Shown here piece after piece: positions 1-64,000 of a DNA stretch of 64,000 nt. This stretch comes from Polynucleobacter hallstattensis (GTDB lineage: Bacteria > Pseudomonadota > Gammaproteobacteria > Burkholderiales > Burkholderiaceae), in contig NZ_JACVPO010000001.1 of NCBI RefSeq assembly GCF_018881835.1, positions 248,001 through 312,000 of the forward strand, in the 5' to 3' direction. Every line of letters begins with the position of its first letter. Positions within the stretch are counted from its first letter, which is position 1. The notes under the pieces are model-generated. The model did no database searches. It was not told the DNA's origin and saw only the letters and a list, made by a program, of their open reading frames with translations. A program made the position numbers and the translations under genes.

Positions 1-274
1 CATCTAAACTGGAGTTTAGAAATGAAGCCTTAACACCCAACTGGGTTAGCGCATCTACCTGGTCTTGCATCAGCGCAATGAGGGGTGAAACTACCACCCC
101 TACACCGCGTCGAATCAGTGAGGGAATCTGATAGCACAGCGACTTACCGGCGCCTGTGGGCATGAGGACCAAAGCATCACCGCCAGCAATTACATGCTCA
201 ACAATAGACGCCTGAGCACCACGAAATTGATCAAAGCCAAAAACATCATGAAGTACTTGATGACTCGATTGCAA
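1..274 (-). CDS. recQ: ATP-dependent DNA helicase RecQ, N-terminal part
   Basis: Partial gene running off the left edge; only the first 91 codons are present. The translation has the RecQ N-terminal pattern: an FGFDQFRG-type Q motif near residues 12-19, Walker A PTGAGKS at about residues 39-45, and SPLIALMQDQV (motif Ia) near residues 65-75. RecQ is a 3'-5' superfamily 2 helicase acting in recombination and fork repair. I chose the TTG at 272-274 as start because AGGAGC lies seven bases upstream and translation begins just before the conserved domain; no ATG fits. The tRNA-Ser upstream on the same strand is separated from it by a terminator. Confidence 0.9.
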   Translation of the reverse strand, partial: MQSSHQVLHDVFGFDQFRGAQASIVEHVIAGGDALVLMPTGAGKSLCYQIPSLIRRGVGVVVSPLIALMQDQVDALTQLGVKASFLNSSLD

Positions 275-296
275 CAGTAATGCTCCTTTGAAATAA

Positions 297-322
297 AAAG
301 CCCCACGTCATGGCGGGGCTTG
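297..322 (-). terminator. Rho-independent terminator after tRNA-Ser
   Basis: Read leftward, GCCCC and GGGGC arms close a short hairpin that is followed by TTTTTATTT. It lies just 3' of the tRNA and just before recQ, so it should end the tRNA transcript. Confidence 0.75.
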
Positions 323-361
323 ATGAATATCTTCTCTATATTTACCAATACAGAATCTGGT

Positions 362-451
<90 letters not shown>

Positions 452-518
452 GAACCGAACTTTAATTATAGCGAGTTGACTTGAATATCCTGCTTAAACT
501 TAGGGAAATAAGGTAATG

Positions 519-552
519 TTGACTCAAAGTAATTGCAATTGAATAATCAGAT
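519..552 (+). promoter_or_regulatory. Promoter of the small ORF at 553
   Basis: TTGACT at 519-524 and AATAAT at 542-547 are separated by exactly 17 bases, a near-consensus sigma-70 promoter. Only five bases separate the -10 box from the ATG at 553, so the transcript would start at or next to the start codon (leaderless). No Shine-Dalgarno is visible. Confidence 0.6.
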
Positions 553-2029
<1,477 letters not shown>

Positions 2030-2739
2030 TTAATGGGTATGTACGTTAGTTTAAGCGTAAGACTTCTGCGCCAGCAGGTGGCGCAAAGGTAAATCGATTG
2101 GCGGGGAGACTCACATTGAGCTGAATCTTATCTAGAGTTACTAAAACAACGCTTCCAAGGCCATCAATGAGTTCCAGCGCTTTAGGTAGGCCATTGGCCA
2201 TTCCGACAGAGATCTTGGTGTACGGTAAGTCATTGCCATTTTTTGCATTAGGATTTTTCTTGGGGGCCAGAGTAACCCATTTCATACCGAGACGATCCTC
2301 GCCCTCAACTAAATCAAAGTGCTGATCTAGAGAAGTCTCCCCAAATAAGATTGCAGCAGGAGTAGTTGCTAAAGCCTGACCTGCAGGCCTAAAGGTGGCT
2401 TGATTTAAATCCTTGTCCCACATGATGAGTTGCTTGCCATCAGCAATGAGTTTTTGCTCGTATGGTTTTTGGGTATCCCAAATAAATCTGCCTGGACGTT
2501 GAAACACAAAACGCCCCTGTGTTTGGCGCACGACTTTTAAACCTTTGTCTTGCGGCTCATTTGCTTTGGGTGCACGCAACTGTTGTTGCACAAACTCCCC
2601 TTCAGCAGTTTTAGAGTTACGTACAAACTGACGCAACTGCTCAGCTCCACTCTCACCTTCCGCCAATGCTAAGTTTGGAGACAAAAGAACTGTGAGCCCT
2701 AAAGCCGCTACTGAGAAAAATCTGCGCAAGGGGATGGCC

Positions 2740-6048
<3,309 letters not shown>

Positions 6049-6072
6049 CACAGACTAAGCAAGGGGCCAAAT

Positions 6073-6101
6073 AAAAATGCCTAGCATTGCTAGGCATTTT
6101 T
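6073..6101. terminator. Bidirectional terminator between trxB and hppA
   Basis: Perfect inverted repeat AAAAATGCCTAGC / GCTAGGCATTTTT with a three-base loop, giving a T-run on either strand. It separates two convergent genes. Confidence 0.9.
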
Positions 6102-6126
6102 ATTTACATTTTATTCTTCTAAATTG

Positions 6127-8187
6127 TCAGCGGCTCACCACTGGTAATAGCGGCACGATCAACAATGCCACGATGTTAATAATTTTGATGAGTGGGTTTA
6201 CTGCAGGACCAGCAGTATCTTTGTAGGGGTCACCGACAGTATCACCAGTGACCGCAGCCTTGTGGGCCTCAGAACCTTTACCGCCAAAATGGCCTTCTTC
6301 AATATATTTCTTGGCGTTATCCCAAGCGCCGCCACCAGTGCACATAGATATTGCGACAAACAAGCCCGTCACAATCGTGCCCATCAGCAAGCCACCCAAA
6401 GCAGCGGGTCCCAGTAAGAGACCTACTGCGATAGGAGCCACTACGGGTAAAAGTGAAGGAACAATCATTTCCTTGATCGCGGCTGAGGTCAACATATCTA
6501 CTGCTTTGCCGTACTCGGGTTTTGCAGTACCCTCCATAATTCCTGGGATCTCACGGAACTGACGGCGGACCTCTTCAACCACTGCACCAGCACAACGCCC
6601 GACCGCTTCCATTGCCATCGCACCAAACAAATATGGAATCATGCCACCAATAAAGAGGCCGATGATTACCATATGATCCGAGAGATCAAATGACACTTGC
6701 TGACCAATAGCCTCCAGCGCGTGGGTGTAATCCGCAAAGAGAACTAGCGCAGCAAGACCTGCTGAACCAATCGCATATCCCTTGGTTACGGCCTTGGTCG
6801 TATTGCCCACCGCATCCAATGGATCTGTAATGTCACGAACCGATTGCGGCATGCCAGCCATCTCTGCAATACCACCGGCATTATCTGTAATCGGACCATA
6901 GGCATCAAGAGCCACCACAATGCCAGCCATAGACAGCATCGCAGTCGCTGCAATCGCAATGCCATAAATACCTGCTAACCAGTAAGCTGCATAAATAGCA
7001 GCACAAACAAACAGCACTGGATAGGCAGTCGATTTCATCGAAATGCCTAAGCCTGCAATGATATTAGTACCGTGACCTTTGGTAGAGGCCTCAGCAATAT
7101 GTTGTACTGGTTTAAATTGAGTACCCGTGTAGTACTCGGTAATCCAGACTAAGCCGGCAGTTAGCAGTAAACCAACTACAGTGGAGCCAAACAAACGCCA
7201 CTGACTTCCTGGGATACCCAGGGCATCGTCAGGCATGATGAAATTAGTAACAAAATAGAATGCAACTAAAGAAATACTCCCAGCTATGATTAAACCTTTA
7301 TACAGCGCAGGCATGACATTTTTCATACCCGGCGTTGCTTTCACAAAAGAGCAGCCAATAATCGAGGCAATGATCGAAACTCCACCCAGTAAAAGCGGGT
7401 AGACTACCGCAGCCGCTGATGCACTAGAAACCATGAGTGCACCTAACACCATTGTCGCAATTAGTGTCACTGCGTAAGTTTCAAATAAGTCAGCCGCCAT
7501 ACCAGCACAGTCACCGACGTTATCTCCAACGTTATCGGCAATCACTGCAGGATTCCGTGGATCATCCTCCGGAATACCTGCCTCCACTTTTCCGACTAAG
7601 TCAGCGCCTACGTCAGCGCCTTTTGTAAAGATACCGCCGCCCAATCGCGCGAAGATAGAAATCAAGGAAGAGCCGAATGCTAAACCGATTAAGGGGTGCA
7701 AAACTGATGATAGGTCTTTACCCGATCCAATTGATATAAGGAACATAAAGAAAAGGCCAACACCCAGTAAGCCAAGTCCTACTACCAACATACCAGTAAT
7801 AGCGCCACCTTTGAATGCCACATTGAGAGCTTCATTCATTCCTTTGGTAGCCGCTTCCGCAGTTCGGACATTAGCCCGCACCGAAATATTCATACCAATA
7901 AAGCCACAGGCGCCCGAAAGTACCGCACCAATGACGAAGCCGATAGCCGTTGCAAAATCCAGAAACAGCGCTATCAAGATCGTGAGGACTACACCAACAA
8001 TGGAAATCGCCTTGTATTGGCGGGATAAGTAAGCTGCAGCTCCCTGCTGGATCGCCTCAGCAATTTCTTGCATCTTTGCGTTACCAGTACTTTGCTTCAA
8101 TATCCATCCGCGCATCACAAAGCCATAAATCACGGCTAGAACACCGCACGCCAAGGAAAAATACAAGCCTAATGTGACATTACCCAT
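6127..8187 (-). CDS. hppA: Membrane-bound proton-pumping pyrophosphatase
   Basis: Hydrolyses PPi and moves H+ across the inner membrane. The 686 residues contain about 16 hydrophobic segments. The PPi/Mg site is read as [18 protein letters not shown], then [20 protein letters not shown] and [14 protein letters not shown], with further Asp-rich motifs near the C-terminus. In the diagnostic loop the sequence is [10 protein letters not shown]: Lys at residue 465 and Thr at 468, the signature of the K+-independent H+-pumping subfamily (K+-dependent enzymes carry Ala and Gly there). AAGGGG before the ATG serves as ribosome binding site. It diverges from the soluble pyrophosphatase ppa. Confidence 0.96.
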
Positions 8188-8357
8188 GCTTGAACCCCTT
8201 ATAAATTAGATCTAAATTGTGTTTATCTGTCAGCTATGTCCGCCCAATTCTGAAAGCGATAAACTAGAGCCTATAAGCTTTACCAGTATGTAGCAGAATT
8301 ACTACCCTAGCGCTTTTGTAAGATCAGGGTATTTACTAATCACTATCCGGAGTATGA

Positions 8358-8897
8358 ATGAGTCTCGACAACGTCAAACCAGGGAAAAAAATCCCCGAAA
8401 GCTTTAATGTCATCATCGAAATCCCAATGAATGCAGATCCAATCAAGTATGAAGTTGACAAAGAAAGTGGTGCCATTTTTGTTGACCGCTTTATGGGCAC
8501 TGCAATGCATTACCCATGCAACTATGGGTATATCAATAAAACTATTGCTGGTGATGGTGACCCCGTTGATGTGCTTGTTATCACTCCATTCCCTTTGATT
8601 CCTGGTGTGGTTGTGAGTTGTCGGGCAATTGGGGTATTGATGATGGAAGATGAAGGCGGACAAGATGCCAAATTGTTAGCCGTTCCAGAAGATAAGATTT
8701 TGCCTATTTATACCCATTGGCAAAAACCAGAAGACATCAATCCATTACGTTTAAATCAAATCCAGCATTTTTTCGAACACTACAAAGATCTCGAGCCAGG
8801 TAAGTGGGTGAAAGTTAAAGGGTGGGGTGGTGTTGCCGATGCCCATAAAGAAATTCTTGAAGGTATTGAGGCATACAAAAAAGAGCATCAAAGCTAA
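8358..8897 (+). CDS. ppa: Soluble inorganic pyrophosphatase (family I)
   Basis: Cytoplasmic Mg-dependent hydrolysis of PPi, which pulls biosynthetic reactions forward. At 179 aa it has the family I length. Motifs are [19 protein letters not shown] and the metal-binding [11 protein letters not shown] (about residues 67-77), followed by [21 protein letters not shown] upstream of the ATG is the likely ribosome binding site. It is divergent from hppA, so PPi-dissipating and PPi-conserving enzymes share one 170-base intergenic region. nadE starts 12 bases after its stop. Confidence 0.96.
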
Positions 8898-8909
8898 TTC
8901 TTATTCAAC

Positions 8910-10541
8910 TTGTTAACCAGATTGAGCTCGCAAAAAATCGCCCTAGCGCAAATCAACCCACTTTTGGGTGATTTGCCTGGCAATGCGCAGCTCATCTCTC
9001 AAGCCGTGGCAGATGCTTATGTACAAGGCGCCACTCTAGTTCTTACGCCTGAGCTCTCGCTCACCGGCTACCCTCCAGAAGATTTGTTATTGCGCCCAGC
9101 CTTTATTGAGGCAGCAGATCGCGAGCTCAGTTGTTTAATGCTAGAGCTCCAAAAATTTCGAGGACTGACTGTCATCGTTGGCCACCCCAAGAAGACTACC
9201 GCTGGTTTGCAAAACTATGCCTCCGTCATTCGTGATGGCAAAGTCATTGCCGGCTATGCCAAACAAGAGTTGCCTAATCATGAGGTGTTTGATGAGGTGC
9301 GTTATTTCACGCCAGGTCATGACGCCTGCGTTTTTGAAAATGCAGGCATTCAGTGCGGACTCATTCTTTGTGAAGATGCTTGGCATGAGGGTCCTGCTAA
9401 ACAGGCTCATGCAGCAGGCGCCCAAGTACTGCTGGTTCTCAATGCCTCGCCTTATCACCTCCAAAAAGAATCCTTACGTATTGAGGTGCTGCGCAAACAA
9501 ATCGCCTTAAACAAGATGCCGCTGGTTTATGTGAACGCGGTAGGCGGCCAAGATGAGCTAGTTTTTGATGGCGGCTCATTTGCTTTAAACAACGCAGGCA
9601 AAGTAGTGATGGCCCTGCCGCAGTTTGAGACTGCTCTTGGCTATGTAGATGTCAATGCATCTGCCGATTTAGAGTCAGGAACAATGGTTATCCCATCTAG
9701 CGTAGAAGCTCAGGCTTACCAAGCACTTGTTCTAGGTGTGCGTGACTATGTTCAAAAGAATCGTTTTCCGGGAGTCATCATTGGCCTCTCGGGTGGAGTT
9801 GATTCTGCCTTGGTGTTGGCGATTGCAGTAGACGCATTGGGCGCAGACAAAGTTCGTACCGTGATGATGGCTTCACGCTATACCGCCGACATCTCTTGGA
9901 TTGATGCGCGAGAAATGGCCCAGAATCTAGGTGTTCAATATGATGAGATCCCTATTAGTGAACCTGTTGATGCTTTGGAACATGCCTTAGCTGAACAATT
10001 TAAGGGTCTCAAACTCGATGCTACTGAAGAAAATATTCAGGCCCGAGTGCGAGGCACTCTTCTAATGGCGCTCTCCAATAAAACAGGTCGACTAGTTTTA
10101 ACCACTGGCAACAAGAGTGAAATGGCTGTGGGCTACTGCACTCTATACGGAGATATGGCTGGTGGCTTTGCGGTCATTAAAGATATTGCTAAAACTTTGG
10201 TTTACCGCTTGTGTGCTTATCGCAACAGTATTGCCCCGATCATTCCGGAGCGGATTTTGACGCGCGCTCCTTCCGCAGAATTGCGCCCCGATCAAACCGA
10301 TCAAGATAGCTTGCCATCGTATGAAGTGTTGGATGGCATTGTCGAGCGCTATATGGAGCAAAACCAATCCATCGCCCAAATCATTGCCGCTGGATTTGAT
10401 CCTGAAAGCGTAGAAAGGGTAACCCGCCTTATTAAGCTCAATGAGTACAAGCGTCGCCAAGCACCTCCCGGCGTTCGAGTCACTACTCGAGCCTTTGGGC
10501 GTGACTGGCGCTACCCCATTACCTCCCAATTTAGGGCGTAA
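8910..10541 (+). CDS. nadE: Glutamine-dependent NAD+ synthetase
   Basis: Last step of NAD+ synthesis: amidates nicotinate adenine dinucleotide using ammonia released from glutamine. Two domains are present. Residues about 10-260 are a nitrilase-type glutaminase with the E-K-C triad (Glu in LTPELSLTGYPPEDL, Lys in KQELPNHEVFDE, Cys in GLILCEDAWH). Residues about 285-540 are the synthetase with SGGVDSAL and TTGNKSEMAVGYCTLYGDM. The start is uncertain: TTG at 8910 or 8922, neither with a clear ribosome binding site. It follows ppa, which removes the PPi it makes, and is followed 51 bases later by glnB. Confidence 0.95.
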   Translation: MLTRLSSQKIALAQINPLLGDLPGNAQLISQAVADAYVQGATLVLTPELSLTGYPPEDLLLRPAFIEAADRELSCLMLELQKFRGLTVIVGHPKKTTAGLQNYASVIRDGKVIAGYAKQELPNHEVFDEVRYFTPGHDACVFENAGIQCGLILCEDAWHEGPAKQAHAAGAQVLLVLNASPYHLQKESLRIEVLRKQIALNKMPLVYVNAVGGQDELVFDGGSFALNNAGKVVMALPQFETALGYVDVNASADLESGTMVIPSSVEAQAYQALVLGVRDYVQKNRFPGVIIGLSGGVDSALVLAIAVDALGADKVRTVMMASRYTADISWIDAREMAQNLGVQYDEIPISEPVDALEHALAEQFKGLKLDATEENIQARVRGTLLMALSNKTGRLVLTTGNKSEMAVGYCTLYGDMAGGFAVIKDIAKTLVYRLCAYRNSIAPIIPERILTRAPSAELRPDQTDQDSLPSYEVLDGIVERYMEQNQSIAQIIAAGFDPESVERVTRLIKLNEYKRRQAPPGVRVTTRAFGRDWRYPITSQFRA

Positions 10542-10583
10542 CGGGGCATTAGTTCTCAGTTCTAGGTATGATTACTGTATTAA

Positions 10584-10931
<348 letters not shown>

Positions 10932-10973
10932 GCGCAAGCATTTAACGTGCTAACTCGCTAACTCTTCCGAGGG

Positions 10974-12008
10974 TTAGCGCAGCTGAGAATCTATCCGGTC
11001 TTCGGATGGCGTGACCACTTCAGCTGCTTCTAATATTAAAGTTTTGTAATTCAGGTTTGTCAGGCGCACTTTTGCGCCCTGAAAAAACACGTCAGCCTGA
11101 GCAAGACCGCTAGTGAGAACTTTAAATGGAGGTTTGCCATAAAAAGATGCCCCTGTGCTAGGCTCAATAAGCTTGTTTTGTATCTTTCCAGTGGCATCAC
11201 TTACACAAACAACTTGCTTTGATTTCACCTGTACATAAACCATATCAGCAGCCTTACGCGGTGCATCTGTTTTATAGTTAATAATGCCTTCTTCAGGCGG
11301 GCAGGCTACCGTGGCTTCGGTGCTGGCAACGGACGCTGGCGGAACGACTACTGCTATAGAAGGTGCTTGGGCTACTGGTGCTTCAACTGGCACCGCCGCT
11401 GGGACGAGCTCAATGATTTCTTCTTTTACAAGGACGATTTCTGCTGGTTTTTCTGGGAAAAATAAAGGTCGTAAATTCACCACTGCAAATACTGCAGCTG
11501 CAGCCACGCTCAACCCAAGAACGAGTTTCTTTTGTGAGGTCGATTTTGACTTTGAGATGACTTGATTGAGAGGCGCTTCTTTTGCCTGAACTTTTTTTTC
11601 TTCTTCAAGCAGCTGACTCTCTTGCACCCGCTCTTGAGTTTCGACAGTCTCTATTTTTGCTTCCGCCTTTTGAGGGGACGCTTTTTTAGCCCCCTCACTC
11701 TTTGGAGCATCTGTTAATTTAACTTCTGCAATTGGTAACTGCAATACGCTTGAGGTCTCAGGAGCAGTTGCACCGAAATCAAACGCCTCTTCATCACTTA
11801 AATTAAGTAGTTTTGCTACTTTCTTAGCAGCAGTCGCTTTGATTTGAGCGCTATAGAAGGAGCTGGTTTCACCATTTTCAATCTGCTCAATTTGGCGAGT
11901 GGATAGACATGCCATTCCACCGAGCTCTTTAGTACTTAAGCTCAGCTTTTCGCGAGCATTAGTAAAAGCCTCTTTACGAATATCGGGAAATTTGGAATTA
12001 GTATTCAC
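10974..12008 (-). CDS. RodZ-like helix-turn-helix membrane protein
   Basis: 344 aa. Residues about 10-75 form a helix-turn-helix like that of RodZ (ELGGMACLSTRQIEQIENGE). A charged Lys/Glu/Gln-rich linker and one membrane segment follow (VLGLSVAAAAVFAVVNL, about residues 165-185). A Pro/Ala/Val-rich periplasmic stretch leads to a C-terminal beta domain (MVYVQVKSKQVVCVSD...PPFKVLTSG) resembling RodZ DUF4115. RodZ couples MreB to the elongasome. Unlike most rodZ genes it is not next to ispG/hisS here, so it may be a paralogue. Convergent with glnB. Confidence 0.7.
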   Translation of the reverse strand: MNTNSKFPDIRKEAFTNAREKLSLSTKELGGMACLSTRQIEQIENGETSSFYSAQIKATAAKKVAKLLNLSDEEAFDFGATAPETSSVLQLPIAEVKLTDAPKSEGAKKASPQKAEAKIETVETQERVQESQLLEEEKKVQAKEAPLNQVISKSKSTSQKKLVLGLSVAAAAVFAVVNLRPLFFPEKPAEIVLVKEEIIELVPAAVPVEAPVAQAPSIAVVVPPASVASTEATVACPPEEGIINYKTDAPRKAADMVYVQVKSKQVVCVSDATGKIQNKLIEPSTGASFYGKPPFKVLTSGLAQADVFFQGAKVRLTNLNYKTLILEAAEVVTPSEDRIDSQLR

Positions 12009-12089
12009 AAAAATGATTTAAGTGTTTTATCTATCAAAATGTTGCACCATATTAGTGTCAATTTAGTACTAGGGCAATTAGCCTAAGGG

Positions 12090-12716
12090 CTAGCTACTCT
12101 GGAGGTTTTCTAAATCAGATTCGAGGTACTTTGCAACCAATAATTGCACTGAATCCACGCTCATCTTGTCCATTACTCTAGCCTTATGGACCTTGATTGT
12201 GGCATCGGTTGTGCCTAACTTAACAGCAATATCCTTGTTGAGCAATCCCTTTACTAGCCAAAAGCAGACTTCCTTCTCTCTGGGAGTGAGGGTAGCAAAG
12301 TCTTTCTTAGTTTCCACTTCTTTGGAAAGTCGCTTGAGCTGGCGTCTATCAAACTCAAGGGCATCTGCAACTGACTTCAATAAATCTTCTAAATTGAAGG
12401 GCTTAAATAGAAAATCTACAGCACCCCGTTTAAGACTTGCAACAATTTGATGGGGATGGCTCTGACCACTGACAAATACAATGGGGGTTTTACGGCCGAG
12501 TTGGACTAATTTTTCCTGTAAATCCAATCCAGTCAAATCTGGCATTTGCATATCGAGCAAGATGACAGCCGGCGCTACTGGTACTGAATGCTCTAAAAAT
12601 GCCACTGCTGAGGAGAAGTCTTCCACGATATAACCGACATCCTTGAGCATTCTGCCTAAGGAGATACGCATCGACTCGTCGTCGTCAATTAGGTAAATAT
12701 GGCCAACTTTAGTCAT
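12090..12716 (-). CDS. FixJ/NarL-type response regulator
   Basis: Two-domain regulator, 208 aa. Residues 5-120 are a receiver (acidic DDDE pocket near residue 8, phospho-acceptor Asp in VILLDMQMPD, switch residue in VFVSGQ, Lys in FLFKPF). The C-terminus is a LuxR-type helix-turn-helix (LTPREKEVCFWLVKGLLNKDIA...TIKVHK). The ATG at 12716 is preferred because the longer frame begins with a TTG (12749) and adds 11 residues outside the receiver fold. No histidine kinase gene is adjacent (orphan). A 20-bp palindrome lies 58 bases upstream and is a candidate autoregulatory site. Confidence 0.85.
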   Translation of the reverse strand: MTKVGHIYLIDDDESMRISLGRMLKDVGYIVEDFSSAVAFLEHSVPVAPAVILLDMQMPDLTGLDLQEKLVQLGRKTPIVFVSGQSHPHQIVASLKRGAVDFLFKPFNLEDLLKSVADALEFDRRQLKRLSKEVETKKDFATLTPREKEVCFWLVKGLLNKDIAVKLGTTDATIKVHKARVMDKMSVDSVQLLVAKYLESDLENLQSS

Positions 12717-12774
12717 TGAATTTAAAAGGAAAAGTAATTGATGAGGCAATGTACCGTAGCTTTTTTAACAAGGA

Positions 12775-12794
12775 TATTAGCTCTTAAGCTAATA
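12775..12794. promoter_or_regulatory. 20-bp palindrome upstream of the response regulator
   Basis: TATTAGCT - CTTA - AGCTAATA, a perfect 8-bp dyad with a 4-base centre. It lies between the divergent response regulator and ilvD genes. The size fits a dimeric LuxR-type operator. There is no T-run, so it is not a terminator. Confidence 0.45.
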
Positions 12795-12945
12795 ATGAGG
12801 CCAAATTAACAAATACAATAGACAAATCTTTTTGTTGCGATGCAGAACAAGAGTATGGGAATGACTACATAAACCCTGCATTCCCCCTTGTATCACGGCA
12901 CAATAGAGCTTTTCGACAAATTCTTTTCTTGGAGTCAATATCAGC

Positions 12946-14637
12946 ATGAAACGCCTCAATGAACGCTCGCGCAATGTCACCGAAGGGGTTGCTCGCGCTC
13001 CCAATCGCTCAATGTATTACGCGATGGGCTATGAAGAGAAGGATTTTGTTAAGCCAATGGTTGGCGTGGCTAATGGCCATTCCACCATTACCCCTTGCAA
13101 TAGCGGTTTACAAAAACTGGCAGATGCCGCAGTGAGCGCTCTTGAAGAAGCGGGCGCAAAGGCGCAAGTGTTTGGCACTCCGACCGTCTCAGATGGCATC
13201 GGTATGGGTACTGAGGGTATGAAATATTCTCTCGTCTCGCGTGAAGTGATTGCCGATAGTATCGAAGTATGTGTAAATGGTTTATGGCAGGATGGCGTTC
13301 TCGTTATTGGTGGCTGCGATAAGAATATGCCAGGCGGAATGATGGCAATTGCTCGCACCAACGTACCAGCCATTTATGTTTATGGTGGAACAATTAAGCC
13401 CGGTCATTACAAAGGTAAAGAGCTCAACATTGTTTCTGCATTTGAAGCTGTTGGTGAATTTACCTCCGGCCGCCTCAGTGAAGAAGATCTGAAGGGTGTT
13501 GAGCAAAATGCTTGCCCAGGTAGTGGTTCCTGCGGAGGTATGTATACCGCCAACACCATGAGCTCCTCATTTGAAGCTTTGGGCATGAGCCTGCCTTACT
13601 CATCGACGATGGCAAACGTAGATGCTGAGAAAGTCACTAGCGCTCATGAATCGGCCATTGTATTGGTCGAGGCAATTAAAAATAATTTACGTCCACGCGA
13701 CATCATTACCAAGAAATCTATTGAGAACGCAGTGAGCGTCATCATGGCAGTTGGTGGCTCTACCAATGCGGTTCTCCATTTTCTGGCGATTACCAGCGCT
13801 GCTGAAATCGATTGGACGATTGATGACTTTGAGCGCATTCGTAAGCGCGTTCCCGTGATCGTAGATATGAAACCATCTGGTCAGTATTTAGCAACAGACC
13901 TTCACCAAGCTGGCGGCATTCCGCAAGTGATGAAGATCTTGTTAGATGGCGGACTCTTGCATGGTGACTGTATGACCATTACTGGTAAATCGATTGCAGA
14001 AACATTAAAAGATGTTCCATCCGTACCGCGTGCCGATCAAAAAGTGATTCGCACTCTAGACACTCCGCTTTATAAACAGGGTCACTTGGCAATCCTCAAG
14101 GGCAATATCTCTCCTGAAGGTTGCGTTGCCAAAATTACCGGCCTGAAGAATCCATCTATTACTGGCCCTGCTCGCGTATTTGATTCTGAAGATGATGCAA
14201 TGGCTGCCATCATGGCGCAAAAAATTAAGGATGGCGATGTTGTAATCATTCGTTACGAGGGCCCTAAAGGAGGTCCTGGCATGCGTGAGATGCTTGCTCC
14301 TACCTCCGCCCTCGTTGGTCAGGGCTTAGGCGAGACAGTAGGTCTTATTACCGATGGCCGCTTCTCTGGCGGCACTTGGGGCATGGTTGTAGGTCACGTT
14401 GCCCCTGAGGCTTTTGTAGGTGGCGTGATTGCCCTCATTCATGAAGGCGACTCTGTCACGATCGATGCCCATAAGTTACTTATTCAGTTAAACGTTGACG
14501 AGGCAGAAATTGCTAAGCGCCGTGCTGCTTGGGTACAACCAAAGCCACGCTACACCCGTGGCTTGCTTGCTAAATACGCAAGCTTGGCAAGTAGTGCCAG
14601 TAAAGGTGCGGTGACCGATCTGGATTTAAAGATCTAA
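12946..14637 (+). CDS. ilvD: Dihydroxy-acid dehydratase
   Basis: Fe-S enzyme of valine, leucine and isoleucine synthesis, dehydrating 2,3-dihydroxy acids to 2-keto acids. The 563 residues carry cluster and Mg ligands in [22 protein letters not shown] and [18 protein letters not shown], plus [12 protein letters not shown] and [11 protein letters not shown] near the C-terminus. TTGGAG lies 13 bases before the ATG as ribosome binding site. It is a single-gene unit with a strong terminator. Confidence 0.97.
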
Positions 14638-14648
14638 ATTGACTGACC

Positions 14649-14690
14649 CAACAAAAAAGCCCCTAAGTAAAACTTGGGGCTTTTTTGTTG
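14649..14690. terminator. Bidirectional terminator after ilvD
   Basis: CAACAAAAAAGCCCC pairs with GGGGCTTTTTTGTTG around a 12-base loop. T-runs on both strands serve ilvD and the leftward copper-type operon. Confidence 0.9.
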
Positions 14691-14711
14691 CTCATCCTAC
14701 TAAGGTTCAGC

Positions 14712-15185
14712 TCAGTGCTTCATAGCGCCTGGGCTGCCCATCGCATTCACAGGCATCTTTACTTCAACTTCACCAGCTTTAGCAAACTTGAGCTTTACCG
14801 GAACAGTCTCGCCTGCAGCCAATGGGGCCTTAATATTCATGAACATTAAATGTAAACCGCCTGGCTTGAGCTCAACGGCTCCACCTGCTGGCACTACTAC
14901 CTCTTTAACTTGGCGCATTCTCATGACGTTACCTTCCATCGCCATCTCATGCAATTGAACTTCACCGGCAACAGGGGAGCTGGCAGAAATAAGTTGATCG
15001 GCAGCACCTTTGTTTTCAATCTTCATAAAACCACCAGCCACTTGCTGACCAGGAACGGTTGCGCGCGTATAAGCGTTTTCAATTTGCACGCTACCTACTT
15101 TTGCGTTTTGAGCTTGCGCCGTAGCAATCATGCCAAAACCTGCCACGACAAGAAATACTGCATTAAATAATGTATTACGTTTCAT
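14712..15185 (-). CDS. Periplasmic copper chaperone PCu(A)C
   Basis: 157 aa with a Sec signal ending ATAQA near residue 25. The PCu(A)C fold has the Cu(I) site H-x-M ... H-L-M-F-M: His and Met in VQLHEMAMEGNVMRMR, then GGLHLMFMNIK. An extra Met/His tail (MGSPGAMKH) may also bind copper. These proteins deliver Cu(I) to the CuA centre of cytochrome oxidase or act in copper uptake. Last gene of the six-gene leftward cluster. AGGGGG upstream of the ATG is the ribosome binding site. Confidence 0.92.
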   Translation of the reverse strand: MKRNTLFNAVFLVVAGFGMIATAQAQNAKVGSVQIENAYTRATVPGQQVAGGFMKIENKGAADQLISASSPVAGEVQLHEMAMEGNVMRMRQVKEVVVPAGGAVELKPGGLHLMFMNIKAPLAAGETVPVKLKFAKAGEVEVKMPVNAMGSPGAMKH

Positions 15186-15249
15186 TTATAAATCCCCCTA
15201 GTTAATCTTAAATTTTCATCATCAATGAGGTTTGCACACATTTACTTTA

Positions 15250-15666
15250 CTACCAACTCATTGTCTTAGTGCCGTCTTTGAATAAGGCGTCACCAGTTAC
15301 TTTGGGGCTGCCCAGCTTGATACCAGAAATCAAATCAGCCTCAGTGAAACCGGCTTGCTTTAAGCACATTGGGCACATGATGACTAAAGCGCCGCTAGAA
15401 ATCACTTCAGACAAAGCCTGCTGCTGTTCGGCAAACTTAGTAGAGCCCGCCTTCACACCCATCATTACGGCTTTGTCATTCAGAAAAATAGTCAAAGGAT
15501 GACCGTTAGCGGAATGATGCTTACCAAAGTTAATCGCCATGGTAGAGCGATGCAATTCATCAGTTGAAAGATTGATGAAGAGTGGATCATTAGCGCCAGC
15601 AAAAGCTGATAGTGACAAAGTTGCTAATACTGCAATTACTGCTGATTTCAAAGTCTGAATAAACAT
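15250..15666 (-). CDS. Periplasmic DsrE-like protein
   Basis: 138 aa. The signal peptide (SAVIAVLATLSLSAFA) precedes a DsrE/DsrF-like fold: LFINLSTDE start, HPLTIFLNDKAVMMG and a CPMC pair in ALVIMCPMCLKQAG, where DsrE-family proteins have their active Cys. I chose ATG 15666 over the longer frame from 15705 because AAGGAG precedes it and the signal then starts properly. The CxxC could carry sulfur or bind copper. It lies between PCu(A)C and the TonB receptor, so a role in metal handling is inferred. Confidence 0.8.
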   Translation of the reverse strand: MFIQTLKSAVIAVLATLSLSAFAGANDPLFINLSTDELHRSTMAINFGKHHSANGHPLTIFLNDKAVMMGVKAGSTKFAEQQQALSEVISSGALVIMCPMCLKQAGFTEADLISGIKLGSPKVTGDALFKDGTKTMSW

Positions 15667-15763
15667 GTACTGCTCCTTTTTGAATACAACGGCTAATTTT
15701 CCCAATAAATATAAGCGGTAGCTTGATCGAAATCAAATAATCTTGCCACCACAAATTACTAAA

Positions 15764-17683
15764 TTAGTTAAAGCTTGCAGACAAGCCAATGGAGCCCCAT
15801 GTGCCTGGCATTGGGTATCCTTGGCGATAGCTGTACTGTTGGTTAAAGATATTTTCAACCATTACGAAAACTTCACCTTTTTTTCCTAGCTCTGGAATTG
15901 GGTATGACACGCGAGCGTTGGCAACTGTGTAACCATCCATTCTTTGGGTATTTGAACTGCCATTGCGATTTAAATTTTGTCCATAAAATGCTGTTTGATA
16001 TTGACCATCTACAGACAACCTAAATTTCCCTACGTAACCAGTAATAGCAGCATTAAACGCATTTTGTGGTGCATACGGTAGATTAGTAGTGCTGTCATTA
16101 TTCAAATATGTCCAGCCACCAAATACTGTCAACTCAGGAATAATTTCACGCTGTCCAGATAATTCAACCCCTTGCATGGTGTACTTGCCATAGTTAAACC
16201 ATGAAGCGTTGGCAAATGAAAATCCATACCTATTTGAAATGGTATCTTGAAATAAGCTCATATCAATACGTGATTTTTTATCTGGGAAAATTTTCGTGCC
16301 AACTTCAAGATGATTATTTTCTTCAGGTGATAGTTGCTTCCAAGTGTCGGAAAAATTTACACCCCCACCAGTGTTTGTTAAAACAGCTGCCGTTAATGCA
16401 GGCCCCTCCATTCCAGGGTAATTTATACCCTTTGAAGCATTTGCAAATACAGTGACTTTGTCTGAAACCAAAGAAACACCGCCATATGGAGCTGCTTTAG
16501 AAGCATAGTAGTTATTTTGATATGTTCTAACACCAGCAGATGGGACTAGCGACCAAGCACTATTTAATAGTAAGTTATGACTTAATCCAACATATGGCGA
16601 AGTCATCTTAAATGTAGGCAGCGTTGTTTTTGCCGCGCTTGTCTTGGCTACGTTAGTTTGAGTGATACTTCCATAGGAAGAGTCATAATCAAGCCCCAGC
16701 AATAATGTTCCATTTTGCCAAGGAGTAACGCTCTCTTTCCATCGGAAACCTTGCATTGTAAAGGGCTGATCTTCTGTTCCCCAGTCGGCTGAATTATTAA
16801 GGTTGCCCTTTCCTGTATTGGAGTAAACACGAAACTCACCCTCTACAAGATCATATGAATGCTTGAGAACAGCCGTAACCATTTGCGCCGCAGTATCGTA
16901 AGTTGGCGCTACAGCTGGCGATGCCGAAAGATTGCTACCGGGATCTTTTACTGAGTTATTTAATGCCATTCCACTTACACTAGCCGACCAATTTTGATTA
17001 ATCTTCATACCTAGGCCGCCCATAATATTGGCTAATTGACCGCTAGCATTCGTTCTATGACCATCTGATTTTGAGTAACCTTGCGCGAGAGAGTAGTCAA
17101 TATCATCACTGCGACCAACCATATCAACTTGCTCAATAACTGTGTTGTATGAACCATAAGAAATGCGAGCATTACCTGAAGCACCATTTTCTGGTCCAGC
17201 AGTTTTTGTGGTTAGGTTAATAGATGCAAAGTTATTACCGGTAACCTGCGGTTGGGGACTTTTGAATATAGTGATATTTTTCATGCCATTTACTGGCAAT
17301 AGATCTAGGACAGCATGATTCCAGATCGGCATATACATCGGAACATTATCAATATAAGTTTTAATCTCACTACCCGGGCGACTCAATCCCATACCTCGAA
17401 TGAAAATGGAGCCTCCCTCATCGCCACCAAACGAGCCAACTGGGTTGTATCTTGAAATTTGTGTTCCAGGAGTATTACGCAATGCAGAAGCTAAATCCGC
17501 AGCATGTAAATCACGGATTGTGTCATCAGTAATAACAGCAGATACACTTGAAAACTTATCAATCTCAATTTCCGCTACGTCTGGCTTAGCTGTAACAATT
17601 ACATTTGGTAGGTTTTGCGCATAAACATTGCCAGCCATGATGAGTGAGGCGGCAAGTGCTAATTTTGTTTTATGTAGTTTCAT
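15764..17683 (-). CDS. TonB-dependent outer-membrane receptor
   Basis: 639 aa. A signal peptide (ALAASLIMAGNVYA) is followed by a TonB-box-like NVIVTAKPD and a plug domain (LASALRNTPGTQIS, SIFIRGMGLSRPG, IKTYIDNVPMY, ITIFKSPQP; about residues 45-160). The rest is a beta-barrel with alternating strands ending in an aromatic strand. It imports a bound substrate at the expense of the proton-motive force. The substrate cannot be read from sequence; the neighbours (PCu(A)C, copper-uptake-associated protein, DUF2946) suggest copper or a copper complex. It is not the classical OprC/NosA pattern. GAGGTT upstream is the ribosome binding site. Confidence 0.9.
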   Translation of the reverse strand: MKLHKTKLALAASLIMAGNVYAQNLPNVIVTAKPDVAEIEIDKFSSVSAVITDDTIRDLHAADLASALRNTPGTQISRYNPVGSFGGDEGGSIFIRGMGLSRPGSEIKTYIDNVPMYMPIWNHAVLDLLPVNGMKNITIFKSPQPQVTGNNFASINLTTKTAGPENGASGNARISYGSYNTVIEQVDMVGRSDDIDYSLAQGYSKSDGHRTNASGQLANIMGGLGMKINQNWSASVSGMALNNSVKDPGSNLSASPAVAPTYDTAAQMVTAVLKHSYDLVEGEFRVYSNTGKGNLNNSADWGTEDQPFTMQGFRWKESVTPWQNGTLLLGLDYDSSYGSITQTNVAKTSAAKTTLPTFKMTSPYVGLSHNLLLNSAWSLVPSAGVRTYQNNYYASKAAPYGGVSLVSDKVTVFANASKGINYPGMEGPALTAAVLTNTGGGVNFSDTWKQLSPEENNHLEVGTKIFPDKKSRIDMSLFQDTISNRYGFSFANASWFNYGKYTMQGVELSGQREIIPELTVFGGWTYLNNDSTTNLPYAPQNAFNAAITGYVGKFRLSVDGQYQTAFYGQNLNRNGSSNTQRMDGYTVANARVSYPIPELGKKGEVFVMVENIFNQQYSYRQGYPMPGTWGSIGLSASFN

Positions 17684-17697
17684 TTTTTAACCTCGAG

Positions 17698-18201
17698 TTA
17701 ATGTTTTGAATCAGATCCATGCTGCATGCCGTGACCCATAGTCACAACACCATCAAATGAATCCAGTTGTTTAATTTTTTGTGCAGATAGCGGTGCTTCT
17801 GCGGTGCTGAGTTTTGCAGTAATCTTTTGAGCAATTCCCTTGGGGATCCCAGCCGATGCAACAGCACTAGGATCTTTAAACCCTGCACCACCACAAGCAA
17901 TAATTTCCCAATCAGCATGCTTTCTTCTGAGAAGAGCACGGCCACCCTTTTGACCTTGAGTCCAATCTGCAATCGCAACTTTTCCTTCAATAACGATCGG
18001 GGTAGTTTGCACTTTCAGATTGGGCTGATCAAACGTCTTAGAAATCAACGCTTTGATCTTCTCCTGAGACTCCGCTTCAGTTTGAGGATGAGCTATAGCA
18101 TGTCCCGCATAAAAAAATGTTGAAATAACCAAACCCACTAATAGGATTTTCATACTCAACAGATTCCTGAAGGGCGTACTCACTTTATTTATCTGATCCA
18201 T
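17698..18201 (-). CDS. Copper uptake system-associated protein
   Basis: 167 aa. The hydrophobic leader (ILLVGLVISTFFYAGHAIA) predicts export. The core VAIADWTQGQKGGRALLRRKHADWEIIAC matches a small family I know from copper-uptake clusters with PCu(A)C and TonB receptors. The C-terminus is His/Met-rich (MGHGMQHGSDSKH), suited to bind metal. The ATG at 18201 comes two bases after the stop of the preceding small gene, so translation may be coupled; an internal ATG at 18153 would give a shorter, more typical signal peptide. Molecular function is unknown. Confidence 0.75.
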   Translation of the reverse strand: MDQINKVSTPFRNLLSMKILLVGLVISTFFYAGHAIAHPQTEAESQEKIKALISKTFDQPNLKVQTTPIVIEGKVAIADWTQGQKGGRALLRRKHADWEIIACGGAGFKDPSAVASAGIPKGIAQKITAKLSTAEAPLSAQKIKQLDSFDGVVTMGHGMQHGSDSKH

Positions 18202-18203
18202 AT

Positions 18204-18380
18204 TTACTTCTGGCTGATTGGAATGGGTGTGAGCACGAACTCAGCACTACCTATTGGGGTATGTGTGCTAACAGCATTCGAGACAACCAGGCAACTGGTA
18301 TACAAAAGCCAAATACCAAAACCCATGGCTATACCGATATAGACGCGCTTTAAACGACGTGAGATTTTTTCAGATAAATA
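18204..18380 (-). CDS. Small single-span membrane protein in the copper cluster (58 aa)
   Basis: 58 aa from ATG 18380, preceded by GGAG at ideal spacing; a longer frame from 18410 lacks this. A basic N-terminus (SEKISRRLKRVYIG) is followed by one membrane segment (IAMGFGIWLLYTSCLVVSNAV) and a short Pro-rich tail ending TPIPISQK. Lys/Arg before the span suggest the N-terminus stays in the cytoplasm. I do not recognise the family. Its good ribosome binding site and near-overlap with the next gene argue that it is real and part of the operon. Confidence 0.65.
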   Translation of the reverse strand, partial: YLSEKISRRLKRVYIGIAMGFGIWLLYTSCLVVSNAVSTHTPIGSAEFVLTPIPISQK

Positions 18381-18424
18381 CATGTACTTCTCCACACAAG
18401 ATTGCGGCAAGCAAGTTGCCTATC

Positions 18425-18441
18425 GCATAGCTAAGCTATGC
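18425..18441. promoter_or_regulatory. Perfect dyad between the DUF2946 gene and the small membrane-protein gene
   Basis: GCATAGCT - A - AGCTATGC, 8-bp arms. As RNA it could fold a 7-bp stem with a UUA or UAA loop. It has no T-run, so it could be an operator or an mRNA-processing or stability element rather than a terminator. Confidence 0.4.
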
Positions 18442-18452
18442 CCTAAAAAGAT

Positions 18453-18824
18453 TTAGGCTTGTGTAGGAGGTGCAGCTGAGGGAGGTGTTACCCAAACAGC
18501 GAGGAGCTTGGGTGATTGATAGAAAAGCTGTGGCAGCAAAGCAAGTGTTTGCGGCGCTTGGAAAGTGAGGTTGGTGTTGAATGCTGGTGTGATGACTGTA
18601 TGAGTAATGCAATATGGACACGGCTGCGCGTCAGCACGATCTGTTTGCTCTTCAATTTGCACATTAATCTGTGATTTAGTGCCATCAGCAGAACAGATTT
18701 CCATTGCAAAACCTTGGCCATGCTTCGCTAGCGATACCGCCTGAGAAATTGCTGGCGCAAGCGCACTCATTGCGATTGCTAGAGCAGCAATCCAGTGAAT
18801 GAGGCGGTTTTTATGGAAATTCAT
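18453..18824 (-). CDS. DUF2946 family protein
   Basis: 123 aa. An N-terminal hydrophobic signal or anchor (WIAALAIAMSALAPAISQA) is followed by MEICSADGTK and a CPYC motif in AQPCPYCITH, the features of DUF2946 proteins, which are often found in bacterial copper clusters. The C-terminus is Pro-rich. The two Cys motifs and His could bind Cu(I). It is the first gene of the leftward cluster; TAAAAT lies nine bases before its ATG, so its mRNA would have almost no leader. Function is unknown. Confidence 0.75.
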   Translation of the reverse strand: MNFHKNRLIHWIAALAIAMSALAPAISQAVSLAKHGQGFAMEICSADGTKSQINVQIEEQTDRADAQPCPYCITHTVITPAFNTNLTFQAPQTLALLPQLFYQSPKLLAVWVTPPSAAPPTQA

Positions 18825-18860
18825 GATTTGAGGATTTTATCGGACTTTTAGGTTTTCCAT

Positions 18861-18888
18861 GAAAAAAGGGGCTGACGCCCCTTTTTTC
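18861..18888. terminator. Terminator after tctA
   Basis: GAAAAAAGGGGC - TGAC - GCCCCTTTTTTC. It is symmetric, so it can act on both strands. It ends the leftward tct operon just before the copper-type operon begins. Confidence 0.9.
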
Positions 18889-18921
18889 TATGAATTCGCT
18901 ATTTCTAGCGTGTTTCATTAC

Positions 18922-20421
18922 TTATGCTGCAGCCACCTTTTTCTTGCCAATGAACTTACCAATCAATGGCCAGAACAACAATACCAGAGCCAATGTTGTG
19001 ATCGCGCCTACCAAGTAGTTAGAGAAGAAAATATCTAAGCTACCTTGTGAGAACAACATGGATTGACGGAAAGAGTCTTCTGCACGGTCACCTAACACCA
19101 AGGCCAAGACCATTGGAGCCATTGGGTAATCGAGTTTTTTGAATACATAACCAATAACACCAAAGCCCAACATCAACCAAACATCAAACATGGCATTGTG
19201 AACGGTATAGGCACCTACTGCGCAAATCACAATAATGACTGGCGCAATAATTGAGAATGGAATTCTCAAAATAGAGGCAAACAATGGAACGCAGGTTAAT
19301 ACAACAAACAAGCCTGCCAAGTTACCCAAGTACATACTAGCAATTAAGCCCCAAACAAAGTCTGGCTTCTCAACGAAAAGTAATGGGCCAGGTTGCAGAC
19401 CCCAAATCAACAGGCCACCTAGCAATACGGCCGCAGTTGGCGATCCAGGGATACCCAAAGACAACATTGGGAGAAGTGCGGCTGTACCTGCGGCGTGAGC
19501 TGCCGTCTCTGGAGCAACAATACCTTCCATCTTGCCGGTACCAAACTTGTCGCCATCTTTAGATACGCGCTTCGCTACACCGTAAGCCATGAAAGATGCA
19601 GGAGTTGCACCACCTGGGGTGATACCCATCCAGCAACCGATTAGGCAACTACGCAATGAAGTAGCCCAATATTTTGGCAACTGCTTCCAAGTTTCCCAAA
19701 CAACCTTACCGCGGATCTTTGCTGCGGCGCCTTGGAAAGCCAAGCCCTCTTCCATCGAAAGCAGAATCTCGCCGATACCAAACAAACCGATCACAGCGAT
19801 CAAGAAGTCAAATCCACGCATTAACTCTGGGTTACCAAAAGTTAAGCGCAACTGACCTGTAACAGTATCCATACCAACGGTAGCCAAGGCAAAGCCAAGC
19901 ATCATGGCGGAGATGGTTTTGAATGGCGAACCTTTATTCATACCCACAAAACTACAGAAGGTGAGAAGGTAAACCGAGAAAAACTCTGGCGGACCGAATT
20001 GGAGTGCAAATTTCGCAACCAATGGTGCCAAGAAGGTAATCATCACAATTGCGAAGAAAGCACCAACGAATGAAGATGTGAACGCTGCAGTTAATGCCTC
20101 GCCAGCTTTGCCATTGCGCGCCATTGGATAACCGTCAAAGGTTGTCGCAACAGACCAAGGCTCACCCGGAATATTAAAGAGGACAGATGTAATTGCGCCA
20201 CCAAACAATGCGCCCCAGTAAATACAGGACAGCATGATGATCGCGGAAGTTGGCGGCATTGTAAAAGTCAATGGCAACAGAATTGCAATTCCGTTAGCGC
20301 CACCTAAGCCAGGCAATACGCCGATGATCACTCCGAGCGTAACACCAACCAGCATCAGCAATAAGTTAAAGGGCGTCATTGCAACGGCAAAGCCGCTGAA
20401 TAGAGCATTAATTTCTTCCAA
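18922..20421 (-). CDS. tctA: Tripartite tricarboxylate transporter large permease TctA
   Basis: 499 aa inner-membrane protein with about 12 hydrophobic segments. It has the TctA hallmarks LLPLTFTMPPTSAIIMLSCIYWGA and GITPGGATPASFMAYG, the duplicated Gly-rich signature including PGLGGANGIAILLPL near residue 40 and LGIPGSPTAAVLLGGL near residue 325. It forms the transport channel with TctB and accepts substrate from a TctC-type binding protein. The substrate is probably a carboxylate but is not identifiable from sequence. Third gene of tctC-tctB-tctA. Confidence 0.93.
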   Translation of the reverse strand: MEEINALFSGFAVAMTPFNLLLMLVGVTLGVIIGVLPGLGGANGIAILLPLTFTMPPTSAIIMLSCIYWGALFGGAITSVLFNIPGEPWSVATTFDGYPMARNGKAGEALTAAFTSSFVGAFFAIVMITFLAPLVAKFALQFGPPEFFSVYLLTFCSFVGMNKGSPFKTISAMMLGFALATVGMDTVTGQLRLTFGNPELMRGFDFLIAVIGLFGIGEILLSMEEGLAFQGAAAKIRGKVVWETWKQLPKYWATSLRSCLIGCWMGITPGGATPASFMAYGVAKRVSKDGDKFGTGKMEGIVAPETAAHAAGTAALLPMLSLGIPGSPTAAVLLGGLLIWGLQPGPLLFVEKPDFVWGLIASMYLGNLAGLFVVLTCVPLFASILRIPFSIIAPVIIVICAVGAYTVHNAMFDVWLMLGFGVIGYVFKKLDYPMAPMVLALVLGDRAEDSFRQSMLFSQGSLDIFFSNYLVGAITTLALVLLFWPLIGKFIGKKKVAAA

Positions 20422-20465
20422 CTTGGACTCCTTCTTTTCTAATCTTTTTTAATAGTTATTGTTTT

Positions 20466-20993
20466 TTATTGCACGCCAATGAACTCGAGCGGATTGAACC
20501 ATGAGCCATGTGGCAATGGAACCTGAAACCAGAATTCAAACATGAGGTAGAGGGCGGCACTCACCCCAACAGATACAGCGACTGCTTTCCAGATTGGATA
20601 TTTTCCCAACCAAACCATGAATATCGCGATGTAAACAGCTGAAGCAACGTAAATACCAATTAATTGCACGCCCAACACAAAAACAATAGCTGGTAAGAGC
20701 ACAGCCATGACTTGCTTCAGAGGCTCGCTATCGACAAATGACTCTGTTTTCTTTTTCTTATTGACGATTGCAGCTTGATAGAGGGTTACCGTGCTTGAAA
20801 GCAAAATAATCAAACTAATATAGAAAGGGAAATAACCGGCTTCGGGACCATCAGCGCCCCAGCTAGCGCCTAACTTAAGACTCCCAACCATCACCACTAG
20901 GCCTACCGCAATAAACAGGAGGGCGGTAACCACATCCATTGCTCTAACGCTGATTGCTGATTCTTGATTTGAGTTATTAACTTGTTCAGACAT
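20466..20993 (-). CDS. tctB: Tripartite tricarboxylate transporter small subunit TctB
   Basis: About 175 aa with four hydrophobic segments (for example VVTALLFIAVGLVVMVGSL and VLLPAIVFVLGVQLIGIYV), the TctB pattern, and a GPEAGYFPFY motif after the first span. ATG 20993 is used; a GTG at 21005 would add four residues, and neither has a strong ribosome binding site. It lies between tctC and tctA on the same strand, downstream of a partial terminator. Confidence 0.9.
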   Translation of the reverse strand: MSEQVNNSNQESAISVRAMDVVTALLFIAVGLVVMVGSLKLGASWGADGPEAGYFPFYISLIILLSSTVTLYQAAIVNKKKKTESFVDSEPLKQVMAVLLPAIVFVLGVQLIGIYVASAVYIAIFMVWLGKYPIWKAVAVSVGVSAALYLMFEFWFQVPLPHGSWFNPLEFIGVQ

Positions 20994-21030
20994 TTTTTTA
21001 TTCACTAATTAAAGTTGATTCATACGGGTA

Positions 21031-21063
21031 CTTAAAAAATAGGACCCCCAATCGGAGGTCCTA
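21031..21063 (-). terminator. Attenuating terminator between tctC and tctB
   Basis: Read leftward, TAGGACC and GGTCCTA arms with a 10-base loop are followed by TTTTTTAAG. Its position inside the operon suggests partial termination, giving more binding protein than permease. Confidence 0.75.
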
Positions 21064-21080
21064 CTCTATAGGCCTTTAAA

Positions 21081-22085
21081 TTACTTAGCCAAAAAGCCAG
21101 CTTCAGTCATTAACTGCTTATGTAAAGCTTCGTTTAATGTGAGCCAATTTCTAAACTCTTTACCAGTCATAAATGTCTGATTGAATGCGCCATCAGCCAT
21201 GAACTTTTTCCACTCTGGTGTAGCGCGTACTTTCTTGAATAAATCGATATAAAAATCAACCTGCTCTTGAGTTACGCCTGGAGCCATGAAAATACCGCGC
21301 AGCATCACGTAGTCAGTTTTTACGCCTGCCTCGTTACAGGTAGGTACGTCATACCATGACATAGTTTCTGTAACTTTTTCTTTGTATGGCATCCGTGTGT
21401 CATCGAATACGCATAGAGCGCGCAACTTATTAGCACGCCATTGCGCTACTGCTTCGATTGGGTTGTTCACAGATGAATCAATGTGATTACCTACGAGTTG
21501 AACAGCAACGTCGCCACCCCCTTTGAATGGGATGTAAGTGAACTTAGCACCAGTCGCTTTTTCAAGGGCAACAGTAATGATTTGGTCTTCCTGCTTAGAA
21601 CCAGTACCGCCCATTTTGAATTTACCTGGGCCAGCTGCTTTGGCGGCATCAATATATTCTTTGGCTGTTTTGTAAGGCTTGTCAGCGTTATCCCACAAAA
21701 CAAATTGGTCAAGAGCCAACATCGCTACAGGAGTGATGTCCTGCCAATTAAATGGAACGCCAGTTGCTAATGGAGTTGTAAACAAGTTCGAGAGAGTAAT
21801 CACGATCTTATTTGGATCGCCCTTAGCCTCTTTAATTGCCAAGAATCCTTCAGCTCCTGCACCCGCACCCTTATTCACAGGAATTACTGCCTGCTTCATC
21901 AAGTTATTTTTAGTAATAATGCCTTGGATCATGCGGGCCATTTGGTCAGCACCACCGCCAGGACCGGCAGGAATGATGAACTCAACTGGCTTAGTTGGCT
22001 CCCAAGCAGCGAAAGCAGGTGAAACACCAGCAACACCGAGGGCTAATGCGGTGGAAATCAATGCCCCTTTTAACTTCATTTTCAT
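21081..22085 (-). CDS. tctC: Tripartite tricarboxylate transporter substrate-binding protein (Bug/TctC)
   Basis: 334 aa. A signal peptide ends SPAFA near residue 26, followed by the Bug-family start WEPTKPVEFIIPAGPGGGADQMAR and a conserved GTGSKQEDQI region. It is a periplasmic venus-flytrap protein that captures a carboxylate and passes it to TctAB. GGAGG precedes the ATG. First gene of the operon. Confidence 0.93.
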   Translation of the reverse strand: MKMKLKGALISTALALGVAGVSPAFAAWEPTKPVEFIIPAGPGGGADQMARMIQGIITKNNLMKQAVIPVNKGAGAGAEGFLAIKEAKGDPNKIVITLSNLFTTPLATGVPFNWQDITPVAMLALDQFVLWDNADKPYKTAKEYIDAAKAAGPGKFKMGGTGSKQEDQIITVALEKATGAKFTYIPFKGGGDVAVQLVGNHIDSSVNNPIEAVAQWRANKLRALCVFDDTRMPYKEKVTETMSWYDVPTCNEAGVKTDYVMLRGIFMAPGVTQEQVDFYIDLFKKVRATPEWKKFMADGAFNQTFMTGKEFRNWLTLNEALHKQLMTEAGFLAK

Positions 22086-22267
22086 GAACGCTCCTCCAAA
22101 AAAAATTTGAATACCAATATTACTTTGGCTTCTATTTGTTATGGGATGATTTTTACCTAATCTGAGGGGCGATCACTTGACTCCTATCAACAATTATTAA
22201 ATGGGTAGTTAGGGATAACACTAACTCCTAAGTAATAACCCTAGAAAAACCTTTGCTTAATCGATAC

Positions 22268-22744
22268 TTAACGGAATCGATCTAAAAGTTTCTTGCTGAC
22301 TTTATCCAATTGAGTGGAATCTTTGATCAAAAATTGCAGGCCGTTAGAGTCAGCAATGAGGAGTGTATTACCAGCAATACGACGAATATCTTCCTCACCC
22401 TTAAGGCGAATTCTGGTGGGGCCGCGATCAGTCTCAATATCCCAAATACTCGGGGTAGCAAAAGTGGATACCTTAGTGATTTTTTTAATCACAGGCATGA
22501 ATTCACGAGCTCTCAACTCCTCCTCAATCAGAGCTAAATCGCCTTCGGGAATGGTGTAAATGCTATCAAACCAACATAACTCCTTGCCCGACTGATCCAT
22601 GATTGAGATTCCGGCACCTGGTGCGGTAATCGGAAATGCTCTTACTGGATAGACGCCAACATGACGAGTACCAACTGCATCAATGAGTACTAGTCGACCA
22701 AGGGCGTCACGCTCAAGCTTGTGTGGCTTTTGATGCTGACTCAT
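22268..22744 (-). CDS. DUF1854 protein associated with cyanophycin metabolism
   Basis: 158 aa, soluble, no signal peptide. It matches the DUF1854 family: LVLIDAVGTRHVGVYPVRAFPI, GKELCWFDSI, EFMPVIKKITKVS, WDIETDRGPTRIRLKGEEDIRR. It overlaps the stop of the ABC transporter by four bases, so the two are translationally coupled. The family is repeatedly found beside cyanophycin synthetases; its molecular role is not known to me. Confidence 0.85.
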   Translation of the reverse strand: MSQHQKPHKLERDALGRLVLIDAVGTRHVGVYPVRAFPITAPGAGISIMDQSGKELCWFDSIYTIPEGDLALIEEELRAREFMPVIKKITKVSTFATPSIWDIETDRGPTRIRLKGEEDIRRIAGNTLLIADSNGLQFLIKDSTQLDKVSKKLLDRFR

Positions 22745-25083
22745 ACCCCGCCTCCAGTTTCTTTGGCAATGACTTGGAGGTTTTCTTGTTTGAGTTCACT
22801 CTCGTCAATACTTTCACCAATGGCGCCACCCTCAACCAACTCCGCAGCATGACGCAATTGAGCTTGATACAAGGCGTAGTAGGCGCCCTGCGCATCCATT
22901 AACGCATCATGCGAGCCGATCTCCACGATCTCACCTTTATCAAGCACAACCAAGCGGTCTGCTTTTCTTAAAGTAGAGAGGCGATGGGCAATCGCAATCG
23001 TAGTACGACCCTTGACCAGATTATCTAAAGCACGCTGAATTTCTTTTTCAGTGGTGGTGTCTACCGATGAGGTAGCCTCATCCAAAATCAAAATACTTGG
23101 ATTAATCAAGAGTGCACGTGCAATAGAAATACGTTGACGCTCGCCACCTGAAAGGGATTGACCGCGCTCACCTACTAATGAGTCATAACCGAGTGGCAAA
23201 CGAAGAATAAATTCATGCGCATGTGCTGCGCGCGCCGCTTCAATAATTTCTTCACGAGTAGCCTCTGGCTTTCCATACGCAATATTTTCTGCAATCGTGC
23301 CAAAGAATAGAAACGGCTCTTGTAAAACCAAACCAATACGTTTGCGATAGTCGGCAATCCTGATGCTGCGAATATCGCGCCCGTCCAAGGCAATCGAACC
23401 AGCGCTGACGTCATAAAAGCGGCAGATTAAGTTCACCAAAGTACTCTTACCAGAGCCGCTATGGCCTACTAAACCAATCATTTCTCCAGGAGCAATATCT
23501 AGATCAATCCCTTTAGAAACAGCACGATTGCCGTAGCGGAAACCCACGCCCCGTAGGGAGATGTGGCCCTTCACTGAACCCAAAGGTGCTGGATTAATTG
23601 GCTCAGGAACACTCGAAACATGATCCAAGATATCAAAAATACGCTTAGCTCCAGCCGCGGCTTTTTGCGTATGCGAAACGATGCGACTCATTGAATCAAG
23701 TCGAATGTAAAAACGTCCGATATAAGCAAGGAAGGCAATCAACACACCAACGGTGACCTTTTGATGTGCAACCTGCCAAATACCAAAACCCCACACTACT
23801 AAAAGACCGGTTTCCGTTAATAGCGTTACTGTTGGGGAGAACAAACCCCATACGCGATTGACACGATCATTGATTTGCAAATTGTGTTTATTGGAATCAA
23901 CAAAGCGTTTGAGCTCACGATCTTCTTGGGCAAACGCTTTGACTACCCGGATCCCTGGAATCGTATCAGCCAAGATATTAGTTACCTCAGACCAAACGCG
24001 ATCAATCTTTTCAAAACCAAATCGCAGCTTATCGCGCACTACATGAATCATCCACACAATAAAGGGCAATGGTGCCAAAGTGACTAATGCCAGCAAAGGG
24101 TCAATTGATACCAAAATTGCTGCCGTCATCGTAATCATGATGACATCGGTTGCAAAATCCAGAGCGTACAAAGATAAGAATACGCAGATACGATCTGTCT
24201 CAGCGCCAATACGTGCAATCAAGTCGCCGGTTCTTTTGCCACCAAAATACTCTAAGGACAATTTGAGCAAATGTTCAAAAGTTGTATTACGTAGATCCGC
24301 ACCGATGCGCTCACTCACTAAAGCGAGTAAATAGGTTTTCCACCAACCGAGACCCCAAGCAACAATTGCTGCAGCAAATAAAGCGAAGAGGTATTTACTA
24401 GCTAAATCAAAATCAATCGGATTGCCTTTTTCATAGGGAATCAACACATGGTCCATCAATGGCATCGTCAAATAGGGCGGAATCAGCGTGGCACCGGTTG
24501 ACAGTAAAGTCAGAACAAAGCCCAGTAAGAGCTCTTTTTTATAGGGGCGTGCAAAGCGCCACAACTTAAATAAAGTCCAAGTCGATGGAGGGGCATCCTC
24601 CTCTGGATCGCACGTTGGGCAAGCGTCTGAGTTAGCAGGCTTAGGGCTTAAACACACTAGACAAACTTGCTTATCGTATTCAGAGGCCTCGGGCTCGTTA
24701 CCAAGCTGGTCACCCCGAATTAACTGCCTAAAACCACTCTGCAGGCGCAATACTTGAGGATTAACGGCCAAAGTGAAGTACCAGAGTCGCAGTAGGCTAG
24801 CCTCAGACTCCAGCTTGAGATGCCCTACTCCAGCGTGGTCGCCATGCAAAAGCTGGGCTCCAGGGCTAATCGGCCAGAATTCCGAGCGAATACCGTCACT
24901 CCAAAATAGACCCGTAGAAATCAAGCAAAGCAGGCTTTTCTCAAAGCGCATTTCACCATCGAGATCAAGCTCAACCCATGCCAGTATGGAGTTGAGATCT
25001 TTTACTGGGGATTGAGAAGCTTCTAAAACACTAGCCCAATGACCTGGCAAAGTGTGTGCGGATGGGGAAATTTCAGGCTTCAT
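22741..25083 (-). CDS. ABC transporter (permease fused to ATPase), cyanophycin-associated
   Basis: 780 aa. An unusual N-terminal region of about 190 residues, with a zinc-ribbon-like CLVC...CPTC at about 142-158, precedes six membrane segments (about 200-480). The nucleotide-binding domain has Walker A GHSGSGKST, signature LSGGERQRISIARAL, Walker B ILILDEATS and the H-loop IAHRLST. It is an exporter-type half transporter that should dimerise. It diverges from the cyanophycin synthetase genes and is coupled to DUF1854. TATACT lies ten bases before its ATG, predicting a very short leader. The substrate is unknown. Confidence 0.9.
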   Translation of the reverse strand: MKPEISPSAHTLPGHWASVLEASQSPVKDLNSILAWVELDLDGEMRFEKSLLCLISTGLFWSDGIRSEFWPISPGAQLLHGDHAGVGHLKLESEASLLRLWYFTLAVNPQVLRLQSGFRQLIRGDQLGNEPEASEYDKQVCLVCLSPKPANSDACPTCDPEEDAPPSTWTLFKLWRFARPYKKELLLGFVLTLLSTGATLIPPYLTMPLMDHVLIPYEKGNPIDFDLASKYLFALFAAAIVAWGLGWWKTYLLALVSERIGADLRNTTFEHLLKLSLEYFGGKRTGDLIARIGAETDRICVFLSLYALDFATDVIMITMTAAILVSIDPLLALVTLAPLPFIVWMIHVVRDKLRFGFEKIDRVWSEVTNILADTIPGIRVVKAFAQEDRELKRFVDSNKHNLQINDRVNRVWGLFSPTVTLLTETGLLVVWGFGIWQVAHQKVTVGVLIAFLAYIGRFYIRLDSMSRIVSHTQKAAAGAKRIFDILDHVSSVPEPINPAPLGSVKGHISLRGVGFRYGNRAVSKGIDLDIAPGEMIGLVGHSGSGKSTLVNLICRFYDVSAGSIALDGRDIRSIRIADYRKRIGLVLQEPFLFFGTIAENIAYGKPEATREEIIEAARAAHAHEFILRLPLGYDSLVGERGQSLSGGERQRISIARALLINPSILILDEATSSVDTTTEKEIQRALDNLVKGRTTIAIAHRLSTLRKADRLVVLDKGEIVEIGSHDALMDAQGAYYALYQAQLRHAAELVEGGAIGESIDESELKQENLQVIAKETGGGV

Positions 25084-25130
25084 TAATCTTAAAAGTATAG
25101 TGGAGCTCAGTTTTTTAGATTTACTAATAC

Positions 25131-25167
25131 TGTCAACCTTAGTGGGTAGAAAGCCGTTAAGTTGACA
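25131..25167. promoter_or_regulatory. Back-to-back -35 elements in the divergent cyanophycin control region
   Basis: TGTCAAC at 25131-25137 and GTTGACA at 25161-25167 form an inverted repeat; each arm is a perfect TTGACA reading away from the other. They may be -35 boxes or a regulator site. Good -10 partners at 17 bases are not evident on either side. Confidence 0.35.
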
Positions 25168-25293
25168 AAGTAGGCTTTTTTAAGCATTTTTGCTAATTTT
25201 GTGGATTTTGAATAATTACTAGAACCAGAGAGACAGTCTGAGACATCTCCGCCCTCATTTTCCATGTTGGCGCCGTGATCCCCCACTCCACAT

Positions 25294-27486
25294 ATGCCCC
25301 AATTACTAGATAAAACCATTGAAATCCTGAGTCATAGACATCTTCGTGGCCCCAATATGTGGAGCTACAACCCAGCGCTTGAGGTATTGATTGATATCGG
25401 CGACTTGGAAGATTACCCTTCTGACCTCATTCCCGGTTTTTACGATCGCCTTAGTAAGTGCCTTCCCAGCCTGCATGAACATCGCTGCAGCTACGGAGAG
25501 CCGGGCGGGTTTTTAAAGCGCGTTGAAGAAGGTACATGGCCTGGACATATTCTGGAACACCTCACCATTGAGCTGCAAAACTTAGCTGGCATTGCGGGTG
25601 GCTTTGGCAGAGCCCGGGACGGTGGCCGTCGAGGCGTATACAAAGTCATTGTGAGCGCTACCGAAGAGGCCGTGACATTGCAGGCCTTTCAGTTTGCACG
25701 CGATCTTCTCCTCACCTTAATTAAAGATAATGGCGATGCTATTGCGCAAAGAGAACAGATTGTTGAAGACCTTCGCGATTTAAGCGATGACCTCTGTCTT
25801 GGTCCCAGTACAGCCTGCATCGTCAACGCTGCAACCGCACGAGAAATTCCCTACATCAGGCTATCTAGCGGCAATTTAGTACAACTTGGATACGGCTCTA
25901 AGCAAAGACGTATTTGGACGGCAGAAACTGATCAAACTAGCGCCATCGCAGAAACTATCTCGCGCGATAAAGACCTTACCAAGAGCTTACTTGCCAGTGC
26001 TGGCGTCCCTACTCCAGAGGGTAGAACTGTTACTAGTCCGGATGACGCCTGGGAAGCGGCGCAAGATATTGGCCTGCCAGTAGTTGTAAAGCCAATCGAT
26101 GGCAATCATGGTCGTGGTGTATTTATCAATCTCTATACCCAACAAGAAATTGAAGCGGCATATGCTGTTGCTATTAACGAAGGTAGTGAAGTTTTAGTAG
26201 AGCGACATATCATCGGTGACGAACATCGCTTATTGGTAGTGGGCAATAAAGTAGTAGCAGCTGCCAAAGGTGAAACCGTTTGGATTACGGGGGATAGCAA
26301 ACATACCGTTCTTGAACTCATTCAGATTCAAATTAATTCTGACCCACGTCGGGGTACCACCGAAGAGTGCCCCCTCAATCCAGTACGTATCGATTCTGCG
26401 GTTGAGTTAGAGCTTGCACGCCAGAAACTCACTGGTGACAGCATTCCCAGCATTGATCAAAAGGTACTCATTCAAAGTAACGGTAACGTTGCATTTGATG
26501 TAACCGATTTAGTTCACCCTGAAGTAGCTCATCAAGTTGCTCTAGCTGCACGCGTAGTAGGATTAGAAATTGCTGGTATTGACCTTGTGGCCCAAGATAT
26601 CAGTAAACCACTAGAGTCACAGAATGCTGCCATCGTCGAGGTCAATGCAGGTCCTGGCTTATTGATGCATTTAAAACCTGCCAGCGGCAAACCTCAACCT
26701 GTAGGCGAAGAAATTGCAAATCATTTATTCCCGCCAGGTTACGATTTCCGAATTCCTATTGTTGGCATTAGTGGCAATTCCGGAAGAACCATCGTTGCTG
26801 AAATGGTTGCCCATTTTATTAGACTGACTAACGCGCATGTTGGACTCTCCACTACCAATGGCTTGTATTTCGGTAGCCGTACCATTAAGCAAACCTCATC
26901 TTCTCATTGGGATAATGCGCGACGTACTCTACAAAATAGGGCTATCGAAGTTGCTGTAATTGAGAATGACAATGCCTCTCTTTTGCTAGAAGGTCTCGCA
27001 TACGACCAATGTCAAGTTGGCATCGTTCTCAACATTGATCCGCTTAAGCTCTTTCCAGAACACTACATCAGTGAAGAAGATCAATTATTTAACGTGGTTC
27101 GAACTCAGGTTGATGTCGTGTTGCCGACAGGCACTAGCGTGTTAAATGCAGATGACTCCATGATTGTGAAAATGGCTGAACTCAGCAAGGGTGAAGTGAT
27201 GTATTTCTCTCAAGACCCAGCCTCCCCTGTAATAGCTGCTCACCAAGAAAAAGATGGCCGCTCAATCATTGTGGGCCTATCTTTCATCACCCTTAAACAG
27301 GGTAAGTTAGATAAATTAGTTATCCCCATCCCACCAAGCGTGAGAGATGCATCTCTTGATTGGGCTCCCAACTTAAGTCTTGCAGCTGCCATTGGAGCTG
27401 CTTGGGCTTTAGATATTCCGTTCAACGTTATCGAAGCTGGTGTTGAAACATTTGTTTCCAGCTCTAATATTCCAGCAGGGGCTTAA
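25294..27486 (+). CDS. Cyanophycin synthetase-like protein CphA' (degenerate Mur-ligase domain)
   Basis: 730 aa. The N-terminal region (LSHRHLRGPNMWSYNPALEVL, EHLTIELQNLAG) and the ATP-grasp domain (about 220-480; VVKPIDGNHGRGV, IVEVNAGPGLLMHLKP) are well conserved. The C-terminal Mur-ligase half begins about residue 488, but its P-loop reads GISGNSGRT instead of GTNGKTT, the normal GGMLREGL reads NDNASLLLEGL, and the last ~125 residues of a full CphA are missing. It can therefore probably still do the ATP-grasp (Asp-adding) step but not the Mur-type Arg-adding step. The ATG lacks a ribosome binding site. The next cphA begins with zero spacing. Confidence 0.88.
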   Translation: MPQLLDKTIEILSHRHLRGPNMWSYNPALEVLIDIGDLEDYPSDLIPGFYDRLSKCLPSLHEHRCSYGEPGGFLKRVEEGTWPGHILEHLTIELQNLAGIAGGFGRARDGGRRGVYKVIVSATEEAVTLQAFQFARDLLLTLIKDNGDAIAQREQIVEDLRDLSDDLCLGPSTACIVNAATAREIPYIRLSSGNLVQLGYGSKQRRIWTAETDQTSAIAETISRDKDLTKSLLASAGVPTPEGRTVTSPDDAWEAAQDIGLPVVVKPIDGNHGRGVFINLYTQQEIEAAYAVAINEGSEVLVERHIIGDEHRLLVVGNKVVAAAKGETVWITGDSKHTVLELIQIQINSDPRRGTTEECPLNPVRIDSAVELELARQKLTGDSIPSIDQKVLIQSNGNVAFDVTDLVHPEVAHQVALAARVVGLEIAGIDLVAQDISKPLESQNAAIVEVNAGPGLLMHLKPASGKPQPVGEEIANHLFPPGYDFRIPIVGISGNSGRTIVAEMVAHFIRLTNAHVGLSTTNGLYFGSRTIKQTSSSHWDNARRTLQNRAIEVAVIENDNASLLLEGLAYDQCQVGIVLNIDPLKLFPEHYISEEDQLFNVVRTQVDVVLPTGTSVLNADDSMIVKMAELSKGEVMYFSQDPASPVIAAHQEKDGRSIIVGLSFITLKQGKLDKLVIPIPPSVRDASLDWAPNLSLAAAIGAAWALDIPFNVIEAGVETFVSSSNIPAGA

Positions 27487-30057
27487 TTGGAAATCACCCG
27501 TATTCGCATGTTGCGTGGCCCAAATTTATGGAGCCGCCATACCGCTCTAGAGGCAATTGTTTCTTGTGACGAATCAGAGCGTTCAATCGACTCAATTCCC
27601 CAATTTGAAATAAAGATTCGTGAGCGCTTTCCGCAATTAGGTAGTATGCGTCGCGGTGGGCAAAATGAAACTCTATCCCTAGCACACGCGCTAGAACATG
27701 CTGCTTTAGGTCTTCAATCTCAAGCAGGCTGCCCCGTCACTTTTAGTCGTACAGTACAAACCATTGATGTAGGTGTATATCAAGTTGTAGTGGAGTACAC
27801 CGAAGAAGTCGTTGGACGCATGGCTTTTGACTTTGCCTTTGCATTAATTCAAGCAACACTGAGCGATGTGCCTTTTGATTTAGTAGCCGCCCTATCAGAA
27901 TTAGAGGCTCTATATGAAGATGTTCGCCTAGGCCCGAGTACTGGTTCGATTGTTGATGCTGCAGTACAGAGAAACATCCCCTATCGCCGAATGACTGAGG
28001 GCAGCATGGTGCAGTTTGGCTGGGGTAGCAAACAGAAACGTATTCAAGCCGCCGAGACCAGCGATACAAGCGCAATTGCAGAAGCCATTGCACAAGACAA
28101 AGAGCTCACTAAAAATCTCTTAGCAGCCGCAGGCGTATCAGTTCCAATTGGTGAGGTCGTTACCACCGCTGATGATGCATGGCGCGCTACACAGAAAATT
28201 GGTGGCCCCATAGTGCTTAAACCTAAGGATGGCAATCAAGGTAAAGGCGTTGTTGCAAACATTCAAACAGAGGAAGAGGTACGTGCTGGTTTTGTTGTGA
28301 CCCAAGCCTTTGGTCGAGAAACCATTGTGGAGCGCTATTTACCTGGCGCAGACTACCGTTTATTAGTAGTCGGCAATCGCCTATCTGCTGCGGCACGTCG
28401 CGAACCCGCTCAAGTGATTGGCGATGACAAGCATACCGTTGCCGAACTAGTTGAGCTGGAAAATAAAAATCCATTACGTGGTGACGGTCATGCAACAGCA
28501 TTAACAAAGATTCGGTTTGACGATATTGCTCTTGCGCATTTAGCCAGCAATAATCTGAGTCCCAAATACATTCCCAAAACTGGGGAACGCGTTTTGCTGC
28601 GTAACAATGCCAACCTGAGTACTGGTGGCACGGCAACTGATGTCACAGATGACGTCCATCCAGATGTTGCAGCCAGCGCTATCGCTGCTGCGCAAATGAT
28701 TGGCTTGGACATCGCTGGTGTCGACATTCTGTGCGAGGCAATTTATAAACCTTTAGAGGGTCAAGGTGGTGGCATCGTTGAAGTCAATGCCGCTCCAGGC
28801 CTTCGGATGCATCTCAAGCCTTCCTATGGCAAGAGTCGCCCTGTAGGCGAAGACATCATCAATACAATGTACCCGCTTGGCGAGGATGGCAGGATTCCAG
28901 TTGTAGCTGTCACTGGAACAAATGGTAAAACGACTACCGTACGTCTGATTTCTCATTTACTCAATGAGACTGGTTTACGTGTTGGCATGACAACCACCGA
29001 TGGCGTGTATATCAACCATCGCTTAATTGATTCCGGAGACTGTAGTGGGCCTAAGAGTGCTCGTAATGTCCTCATGCATCCCGATGTGGATGCTGCTGTT
29101 TTAGAAACAGCTCGTGGCGGTATGCTGCGCGAAGGTTTAGGCTTTGACCGCTGCGAAGTGGCTGTAGTTACCAATATTGGTGAAGGGGATCATCTTGGTC
29201 TTAACTACATCACTAGCGTTGAAGACTTAGCTATCTTAAAACGGGTAGTTGTTCAAAATGTGGCACCGTCTGGCGCTGCAGTCCTCAATGCCACGGATCC
29301 CATAGTAGTGAAGATGGGGGACGTTTGTACAGGTCGAGTGATCTTCTTTGCGCAAAATCAACATCACCCCGTGATTGCCGCACATCGAGCTAAAAACAAA
29401 AAAGTGATTTACTTTGACGGTGCCTTTATCGTCTGCTCTAAAGGGTCTCGCGTTCTCTTCCGCTTCCCAGTCAGCGAAATTCCCCTAACTCAGAATGGTG
29501 TTTTAGGCTTTCAAATTGAAAATGCGATGGCCTCTATTGGCGCGGCTTGGGCATTAGGCTTGGATGCTGAAAAGATTGCGCGTGGCCTCCACTCCTTTGA
29601 AAGCTCTGCCAATGCAGTGCCAGGACGCTTCAATCAATTCCAGCACAAAGGCGCTACAGTCATTGCTGACTATGGCCACAATCCAGATGCTATGCGCGCT
29701 TTAGCTAGCGCGATTGAGGCCATGAAACCCAAGAAGAGTCACGTAGTCATCAGTGGCGCCGGCGATCGTCGTGATGAGGATATTCGCGATCTGACCCGCA
29801 TCCTTGGTGATAGCTTTGACAATGTCATCCTGTATCAAGATCAGTGTCAGCGTGGCCGCGAAGATGGGGAAGTGCTCAAGCTTCTTCAAGAAGGTTTAGT
29901 AGGTACTAAGAAAGCCAAACAAGTCAAAGAGATTACTGGTGAATTTCTTGCTATTGATACCGCACTTAATGATTTATCTGCTGGTGATATCTGCCTGATA
30001 CTAATTGACCAGGTCGAAGAATCGCTTGCCTATCTTAAAGAGAAGGTTCAGCCATAA
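27487..30057 (+). CDS. cphA: Cyanophycin synthetase
   Basis: 856 aa. Makes the Asp-Arg storage polymer cyanophycin: the ATP-grasp domain adds Asp to the backbone and the Mur-ligase domain adds Arg to side chains. It has LRGPNLWSRHTALEA at the N-terminus, ATP-grasp motifs VLKPKDGNQGKGV and IVEVNAAPGLRMHLKP, the intact Mur P-loop VTGTNGKTTTVR (about residues 475-485), ETARGGMLREGL, NIGEGDHLG and DYGHNPDAM. The start is TTG directly after the TAA of the preceding gene, implying coupled translation. A strong terminator follows. Confidence 0.95.
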   Translation: MEITRIRMLRGPNLWSRHTALEAIVSCDESERSIDSIPQFEIKIRERFPQLGSMRRGGQNETLSLAHALEHAALGLQSQAGCPVTFSRTVQTIDVGVYQVVVEYTEEVVGRMAFDFAFALIQATLSDVPFDLVAALSELEALYEDVRLGPSTGSIVDAAVQRNIPYRRMTEGSMVQFGWGSKQKRIQAAETSDTSAIAEAIAQDKELTKNLLAAAGVSVPIGEVVTTADDAWRATQKIGGPIVLKPKDGNQGKGVVANIQTEEEVRAGFVVTQAFGRETIVERYLPGADYRLLVVGNRLSAAARREPAQVIGDDKHTVAELVELENKNPLRGDGHATALTKIRFDDIALAHLASNNLSPKYIPKTGERVLLRNNANLSTGGTATDVTDDVHPDVAASAIAAAQMIGLDIAGVDILCEAIYKPLEGQGGGIVEVNAAPGLRMHLKPSYGKSRPVGEDIINTMYPLGEDGRIPVVAVTGTNGKTTTVRLISHLLNETGLRVGMTTTDGVYINHRLIDSGDCSGPKSARNVLMHPDVDAAVLETARGGMLREGLGFDRCEVAVVTNIGEGDHLGLNYITSVEDLAILKRVVVQNVAPSGAAVLNATDPIVVKMGDVCTGRVIFFAQNQHHPVIAAHRAKNKKVIYFDGAFIVCSKGSRVLFRFPVSEIPLTQNGVLGFQIENAMASIGAAWALGLDAEKIARGLHSFESSANAVPGRFNQFQHKGATVIADYGHNPDAMRALASAIEAMKPKKSHVVISGAGDRRDEDIRDLTRILGDSFDNVILYQDQCQRGREDGEVLKLLQEGLVGTKKAKQVKEITGEFLAIDTALNDLSAGDICLILIDQVEESLAYLKEKVQP

Positions 30058-30092
30058 TCATTAGATTCAATTTTCAGGCAATTACCTGAAGT

Positions 30093-30123
30093 AAAAACGC
30101 CCAATCAGTGATTGGGCGTTTTT
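30093..30123. terminator. Bidirectional terminator between cphA and fbp
   Basis: AAAAACGCCCAATC - AGT - GATTGGGCGTTTTT, a perfect 14-bp inverted repeat between convergent genes. Confidence 0.92.
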
Positions 30124-30149
30124 CTTGGATCTCAGATAGCGGCAAATAC

Positions 30150-31160
30150 TTACGCCTGTGAATGGTAATGCTGCAAGCGCTCAATCTCTTCTTTAGATCC
30201 CAACATCACAGAGACGCGCTCATGCAATTCTGTCGGAATCATATCCATGATTAATTGATCGCCATTAGTTGATGCACCACCAGCCTGCTCCACTAAAAAA
30301 CTCATAGGGTTGGCTTCATACATCAGGCGCAGCTTGCCCGGCTTATGTGGTTCACGTTGATCCCATGGATACATAAAGATACCGCCACGCGATAAGACAC
30401 GGTGAACATCGGCAACCATGGATGCAATCCAGCGCATGTTGAAATCTTTGTCACGTTCGCCGCTCACGCCTGCTAAGCACTCATCCACATAACGACGCAC
30501 AGGCTCAGCCCAGTGACGCATATTCGACATATTGATGGCAAATTCTTTTGTTGAGTGAGCAATCTCTACTGCATGCTTAATTAATACAAATTCACCAGTG
30601 ACCTTATTCAAGGTGAACATCACTACGCCATCGCCCAGCGTTAATGCCATGGTGGTTTGCGGACCATAGACAACATAGCCTGCAGCCACCTGATGACGAC
30701 CTGATAATAAGAAATCCGAAGTTTGTAATGGCGCTGCAGGATCTTGTTTCTTGAGTACAGAGAAAATGGTGCCGATGGATACATTCACATCAATATTGGA
30801 TGAGCCATCCAATGGATCAAATAATAGTAAGTAGTCGCCAGTACCCTGAACTGTGAGCGGTAACTCCATCTCTTCAGAAGCTAGCCCAGCCAATGATTTA
30901 CATCCCTGTACGCCATCAATTAATAAGTCATTGGCAATCACATCCAGTTTTTGCTGGACCTCACCCTGGACATTACCAGTGCCAGCAGAGCCCAATAGGC
31001 CAATTAAGGCTCCTTGTGCAACCTCATGACTCAAGGTTGAGCAAGTTGCTGCAACTGCTAATAAGAGCTCTTGTAGACCTGCAGGGATGTGCGCACCTTT
31101 CACCTTAGTGGATGTCAGGTATTGCTTGAAATTGGTATTAAAAGTACTTGAAGCGCTCAA
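30150..31160 (-). CDS. fbp: Fructose-1,6-bisphosphatase class 1
   Basis: 336 aa. Gluconeogenic hydrolysis of fructose 1,6-bisphosphate in the cytoplasm. Metal and phosphate motifs are [23 protein letters not shown] (about residues 107-130) and [13 protein letters not shown], with [20 protein letters not shown] near the C-terminus. The start is TTG 31160 with GGAG nine bases upstream; no ATG fits the N-terminus. Confidence 0.96.
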
Positions 31161-31306
31161 AAGGAATTTCTCCGTAGATGCTGTCTAAACAACATTTCTT
31201 TACATAAGTTCTATTTTGCCTTGTTCGGCCAACAAACTCTCAAATCTGAACTTGGAAAGACGTTCTGAAGGGATTTAGCACACCATTATCAGTAATTTCA
31301 TATAGA

Positions 31307-31346
31307 TTGATGATATATTTGATGTTAATATGCATCATTATTGATG
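31307..31346. promoter_or_regulatory. AT-rich repeated region upstream of vapBC, candidate operator
   Basis: Three direct TTGATG repeats begin at 31307, 31319 and 31341, with an inverted CATCA at 31333. VapB-VapC complexes usually bind repeats just upstream of vapB. Individual arms are only 5-6 bases. Confidence 0.35.
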
Positions 31347-31355
31347 AGGAAAGCC

Positions 31356-31559
31356 ATGAGAACAACCGTAACTATTGATGATGAGCTTTATCAACGGGGA
31401 TTAGAGCTTGCAGACCCTGAAATGGATAAGGCTGACCTTTTCCGCGAAGCAATGAGTGTGTTTGTCAGAGTTCAAATCGGCAAACGGTTGGCAGCGTTGG
31501 GCGGAAAGGCGCCTGAAATGAAGAATATTCCCCGCCGAAAACCAAAGGACGGTCAATAA
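31356..31559 (+). CDS. vapB: VapB-type antitoxin
   Basis: 67 aa. The N-terminal ribbon-helix-helix motif [18 protein letters not shown] binds DNA; the basic C-terminal tail ([11 protein letters not shown]) should wrap the toxin. GAGGAAAG lies directly before ATG 31356, so the five extra codons of the longer frame (31341) are unlikely. Two bases separate it from vapC. Confidence 0.88.
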
Positions 31560-31561
31560 CT

Positions 31562-31945
31562 ATGACAATGGTTTTGGCCGACACCTCAGTATGGATATCT
31601 CACTTCAGAAAAGGTAATCCATCATTACAGTCCCTCCTCATGAATGATCAAATCCTATGTCATCCATTAGTCCTTTTAGAGCTTGCTTGCGGATCCCCTC
31701 CAGCCCCAAGACTAAAAACTTTGAGTCAACTAAAAAGTTTGCGTCAAGCGACGATAGCAACAACAGAAGAGACAATAGAATTTATTGAGAAAAATAAGTT
31801 CTACGATTTGGGTTGCGGAGCGGTTGATATATCACTGCTTACCTCAACGCTACTATCAAAAAATGCTCTACTCTGGACATTTGATAAAAACTTAGAAGCT
31901 TTGGCCACCCAGCTTGATGTTGCCTTCAAAGAGAGTTTTCACTGA
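31562..31945 (+). CDS. vapC: VapC-type PIN-domain toxin
   Basis: 127 aa ribonuclease toxin. PIN acidic residues are Asp in LADTSVWI (residue 7), Glu in VLLELACG (about 40), Asp in GAVDISLL and Asp in WTFDKNLE (about 105). All four are present, so the enzyme looks intact. It is a two-gene module inserted between fbp and pepN, with lower apparent GC than its neighbours. Confidence 0.9.
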   Translation: MTMVLADTSVWISHFRKGNPSLQSLLMNDQILCHPLVLLELACGSPPAPRLKTLSQLKSLRQATIATTEETIEFIEKNKFYDLGCGAVDISLLTSTLLSKNALLWTFDKNLEALATQLDVAFKESFH

Positions 31946-31971
31946 AATAAACCATCAAATCTAGGGGCAAC

Positions 31972-34581
31972 TTAACTTCCCAAAGCCTTAGAAACCACCT
32001 CTTTCACATCTGGGGAGAGGGTTTCACAAGCCGCGACCTGCTTTAGGGCTGCCAACATCTGATCTTGGTAGGGCTTGGCAAATTGACGCCAGCGATCTAA
32101 TCCCCTAGCTAAACGAGCGGCTACTTGAGGGTTGATTGGGTTTAAGGCTAGAACAGATTCAGCCCAAAATGCATAACCACTGCCATCCGCCTGATGAAAG
32201 CTAGCGGGATTGTTCATACAAAAAGCATGGATGACGCTACGAACTCGATTAGGGTTATTCATTTTGAAGGACTCATGCTCACGCAAGCGCTTGACTTCAT
32301 TCAAGGTGGATTCAGCGTTGGCGACTGGCGGTCTGCTCGATTGCAACGCAAACCATTTATCAATCACTAAAGCATCGTCAGCAAACCGAGTATAAAAATC
32401 CTCTAAACAAGCAGCCGCTGATTTTGATCCATGAATGACTAAGCCAGCTAAAGCAGCGTATCGGTCAGTCATGTTGTCGGCATTCTGATATTGATTAACC
32501 GCCATTGGCGCCCAGATCAGGGGATCCGCTTCGAGCAACATACTTAGCGCAAGATTCTTTAAGCCACGTTTACCAGCGCTTGCTGCATCTGGATTAAATA
32601 GTCCTGGCGTTTGCATCTGCTGATAGAGCGCTGCCCACTCGATACGAAACTCGCTGGCAATGGCATGGCGGAAAGCGCGACGTGCATTATAAATTTGTTG
32701 TGGATCAACACTCTCGCACTGTTCATACAGATAAGTCTCGGCAGGTAAAGTCAGTGCCAGTTCTTTGAATGCAGGATCTAAGTCCGGATCAGTTAACAAA
32801 GTGCGATAAGCCTCAATCAAAACTTGATCAGGCAAACGATCGGCAAGAATCATTTGCATTGCCAGTTTCTGACCAGCTTCCCAGCGATTAAAAGCATCAT
32901 CGTCACTTGAGAACATAGTGAGCAGATCAGACTCACTTTGATCAAAATCTAAATTAATCGGAGCTGAGAAATTCCGATTGATGGATAAGACTGGGCGACT
33001 CATCACCTGATCAAAAGTCCAGGCTTGCTGACCTTGCGTTAACTCCAACAAAGTTTCAACCTGATCATCTTCAGATGTTAGTAAGCGCATCTTCAGTGGA
33101 ATATAAAAAAGCTTGCTATCTTTGTGCACTGTATTTGCTGAAGGGCTTTGCGTCAAAGTCACTTGATATTGCTTTTTATCTGCATCATAGAATTCCTCTA
33201 CCTTGACCTGAGGGGTACCCGCTTGGCTATACCAACTCTTAAATTGAGAAAGATCGCGGCCATTAGCATCAGCCATGGCAGCCAAGAAATCATCACAAGT
33301 AACTGCTTGGCCATCATGACGCTGAAAATACAGATCCATGCCTTTGCGAAAACCCTCAACACCTAATAGAGTTTGATACATGCGCACAACTTCAGCGCCT
33401 TTCTCATACACGGTAACGGTATAGAAGTTATTAATCTCTTGATATTCGTCTGGACGTATTGGATGCGCCATCGGACCCGCATCTTCAGGGAACTGAAGTT
33501 GACGTAATAAGCGTACATCCTCAATTCGCTTTACCGCCCTACCGGACTCGCTACCCATTTGATCGGCAGAGAATTCTTGATCGCGAAATACAGTCAAACC
33601 TTCTTTTAATGAAAGCTGAAACCAATCACGACAAGTAACACGATTACCAGTCCAGTTGTGGAAATACTCATGGGCTACGACACTTTCAATATTAGCAAAA
33701 TCAGCATCCGTTGCAGTCTCAGCTTGAGCTAGGACATACTTGGTATTGAAAACATTAAGGCCCTTGTTCTCCATCGCGCCCATATTGAAATCACCCACCG
33801 CCACAATCATAAAGCGCTCAAGATCAAGCTCGAGACCATAACGTTTCTCATCCCAATGAATTGAGGCAATTAAGGAATCCATCGCATGACGGGTCTTTTT
33901 CAAATCATGTGGCTCAACCCAAATCTGTAGTAACTTTTTTGCACCACTGCCGGTAGTGATTGTTTCTTCTATGCATTCCAGTTTTCCGGCGACCAAGGCA
34001 AATAAGTACGACGGTTTTGGAAACGGATCCTCCCAAACAGCGCTATGCCAACCATTTGGTAATTTTTCAGTACTAATAAGGTTGCCGTTTGATAGCAATA
34101 CTGGGCATTCCACTTCACGAGCACGGAGAGTTACTCGATAACATGCCATTACATCCGGTCTATCAAGAAAGTAAGTAATCTTTCTGAATCCCTCAGCTTC
34201 GCACTGGGTAAAGAAATTCCCATTAGAAACATAGAGGCCCATCAGTGAAGTATTTTTCTCGGGCACACAGACGCAGATAATCTCAACAATGAAGGCTTCT
34301 TTACCCTCATTCGGTAAAGCATGGACAGTCAGTGTTTCTGGGCTAAGCTCAAATTGACGATGGGCTACACCATTAATGCGTAAGCTGACAAACTCTAGCT
34401 CATGGCCCTGTAGAACTAAAGGTACGCCAAGCGCATGACCAGTACCAGGCAGAACTTCTAGGCGACTCTTCACAATCGTTCTAGCAGGATCTAATGCAAT
34501 ATCTAACTCAACCTGTGAGAATGTGTAACTAGGAGCGCGGTATTCGAGCCTACGAAAGCTCTGTGGAAGATCGGTTTTCAT
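31972..34581 (-). CDS. pepN: Aminopeptidase N
   Basis: 869 aa, M1 zinc metallopeptidase removing N-terminal residues in the cytoplasm. It has the exopeptidase motif GAMENKGLN (about 270-278) and zinc site HEYFHNW with a second Glu in KEGLTVFRDQEF (about 303-330). The C-terminal helical domain is complete and the length matches E. coli PepN. There is no signal peptide. A -10-like box sits six bases before the ATG. Confidence 0.96.
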   Translation of the reverse strand: MKTDLPQSFRRLEYRAPSYTFSQVELDIALDPARTIVKSRLEVLPGTGHALGVPLVLQGHELEFVSLRINGVAHRQFELSPETLTVHALPNEGKEAFIVEIICVCVPEKNTSLMGLYVSNGNFFTQCEAEGFRKITYFLDRPDVMACYRVTLRAREVECPVLLSNGNLISTEKLPNGWHSAVWEDPFPKPSYLFALVAGKLECIEETITTGSGAKKLLQIWVEPHDLKKTRHAMDSLIASIHWDEKRYGLELDLERFMIVAVGDFNMGAMENKGLNVFNTKYVLAQAETATDADFANIESVVAHEYFHNWTGNRVTCRDWFQLSLKEGLTVFRDQEFSADQMGSESGRAVKRIEDVRLLRQLQFPEDAGPMAHPIRPDEYQEINNFYTVTVYEKGAEVVRMYQTLLGVEGFRKGMDLYFQRHDGQAVTCDDFLAAMADANGRDLSQFKSWYSQAGTPQVKVEEFYDADKKQYQVTLTQSPSANTVHKDSKLFYIPLKMRLLTSEDDQVETLLELTQGQQAWTFDQVMSRPVLSINRNFSAPINLDFDQSESDLLTMFSSDDDAFNRWEAGQKLAMQMILADRLPDQVLIEAYRTLLTDPDLDPAFKELALTLPAETYLYEQCESVDPQQIYNARRAFRHAIASEFRIEWAALYQQMQTPGLFNPDAASAGKRGLKNLALSMLLEADPLIWAPMAVNQYQNADNMTDRYAALAGLVIHGSKSAAACLEDFYTRFADDALVIDKWFALQSSRPPVANAESTLNEVKRLREHESFKMNNPNRVRSVIHAFCMNNPASFHQADGSGYAFWAESVLALNPINPQVAARLARGLDRWRQFAKPYQDQMLAALKQVAACETLSPDVKEVVSKALGS

Positions 34582-34587
34582 GGAGTA

Positions 34588-34593
34588 ATTTTA
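34588..34593 (-). promoter_or_regulatory. pepN -10 box, leaderless type
   Basis: TAAAAT six bases before the pepN ATG. A possible TTGAAT lies 15 bases upstream. No Shine-Dalgarno. Confidence 0.45.
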
Positions 34594-34615
34594 AGCCCCA
34601 TGGGGGAAATTCAAC

Positions 34616-35191
34616 CTAACCCCAAATCAGGGTTGCAATTCCAATAGCAATAAAGGTGACAGCGGCTACCGCATGCACCCATTTAATGGGCATACGTTGA
34701 GTAAATTTCTGGCCAATCCAAACAGCCGGGGCATTCGCTAGCATCATCCCCAAGGTAGTACCAACGGTGACAGAAAAGACATCGGAATATTTTGCGCCCA
34801 AGGCGATCGTGGCAATCTGGGTCTTGTCCCCCATCTCAGCCAAGAAAAATAGTCCAAGCGTCAGCATAAATACCTGAAAGGCCCTATCTGCCACCTTTGA
34901 TCCAGCTGCATCATCAATATGATCGGGCACCAAGAGCCAGAGGCCTATCCCCAAAAAGCTCAAGCCTAAGATCCACTTGAGAAGATCTGGACTCATAAAA
35001 GTGGTGAGCCAATGTCCTAGCAAAGCTGCACAAGCATGATTGGCAATCGTCGCGATAAATATCCCACCAATAATGGCGAGAGCCTGCTTAGGATAGCGTG
35101 CAGCCAACATCAAGGAGAGTAATTGGGTTTTATCACCCATCTCAGCTAGAGCGACTACACCAGTAGAAAGTGCTAATGCAGATAAGTCCAT
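34616..35191 (-). CDS. GDT1/TMEM165 family cation exporter
   Basis: 191 aa, six predicted membrane segments. Two copies of the family signature, AEMGDKTQLLSLMLAARY (about residue 16) and AEMGDKTQIATIALGAKY (about residue 118), form the cation path. Family members move Mn2+ or Ca2+ out of the cytoplasm; Mn2+ efflux is the usual bacterial role. TATCAT lies seven bases before the ATG and there is no ribosome binding site. Confidence 0.9.
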   Translation of the reverse strand: MDLSALALSTGVVALAEMGDKTQLLSLMLAARYPKQALAIIGGIFIATIANHACAALLGHWLTTFMSPDLLKWILGLSFLGIGLWLLVPDHIDDAAGSKVADRAFQVFMLTLGLFFLAEMGDKTQIATIALGAKYSDVFSVTVGTTLGMMLANAPAVWIGQKFTQRMPIKWVHAVAAVTFIAIGIATLIWG

Positions 35192-35198
35192 TCTTAGA

Positions 35199-35204
35199 AT
35201 GATA
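35199..35204 (-). promoter_or_regulatory. -10 box of the GDT1-family gene, near-leaderless
   Basis: TATCAT, seven bases before the ATG at 35191; no Shine-Dalgarno between. Confidence 0.4.
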
Positions 35205-35263
35205 GAGGAAAGCTTGGGGGCCAGACCCCCAAGACATTCAAACTGAGGACTGCGGGCAAATTG

Positions 35264-36382
35264 TTAGGCAGCCAACGACTCTTCCGCCAATACAAAATCT
35301 ACTTTCTGCGCTTTAGCAACTGGCTCAGATGTGAGATTACCTCGATGAACACTCAAACCGTTACGTAGATGATGATCATGTGACAAGGCCTTTACCATGC
35401 CCCTATTTGCTAAGACCTCAATAAAGGGGTAAGTTGCATTCGTCAAAGCAAAGGTAGAAGTTCTGGCGACTGCACCAGGCATATTTGCAACGCAGTAGTG
35501 CAGTACGCCATCCACGATAAAGGTAGGATCAGTATGCGTTGTAGCTTTAGAGGTCTCAAAACAACCGCCTTGGTCAATTGCCACATCTACCACTACTGCA
35601 CCCGCCTTCATTTTGCGTACCATCTCGCGCGTCACTAGCTTTGGTGCTGCAGCACCAGGTAATAACACGGCACCAATGACCACGTCTGCTTCACAAACCT
35701 CGAACTCCACCAAAAGTGGATCAGCGTAAAAGGTTCTCACGCGATTGCCGTAAAGTATGTCAATCTGTCTTAAGCAGTCAATATTACGATCGAAAATACA
35801 AACATCTGCGCCCATACCCACTGCCATCTGCAGGGCGTTACGCCCCACTACGCCTGCACCCAAGATGACAACCTTTGCCGGCGCTACGCCAGGGACACCT
35901 GCCATCAAAATTCCCAATCCTCCATTTGTTTTCTCTAGATGTGCAGCAGCCGCCTGTATAGACATCCGACCCGCAACTTCACTCATTGGAGCCAGAAGCG
36001 GTAAAGCGCCATTAAACGAAGTTACTGTTTCATAGGCAATACAACTTGCACCTGATGCGAGCAATGCTTTGGTCTGCAGTGGGTCCGGCGCTAGATGTAA
36101 ATAGGTAAAGAGAATTTGGTCTTCACGCAACATCGCGCATTCTTGTGGCTGAGGCTCCTTCACCTTCACCACCATTTCTGCCTTAGCAAAAACTTCAGCA
36201 GCGCTATTGATTAATGTAGCGCCAGCTAGACGATAGGATTCATCGCTCAGACCAATTTGCTCACCTGCCCCACGTTGCACCAAGACAGAATGGCCTTGCT
36301 TACATAAACCCCGGACATTGCCTGGGGTCAAGCCAACACGAAATTCATTATTTTTTACTTCTTGAGGTACGCCAACAATCAT
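35264..36382 (-). CDS. ald: Alanine dehydrogenase
   Basis: 372 aa. Reversible oxidative deamination of L-alanine to pyruvate and ammonium with NAD+. It has the family start MIVGVPQEVKNNEFRVGLTP, the catalytic His in LFTYLHLAPD, the nucleotide-binding VILGAGVVGRNALQMAVGMGA (about 170) and GGCFETSKATTHTDPTF. AAGGAG is the ribosome binding site. It lies ten bases downstream of an amino-acid permease, so uptake and catabolism of alanine are probably one operon. Confidence 0.95.
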   Translation of the reverse strand: MIVGVPQEVKNNEFRVGLTPGNVRGLCKQGHSVLVQRGAGEQIGLSDESYRLAGATLINSAAEVFAKAEMVVKVKEPQPQECAMLREDQILFTYLHLAPDPLQTKALLASGASCIAYETVTSFNGALPLLAPMSEVAGRMSIQAAAAHLEKTNGGLGILMAGVPGVAPAKVVILGAGVVGRNALQMAVGMGADVCIFDRNIDCLRQIDILYGNRVRTFYADPLLVEFEVCEADVVIGAVLLPGAAAPKLVTREMVRKMKAGAVVVDVAIDQGGCFETSKATTHTDPTFIVDGVLHYCVANMPGAVARTSTFALTNATYPFIEVLANRGMVKALSHDHHLRNGLSVHRGNLTSEPVAKAQKVDFVLAEESLAA

Positions 36383-36392
36383 TTATGTCTCC

Positions 36393-37775
36393 TTATTTGA
36401 ATTCACGACTCAGTTTTGTTTTGCGATGTAAACCAACGATGTAGAACATGGCGAGATACACGCCTAATAAGCACGGACCTAAGACCAAGGCAATCCGTGC
36501 ATCTTCATGGAAACCCATCAACACCACTACCAAGGCAATAAATGCCAATGCGAACCACGAGGAATAGGGCCACCAAGGTGTGCGATATGCCAACTCAGCA
36601 ACCTGGACTTTTGTCAGCGAGAGACGAAACTGAATTTGCGTAATCAAAATAGCAATCCACACCATCAAACCTACAAAGGTCACTGCAGCCATGATGTATT
36701 GAAATGCCTTATCTGGAACAAAGTAGTTCAGCACTACGCCAGTCATACAAACCGCTACAGTAGCGATCACCGCACGATGTGGAACGCCATACTTCGATAA
36801 CTTGGCAAATGGCGAAGGTGCGTAGCCATTGACTGAGAGTGCATATAGGAGTCGCCCACCACTAAAGATGCCAGCATTGCAAGATGACAGGGCAGCAGTA
36901 ATCACTACGAAGTTAATGATTCCGGCAGCTTCACGTAAACCGATTCGCTCGAACATCACTACGAATGGACTACCTTGTTGCCCAACCTCATTCCAAGGGA
37001 AGATTGCTAGGATGACAAAAATCGCACCCATATAGAAAATAAGGATGCGCCATGCCAATGAATCGATCGCCATCGGAATAGTTTTACGTGGATTTTCTGC
37101 TTCACCGGCAGATAAGCCAATCATCTCAATGCCAACGTAGGCAAACAAAACCATCTGCAGAGAAAGCAACATACCACTAATGCCGTTGGGGAAAAAGCCA
37201 CCTTGTTGCCATAAGTTAGCAAGGCCAATAGGACTCCAGTCATTAGTAAAGCCAAAGAAAATGACTGAGCCACCTAATGCAATCATGGCAACAATAGCGA
37301 CCACTTTGATGAGAGCAAACCAAAACTCAAACTCGCCAAATACTTTTACGGCAATGAGGTTAATAAGACCCATCATCAAAATGGAAGATAAAGCCCAAAT
37401 CCACTGGGGCGTCTCGGGAAACCAAATCCCCATATAAATACCAACCGCAGTAACTTCAGCTATTCCGACGACGATCCAGTAGGTCCAGTAACCCCACCCG
37501 ACCATATAGCCAGCAAGCGGTCCTAAGTAGGTATTGGCATAAGCCGCAAATGAACCTGCGACCGGTTCATGCACTGCCATCTCGCCCAAGGTGCGAAGCA
37601 CGATGAAGGCCACGATACCAGCCAGAAAGTATCCCAATAAGATTGAAGGTCCTGCGATTTGAATCGCACTTGCCGAGCCTAGAAATAATCCAACGCCAAT
37701 AGTCGACCCTAAAGCCATGAGGCGAATGTGCCGTACTTTGAGGTGGCGCTGTAAACCAGTTTGTTCAGTCTGCAA
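36393..37775 (-). CDS. Amino-acid permease (APC family, ProY/CycA-like)
   Basis: 460 aa with 12 hydrophobic segments and the AAT signature RHIRLMALGSTIGVGLFLGSA. The overall pattern is closest to E. coli ProY among permeases I can recall. I place the start at TTG 37775, because AAAGGAGG lies six bases upstream; the longer frame from 37814 would put this site inside the gene. It precedes ald, which suggests alanine or a related small amino acid as substrate. Two hairpins occupy the leader. Confidence 0.88.
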   Translation of the reverse strand: MQTEQTGLQRHLKVRHIRLMALGSTIGVGLFLGSASAIQIAGPSILLGYFLAGIVAFIVLRTLGEMAVHEPVAGSFAAYANTYLGPLAGYMVGWGYWTYWIVVGIAEVTAVGIYMGIWFPETPQWIWALSSILMMGLINLIAVKVFGEFEFWFALIKVVAIVAMIALGGSVIFFGFTNDWSPIGLANLWQQGGFFPNGISGMLLSLQMVLFAYVGIEMIGLSAGEAENPRKTIPMAIDSLAWRILIFYMGAIFVILAIFPWNEVGQQGSPFVVMFERIGLREAAGIINFVVITAALSSCNAGIFSGGRLLYALSVNGYAPSPFAKLSKYGVPHRAVIATVAVCMTGVVLNYFVPDKAFQYIMAAVTFVGLMVWIAILITQIQFRLSLTKVQVAELAYRTPWWPYSSWFALAFIALVVVLMGFHEDARIALVLGPCLLGVYLAMFYIVGLHRKTKLSREFK

Positions 37776-37797
37776 AAGAGACCTCCTTTCGATTTGT

Positions 37798-37868
37798 CGT
37801 TGGTAAATCACCAACGAGGCAAAGTCTAGGGAGGACTGCGCATCTGCACTAGGGGATGGAAATGCGCA
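37798..37868 (-). promoter_or_regulatory. Two inverted repeats in the permease-ald leader
   Basis: CGTTGGT - 5 bases - ACCAACG (37798-37816) lies just before the Shine-Dalgarno. TGCGCAT at 37837-37843 pairs with ATGCGCA at 37862-37868. They could be leader hairpins or operator half-sites. The remaining intergenic DNA to 38023 shows nothing else I recognise. Confidence 0.4.
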
Positions 37869-38023
37869 AAGTATCTAAACAAATAAATTTGCTGCGTAAT
37901 AAATGAGCGTTCTTTATCAACGCAGGCTTAATGGGCTATTAATAAATTTGGGATGACATCAGAATCCGTAATTTCCTACAGGGATTCCCCTTAAGGATTT
38001 AGGGATGGATTTGAAAGAATGAC

Positions 38024-38773
38024 TTACTGGGCAGCAATCAGATTCAAAACTTCAGCGGCGGCGGCTAAACCACAAGCTGCCGTGACCATCACGGTAGAAC
38101 CATAACCAGAGCAAGCAAGGCCGCCACTAGCAACGCCAGCGCGGGGCTCATGAGAGTAAATAGCGCGAATGCCAATTTTTCTTTTCAAGTTTCTAGAAAA
38201 GCCATGATCCTGTCTGAGGCCTTGACGCACCTTCGCCAACAAGGCATCTTGCTCAGTTCGCGAAAGATCATCGCAGCGCACAGAAGTAGGATCTGACTTT
38301 CCACCAGCAGCACCACACATAACCAAAGCACGCGAATTTTTATTCGCCCACACTGCTAGAGCAATTTTGGTTTGCACTGAATCGGTTGCATCTAAAACAA
38401 TGGCATGCTCCGGAATCAAGTTATCTAGATTTTCTGGCTCTAAAAACGCATCATGGGTGGTGAGCATGATGTCAGGATTAATTTGGCGAATGCGATCAGT
38501 CATAGCCTGCACTTTTGCCTTGCCGTACTCACCCTCTAAGGCATGTAGTTGTCGATTAGTATTGCTTTCTGCAATGTGATCGAAATCGATCAAGACGAGA
38601 TGTCCGATGGCAGTGCGCGCCAATGCTTCAGCGGCCCACGATCCCACCCCACCCAATCCTGCCACTACCACTGTCGCATGGCGAAAACGCTCACGCAGCT
38701 CTGGACCATATAGCCGAGCTACACCCCCAAAACGACGATCCCCCAAACTGTCTTCTATCTTGTCTTCTGCCAT
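38024..38773 (-). CDS. tcdA: tRNA threonylcarbamoyladenosine dehydratase TcdA
   Basis: 249 aa, E1/ThiF fold. ATP-dependent cyclisation of t6A37 to ct6A in ANN-decoding tRNAs. It has [11 protein letters not shown], the nucleotide loop [19 protein letters not shown] (about 35-53), [15 protein letters not shown] and the CsdL/TcdA-type C-terminus [15 protein letters not shown]. It is divergent from pdxH with 22 bases between the start codons. Confidence 0.92.
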
Positions 38774-38789
38774 AGACTCTCTTTATACT
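38760..38789 (+). promoter_or_regulatory. pdxH promoter, leaderless type
   Basis: TTGTCT (38760-38765), 18 bases, TATACT (38784-38789), then six bases to the ATG. The opposing tcdA -10 candidate TATAAA occupies 38782-38787 on the other strand, so the two -10 boxes overlap almost fully. The -35 box lies inside the first codons of tcdA. Confidence 0.5.
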
Positions 38790-38795
38790 GAAAAA

Positions 38796-39431
38796 ATGGA
38801 CTCCATTGCTCAACTCCGCAAAAACTACACCTTCGGCAAGCTTTCAGAGACTGAGGTTTCATCTAACCCTTTGGACTTATTTCAGGTTTGGTTCGATCAG
38901 GCTGTCAAAGCTGAATGTCCCGAACCCAACTCCATGACTTTGGCAACTGCAGACTCAGCGGGTAATCCATCAGCCCGTATTGTCTTACTAAAAGGCGCTG
39001 ATAGTAATGGCTTTAGCTTCTTTACTAATTATGAAAGCCAAAAAGGTAAAGAGCTGGCTACTCGCCCACACGCTGCCTTGCTATTTCATTGGCACGAGCT
39101 AGAACGTCAGGTTCGCATCAAAGGGGGCGTTGAGCGTGTTAGCGCTGCCGAGAGCGATGCATACTTTCACTCCCGCCCAGCCGCATCTCGAATTGGGGCA
39201 TGGGCCTCACCACAAAGCTCCGCGATTCCCAATCGTGAATTTCTTGAGGAAGCTGAAAAGCGTTTCGCGGCAGATTTTGGAGATAAGCCACCACGGCCAG
39301 AGCACTGGGGCGGGTATCGTCTTCGCCCCACAGAGATTGAGTTCTGGCAAGGCCGTCCTTCACGCCTACATGACCGCATTCACTATCAACTTCATGGCGC
39401 TCAATGGCGCATTACTCGCCTAGCGCCATAA
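38796..39431 (+). CDS. pdxH: Pyridoxamine 5'-phosphate oxidase
   Basis: 211 aa. FMN enzyme oxidising PNP or PMP to PLP. It has [24 protein letters not shown] and the FMN-binding [15 protein letters not shown]. The C-terminal [24 protein letters not shown] is the family signature. The ATG at 38796 gives the usual N-terminus; the longer frame would run back through tcdA. Confidence 0.96.
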
Positions 39432-39460
39432 AAGATTGAGCTACGCTTGACTTGGTTGCT

Positions 39461-40033
39461 CTAGCGAAACTCTGGAGCGATCAGGGATTGAAACTTTGCT
39501 CTGAATTTCGCTAATTTAGGAGCAACGACTGCCATACAGTAGCCCTGCCCTGGGTGCTGACGAAAATAATTCTGGTGATATTCCTCGGCCGGATAAATAA
39601 GGGGTGCTACATCAATTTGGGTCACTACTGGATTGGAATAAATTTTCGCAGCCTCTAGCTCTTTAACTACTTCACGAGCAGTTGTACTTTGAGTATCACT
39701 GTGAGTAAAAATCACTGAACGGTATTGAGTGCCGCGGTCGTTACCCTGGTAGTTCAAGGTAGTTGGGTCATGAATCACAAAAAAGATTTCTAATAAATCA
39801 CGGTAAGATACTGCCGCCGGATCAAAGTAAATATCAACGATTTCAGCATGTCCTGTTTGGCCGGAGCAAATAGAGTCATAGTCCGGATTTGCCATTGCCC
39901 CTCCTGCGTAGCCTGAAACTACCGCGCTTACGCCTGAAATTTGCTGGTAAACCGCTTCCAGACACCAGAAACAGCCACCGCCCAAAGTGGCGCGCTCGAG
40001 GTTTGGATGATTTTTGAGAATAGTTTCGTTCAT
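39461..40033 (-). CDS. msrA: Peptide-methionine (S)-S-oxide reductase MsrA
   Basis: 190 aa. Repairs methionine-S-sulfoxide. The catalytic motif GGGCFWCLEAV sits at about residues 19-29, with GYAGG and the resolving-type region AEEYHQNYF downstream. There is no signal peptide, so it should be cytoplasmic. Divergent from the aldehyde dehydrogenase. Confidence 0.95.
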   Translation of the reverse strand: MNETILKNHPNLERATLGGGCFWCLEAVYQQISGVSAVVSGYAGGAMANPDYDSICSGQTGHAEIVDIYFDPAAVSYRDLLEIFFVIHDPTTLNYQGNDRGTQYRSVIFTHSDTQSTTAREVVKELEAAKIYSNPVVTQIDVAPLIYPAEEYHQNYFRQHPGQGYCMAVVAPKLAKFRAKFQSLIAPEFR

Positions 40034-40085
40034 AGCTTTATCCTAATGCCTTATTCAATCGTTTGCTTGCTCTACATAAAACTCC

Positions 40086-41489
40086 ATGTCGATAAACCGC
40101 TTCACACTCCAATTAGATGAGATCAAGGCAGCTTATGCCTCAGAACCCAATCCCACGCTTCAGGTTCGCCTTGAGCGAATTGGGCGTATTGAGCGGATGA
40201 TTGCCGCCAATGAAGAAAAGATCTGCAAAGTATTGGCTGCGGATTTCGGTAATCGTCACCCTATTGAGAGCCGTCTACTTGAGTTTCAGATGATTTATCA
40301 GGCCTGCAAACATGTTCGTCAGCACCTCAAAGAGTGGATGAAGCCTCAGCTAGTAGCAACACCAGGATTTTTAGGCTCATCTCAAGCTTGGACTCAAATG
40401 CAATCCATGGGAGTCGTGGGCATTATGAGCCCCTGGAATTACCCAGTACAACTCGCACTTGTTCCAGCAATTGCTGCCTTTGCGGCGGGTAACCGAGTTT
40501 GGCTAAAGCCTTCGGAAAGAAGTTCACGTACCTCTGGATTCTTGGCAACCTTGATTCAAGAATATTTTCACCCTATTGAATTTTGCGTCAGTGTTGGCGG
40601 TACTGAAGTTGCAGAATCTTTTGCAGCGCTCCCTTTTGATCATCTATTTTTTACGGGCTCAGGAGATGTTGGCAAAAAGGTAATGCGTGCGGCAGCAGAT
40701 CACCTAACTCCAATTACCTTAGAGTTAGGTGGCAAGTCTCCAGCGATTGTCGACTCCTCAGCCAAGCTCAAAGAGGCAGCTGCTAGCATCATTTATGGCA
40801 AGCTAGTTAATGGTGGGCAAACGTGCATTGCTCCTGATTACGCCGTAATTCGCGAGAGTGATTGCAATACATTTATTCAAGAGCTGCAGAATGCAGCGCA
40901 AAACCAATTCTCTAATCCAGAAGAAATTACTGGCGCGATTGATGAGCATCAGCTAGCACGCTGGCAAAAACTAGTTCAAGACGCAATAGATCATGGTGCA
41001 CAAGCAATTCCATTGATTACACCTACCGACAATACTAGACTGCCATTTATTCCGGTAGCACTCTTGAACGTTTCTGAAGATGCGCTGATCATGCAAGAAG
41101 AAGTTTTCGGACCCATTCTGCCAATCGTGACAATCAACGATATAAATTCAATCATCCGCTATATCAATGAGCGCCCAATGCCATTAGCCATGTACTGGTT
41201 TGGTAAGAATAAAGAAGTAATGAAGCGCATTCTGAATGAAACTCGTTCTGGTGGCGTCACAATCAATGACACACTTTTGTATGCTGCTGTGGAAGATTTA
41301 CCTTTTGGGGGTATCGGCCCAAGCGGTATGGGCGCTTATCACGGCAAAACAGGATTTGAGACATTTAGCCATCGCAAATCTGTTTTAGAGGTTCGAGGTT
41401 TCTTTGGTCTTCATGTTTTACGCGGCACTCAATTGGCGAGACCACCCTACGGTAAGGGTGTTGAGCGCCTATTGCGTTGGCTCAAATAA
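40086..41489 (+). CDS. Coniferyl-aldehyde-dehydrogenase-like NAD(P) aldehyde dehydrogenase
   Basis: 467 aa. ALDH-superfamily residues are present: MSPWNYPVQLALVPAIAAFAAGNRVWLKPSER, catalytic Glu in TLELGGKSP (about 217) and Cys in NGGQTCIAPDY (about 251). The overall pattern, short N-terminus and C-terminal hydrophobic tail match the coniferyl aldehyde dehydrogenase group. The natural substrate is uncertain; aromatic or long aliphatic aldehydes are plausible. Confidence 0.85.
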   Translation: MSINRFTLQLDEIKAAYASEPNPTLQVRLERIGRIERMIAANEEKICKVLAADFGNRHPIESRLLEFQMIYQACKHVRQHLKEWMKPQLVATPGFLGSSQAWTQMQSMGVVGIMSPWNYPVQLALVPAIAAFAAGNRVWLKPSERSSRTSGFLATLIQEYFHPIEFCVSVGGTEVAESFAALPFDHLFFTGSGDVGKKVMRAAADHLTPITLELGGKSPAIVDSSAKLKEAAASIIYGKLVNGGQTCIAPDYAVIRESDCNTFIQELQNAAQNQFSNPEEITGAIDEHQLARWQKLVQDAIDHGAQAIPLITPTDNTRLPFIPVALLNVSEDALIMQEEVFGPILPIVTINDINSIIRYINERPMPLAMYWFGKNKEVMKRILNETRSGGVTINDTLLYAAVEDLPFGGIGPSGMGAYHGKTGFETFSHRKSVLEVRGFFGLHVLRGTQLARPPYGKGVERLLRWLK

Positions 41490-41506
41490 TGACCAACCGA
41501 AATTCA

Positions 41507-42175
41507 TCAATAGAGTAGTAGCTTGCCGGCAAAGCCAATTAGTAGAGTCCCCACCAGAAACCAAAGGGCTGCAGCGTAATGTCGATGCCTATCAAAGAAG
41601 TTGAGAAAAAATTGCCCAGCACAGATTAGGCTGATCAAGTAAGTCATGCTCACTATTTGCAATACTAGGGCTAGGTATAAAAAGGGATGCACTGGATGCG
41701 CATACTCCGGTTGAATAAACTGCGCAAAGAATGAGACAAAGAAAAAGATTGCCTTAGGATTAGTTAAAGATAAAGTCAGTGCAGCTATTGCTGGATGTAA
41801 GGTACTTAAGCAATGAGACTGACTATCTCCTGATACCAGTACTTGAGTGCCGCGCCAACGCGCAAGGCCACTCCGAATAAAACCATACCCTATCCACGCT
41901 AGGTAAGCTGCGCCAAGCAAACGCAAGATGTTGAATGTGGATGGCGATGTATTGAGTAAGGTTGCAGCGCCTAAAGCGATGCCGATCATCAAGATAGCGT
42001 CGCCAATAAAGATGCCCACCGTAGCCCACGCACCAGCACGCCATCCCTTCACCGAAGCAATCGCCAGTACATAAAGTGAATTTGGGCCAGGAAATAAGAT
42101 CGTCAAAATGACACCCACTAAATATGCGGAGAAATCAACAATGCCGACACTTGAAGGCGAAATAAACCAATTCAT
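41507..42175 (-). CDS. leuE: LeuE-type amino-acid efflux protein (LysE superfamily)
   Basis: 222 aa with six hydrophobic segments. The N-terminal motif VGVILTILFPGPNSLYVLAIASVKGWRAG and the middle LSLTNPKAIFFFVSFFAQFI match the LeuE branch. It exports leucine or related amino acids. TATGAT sits six bases before the ATG with no ribosome binding site. Divergent from rhlE. Confidence 0.82.
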   Translation of the reverse strand: MNWFISPSSVGIVDFSAYLVGVILTILFPGPNSLYVLAIASVKGWRAGAWATVGIFIGDAILMIGIALGAATLLNTSPSTFNILRLLGAAYLAWIGYGFIRSGLARWRGTQVLVSGDSQSHCLSTLHPAIAALTLSLTNPKAIFFFVSFFAQFIQPEYAHPVHPFLYLALVLQIVSMTYLISLICAGQFFLNFFDRHRHYAAALWFLVGTLLIGFAGKLLLY

Positions 42176-42181
42176 CGCATG

Positions 42182-42187
42182 ATCATA
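42182..42187 (-). promoter_or_regulatory. leuE -10 box, leaderless type
   Basis: TATGAT, six bases before the leuE ATG at 42175. No Shine-Dalgarno; a weak TTACAA lies 19 bases upstream. Confidence 0.45.
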
Positions 42188-42206
42188 ATTAAATTCGGGA
42201 ATACCC

Positions 42207-42235
42207 TTGTAATAAGCTTCTTAAAATGCCATAAT
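42207..42235 (+). promoter_or_regulatory. rhlE promoter
   Basis: TTGTAA, 17 bases, CATAAT; +1 near 42242. This predicts a 5' leader of about 185 bases before the rhlE start codon. Confidence 0.5.
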
Positions 42236-42340
42236 AAGAGGCTTTTTTAAAGCAATTTGATTCATCGCCCCCCAGCTATATTTCAGCGTATCGTTTAGAA
42301 GTCATAAACACCGAATTTACAAAACGCGCTGCCGCCTGTC

Positions 42341-42419
42341 TGATGGTCGATGCCTTTGACCATCACACTCAATAAAAAACAGAGAGTGTATACACGGAGA
42401 CATCCCATTAACGGGATGT
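42341..42419 (+). promoter_or_regulatory. Three tandem stem-loops in the rhlE leader
   Basis: Stem 1: TGATGGTC/GACCATCA (42341-42348, 42358-42365). Stem 2: ACACTC/GAGTGT (42365-42370, 42384-42389). Stem 3: ACATCCC/GGGATGT (42400-42406, 42413-42419), ending nine bases before the ATG. The clear Shine-Dalgarno expected here is absent. Structured leaders are typical of autoregulated, cold-induced RNA helicase and cold-shock genes. Confidence 0.5.
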
Positions 42420-42427
42420 GTAATAGC

Positions 42428-43999
42428 ATGACTTTTTCTAAAGAAACCAATCCTTCTGGAACTGAGTTCCAGAACTTCGCCCTCGCGGCGCCACTCCTTA
42501 AAAACGTTGCTGAATTGGGTTACACCCAAGCTACTGAAGTGCAAGCTCAGGTTATTCCTGCTGCTCTTGCTGGTGGTGACTTATTGGTCAGCAGCCAAAC
42601 TGGTAGCGGTAAAACTGCAGCCTTCTTATTGCCTTTAATTAATCAACTCATCGAAGATAACCCAAGCGGCTCACCTGTACCAGGTCGTGCACAACCTAAG
42701 GTACTCGTGCTCTGCCCTACTCGTGAATTAGCTCAACAAGTTGCTGCTGATGCAGTGAACTTAGTTCGCGGCATGAAAGGCATTCGTATTGCAACCGTCA
42801 TGGGTGGCATGCCTTACGGCAAGCAAATCCAAGCACTGAAAGGTGCATTGTTAGTTGTTGCAACTCCTGGTCGTTTACTCGACCTGACCGACAGCAAAGC
42901 GATTCGCTTAGATGATGTGAAGCAACTTGTGATTGACGAAGCTGATCGTATGCTCGACATGGGATTTGCTGATGATCTCGAGGCAATTGATAAGCGTTGC
43001 GCTAGTCGCACTCAAACTTTGATGTTCTCTGCAACGTTTGCGCCAAAGATTATGTCATTAGCTAATGAGCTAACTACTAACGCTAAGCGTATTGAGCTGG
43101 CTCATGCTGGCGAGAAGCACGCGAACATTGAGCAGAAGCTGCACTGGGCTGACAGCATGTCACACAAGCATAAATTGCTCGAGCACATTTTGGCTGACGC
43201 TTCTTTGGATCAAGCGGTAGTGTTTGCAAGCACTCAAATTGAAAGTGAAAAAATTGCTGACACCTTACGTGCTAACGGCTACGAAGCTAGTGCCTTACAC
43301 GGTGCTATGCCTCAGGCTGTCCGCATGCGTCGTCTTGAGTCACTACGCAAAGGTCACACCAAGATTTTAGTTGCAACTGACGTAGCAGCTCGCGGTATTG
43401 ATGTACCACGCATTAGTCACGTGATTAACTTTGGTTTACCAATGAAACCAGAGGACTATACGCATCGCATCGGTCGTACAGGACGCGCTGGTCGTAATGG
43501 TGTTGCTATCACTTTGGTTGAACATCGTGATCGCGCCAAAATTCGCAATATCGAACGCTTTACACAGCAAGACATCGTTGCTTCAGTAATCGCCGGCCTC
43601 GAGCCACAAGCCAAGCCTAGCTTTGGTGGTGGCGGTGGTCGTCCAGGTGGCGGTCGTTCTGGTGGTGGCTTTGGTGGTGGTAATCGCTCTGGTGGCGGTG
43701 GTGGTCGTTATGGTTCTGGCGCTCGCTCAGAGTCTCGTTCTGGTGGCGGGGGCGGTGGTAATCGCTCAGGCAATCATTTCGAATCTCGCTCTAGTGATTC
43801 CCGTCCTGCTGGTGACTCCCGTCCATCTGGTGACTCACGTCCTGCTGGTGGCAATCGTTTTGCTGATTCACGCCCTACGCGTTCTGGCGACTCACGCCCA
43901 GCTGGTGGCAATCGCTCTGGTGACTCACGTCCCTCCGCTGGTCCACGTTTTGCTAAACCCAAAACTGGTGGTCAACGCAGAAGCTTTAGCGGTAACTAA
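42428..43999 (+). CDS. rhlE: DEAD-box RNA helicase RhlE
   Basis: 523 aa from ATG 42428; the longer frame from 42350 lies in the leader. The helicase core (about 12-390) has the Q motif FQNFALAAPLL, Walker A QTGSGKT, PTRELAQQ, DEAD in VIDEADRMLDMGF, SAT in MFSATFAP and HRIGRTGRAGR. The last ~130 residues are a disordered Gly/Arg-rich tail followed by GDSRPAG-type repeats, an RNA-binding low-complexity region. It acts in ribosome assembly and RNA decay. ubiC begins three bases after its stop. Confidence 0.93.
   Translation: MTFSKETNPSGTEFQNFALAAPLLKNVAELGYTQATEVQAQVIPAALAGGDLLVSSQTGSGKTAAFLLPLINQLIEDNPSGSPVPGRAQPKVLVLCPTRELAQQVAADAVNLVRGMKGIRIATVMGGMPYGKQIQALKGALLVVATPGRLLDLTDSKAIRLDDVKQLVIDEADRMLDMGFADDLEAIDKRCASRTQTLMFSATFAPKIMSLANELTTNAKRIELAHAGEKHANIEQKLHWADSMSHKHKLLEHILADASLDQAVVFASTQIESEKIADTLRANGYEASALHGAMPQAVRMRRLESLRKGHTKILVATDVAARGIDVPRISHVINFGLPMKPEDYTHRIGRTGRAGRNGVAITLVEHRDRAKIRNIERFTQQDIVASVIAGLEPQAKPSFGGGGGRPGGGRSGGGFGGGNRSGGGGGRYGSGARSESRSGGGGGGNRSGNHFESRSSDSRPAGDSRPSGDSRPAGGNRFADSRPTRSGDSRPAGGNRSGDSRPSAGPRFAKPKTGGQRRSFSGN
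43620..43960. repeat. Low-complexity repeats in the 3' part of rhlE
   Basis: Reiterated GGTGGCGG units, then GACTCACG(C/T)CC units recurring between about 43795 and 43930, encoding the GGR and GDSRP repeats. Such short repeats can expand or contract by slippage. Confidence 0.7.
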
Positions 44000-44001
44000 A
44001 A

Positions 44002-44574
44002 ATGATTCACCGTCGTCGCCTCCGTTCTGCATGGAATCGAGTCGATTCCGGTGAATTGCATCAAGCGCCACGCGAGTGGCAGTCTTGGCTTAGTGATACT
44101 GGTTCTTTAACCCAAAAAATTGAACGTGCAATCGGGCAAAAACTGGAAGTGGTAGTTTTGCGTGATTGCCGCCAAAACCTGAATAGCGACGAGAGTCGCT
44201 ATTTTCATTTCAAAATAAAGCGTTGTCGCATCAGAGAAGTGCTGCTTTGCACTAATGGTGTTCCGCTGGTAATGGCGCACAGCATCATCCCCAGCACTAG
44301 CTCAAGCGGCAGCAATCATGAGGTTCTACGATTAGGAAAGAAGCCGTTAGGTGCAGTTCTATTTGCTAAAACGCGGATGCGCTCCCAAAAGAAAGCGCCT
44401 CGAGAGATTGCTCGCCTTGATAAGCAAAGCGCTCTATGGAAAAAATGTTTTCAGCAGTATTCAGGCTTGCCACCGGTCAATTGGGGAAGACGTACGCTTT
44501 ATCAGCTGAAAGGGCGCCCACTCTTAGTGAGTGAAGTTTTTCTGCCGGCCCTGCTCAACTACCCTGCTAATTAA
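44002..44574 (+). CDS. ubiC: Chorismate--pyruvate lyase UbiC
   Basis: 190 aa. First committed step of ubiquinone synthesis, chorismate to 4-hydroxybenzoate plus pyruvate. Recognised by WLSDTGSLTQKIE, the Arg-containing core CRIREVLLCTNGVPLVMAHSI, LGKKPLGAVLF and the C-terminal LLVSEVFLPALL. It starts three bases after rhlE and ends four bases inside the convergent hemD. Confidence 0.88.
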   Translation: MIHRRRLRSAWNRVDSGELHQAPREWQSWLSDTGSLTQKIERAIGQKLEVVVLRDCRQNLNSDESRYFHFKIKRCRIREVLLCTNGVPLVMAHSIIPSTSSSGSNHEVLRLGKKPLGAVLFAKTRMRSQKKAPREIARLDKQSALWKKCFQQYSGLPPVNWGRRTLYQLKGRPLLVSEVFLPALLNYPAN

Positions 44575-45380
44575 ATAGATAGCCAAGCTTGCGATGCGGT
44601 AATTAAAGCTTCATCTCCAGGTTCACAAGTAATCACTTCACCAAAGCCAATTTGCTCAGCTGCATCGGCAATATTGTGATGCGGGCAAACAGCTGTAGCG
44701 AGATCAAGCGGTAGTTTCGCTTGACCCAAATACCGTACTGCCTCCGATGAAGTCAAAAGCCAAAGCGATTTAGCAAAATCCATCTCATGAATTTCCTTCC
44801 AGGCCGCACTATTGAGATCTAAAGGGACGCGAGCATAGACTGAGAATGCTTCAACTTGAGCGCCAGCATTTTTTAGAGTGTCAGCCAGCCAATCGCGCCC
44901 GCCCTCACCTTTAAAGATGACCACTTTTTTAGTGGGCCAATTCCATTGCAGATTCTGCAATTCGTTCCATAAGCCTTCAGAATCCCACTGCGTATTATTC
45001 TGAGGAAGAATGACTTTTGCGGGATTATCCTCAAGACCGATGCCATGATTTTTGAGAGCTGCCATACTGCTGCCACCCATAACCCCTATTGGCACAGGCT
45101 TGTTCGATAACTCTTGCCAGGGGCGCTCCAATAAACGCATCGTACATTCAATGGCATTTGGACTAACAAAGATGGCTAAGTCTGTAGTCTTTAGCGTTGA
45201 GGTAATCTGCTCCACCAAAAGATCATCACCCTTTGGGGCAATGGTAAGCAGGGGTAAAGAAATGATCTTGGGGGTAGATTCAGTAGTGAAGCCACTCTGC
45301 TGCAAACTCACCAAAAGCGCTTCGGACAACTGACGCGCCTGTCCACTGGGGCGAGTAATGACAATGGTCTTATTGCTCAT
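44571..45380 (-). CDS. hemD: Uroporphyrinogen-III synthase
   Basis: 269 aa. Closes and inverts ring D of hydroxymethylbilane. The family is weakly conserved, but the start IVITRPSGQARQLSEALL, FVSPNAIECTMRLL, GVMGGSSMAAL, IFKGEGGRDWLADTL and LTSSEAVRYL fit the HemD fold. ATG 45380 is used; a TTG at 45386 adds two residues. It lies 36 bases downstream of hemC, the preceding step. Confidence 0.9.
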   Translation of the reverse strand: MSNKTIVITRPSGQARQLSEALLVSLQQSGFTTESTPKIISLPLLTIAPKGDDLLVEQITSTLKTTDLAIFVSPNAIECTMRLLERPWQELSNKPVPIGVMGGSSMAALKNHGIGLEDNPAKVILPQNNTQWDSEGLWNELQNLQWNWPTKKVVIFKGEGGRDWLADTLKNAGAQVEAFSVYARVPLDLNSAAWKEIHEMDFAKSLWLLTSSEAVRYLGQAKLPLDLATAVCPHHNIADAAEQIGFGEVITCEPGDEALITASQAWLSI

Positions 45381-45416
45381 CCGCAACTGATCTAATGGGT
45401 TCTTGCTGATGAACTT

Positions 45417-46397
45417 TTATTTAGGCAGGCCATTAGGCAATAAACGCTCAGCACCTTGAGCAATGAGGTCTTGTGCAACCGAGAGACCCAAAGCTTCTGC
45501 ATCTTCCAAGCTCTTCACGGAGCCTTGAGCACTGGCTAGGCAACTTGCAGTGCCATCCACGCTAGCAACAAAGGAGCGAATGTTCATATGATCTTGATCC
45601 CAAGTAGCATAAGCAGCCAACGGTACTTCGCAAGAGCCGCCTAATTGGCGTGACACCATGCGTTCAGCAGTCACTGCATAAAGTGTTGGCAAATCGTTAA
45701 GGGGCGCAAGCCACTCTTTAATTTTGGGATGCTTAATCAGGGTTTCGATACCAAGAGCACCTTGTCCAGCAGCTGGCGTATAGGGATCAATAGGTAGCAA
45801 AGCCCGAATACGGCTTCCCAAACCCAATCGTTTGAGACCTGCAGCCGCCAAAATAATTGCTTGGTACTCGCCACGATCGAGCTTACCCATGCGGGTATCT
45901 AAATTTCCCCTCAAGGGCTGGATCACCAAATGCGGAAATCTGGATCTCAGAACGGACTCTCGTCGCAAACTAGAGGTGCCCACTACCGCACCTTTTGGTA
46001 AATCCTCCAGGCTGGCAAAGTCATTGGAGACGAATGCATCATGGGCATCTTCCCGCGCCATCACACATGACAGATCAAAACCCTCTGGCATGACCATCGG
46101 AACGTCTTTTAGAGAATGCACTGCCAAATCTGCCCGACCATCCTCAAGGGCAGTTTCGAGTTCTTTTACAAACAAACCCTTACCACCCACTTTGGAGAGG
46201 GCCTTATCCAGTATTTGGTCTCCTCTAGTAGTCATGCCTAGGATCTTCACATCGCATGCCGGATAGAGCTTTTTAAGGCAATCTCGGAGGTGTTCAGCCT
46301 GCCACATAGCGAGGCGGCTCTCACGGGAGGCGATTACTAGGCGCTCAGGGGTGCTGGAGTTGGAGGCTGTAGGGCTAGAAATAGGGGTTTGGGACAT
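45417..46397 (-). CDS. hemC: Porphobilinogen deaminase (hydroxymethylbilane synthase)
   Basis: 326 aa. Polymerises four porphobilinogens into hydroxymethylbilane. It has the [14 protein letters not shown] start, [15 protein letters not shown] and [10 protein letters not shown]; the dipyrromethane cofactor Cys is in [14 protein letters not shown] (about 255). The N-terminal ~18 residues are Ser/Thr/Pro-rich and variable. Divergent from argH across 43 bases. Confidence 0.96.
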
Positions 46398-46428
46398 AGC
46401 ATTTAAAATAATGAAAGATTTACATCAA

Positions 46429-46434
46429 TATACT
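46429..46434 (+). promoter_or_regulatory. argH -10 box, leaderless type
   Basis: TATACT exactly six bases before ATG 46441. No convincing -35 box and no Shine-Dalgarno. Confidence 0.5.
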
Positions 46435-46440
46435 GCGTTT

Positions 46441-47859
46441 ATGAGCTCATCAAAAAATTCCCTTTCCAACAAAGCCCAAGCTTGGTCGGCCCGGTTTAAC
46501 GAACCTGTTGACGAACTAGTTCAACGTTATACCGCCTCTATTGGTTTTGATCAACGATTTGCCTTAGTGGATATCGCAGGATCTTTAGCTCATGCTGAAA
46601 TGCTGGCCACTCAAAAGATTATCGGTGCCCAAGATTTGGCGGATATTCAAAAGGGTATGGCCCAGATCAAAGGCGAAATCGAAGCCGGTGAATTTAACTG
46701 GCAACTCGCGCTGGAAGACGTACATCTGAATATCGAGGCTCGCCTCACCGAGTTAGTTGGCGATGCTGGTAAGCGTCTTCATACTGGTCGTTCGCGTAAT
46801 GACCAGGTAGCGACTGATTTGCGCCTTTGGTTGCGTGGCAGTGTTGATGAAATCGCAGCCACTCTCAAAACCCTGCGCATTGCCCTGCTCAATCTTGCTG
46901 AGACTCATGCTGCCACGATCATGCCTGGCCATACGCATTTACAAGTAGCCCAGCCCATTACTTTTGGTCATCACTTAATGGCCTATTACGAAATGTTTAG
47001 TCGTGATGCGAGCCGCTTGGCTGATCTGCGCGCCCGCTTTAATCGTTTACCACTCGGTGCAGCTGCTTTAGCCGGAACAACTTATCCCATTAATCGCGAG
47101 CAGGTTGCCAAGATTTTAGGTTTTGATGGCATCTGCAACAACTCTCTTGATGCGGTATCTGATCGTGACTTTGCGATTGAGTTCTGCGCCTTTGCATCCA
47201 TCTTAATGATGCACGTGTCACGCTTATCTGAAGAGCTGGTACTGTGGTTGAGTCCACGCTTTGGCTTTATTGATTTACCAGATCGCTTCTGTACTGGCAG
47301 CTCCATCATGCCGCAGAAAAAGAATCCAGATGTACCAGAATTAGCGCGTGGTAAAACTGGTCGCGTCTATGGTGATTTGATTTCTTTATTAACCTTGATG
47401 AAGAGCCAGCCATTGGCGTATAACAAGGATAACCAAGAAGACAAAGAGCCTTTGTTTGATGCAGTAGATACCGTGCAAGATACCTTGCGCATCTTCGCTG
47501 ATATGGTTCCCCATATTCAGGTTAAAGCTGATGTGATGAAGGCTGCTGCCGAAGAGGGTTTTGCAACCGCCACTGACTTGGCTGATTACTTAGTTAAAAA
47601 GGGCTTGGCTTTCCGTGATGCTCACGAAGCAGTTGCTCACGCGGTGAAAGCCTGTGTCGGCCGTAATTGCATGCTTACCGATTTATCGCTCTCTGAATTG
47701 CGTTTTGCTTGTGGCTTAGATAACCGTCCAGAACTCATGAGTGATGATATCTTTGCTTTACTAACCGTAGATGGCTCCGTGAATTCCCGTCAACATGCTG
47801 GCGGTACCGCTCCTGCCCAAGTACTTGCTGCTATTAAACGGGGTCGGGCAGATCTCTAA
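46441..47859 (+). CDS. argH: Argininosuccinate lyase
   Basis: 472 aa from ATG 46441. Last step of arginine synthesis, giving arginine and fumarate. It has [33 protein letters not shown] and the fumarase/ASL signature [12 protein letters not shown] (about 282-293). The frame is open back to 46351, and an ATG at 46411 exists, but both would overlap hemC or its control region and add non-conserved residues. A TRAP permease gene follows after five bases. Confidence 0.95.
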
Positions 47860-47864
47860 TCCGC

Positions 47865-48416
47865 ATGGGCTTTTGGGGAACGCTCTCAATAGGAATTGAC
47901 CGCTTAAATCAATTCCTTGGCAAGGCAGCCAGCATCATGATTTTGCTATCTTGCGTAGTATCAGCTGCTAATGCTCTGCTTCGCTACAGTCTAGATATCA
48001 GTAATAACTGGCCACTAGAATTACAGTGGTATTTATTTGCTGCCGCTGTCATGCTGGGGGCTTCGCATACCCTCAAGCGCAATGAACATGTTCGAGTCGA
48101 TCTCATTTACTCACAGCTTTCTGATCGTGGGCGTCTTTATATAGACCTCTTTGGCTTGACTGTTTTTTTATTGCCCGCTTGCTTATTATTTACCTGGCTG
48201 TCTTGGACCACCTTGTTTTATCCATCATGGCTAGTCTCAGAGCATTCACTCAATGCAGGTGGTTTATCACGCTACCCCATTAAATTTGTTGTGCCTTTTG
48301 GTTTCTTCATGTTGAGTCTTCAGGGGCTCTCAGAAATCATTAAACGTATTGGCGCCCTCAAAGGTAAAGCAACTTTACCCTCTGCTGATCTCCATTATGA
48401 AAAGCCCATGCAATGA
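47865..48416 (+). CDS. TRAP transporter small permease (DctQ type)
   Basis: 183 aa, four membrane segments. Hallmarks are LLSCVVSAANALLRY, NNWPLELQWYLFAAAVMLGASHTLKRNEHVRVDLIY and the LSRYPIKFVVPFGF end. It stabilises the large permease. The start is probably the TTG/ATG just after the argH stop. It overlaps dctM by four bases (ATGA). Confidence 0.9.
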   Translation: MGFWGTLSIGIDRLNQFLGKAASIMILLSCVVSAANALLRYSLDISNNWPLELQWYLFAAAVMLGASHTLKRNEHVRVDLIYSQLSDRGRLYIDLFGLTVFLLPACLLFTWLSWTTLFYPSWLVSEHSLNAGGLSRYPIKFVVPFGFFMLSLQGLSEIIKRIGALKGKATLPSADLHYEKPMQ

Positions 48417-49945
48417 TTCCATTGGAATGGATGCCACCGCTCATGTTTGGCGGTCTGATTGTGTTTATGTTGATCGGTTTTCCGGTGGCTTTTTCTTTGA
48501 TGGCTGCGGGTTTATTCTTCGCTGGCATTGCAATTGCTGAGAATTTCTTTGGTATGCCGTTTTTACAGGCCATACCTCAGCGGATATTTGGCAGCGTGCT
48601 CGCGAATGATCTTCTACTAGCAATCCCCTTCTTCACCTTCATGGGTGCCATCTTGGAACGCTGCGGTCTTGCTGAAGAGATGCTGGACTCCATGGGACAG
48701 CTATTTGGGCGCATTCGGGGTGGGCTTGGCTACTCCGTGATTATTGTGGGATTTATTCTAGGGGCAATTACCGGCACAGTAGCCGCTCAGGTGATCGCTA
48801 TGGCAATGATCTCTCTGCCAGTGATGACGCGTTATGGCTACAACATGCGCTACGCTACGGGCGTTTTGGCGGCCTCCGGGACCATTACCCAACTAGTGCC
48901 GCCCTCGTTAGTGCTAATTGTGCTGGCTGACCAGTTAAAAACCCAAAGCGGCAGCGCCGATGTGGGTAGCATGTATCTGGGTGCTTGGGGTCCTTCGCTA
49001 CTGCAAATTGCTCTTTTTGCTCTCTATACCTTTTTCCTTTCTCGCTTTAGACCTGACTACCTACCCGCGGCTCCAGAAAACCAACTCACACTCAAGGGCT
49101 GGGCGCTATGGAAAAAATGTCTCATGGGGATCATTCCCTCGGCAGTACTGATTTTCTTGGTACTGGGAACCATCATGACTGGCATCGCAACGCCAACAGA
49201 ATCTGGCGCTATGGGTGCGATGGGAGCTTTGATCTTAGCTTGGATACGCAGGGCCAGCATTCCTAATCTCAAAGGATTAATTCAAGAGGCTTATCAAAAC
49301 ACCATGCGTATTACTGCGATGGTGGTTTTCATCTTGATTGGCTCCACCTGTTTCTCGGTTGTCTTTCAAGGCGTTGACGGTGGTCACTGGGTGGAAGGGT
49401 TATTTTCTGATTTGCCGGGAGGTTGGATTGGATTCTTGGTTGCTGTGAATCTGTTTGTTTTCTTCTTGGCATTCTTCTTAGACTTTTTTGAAATCGCTTT
49501 CATTGTTGTGCCGCTGCTTGCGCCAGTCGCCGTTAAACTGCTTGCACCAGTACTGCTCGCCTCCATGAATGGCAACCCCCAAGCAGCAGCTAGCGCTGCT
49601 TTAGTGTGGTTCGGCGTGATGCTGTGCGTCAACATGCAAACCTCATTTATGCATCCCCCATTTGGGTTTGCCTTGTTCTATTTGCGTGGCGTTGCACCTA
49701 AAGAAGTCAAGAGCAGCGATATCTACTGGGGTGCTTTACCTTGGGTTGTTCTCCAACTGATCATGGTTGTAATGGTTGCGGTATTCCCAGCGTTAGTCAC
49801 CACCCTACTAGATAAGCCTGCAGCACTAGTACAAAGCCATGACTTTAATTTCACAGGTAGTGAAGAAGCCAAACCAGACTCATTGCCAAGCAAAGTTGAT
49901 GAAGATGCGCCGGTTATCTTTCAGCTAGATAAGCCAGGCAAATAA
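48413..49945 (+). CDS. TRAP transporter large permease (DctM type)
   Basis: 510 aa with about 12 membrane segments. It has the DctM signature ALLIVFMLIGFPVAFSLM-like start, PFFTFMGAILERCGLAEEML, GAITGTVAAQVIAMAMISLP, SGTITQLVPPSLVLIVLADQL and MHPPFGFALFYLRGV. It is longer than the ~430 aa of simple DctM, with an inserted hydrophilic stretch and a polar C-terminal tail, typical of the mannitol/chloroaromatic branch. Na+-driven uptake needs a periplasmic DctP protein, which is not encoded nearby. Confidence 0.92.
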   Translation: MIPLEWMPPLMFGGLIVFMLIGFPVAFSLMAAGLFFAGIAIAENFFGMPFLQAIPQRIFGSVLANDLLLAIPFFTFMGAILERCGLAEEMLDSMGQLFGRIRGGLGYSVIIVGFILGAITGTVAAQVIAMAMISLPVMTRYGYNMRYATGVLAASGTITQLVPPSLVLIVLADQLKTQSGSADVGSMYLGAWGPSLLQIALFALYTFFLSRFRPDYLPAAPENQLTLKGWALWKKCLMGIIPSAVLIFLVLGTIMTGIATPTESGAMGAMGALILAWIRRASIPNLKGLIQEAYQNTMRITAMVVFILIGSTCFSVVFQGVDGGHWVEGLFSDLPGGWIGFLVAVNLFVFFLAFFLDFFEIAFIVVPLLAPVAVKLLAPVLLASMNGNPQAAASAALVWFGVMLCVNMQTSFMHPPFGFALFYLRGVAPKEVKSSDIYWGALPWVVLQLIMVVMVAVFPALVTTLLDKPAALVQSHDFNFTGSEEAKPDSLPSKVDEDAPVIFQLDKPGK

Positions 49946-49962
49946 CCATCTACAAAACATAA

Positions 49963-50226
49963 TCATTGATAGTGATATCGGCAGGCAATAATCACAATCT
50001 GATCTTTCTCAATAGCGTAGACAAGGCGATGAACATCATCAATTCTTCTAGACCAAAATCCCGATAGACTTTCCCTTAATTCCTCAGGCTTTCCAATGCC
50101 ATCCTCAGGATTTCGCATGGTATCTTTTATAAGTGCGTTGATACGACGTAAAGTTTTTTTATCTTGTCCTTGCCAGTAAACGTAATCAGACCATGCAGCG
50201 CTTGTCCATACAACCCTACTCAGCAT
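49963..50226 (-). CDS. yoeB: YoeB-type mRNA interferase toxin
   Basis: 87 aa, RelE superfamily. Family residues include VWTSAAWSDYVYWQGQDKKTLRRINALI, GKPEELRESLSGFWSRRID and the C-terminal CRYHY with catalytic His and Tyr. It cuts mRNA on the ribosome. It overlaps the antitoxin gene by 11 bases, the usual coupled order. Confidence 0.93.
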   Translation of the reverse strand: MLSRVVWTSAAWSDYVYWQGQDKKTLRRINALIKDTMRNPEDGIGKPEELRESLSGFWSRRIDDVHRLVYAIEKDQIVIIACRYHYQ

Positions 50227-50473
50227 CTACAAGAGCCTTTTCTTTGGTTTGCCCTTTTCGATATTGCGCCAATGATTTCTCCAAATGTTTTACGTTAGCT
50301 GGAGATTTTAATAAATGGAGTGTTTCCATCATGCTGTTATAGGTATTCAAAGACATCACTACAGCATCATCAGCATCCCTGCGAGAGATGATGGCTACGT
50401 CACAATCATTTACCACTTGATCGATTACTTGCTTAAATTGGTTTCTTGCGTCAGAAAAATTGATCACTCTCAT
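50216..50473 (-). CDS. yefM: YefM-type antitoxin
   Basis: 85 aa. The N-terminal Phd/YefM fold is DNA-binding (INFSDARNQFKQVIDQVVND, ISRRDADDAVVMSLNTYNSM), and an acidic/Lys-rich C-terminal tail neutralises YoeB. It is preceded by a palindromic operator. Confidence 0.93.
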   Translation of the reverse strand: MRVINFSDARNQFKQVIDQVVNDCDVAIISRRDADDAVVMSLNTYNSMMETLHLLKSPANVKHLEKSLAQYRKGQTKEKALVDAE

Positions 50474-50484
50474 GACTCGTCCTT

Positions 50485-50508
50485 ACTTGTTCAATATATT
50501 GTACAAGT
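50485..50508. promoter_or_regulatory. YefM-YoeB operator palindrome
   Basis: A 24-base near-perfect palindrome, ACTTGT at one end and ACAAGT at the other, with one mismatched pair. It contains TGTACA at 50500-50505, the core recognised by E. coli YefM. It begins 12 bases upstream of the yefM ATG and covers a TATATT -10-like box. Confidence 0.7.
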
Positions 50509-50590
50509 ATAGTCAAAGCCCTAAATTGGCGCAAGCAAAAAATACCCTGCAAAAGCAGGGCATTGTGAGGAATTCATTACCTAAACTAGG

Positions 50591-52858
50591 TCACAGGGTG
50601 ATATCTGGCTCCTGCCTTACGCAATCAACGTAATACTCAGTACTTCCATTGACATCACCCTTTACTAACCCATGAATATCAGTCTCAAAGCCTGGGAATT
50701 GCGCATTGAAGTCACGAGCAAAGTAGAGATAATCAATGATGCGTTTATTGAAGCGCTCGCCCGGAATCAAGAGTGGAATACCTGGAGGATATGGTGTTAC
50801 CAACATAGCGGTAATACGATCTTCAAGTTGATCCAAGGGAACACGATCCACTTTTTTGTGCGCCATCTTTGCCCAAGCTTCTGAAGGCATCATTGCTGGC
50901 ACCATATCTGAGGTGTACATCTCCGTAGTCATACGGGCAACGTTGCGGCTCTTATAGAACTCATGAATCTGCTGGCAAATATCTTTGAGGCCGACGCGCT
51001 CATAGCGAGGGTGTTTAGCAACGAACTCTGGCAATACTTTCCATAATGGAGCGTTCTTATCAAAGTGGTCCTTAAATTGCTGCAACTCAGTTACCAAAGT
51101 ATTCCAACGCCCCTTGGTGATACCGATGGTGAACATAATGAAGAAGGAATACAAACCGCACTTCTCTACGATCACGCCGTGCTCAGCCAAGTACTTGGTC
51201 ACAATGCTCGCTGGGATACCCATAGCGCCGAAGTTACCTTCAACATCTAAACCAGGCGTCACTACAGTCGCCTTAATGGGATCGAGCATATTGAAGTCTT
51301 TGGCTACCTTGCCAAAGTCGTGCCAGCTAGCATTGGGCTCTAGAATCCAATCCGAGCGCTCTCCAATGCCCTCTTCAGTTAAGTGGTCTGGGCCCCAAAC
51401 CTTAAACCACCAGTCTGCGCCAAACTTATCGTCCACTTCACGCATTGCGCGACGGAAGTCCATTGCCTCAGCAATAGATTCTTCAACGAGCGTAGTACCA
51501 CCAGGAGATTCCATCATGGCAGCAGACACATCGCAAGAAGCGATGATGGCGTACTGCGGGCTAGTAGAGGTGTGCATCAAATAGGCTTCATTGAAACAGT
51601 CGCGATCAAGCTTATGTTCTTCAGCGTCCTGCACTAATACTTGCGAAGCTTGTGAGAGACCAGCCAATAACTTATGAGTAGATTGGGTGGCAAACATCAA
51701 ACTCTTTTTAGTGCGCTTACGATCGGATCCGATGGCATGCATGTCTTTGTAGAAAGGATGGAATGCTGCATGTGGCAACCAAGCTTCATCGAAATGCAAT
51801 GAATCGACTTTGCCATCGAGCATGTCTTTAATCATCTCGACGTTGTAGACGATACCGTCATAAGTGCTTTGCGTGAGCGTCATGACGCGTGGCACCACAT
51901 TCTTATCTTTAATGAAGGGGTTGGCATCAATTTTCTTCTTGATGTTTTTCCACTCAAACTCTTCTTTAGGAATCGGGCCAATAATGCCGAGGTGATTGCG
52001 CGTTGGCATCAGGAAGATCGGAATCGCGCCCATCATCGTGATCGAATGAATTACCGACTTGTGGCAGTTGCGGTCTACCAGCACTACATCACCAGGGGCA
52101 ACGGTAGAGTGCCAAACAATTTTATTGGATGTCGATGTGCCGTTTGTCACAAAGAACAAATGATCAGCGTTAAAGATACGCGCAGCATTACGCTCACTTT
52201 GCAAGACAGGGCCAGTGTGGTCTAGCAACTGACCTAATTCTTCTACTGCATTACAGACGTCGGCACGCAGCATATTCTCACCAAAGAATTGATGGAACAT
52301 ACGCCCTACTGGGCTCTTCAAGAAAGCAACGCCACCAGAGTGCCCAGGGCAATGCCACGAGTAAGAACCTTCAGAGGCGTAATTAGTTAAGGCACGGAAG
52401 AATGGGGGCGCCAATGAATCGAGGTATACCTTGGCCTCACGAATGATGTGGCGCGCTACAAACTCTGGCGTATCTTCATTCATGTGAATAAAGCCATGTA
52501 ACTCGCGCAAGATGTCGTTCGGCATATGACGTGATGTACGGGTCTCGCCATACAAGAAGATGGGAATATCTTCGTTGCGCTTACGTACTTCAGTAATAAA
52601 AGCACGCAAATTATTTAATGCAGGTAAATCATGGTCTTCAGAGTCAGAGACGAACTCCTCATCATCAATCGACACAATAAAGCTAGAGGCACGGGAGGCC
52701 TGCTGGGCAAAGGATGTTAAGTCGCCGTAGCTAGTCAAGCCAATGACTTCCATGCCCTCAGTTTCAATCGCTTCAGCTAAGTCGCGAATCCCCGAACCTG
52801 AAATATTTTCAGAACGGAAGTCCTCATCAATAATGATGATTGGAAAACGAAATTTCAT
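50591..52858 (-). CDS. Arginine/lysine/ornithine decarboxylase (fold type I)
   Basis: 755 aa. It has an N-terminal wing domain like a receiver (about 1-130; VIGLTSYGDL, FIVSIDDEEF), then the PLP domain with FVTNGTSTSNKIVWHSTVAPGD, DEAWLPHAAFHPFY and the PLP-Lys in ATQSTHKLLAGLSQ (about 395), and a C-terminal PYPPGIPLLIPGE. The sequence alone does not settle which amino acid is decarboxylated. No cognate antiporter is adjacent, so a biosynthetic (polyamine) role is as likely as acid resistance. Immediately followed by dcd upstream on the same strand, 39 bases away. Confidence 0.93.
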   Translation of the reverse strand: MKFRFPIIIIDEDFRSENISGSGIRDLAEAIETEGMEVIGLTSYGDLTSFAQQASRASSFIVSIDDEEFVSDSEDHDLPALNNLRAFITEVRKRNEDIPIFLYGETRTSRHMPNDILRELHGFIHMNEDTPEFVARHIIREAKVYLDSLAPPFFRALTNYASEGSYSWHCPGHSGGVAFLKSPVGRMFHQFFGENMLRADVCNAVEELGQLLDHTGPVLQSERNAARIFNADHLFFVTNGTSTSNKIVWHSTVAPGDVVLVDRNCHKSVIHSITMMGAIPIFLMPTRNHLGIIGPIPKEEFEWKNIKKKIDANPFIKDKNVVPRVMTLTQSTYDGIVYNVEMIKDMLDGKVDSLHFDEAWLPHAAFHPFYKDMHAIGSDRKRTKKSLMFATQSTHKLLAGLSQASQVLVQDAEEHKLDRDCFNEAYLMHTSTSPQYAIIASCDVSAAMMESPGGTTLVEESIAEAMDFRRAMREVDDKFGADWWFKVWGPDHLTEEGIGERSDWILEPNASWHDFGKVAKDFNMLDPIKATVVTPGLDVEGNFGAMGIPASIVTKYLAEHGVIVEKCGLYSFFIMFTIGITKGRWNTLVTELQQFKDHFDKNAPLWKVLPEFVAKHPRYERVGLKDICQQIHEFYKSRNVARMTTEMYTSDMVPAMMPSEAWAKMAHKKVDRVPLDQLEDRITAMLVTPYPPGIPLLIPGERFNKRIIDYLYFARDFNAQFPGFETDIHGLVKGDVNGSTEYYVDCVRQEPDITL

Positions 52859-52897
52859 GTGTATCCTTTAAGGTCGCCAATACGGCGATTAAGCAGA

Positions 52898-53464
52898 TTA
52901 AGTCTTTGGCAGAGTAACGCCGACTTGGCCTTGATACTTACCGCCACGATCCTTGTACGACGTGCCACACACTTCATCGCTTTCAAAAAACAGAACTTGT
53001 GCGCATCCTTCGCCAGCATAAATCTTTGCAGGCAATGGAGTTGTATTAGAAAACTCGAGTGTGACGTATCCTTCCCATTCAGGCTCGAATGGAGTGACGT
53101 TCACAATAATTCCGCAACGTGCATACGTACTCTTACCAACGCACACCGTTAAGACGCTGCGTGGGATCTTGAAGTACTCAACCGTTCTTGCTAAAGCGAA
53201 AGAGTTTGGCGGAATGATGCAAACCGGACCCTTGAAATCGACAAACGATTGTTCATCGAAATTCTTGGGATCAACGATAGTGCTGTTGATGTTCGTGAAA
53301 ATCTTGAATTCATCAGCACAACGAATGTCATAGCCATAGCTTGAAGTGCCATAGCTCACAATTTTTTGTCCGGCATCATCATGGCGGACCTGCCCAGGTT
53401 CAAATGGGCTGATCATGCCTTGCTCGCCCATACGGCGAATCCAGTGGTCAGATTTAATAGTCAT
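52898..53464 (-). CDS. dcd: dCTP deaminase
   Basis: 188 aa trimeric enzyme making dUTP from dCTP. Motifs are [35 protein letters not shown], the catalytic Glu region [25 protein letters not shown] and [24 protein letters not shown] is six bases before the ATG. The basic amino-acid decarboxylase follows on the same strand. Confidence 0.96.
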
Positions 53465-53470
53465 GGCCGA

Positions 53471-53476
53471 ATTGTA
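53471..53476 (-). promoter_or_regulatory. dcd -10 box, leaderless type
   Basis: TACAAT exactly six bases before the dcd ATG (53464); no Shine-Dalgarno and no strong -35 box. Confidence 0.45.
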
Positions 53477-53505
53477 AAACCATCACGGACCATATGCCCA
53501 CGAAT

Positions 53506-54354
53506 TTACGAGGTAACAGGCGGAGAGGTAAAAATTACCCTCTCTGGGGCGTTAAAGATCTCAAAATGCTTCCCAGAACAACGGGATAGCAAGGTGAGAT
53601 TGGTTTTGCGGGCAAGCTCCAAGCCCATCAAGGTCATGCCAGAGCGAGTCATGAGAAAGGGGATGCCCATCTGAGCGCCTTTAATGACCATCTCGGAGGT
53701 GAGGCGTCCGGTAGTAAAAAAGATCAGGTCTTTGCCTGGCTTGTCTGCCAGCCACATTAGCCCAGAGATCGAGTCAACGGCATTGTGACGCCCAACATCC
53801 TCAATGAAATGAAGGAGGCGGACATTGTGATTACCGTCCCGCTCAAACACGGCGCAAGCGTGAACTGAGCCAGATTTTTTATAGATGGTGTCATGAACTC
53901 GAATGCTATCAATCAGATCAACGATAGCCTCTTGGGTTAACTGAGGGCCGTCCGGTAATCTGATCTCTGCCATCTCCTCAATCAAGCCACCAAACATGGT
54001 GCCTTGGCCGCAGCCCGTCGTTACAACGCGCTTGCTAGTGAGGGCATCGATATCGACCGTGCTGCGATGAGTCTTCACTGCGGCTGAATCGGTTTCCCAA
54101 TCCACCTGAATACTCGCAATATGGTCTGGCGACTCTACTAGGCGTTGATTACGTAAATAGCCTAGAACTAAGGCCTCAGGGGCGCTCCCTAAGGTCATCA
54201 GAGTGACCACTTCCCGCTTATCTAAGTAAATAGTTAAAGGGCGCTCACCGGGGATATGGGTGGTCTTAATACGCCCTGCCTCATCCATGACCTCTACCTC
54301 GTGCACCAATGGCACGGAGGCATGAGACATCTGAATGTTGTGGGGCAAAGCCAT
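53506..54354 (-). CDS. fdhD: Formate dehydrogenase accessory sulfurtransferase FdhD
   Basis: 282 aa from ATG 54354, which has AAAGAGG six bases upstream. FdhD passes sulfur from IscS to the molybdenum cofactor of formate dehydrogenase. The active loop reads VVTTGCGQGTMFGG, with one Cys where E. coli has a Cys pair. Other motifs are LTIYLDKREVVTLMTLG, HACAVFERDG and EDVGRHNAVDSISG. No formate dehydrogenase genes lie in this window; formate from oxalate breakdown would be the relevant substrate of such an enzyme. Confidence 0.92.
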   Translation of the reverse strand: MALPHNIQMSHASVPLVHEVEVMDEAGRIKTTHIPGERPLTIYLDKREVVTLMTLGSAPEALVLGYLRNQRLVESPDHIASIQVDWETDSAAVKTHRSTVDIDALTSKRVVTTGCGQGTMFGGLIEEMAEIRLPDGPQLTQEAIVDLIDSIRVHDTIYKKSGSVHACAVFERDGNHNVRLLHFIEDVGRHNAVDSISGLMWLADKPGKDLIFFTTGRLTSEMVIKGAQMGIPFLMTRSGMTLMGLELARKTNLTLLSRCSGKHFEIFNAPERVIFTSPPVTS

Positions 54355-54447
54355 AAAACGCCTCTTTAATAGGTTCAAATCGGTGTTAACTTTAACCGCA
54401 GACTAAAATCGGTGCTTAAACAGGGCTCTAAGCCCCATAATCTTGTA

Positions 54448-54477
54448 TTGCCATTTGTTGAAACTTTTTTCTATTTA
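54448..54477 (+). promoter_or_regulatory. metG promoter, near-leaderless
   Basis: TTGCCA (54448-54453), 18 bases, TATTTA (54472-54477), then seven bases to the ATG. The transcript would start on or next to the start codon. Confidence 0.5.
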
Positions 54478-54484
54478 AGTCCGC

Positions 54485-56155
54485 ATGAGTAGCCCCAAAC
54501 GTCGCCTGCTAGTTACCTCCGCCTTACCGTACGCCAATGGCCAGATTCATATTGGGCATTTAGTGGAGTATGTCCAGACAGATATTTGGGTTCGCTTCCA
54601 GAGAATGCGTGGTCACGAAGTCCACTATGTTGGTGCTGATGACACTCACGGCACTCCGATTATGTTGCGCGCTGAAAAAGAGGGGCTTACCCCGAAAGAG
54701 CTCATTGCCAATGTTTGGAAAGAACATAAGCGCGACTTTGATGATTTCTTAATCTCGTTCGACAACTATTACACCACCGATAGCCCTGAGAATGAAAAGC
54801 TTTCTCAAAGCATCTATCTCAAGTTACGTGATGCCGGCTTGATTGAAATGCGCTCGATTGAGCAAGCGTACGATCCCGTCAAAGAAATGTTTTTGCCAGA
54901 TCGCTTTATCAAAGGTGAGTGCCCCAAGTGTGGCGCCAAAGATCAGTACGGCGACTCTTGCGAAAAGTGTGGAGCAACCTACTCCCCAACTGATTTAAAG
55001 AATCCATTCTCCGTAGTGAGTGGCGCGACACCTATTAAAAAAGTTTCCGATCATTACTTCTTTAAGTTATCCGATCCCCGCTGCGAAACCTTCTTGCGTG
55101 ACTGGACTCAGGTAAGAACTCCACTGCAACCTGAAGCTCGTAACAAAATGAAGGAATGGGTTGGGCAGCCTGGAGACAGTAAGTTAGGTGACTGGGATAT
55201 CTCCCGTGATGCACCCTATTTCGGCTTTGAAATTCCGGATGCACCAGACAAATATTTTTATGTATGGCTTGATGCGCCGATTGGCTACTACGCCAGCTTC
55301 CTCAATTACTGCCAGTCTAAAGGCATGAACTTTGAGGAATGGGTCAAGCCAGATACAACTACCGAACAGTACCACTTTATCGGTAAAGATATTCTGTATT
55401 TCCACACGCTCTTTTGGCCAGCAACTCTGCACTTTGCAGGTTACCGCACGCCAACCAATGTGTTTGCCCATGGCTTCCTCACGGTTGATGGCGAGAAGAT
55501 GAGTAAGTCACGTGGCACTTTAATTTCTGCACACAGCGTCATTGAATCTGGATTTAATCCTGAATGGTTCCGCTACTACTTTGCAACCAAACTGAATGAC
55601 AGCATGGAAGATTTAGATTTGAATCTTCAAGACTTTGTTGCACGCGTGAATAGCGACCTACTGGGCAAGTACATCAACATCGCCAGTCGCAGCGCTGGTT
55701 TCTTGGTCAAGCGTTTTGGCGGTGTAGTTTCTGATGGGGCAATGAACAACCCATTGCTTGCTGATATTACATCTGCCAGTGAAAAAATTGCTGATCTATA
55801 TGAAGCTCGTGAATACGCCAAGGCATTGCGCACCATCATGGAACTAGCTGACAAGGTTAACGCTTTTGTTGATGAAAATAAGCCTTGGGAAATCGCCAAG
55901 GATCCCGAGCGCGAGCCTGACTTACAAAGAGTTTGCAGCGTCACCTTAGAGGCATTCCGCTTATTAAGTCTTTATCTCAAGCCAGTACTGCCAAAAGTTA
56001 CAGCAGGGGTTGAGGACTTCCTCTCTGTGCCAGCGATGACTTGGAATGACGTTAAAACACCTCTTTCCAGCCAAAATCCGATCAAACCTTATAAACACCT
56101 CATGACGCGTGTTGAAGCGCCTCAAATCGAGGCTTTACTGGCAGCAAACCTATAA
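54485..56155 (+). CDS. metG: Methionyl-tRNA synthetase
   Basis: 556 aa. Charges initiator and elongator tRNA-Met. It has HIGH in [17 protein letters not shown] (about 16-32), zinc knuckle [18 protein letters not shown] (about 141-158) and KMSKS in [11 protein letters not shown] (about 336-346). The C-terminal EMAP/Trbp111 dimerisation domain of longer MetG proteins is absent, so this is probably a monomeric short form. Confidence 0.96.
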
Positions 56156-56238
56156 AAAAGACCCCAAAAGAGCTGATTTTTAACAATTAGCCAAAAAGTC
56201 GGCAGGTTTGTAGGAAAAATCGTTAATAATGATGGCCA

Positions 56239-56254
56239 AGGCAATACATTGCCT
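56239..56254. promoter_or_regulatory. Inverted repeat upstream of the DUF3460-scpA-panC operon
   Basis: AGGCAAT - AC - ATTGCCT. It lies about 50 bases before the DUF3460 start in a 148-base gap after metG. With no T-run and a two-base centre it is more likely a protein-binding dyad than a terminator. Confidence 0.35.
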
Positions 56255-56303
56255 CGTAGTAATTTTTTGTAAGTTATTGAATTAAATAAGAATTTTAGGA
56301 AAT

Positions 56304-56487
56304 ATGATGGCTAGGTATACATCCGAATTCACCCAGTTCTTAAATGAGCTCAAATCCGAGAAACCGCAACTCGAAGCTGGCCAGCAAGCTGGTCGCGCCC
56401 TCCTCTGGGATAAAGAGCCTTTGACTATTGAAGATCAACGTCGCGCTAAGGTAGCTAAATTAAAGCAACGCGCTTACGTGTACTCGA

Positions 56488-56495
<8 letters not shown>
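56304..56495 (+). CDS. DUF3460 family protein
   Basis: 63 aa, charged and soluble. RYTSEFTQFLNELKSEKPQLE and GRALLWDKEP are the family pattern, which I know only from betaproteobacteria, where it sits before scpA. AGGAAAT precedes two adjacent ATGs (56304, 56307). It overlaps scpA by eight bases. Function is unknown; conserved linkage suggests a link with chromosome segregation. Confidence 0.85.
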
Positions 56496-58217
<1,722 letters not shown>

Positions 58218-58245
58218 TCTCCAAGCATCAGCTTTGCAACGCGAT

Positions 58246-59178
58246 TTATAGCGTGAAGAACTGACCTACTTCTAAGTTCAACTCTTTAGCCAATTCGGCA
58301 CCCGTTACTTTTCCTGCCGCACCTTTTGCTTTCAGGACTTCGATTTGTCCACCATGACAGGCGACAAAGAATGAGTCCTGAGTAATTTGGATGACTTCAC
58401 CTGGCTTACCTTTAACGGCGCCAAAGGTGGCTACTATGTGCTTGTGGCAATCGTAGATCTGCACTTTTTGCTCACCAAATTTAGTCCAGGCACCTGGCGC
58501 CGGATTGGATGCACGAATCAAGTTGTAGATTTGATTGATATGCGTAGCCCAATGAATTTGAGCTGCATCAACACCGAACCAACCTTCATAATTTGCCAGC
58601 GATTCATCTTGGGCGACTTCTTGATGCTGATTGGCAACAACTAGATCTGCAGCTTCAAGCAATGCTTTAATACCAATCGGGAAAAGATGATCAAAGTACA
58701 CCTTACCTAAAGTGTCATGAGGTCCAATCACAACCTCTTTTTGCAAGATCACTTCACCTTCGTCCAAACCATCAGACGGACGGAAAATAGTGAGGCCAGT
58801 TTTATCTTCACCCAAAGCAATCGCCCAGTTAATGGCGCTAGGACCACGATATTTCGGCAGTAGTGATGGGTGATATTGAATTGTTCCGTGCTTTGGAATC
58901 TTGCAAAGCTCTTGGGGTACGAACTGCAACACATATGCCATGACGCAGATATCAGCTTTGCTTTCAATCATCGCTTGCGCTGCATCAGGGCCTTTCAGAG
59001 TGGCGAATTGCAAAGGAGTTAAGCCCCGTGCAATCGCTGCCTCTTTCAGCACTTCAGGCTTAGTCGATTTTGGATTATCCGGCGGACAAAACACGGCAAC
59101 AATTTCATCGCCGCGATCCAAAAAAGCCTCTAAGGCTGCCTTACCAAAATCAGCACTACCAATTAGCGCAATCCGCAT
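58246..59178 (-). CDS. Stand-alone formyltetrahydrofolate hydrolase/formyltransferase-like protein
   Basis: 310 aa. Formyltransferase fold (about 1-200) plus Fmt-type C-terminal domain (about 205-310). The sequence follows the N-terminal hydrolase domain of animal 10-formyl-THF dehydrogenase (ALDH1L1) more closely than Fmt: QFVPQELCKIPKHG, YHPSLLPKYRGPSAINW, GLDEGEVILQKE and PGAWTKFGEQKV. The catalytic His103 and Asp139 align with ALDH1L1 His106 and Asp142. The Asn of Fmt/GART (two before His) is Gln101. The carrier and aldehyde-dehydrogenase domains are missing. It starts one base after the frc stop with AAGGTGA as ribosome binding site, so it is coupled to oxalate catabolism. Role inferred: formyl transfer or hydrolysis between folate and CoA pools. 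Confidence 0.75.
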   Translation of the reverse strand: MRIALIGSADFGKAALEAFLDRGDEIVAVFCPPDNPKSTKPEVLKEAAIARGLTPLQFATLKGPDAAQAMIESKADICVMAYVLQFVPQELCKIPKHGTIQYHPSLLPKYRGPSAINWAIALGEDKTGLTIFRPSDGLDEGEVILQKEVVIGPHDTLGKVYFDHLFPIGIKALLEAADLVVANQHQEVAQDESLANYEGWFGVDAAQIHWATHINQIYNLIRASNPAPGAWTKFGEQKVQIYDCHKHIVATFGAVKGKPGEVIQITQDSFFVACHGGQIEVLKAKGAAGKVTGAELAKELNLEVGQFFTL

Positions 59179-59179
59179 C

Positions 59180-60427
59180 TTAGATCACCTTATCGTGGCG
59201 CAGAGCAATCAGCTCGTCAGTTGAGTAACCCAGCTCACTCAGAATTTCATCGGTATGCTCACCTAATAATGGTGAACGCGTCACATCAGTGGGGCTGTCA
59301 GACATCTTGATTGGATTACCTACAGTCAGGTACTTGCCACGAATTGGATGATCCACCTCAACCACAGTTCCGGTCGCACGCAATGCGGGCTCTTCAGCGA
59401 TTTCTTTCATGGACAAAATTGGACCACATGGAATATCGTATTTATTCAAAATATCCATGACTTCAAACTTAGTCTTAGTCATGGTCCATTTTTCAATTTC
59501 ACCAAAGATTTCCATCAAATGTGGGAGGCGAGCCATTGGGGATGCAAAACGCACATCCGTAATCCAATCTTCGCGACCAATCACTTTGCAGACCGCCTCC
59601 CAAACTGGCCCTTGCACGATAACGTACATATAGGAGTTTGGATCTGTTTCCCAGCCTTTACATTTCACAATCCAGCCTGGTTGACCACCACCAGAGGCGT
59701 TACCAGCACGGGGGACAGAGTCGCCAAACTCTCCGTTAGGGAATTGTGGGTACTCTTGCATCAAGCCGTTACGCTCCAAGCGTTGTTGATCACGCAGCTT
59801 CACGCGGCATAAATTCAATACGGCATCTTGCATCGCTGCTAATACTTTTTGACCGCGGCCAGAATGTGTACGCTGATAAAGGGCAGTCACGATACCCAAA
59901 GCTAAATGCAATCCAGTACCGCTGTCGCCAATCTGCGCACCAGTTACCATGGGAGGACCATCATCAAAACCTGTAGTCGATGCTGATCCGCCAGCGCACT
60001 GCGCTACGTTCTCATACACCTTACAGTCCTCGTAAGGGCCTGGGCCAAAACCTTTTACTGAGGCCATAATCATCATTGGATTGAGTTCTTGAATACGCTC
60101 CCAAGAAAAACCCATACGATCTAATGCGCCAGGAGCAAAGTTCTCAACCAGCACATCGCACTCTTTAATTAAGCGCTCCAGAATTTCCTTACCTTTTGGA
60201 GTTTTGGTATTCACAGTGATTGAGCGCTTGTTATGGTTCAACATTGTGAAATACAAACTATCCGCATCCGGGATATCGCGTAATTGGCCACGGGTAGCAT
60301 CACCCTCACCAGATTTTTCTACTTTGATTACGTCTGCACCAAACCAAGCGAGTAGCTGAGTACAAGTAGGGCCAGATTGAACGTGCGTGAAGTCAAGAAC
60401 TTTGACTCCCTCTAATGCTTTTGCCAT
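59180..60427 (-). CDS. frc: Formyl-CoA:oxalate CoA-transferase, second copy
   Basis: 415 aa class III CoA-transferase. Swaps CoA from formyl-CoA to oxalate. It has [42 protein letters not shown] and catalytic Asp in [11 protein letters not shown] (about residue 169). The Gly loop reads ASGGGQPGW (the other copy has AGGGGQPGW). Very similar to the other frc along its length. It has its own ribosome binding site (AGGAC) after a terminator, and the formyltransferase-like gene follows one base later. Confidence 0.93.
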
Positions 60428-60505
60428 GATTAAAGTCCTAATAAGAATAAAATTTTGAATTGGGGCAATTTTACCAGCGCCGGATTTTGGCGCAATACGG
60501 GTTGC

Positions 60506-60628
60506 CTATTTATTGGGCATCCTCGCTTTTAATGCCCGAGAATAGCTATTTGGCTGCAGACTTAGGGCTTTTTCAAGATCGAGCAAGGGCTCTTTGTTGC
60601 CGATAATGAATAAAAAAGGCGCCCACAT
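60506..60628 (-). pseudogene. Possible remnant of a TPR-type gene between the two frc genes (40 codons)
   Basis: An open frame of 40 codons (ATG at 60626-60628, TAG at 60506-60508) whose translation ends LLDLEKALSLQPNSYSRAL followed by KARMPNK. The EKALSLQPNSY part looks like the end of a tetratricopeptide repeat. It begins inside the frc terminator hairpin and is far too short for a TPR protein, so a decayed 3' end is likely. It could also be a chance ORF. Confidence 0.25.
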
Positions 60629-60640
60629 GGAGCGCCTTTC
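60612..60640 (-). terminator. Terminator after the first frc gene
   Basis: Read leftward, GAAAGGCGC - nine bases - GCGCCTTTTTT. The second frc and the formyltransferase-like gene therefore depend on read-through or on a promoter in 60428-60611, where I see no consensus promoter. Confidence 0.85.
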
Positions 60641-60668
60641 AAGCTAAAACGAAAACGACTAATCGTTA

Positions 60669-61919
60669 TTAAACCGCTTTTGCTGCGTGCAACTTAGCAA
60701 TGTCATCAGCGCTATAGCCGAGGTCAGCCAGTACTTCATTCGTGTGCTCACCCAATACTGGTGATGGACCTACTTCGATTTCCAAATCGGAGAACTTGAT
60801 TGGGCTACCAATAGTCAAATACTTACCACGTACTTTGTGATCCACTTCAACGATAGAGCCACTCTTACGCAAGTCAGGTGAATTAGCCAATTCTTTCATT
60901 GACAGAACTGGTGCGCAAGGAATGTCGAACTTGCGGAGGATGTCCACAGCTTCGTACTTGGTCTTATCCTTGAGCCACTCTTCGATTGTTGCGAAGATAT
61001 CAAAAATCTTGTCCTGACGCGCTTCCGCAGTCATATACGCTGGATCAGTTGCCCACTCTGGCTTACCGATCGCACGAGTAATTGGCTCCCATGCATGACC
61101 TTGAATTGTGAAATAGATATAAGCGTTTGGATCTGTTTCCCAACCCTTACACTTCAACACCCAACCTGGCTGACCGCCACCACCAGCGTTACCGCCACGT
61201 GGAACTACGTCAGAGAATGTACCGTGCGGATACTGTGGGTACTCTTCAAGGTAACCAACTTTGTCCAAACGCTGTTGGTCACGCAACTTCACGCGGCACA
61301 AGTTCAATACAGCATCTTGCATTGAGCAAGATACTTTTTGACCCTTGCCAGTTTTTTGACGCTGCATCAATGCAGTCAAAATACCAATTGCCAAGTGCAT
61401 ACCAGTGTTGCTATCGCCCAAAGCAGCAGCAGAAACTGTTGGAGGACCATCCCAGAAGCCAGTTGTAGAAGCGGCGCCGCCAGCACACTGAGCAACGTTC
61501 TCGTAAACCTTTAAGTCTTCGTATGAGTGACCATCGCTAAAGCCTTTTACGGAAGCCATGATCATCTTTGGATTCAATTCCTGAATACGCGCCCAGCTAA
61601 AACCCATGCGATCCAAAGCGCCTGGACCAAAGTTTTCAACCATGACATCAGAAGTCTTGATCATCTTCTCTAAAACTTCTTTACCTTCTTGAGTCTTAGT
61701 ATCCAAAGTCAAAGAACGCTTGTTACCGTTCAGCATTGTGAAATACAAAGCATCGGCACCTGGAATGTCGCGCAACTGGCTACGAGTGACGTCGCCAGAG
61801 CCTGGACGCTCAACTTTAATTACGTCAGCACCGTACCAAGCCAACAACTGAGTACATGCAGGACCAGCTTGTACGTGTGTGAAATCGATGATGCGAATAC
61901 CGTCTAATGGTTTAGTCAT
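60669..61919 (-). CDS. frc: Formyl-CoA:oxalate CoA-transferase, first copy
   Basis: 416 aa class III CoA-transferase. [44 protein letters not shown], catalytic Asp in [10 protein letters not shown] (about 169) and the flexible Gly loop AGGGGQPGW (about 258-266) match Oxalobacter Frc. It supplies oxalyl-CoA to Oxc, encoded 87 bases upstream on the same strand. AAGGAG precedes the ATG. Confidence 0.95.
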
Positions 61920-62006
61920 GTTTGATTCTCCTTAAAGTATTGCTTATTTATTACTAAATTTAGTTCAAAAATATTACGTATTGATTACCGATAAATTAAC
62001 TATGAA

Positions 62007-63716
62007 TTACGCCTTACCCGCAGCAGTTGATGGATTCAAGTTAGTTAAACGTCCACTTTCTGTACCAGCAGTTTCATCAATCACAGCGTTGATCAAGGCA
62101 GGCTTGCCTTCAGCAATCGCTTTAGTCAATGCAGCCTCTAACTCCGCTGGGGTAGTCACGTAGTAACCAATACCACCAAACGCCTCAATCATTTTGTCGT
62201 AACGGGCATTTTTCACGAATACTGTTGGCGCTACATCTGCGCCGCCAGTAGGATTCACGTCAGTACCACGGTACACACCGTTGTTGTTAAACACTACTGT
62301 TGTGATTGGCAGGTTGTAACGGCAAATAGTTTCTAACTCCATACCGCTAAAACCAAATGCGCTATCGCCCTCAACCGCAACTGTAGGCAAGCCGCTCGTT
62401 ACAGCAGCCCCAATGGCATAGCCCATACCGATACCCATAATGCCCCAAGTGCCAGAGTCAAAACGTTTACGTGGCTTGTACATATCAACGATTGCACGGC
62501 AATAGTCCAGCGTATTTGCACCTTCGTTTACCAGGTTCACATCTGGGTTTAACTTGATCACATCACGAATAGCACGCAAAGCACCATGGAAGTTCATTGG
62601 TGAAGCTTCTTTGGCTAATGTTTCAGCCATCTTCGCCATGTTCTTATCTTTTTTCTCGTTGATGGCGCTGATCCACTCGGAGGAAGGTTTTGGAACCGCA
62701 GCAATACCTTTTAAGAGCTCGCCAACAACAGAGCCGATATCACCAATCAATGGAGCATCGATCTGTACGTTGCTATCCACTTCGTTTGATTGAATATCGA
62801 TCTGAATAAATTTCTTAGGATCTTTGCCCCATGTTTTACCCTTACCGTGCGCAAGCAACCAGTTCAAACGCGCACCAACCAACATCACTGCGTCAGCCTC
62901 AGCCAATACAAATGAACGTGCTGCAGAGGCAGATTGTGGGTGGTTGTCTGGCAATAAACCCTTAGCCATCGACATTGGTAAATATGGAATGCCAGACTTC
63001 TCAATCAATGCACGAATGTCAGCATCAGCTTGAGCATAAGCAGCGCCTTTACCCAACAAAATCAATGGACGCTTAGCACCCTTCAATACATTCAAGGCAC
63101 GCTCAATTGCATCAGGCGCAGGGATTTGACGTGGAATTGGGTCGATTACCTTGAAGATTGATTTTTTAGCTTCTTCAACAGGCATTGTTTGAGCCAACAA
63201 CTGTGCTGGCAAGTCAAGATACACACCGCCTGGGCGACCAGAAACAGCTGCACGAATTGCACGCGCAAAGCCGATACCGATGTCTTCAATATGATTAATA
63301 CGGTATGCAGCTTTGCAATATGGCTTAGCTGCATTGAGCTGATCCATCTCTTCGTAGTCACCTTGTTGCAAGTCAACAATCTCACGCTCGCTTGAACCAG
63401 AAATCAAAATCATTGGGAAGCAGTTCACAGTGGCATTTGCCAATGCTGTTAATCCGTTCAAGAAACCTGGTGCAGAAACAGTCATGCAGATACCAGGCTT
63501 TTGAGTCATATAACCTGCAATCGCTGCAGCGTTACCAGCATGCTGCTCATGACGGAAACCAATGAAGCGCAAACCTTCAGCTTGAGCCAAGCGGCATAGG
63601 TCGGTAATTGGAATACCAACGAGACCAAAAATGGTGTCTAAGTCATTTGCTTTTAAAGCATCGATGACGAGATGAAAACCATCAGTGACTTGGGTATTTT
63701 GATTATCTGTTGTCAT
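62007..63716 (-). CDS. oxc: Oxalyl-CoA decarboxylase
   Basis: 569 aa ThDP enzyme turning oxalyl-CoA into formyl-CoA and CO2. The ThDP-activating Glu is in [17 protein letters not shown] (about 56), the ADP-binding middle domain carries a [13 protein letters not shown] region, and the C-terminal ThDP motif is [33 protein letters not shown] (about 450-482). First gene of the oxalate cluster. TATAAA lies five bases before the ATG; an alternative promoter sits further upstream under the Fnr-type dyad. Confidence 0.95.
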
Positions 63717-63741
63717 AGAAATTTATAGTTAATTACACCGC

Positions 63742-63762
63742 CCGAACGTAAAGTACGCTCGG
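63742..63762 (-). promoter_or_regulatory. Hairpin in the oxc upstream region
   Basis: Read leftward, CCGAGCGTA - CTT - TACGTTCGG, nine pairs with one G-U. No T-run. It may fold in the leader of a long oxc transcript, 26 bases before the start codon. Confidence 0.4.
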
Positions 63763-63848
63763 TGCAATTTAGCTTTCGCTAACTGTCTCCAATTAAGTTA
63801 TTAGTAGTGCCACGGGTAACAAAATCTCGCCCGTTAAGGCTGGTATGA

Positions 63849-63890
63849 ATGTTAGGCTCTGGGATCGGGTTCATCATTGACTTCGGTCAA
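63849..63890 (-). promoter_or_regulatory. Crp/Fnr-type operator and candidate oxc promoter
   Basis: TTGAC - TTCG - GTCAA at 63877-63890 is a perfect dyad of the TTGA-N6-TCAA class bound by Fnr/FixK-type regulators. Leftward, a -10-like TAACAT lies at 63854-63849. A start near 63842 would place the dyad centre at about -41.5, the class II activator position. The rest of 63717-63926 holds the hairpin and no gene. Confidence 0.5.
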
Positions 63891-63926
63891 TTTCCCCTGA
63901 AATCTAGAAACATCTAGGCCTGCTAT

Positions 63927-64000
63927 TTAGACAAAGAGCTCTTTATGCTTTGTTTTAAGGCGGCTCAATGTCTCTGGGGAGAGATTAAGGTAAGCAGCCA
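63927..64000 (-). CDS. Crp/Fnr family transcriptional regulator, C-terminal end
   Basis: Only the last 24 codons are in the window. AAYLNLSPETLSRLK is the recognition-helix end of the Crp/Fnr helix-turn-helix, with SPETLSR contacting DNA. Gly/Arg patterns further upstream cannot be seen. It lies directly upstream of oxc in the same direction, with the Fnr-type dyad 37 bases after its stop, suggesting that it controls the oxalate genes. Confidence 0.75.
   Translation of the reverse strand, partial: AAYLNLSPETLSRLKTKHKELFV

Follow-up and report, generated by a model that had tools for sequence, protein, structure and literature searches.

The 310-aa protein encoded directly behind frc in the window (the whole 64-kb stretch of DNA that was analysed), here called FT, is a stand-alone protein of the formyltransferase family that is tied to oxalate genes. 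On balance we lean towards a formyltransferase role for it, in which a formyl group passes between N10 of tetrahydrofolate (THF) and the thiol of CoA (10-formyl-THF + CoA <-> formyl-CoA + THF). Such an exchange would be the simplest reading of FT, because its catalytic residues are the same as those of the FDH hydrolase domain, it has no ACP and genes of formyl-CoA metabolism adjoin it. CoA as the partner, and the direction of transfer, we infer; family, catalytic residues, operon and co-occurrence were observed as set out below. Tentatively, we suggest that the transfer runs from folate to formyl-CoA, for use in Frc cycles.

On the minus strand the genes follow one another as oxc - frc2 - frc1 - FT (Table 1), with 64.8% identity between the two frc copies. 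The frc1/FT junction reads TAA-G-ATG, which places the FT start 1 base past the frc1 stop, and an AAGGTG (59191-59186) was found 7 bases ahead of the FT ATG at 59178. Both the 1-base gap and the ribosome-binding-like site inside frc had been pointed out in the original prediction, and both can be read directly in the DNA. We also considered an Frc-FT fusion, as open frames of 730-739 aa surround FT in four genomes. The candidate was rejected: the frames examined (L202/L228, L152, L166) do not continue through Frc, what precedes the start of FT in them is not frc sequence, and neither of two motifs looked for occurred together with the other in any frame.

Table 1. Genes of the oxalate locus in the window and codons of FT active-site positions
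Feature	Position in window	Strand	Evidence
FT (310-aa formyltransferase-family protein)	58246..59178	(-)	ORF; PF00551 99.7 bits, PF02911 58.7 bits
frc copy 1 (415 aa), directly upstream of FT	59180..60427	(-)	TIGR03253 733 bits, cut-off 504
frc copy 2	60669..61919	(-)	TIGR03253 727 bits, cut-off 504
oxc, oxalyl-CoA decarboxylase	62007..63716	(-)	TIGR03254 983 bits, cut-off 739
AAGGTG, Shine-Dalgarno-like site of FT within the end of frc copy 1	59186..59191	(-)	sequence
Codon Gln101 (FDH Ile104; Asn in Fmt/ArnA)	58876..58878	(-)	FT rows: Gln 63/67, Cys 4/67
Codon His103 (FDH His106), catalytic	58870..58872	(-)	His in 67/67 FT rows
Codon Ser105 (FDH Ser108)	58864..58866	(-)	Ser in 67/67 FT rows
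Codon Asp139 (FDH Asp142), catalytic	58762..58764	(-)	Asp in 67/67 FT rows
Codon Tyr197 (FDH Tyr200)	58588..58590	(-)	Tyr in 67/67 FT rows

The only Pfam matches of FT at E <= 0.001 were Formyl_trans_N and Formyl_trans_C. It therefore has neither the ACP-like nor the ALDH domain of ALDH1L1; at the same threshold no C-terminal enoyl-CoA hydratase-like domain, a trait of HypX, was found. None of the NCBIfam cut-offs was passed. The top family was fmt (TIGR00460), with 151.5 bits against a cut-off of 201.5, and three other FT proteins scored 134-170 bits with this profile; the PurU profile TIGR00655 gave 17.3 bits, its cut-off being 285.95. A sequence search of the PDB ranked the ALDH1L1 hydrolase domain first (E 2e-46), followed by Fmt (E 6e-37) and HypX (E 7e-11), and an alphaproteobacterial FT was found to be nearer to the ALDH1L1 hydrolase domain (E 1.5e-59) than the Polynucleobacter protein. 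Four further PF00551 proteins are encoded in the genome from which the window comes, and by sequence or neighbours we read them as probable PurN, Fmt, PurU and ArnA-type proteins. With a separate Fmt in the genome, FT would therefore be an extra protein and not the cell's own Fmt.

In a 43-row tree FT and ALDH1L1 fell together on one side of a branch, against Fmt and ArnA, with support of 100/99; when HypX was added (82 rows) the branch joining FT and ALDH1L1 had support of 94/99. PurN and PurU, being too distant, were not included in the final trees, and the position of HypX was not used because its branch in the 82-row tree is very long (9.3). ALDH1L1 was nested among the FT rows of the 43-row tree, with an FT-only clade not rejected (p-AU 0.189), and two rival groupings survived at the 5% level, FT with Fmt (p-AU 0.063) and ALDH1L1 with Fmt (p-AU 0.065). 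The original prediction had likened FT to the N-terminal hydrolase domain of ALDH1L1 without its other domains. PDB ranking and tree agree on this likeness and Pfam on the missing domains; as to phylogeny, FT was placed with ALDH1L1 and outside ordinary Fmt, although its grouping with Fmt survives the test just given.

The AlphaFold model of FT (mean pLDDT 73.6, pTM 0.62, with residues 195-230 below 50) confirms, at the level of a predicted structure, the formyltransferase family fold. A fold search with this model returned the FDH hydrolase domain at the top (Z 24.9, rmsd 7.9 over 262), and the comparison with 1s3i (FDH) gave Z 24.2 and an rmsd of 2.1 over 195. The fold does not decide between FDH and Fmt, because Fmt follows at Z 23.7; HypX was matched with Z 17.6.

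Alignment with zebrafish FDH matched His103, Ser105, Arg111, Asp139 and Tyr197 of FT to His106, Ser108, Arg114, Asp142 and Tyr200, and Arg111 was also kept in 67/67 FT rows. A role in product release is described for Tyr200 of the zebrafish enzyme (PMC4388273). Across 13 aligned FT proteins Phe89, His106, Ser108, Arg114, Asp142 and Tyr200 (FDH numbering) were invariant, and in the 67-row set the Phe89 position was replaced in some rows. The matching His and Asp that had been claimed for FT are thus kept throughout, and the Ser as well.

FDH position 104 was occupied by Asn in 7/7 Fmt and 4/4 ArnA-type rows, by Ile in two rows of ALDH1L1 and by Val or Ile in two of HypX. Ile was absent from this position in FT, where the 67 rows have Gln (63) or Cys (4). 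The thiol-acceptor enzymes ALDH1L1 and HypX are without the Asn of Fmt, and FT thus shares this trait with them. The argument cuts both ways, because Gln, as Asn, has a polar side chain and the Ile104Asn variant of FDH is described as having less than 10% of its hydrolase activity left (PMC4388273); judged from the residue, a polar side chain at position 104 could also mean a different acceptor in FT. The original prediction had singled out Gln101 as standing in place of the Fmt Asn. This is true of FT; it missed, however, that ALDH1L1 is also without Asn and has Ile, and Gln proved to be family-wide rather than peculiar to the Polynucleobacter protein.

These residues bear on whether FT might, as a paralogue of Fmt or ArnA, have an amine as its formyl acceptor, be it an aminoacyl-tRNA, a sugar or a small molecule. 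FT has the same fold and the HxSLLP motif, and fmt is its top NCBIfam match, but the score stays under the fmt cut-off and the Asn of amine formyltransferases is missing in 67/67 FT rows. The GRG stretch near the N-terminus, which matters for tRNA in Fmt, was present in 7/7 Fmt rows vs 1/67 FT rows. Since the genome also appears to have its own Fmt gene, separate from FT, and one of ArnA type, and the tree joins FT with ALDH1L1, we consider amine formylation improbable.

FT is tied to oxalate genes far beyond the source genome. Among 300 genomes of the order sample 58 were FT-positive and 51 oxc-positive (the FT and oxc searches being taken as the same draw), and oxc was present in 47/58 FT-positive vs 4/242 FT-negative genomes (Fisher p 2e-39, relatedness ignored). 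In 54/58 of these genomes frc lay no more than 1.6 kb from FT and on its strand, in 53 within 270 bp, and the remaining 4/58 FT genes had oxc within 8 kb, so that a neighbouring frc or oxc was found for 58/58 FT genes. Within the window's genus FT was present in 18/24 relatives searched, one FT being broken, and frc stood directly before FT in 79 of 80 contig loci, nearly all of the Polynucleobacter type; frc is FT's constant companion. In the phylum sample (398 genomes) 11 passed the FT search and 10 were counted. The eleventh, G039 (locus L141, 205 bits), was dropped as an ordinary Fmt by score and neighbours, which are both housekeeping genes, one of them peptide-deformylase-like. Here oxc was found in 9/10 FT-positive genomes vs 21/388 others (p 2e-10, relatedness ignored). 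Conversely, 21/30 oxc-positive phylum genomes had no FT, and the oxc/frc system can thus do without it.

The association was looser in Alphaproteobacteria (385 genomes, 34 FT-positive). There frc adjoined FT in 18/34 and fhs (formate-THF ligase) in 11/34, while 15/34 FT genes had no adjoining frc, oxc, OXC-like enzyme or fhs; in two of these cases the contig breaks off just upstream. Genome-wide, Oxc over cut-off was found in 16/34 FT-positive genomes, an OXC-like enzyme (52-61% identical) in 13/34 and both in 0/34; with the thresholds used, neither was found in 5/34 (G942, G948, G960, G1013 and G1019). Where FT had no frc beside it (16 genomes), Frc over cut-off was encoded elsewhere in 10/16, Oxc over cut-off in 5/16 and the OXC-like enzyme in 6/16 (52-61%, one a fragment), so that 11/16 hold oxc or its OXC-like counterpart away from FT. 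Random genomic contexts, which had been named as speaking against a coupling, were accordingly absent from the order sample and in part present here, as the 15/34 genes with unrelated neighbours.

Eleven FT-positive genomes of the order sample were without oxc, and 9/11 had an OXC/2-hydroxyacyl-CoA-lyase-like ThDP enzyme beside frc-FT. In the other two (L177, L183) the contig began near frc in one case and frc stood with FT alone in the other. The OXC-like enzyme was 26-28% identical to Oxc, lacked the YEE and NNNGVYRG motifs of Oxc and passed no cut-off among the NCBIfam families listed; its best PDB matches were OXC and 2-hydroxyacyl-CoA lyase/synthase (E 7e-80), followed by benzaldehyde lyase (E 6e-71). 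On the FT tree, with 42 labelled rows, Oxc and the OXC-like enzyme swap 9 times, an upper figure because many branches are weak (27/79 open).

In the order sample fhs was found within 14 kb of FT in 11/58 genomes, a minimum, given that the stretches compared are not equally long. Overall fhs was matched in 38/42 FT-positive genomes tested, in some of them as fragments; a search of the window genome gave no match. In one genome (L139) FT lies directly beside fhs, with no frc at the site. A search of plasmids at E <= 1e-35 returned two records, a Paracoccaceae plasmid (CP031587.1) and one of Monoglobus (31%), of which the latter match looks like an ordinary Fmt. On CP031587.1 the genes annotated as oxc, frc_5, fmt_2 (which is FT, 40%) and fhs_2 follow one another, with annotated sucCD and ppc nearby, and sucCD-like genes (56-58% identical) were also found near FT in L247 and L251.

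We next consider hydrolysis, which the original prediction had offered beside exchange. FT might free THF and formate from 10-formyl-THF as a stand-in for PurU and merely travel with oxalate genes. The hydrolase domain of FDH is described as hydrolase-active by itself (PMC4388273), none of the key residues varies among the 13 FT proteins, and the L139 site, with fhs and no frc, would fit. On the other hand, hydrolysis by zebrafish FDH is proposed to run via a thiol (PMC4388273), and beta-mercaptoethanol is proposed as that thiol for the isolated domain (PMC6802093, PMC4388273). A hydrolase next to fhs would amount to a futile cycle, the window genome already has another PF00551 protein that we read as PurU, and the adjacency of frc in 54/58 genomes would be left unexplained. 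We therefore regard 10-formyl-THF hydrolysis as rather unlikely. A different hydrolysis, that of formyl-CoA to formate and CoA, could protect CoA or end the pathway; FT sits with enzymes that make formyl-CoA, which is described as short-lived and reactive (PMC8511477). Frc, however, already yields formate usefully, a thioesterase would waste the carrier and a folate-type active site would be purposeless in such an enzyme, which makes this the least probable role that we weighed.

For the folate/CoA exchange that we favour, CoA would be the natural stand-in as thiol acceptor, because FT is without an ACP-like partner domain. In the Frc/Oxc cycle Frc spends one formyl-CoA to activate oxalate and Oxc gives one back, formyl-CoA being the carrier. 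Because one is used and one returned per oxalate, an outside source of formyl-CoA is needed for the start and to cover losses; the compound is described as reactive and very short-lived (PMC8511477). FT could draw formyl groups from the folate pool to make formyl-CoA, and so start and refill the Frc/Oxc cycle; together with Fhs, where present, it would turn formate, ATP and CoA into formyl-CoA. The equilibrium favours the folate side, and the supply direction would therefore depend on low formyl-CoA.

The same exchange could run the other way, from formyl-CoA and THF to 10-formyl-THF and CoA, bringing carbon from oxalate or glyoxylate into one-carbon metabolism without ATP. This direction is favoured by the higher energy of formyl-CoA as a formyl donor. 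Because the window genome is without fhs, formate-level carbon could enter its folate pool by FT alone, and the sucCD, sucCD-like and ppc genes near some FT genes, on CP031587.1 and in L247 and L251, are of serine-cycle type. A net withdrawal of formyl-CoA would, however, halt a pure Frc/Oxc cycle unless oxalate were activated otherwise, and in the 38/42 genomes with fhs formate would be usable instead. Two species that carry the full operon, P. yangtzensis MWH-JaK3 (L052) and P. sinensis MWH-HuW1 (L063), are moreover described as not assimilating oxalate (PMC5018217), and a third Polynucleobacter strain is described likewise; growth on oxalate may therefore not be what the operon is for in this genus, and energy, acid tolerance or the supply of one-carbon units may be its purpose instead. 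Of the two directions we rate the supply of formyl-CoA by FT as likelier than its withdrawal. The drain, which we regard as unlikely, would be most plausible near serine-cycle genes or where fhs is missing, as in the window genome.

Taken as a whole, our proposal goes further than the exchange itself and is put forward with corresponding reserve. FT might be a free-standing formyl-CoA:tetrahydrofolate N10-formyltransferase without a named family, which with formate-THF ligase would provide a natural way of making formyl-CoA from formate at the expense of ATP, starting and refilling the CoA-transferase cycles of Oxc or of a 2-hydroxyacyl-CoA-lyase-like enzyme; the hydrolase domain of animal ALDH1L1 might be derived from FT's bacterial group. 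The first source of formyl-CoA is poorly explained in this commonest oxalate-degrading pathway and, if the proposal is true, FT would be the answer in many Proteobacteria and would connect the breakdown of oxalate with purine, fMet and serine metabolism. Synthetic formyl-CoA pathways are described as depending on side activities of acetyl-CoA synthetase (PMC8511477), for which the pair of Fhs and FT would offer a natural substitute. The proposal would also give the ALDH1L1 hydrolase domain a bacterial origin and explain genes that are labelled as a second fmt.

Among known systems the ALDH1L1 hydrolase domain comes closest, sharing with FT the top PDB match, the tree grouping, the His/Ser/Arg/Asp/Tyr set and the N- and C-terminal domains. 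The FDH hydrolase domain is described as handing the formyl group of 10-formyl-THF to a 4'-phosphopantetheine thiol (PMC6802093, PMC4388273). FT differs in that it stands alone without ACP-like and ALDH domains, has Gln or Cys for Ile104 and lies in oxalate operons. Fmt resembles FT in its two-domain fold and HxSLLP motif, and one FT is auto-annotated as fmt_2, but FT falls below the family cut-off, with Asn missing in 67/67 and GRG in 66/67 rows.

The proposed reaction has a precedent in HypX (HoxX), whose N-terminal domain, according to a review, was shown to form formyl-CoA from 10-formyl-THF and CoA. This domain belongs to the same superfamily (E 7e-11, Z 17.6) and is likewise without the Fmt Asn, but its similarity to FT is distant, and HypX has a C-terminal enoyl-CoA-hydratase-like domain and is described as making CO for hydrogenases. 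Fold, family and folate-to-CoA formyl transfer (in HypX) are thus already known; in open-licence PMC literature we found no description of the FT gene or of a formyl-CoA:THF formyltransferase outside HypX, nor of a free-standing version tied to Frc and Fhs. The role that we propose for FT has a counterpart in YfdE, an acetyl-CoA:oxalate CoA-transferase suggested to 'prime' the E. coli Frc/Oxc cycle when formyl-CoA is lacking (PMC3720670). The priming would be alike in the two, with YfdE taking CoA from acetyl-CoA and FT, as we propose, taking the formyl group from folate.

Two copies of frc are carried by the window's oxalate operon. They share 65% identity with each other, each exceeds the cut-off for an oxalate frc, and one of them may use a different CoA donor. 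A protein resembling cyclic-nucleotide-binding regulators is encoded immediately upstream of oxc, and similar genes, often divergently oriented, were found near oxc/frc/FT (FT, the formyltransferase-family gene) in many other loci (L182, L187, L190, L244). The oxalate carrier may be encoded by the window's tripartite tricarboxylate transporter-like genes, since TctA-like genes adjoin the oxc/frc/FT operon in other genomes (loci L188, L244 and L248).

FT was solitary at two loci, in one of which (genome G400) oxc-frc-frc was located on the same contig, approximately 165 kb away. At loci L185 and L186, oxc was directly downstream of FT; an OxlT-like carrier and formate dehydrogenase alpha subunit-like genes were present near this FT-oxc pair. 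In G023, a relative within the window's genus, a truncated FT abuts an oxc fragment (locus L019), so that the whole operon seems to be degenerating together.

Coordinates of features at the window and compared loci
Feature	Location	Strand	Remarks
TctA-like (499 aa) and TctC-like (334 aa) genes	window 18922-22085	-	tripartite tricarboxylate transporter-like
Two frc copies	window 59180-61919	-	
Regulator-like protein, 205 aa	L301:428-1045	-	window genome
ThDP enzyme, OXC/2-hydroxyacyl-CoA-lyase type	L174:8583-10301	-	oxc position, next to frc and FT
ThDP enzyme, same type	L225:10259-11947	-	as above
Solitary FT	L100:8001-8936		MAG labelled Ferrovum
Solitary FT	L135:6337-7308		G400; flanked by accA-like and tilS-like genes

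At loci L174, L225 and others, the position of oxc is occupied by an OXC-like ThDP enzyme. Oxc and this enzyme were found together in none of the 34 alphaproteobacterial genomes with FT. A motif comparison with Oxc found neither YEE nor NNNGVYRG in the OXC-like enzyme, which may represent another type of oxalyl-CoA decarboxylase or may instead act as a lyase.
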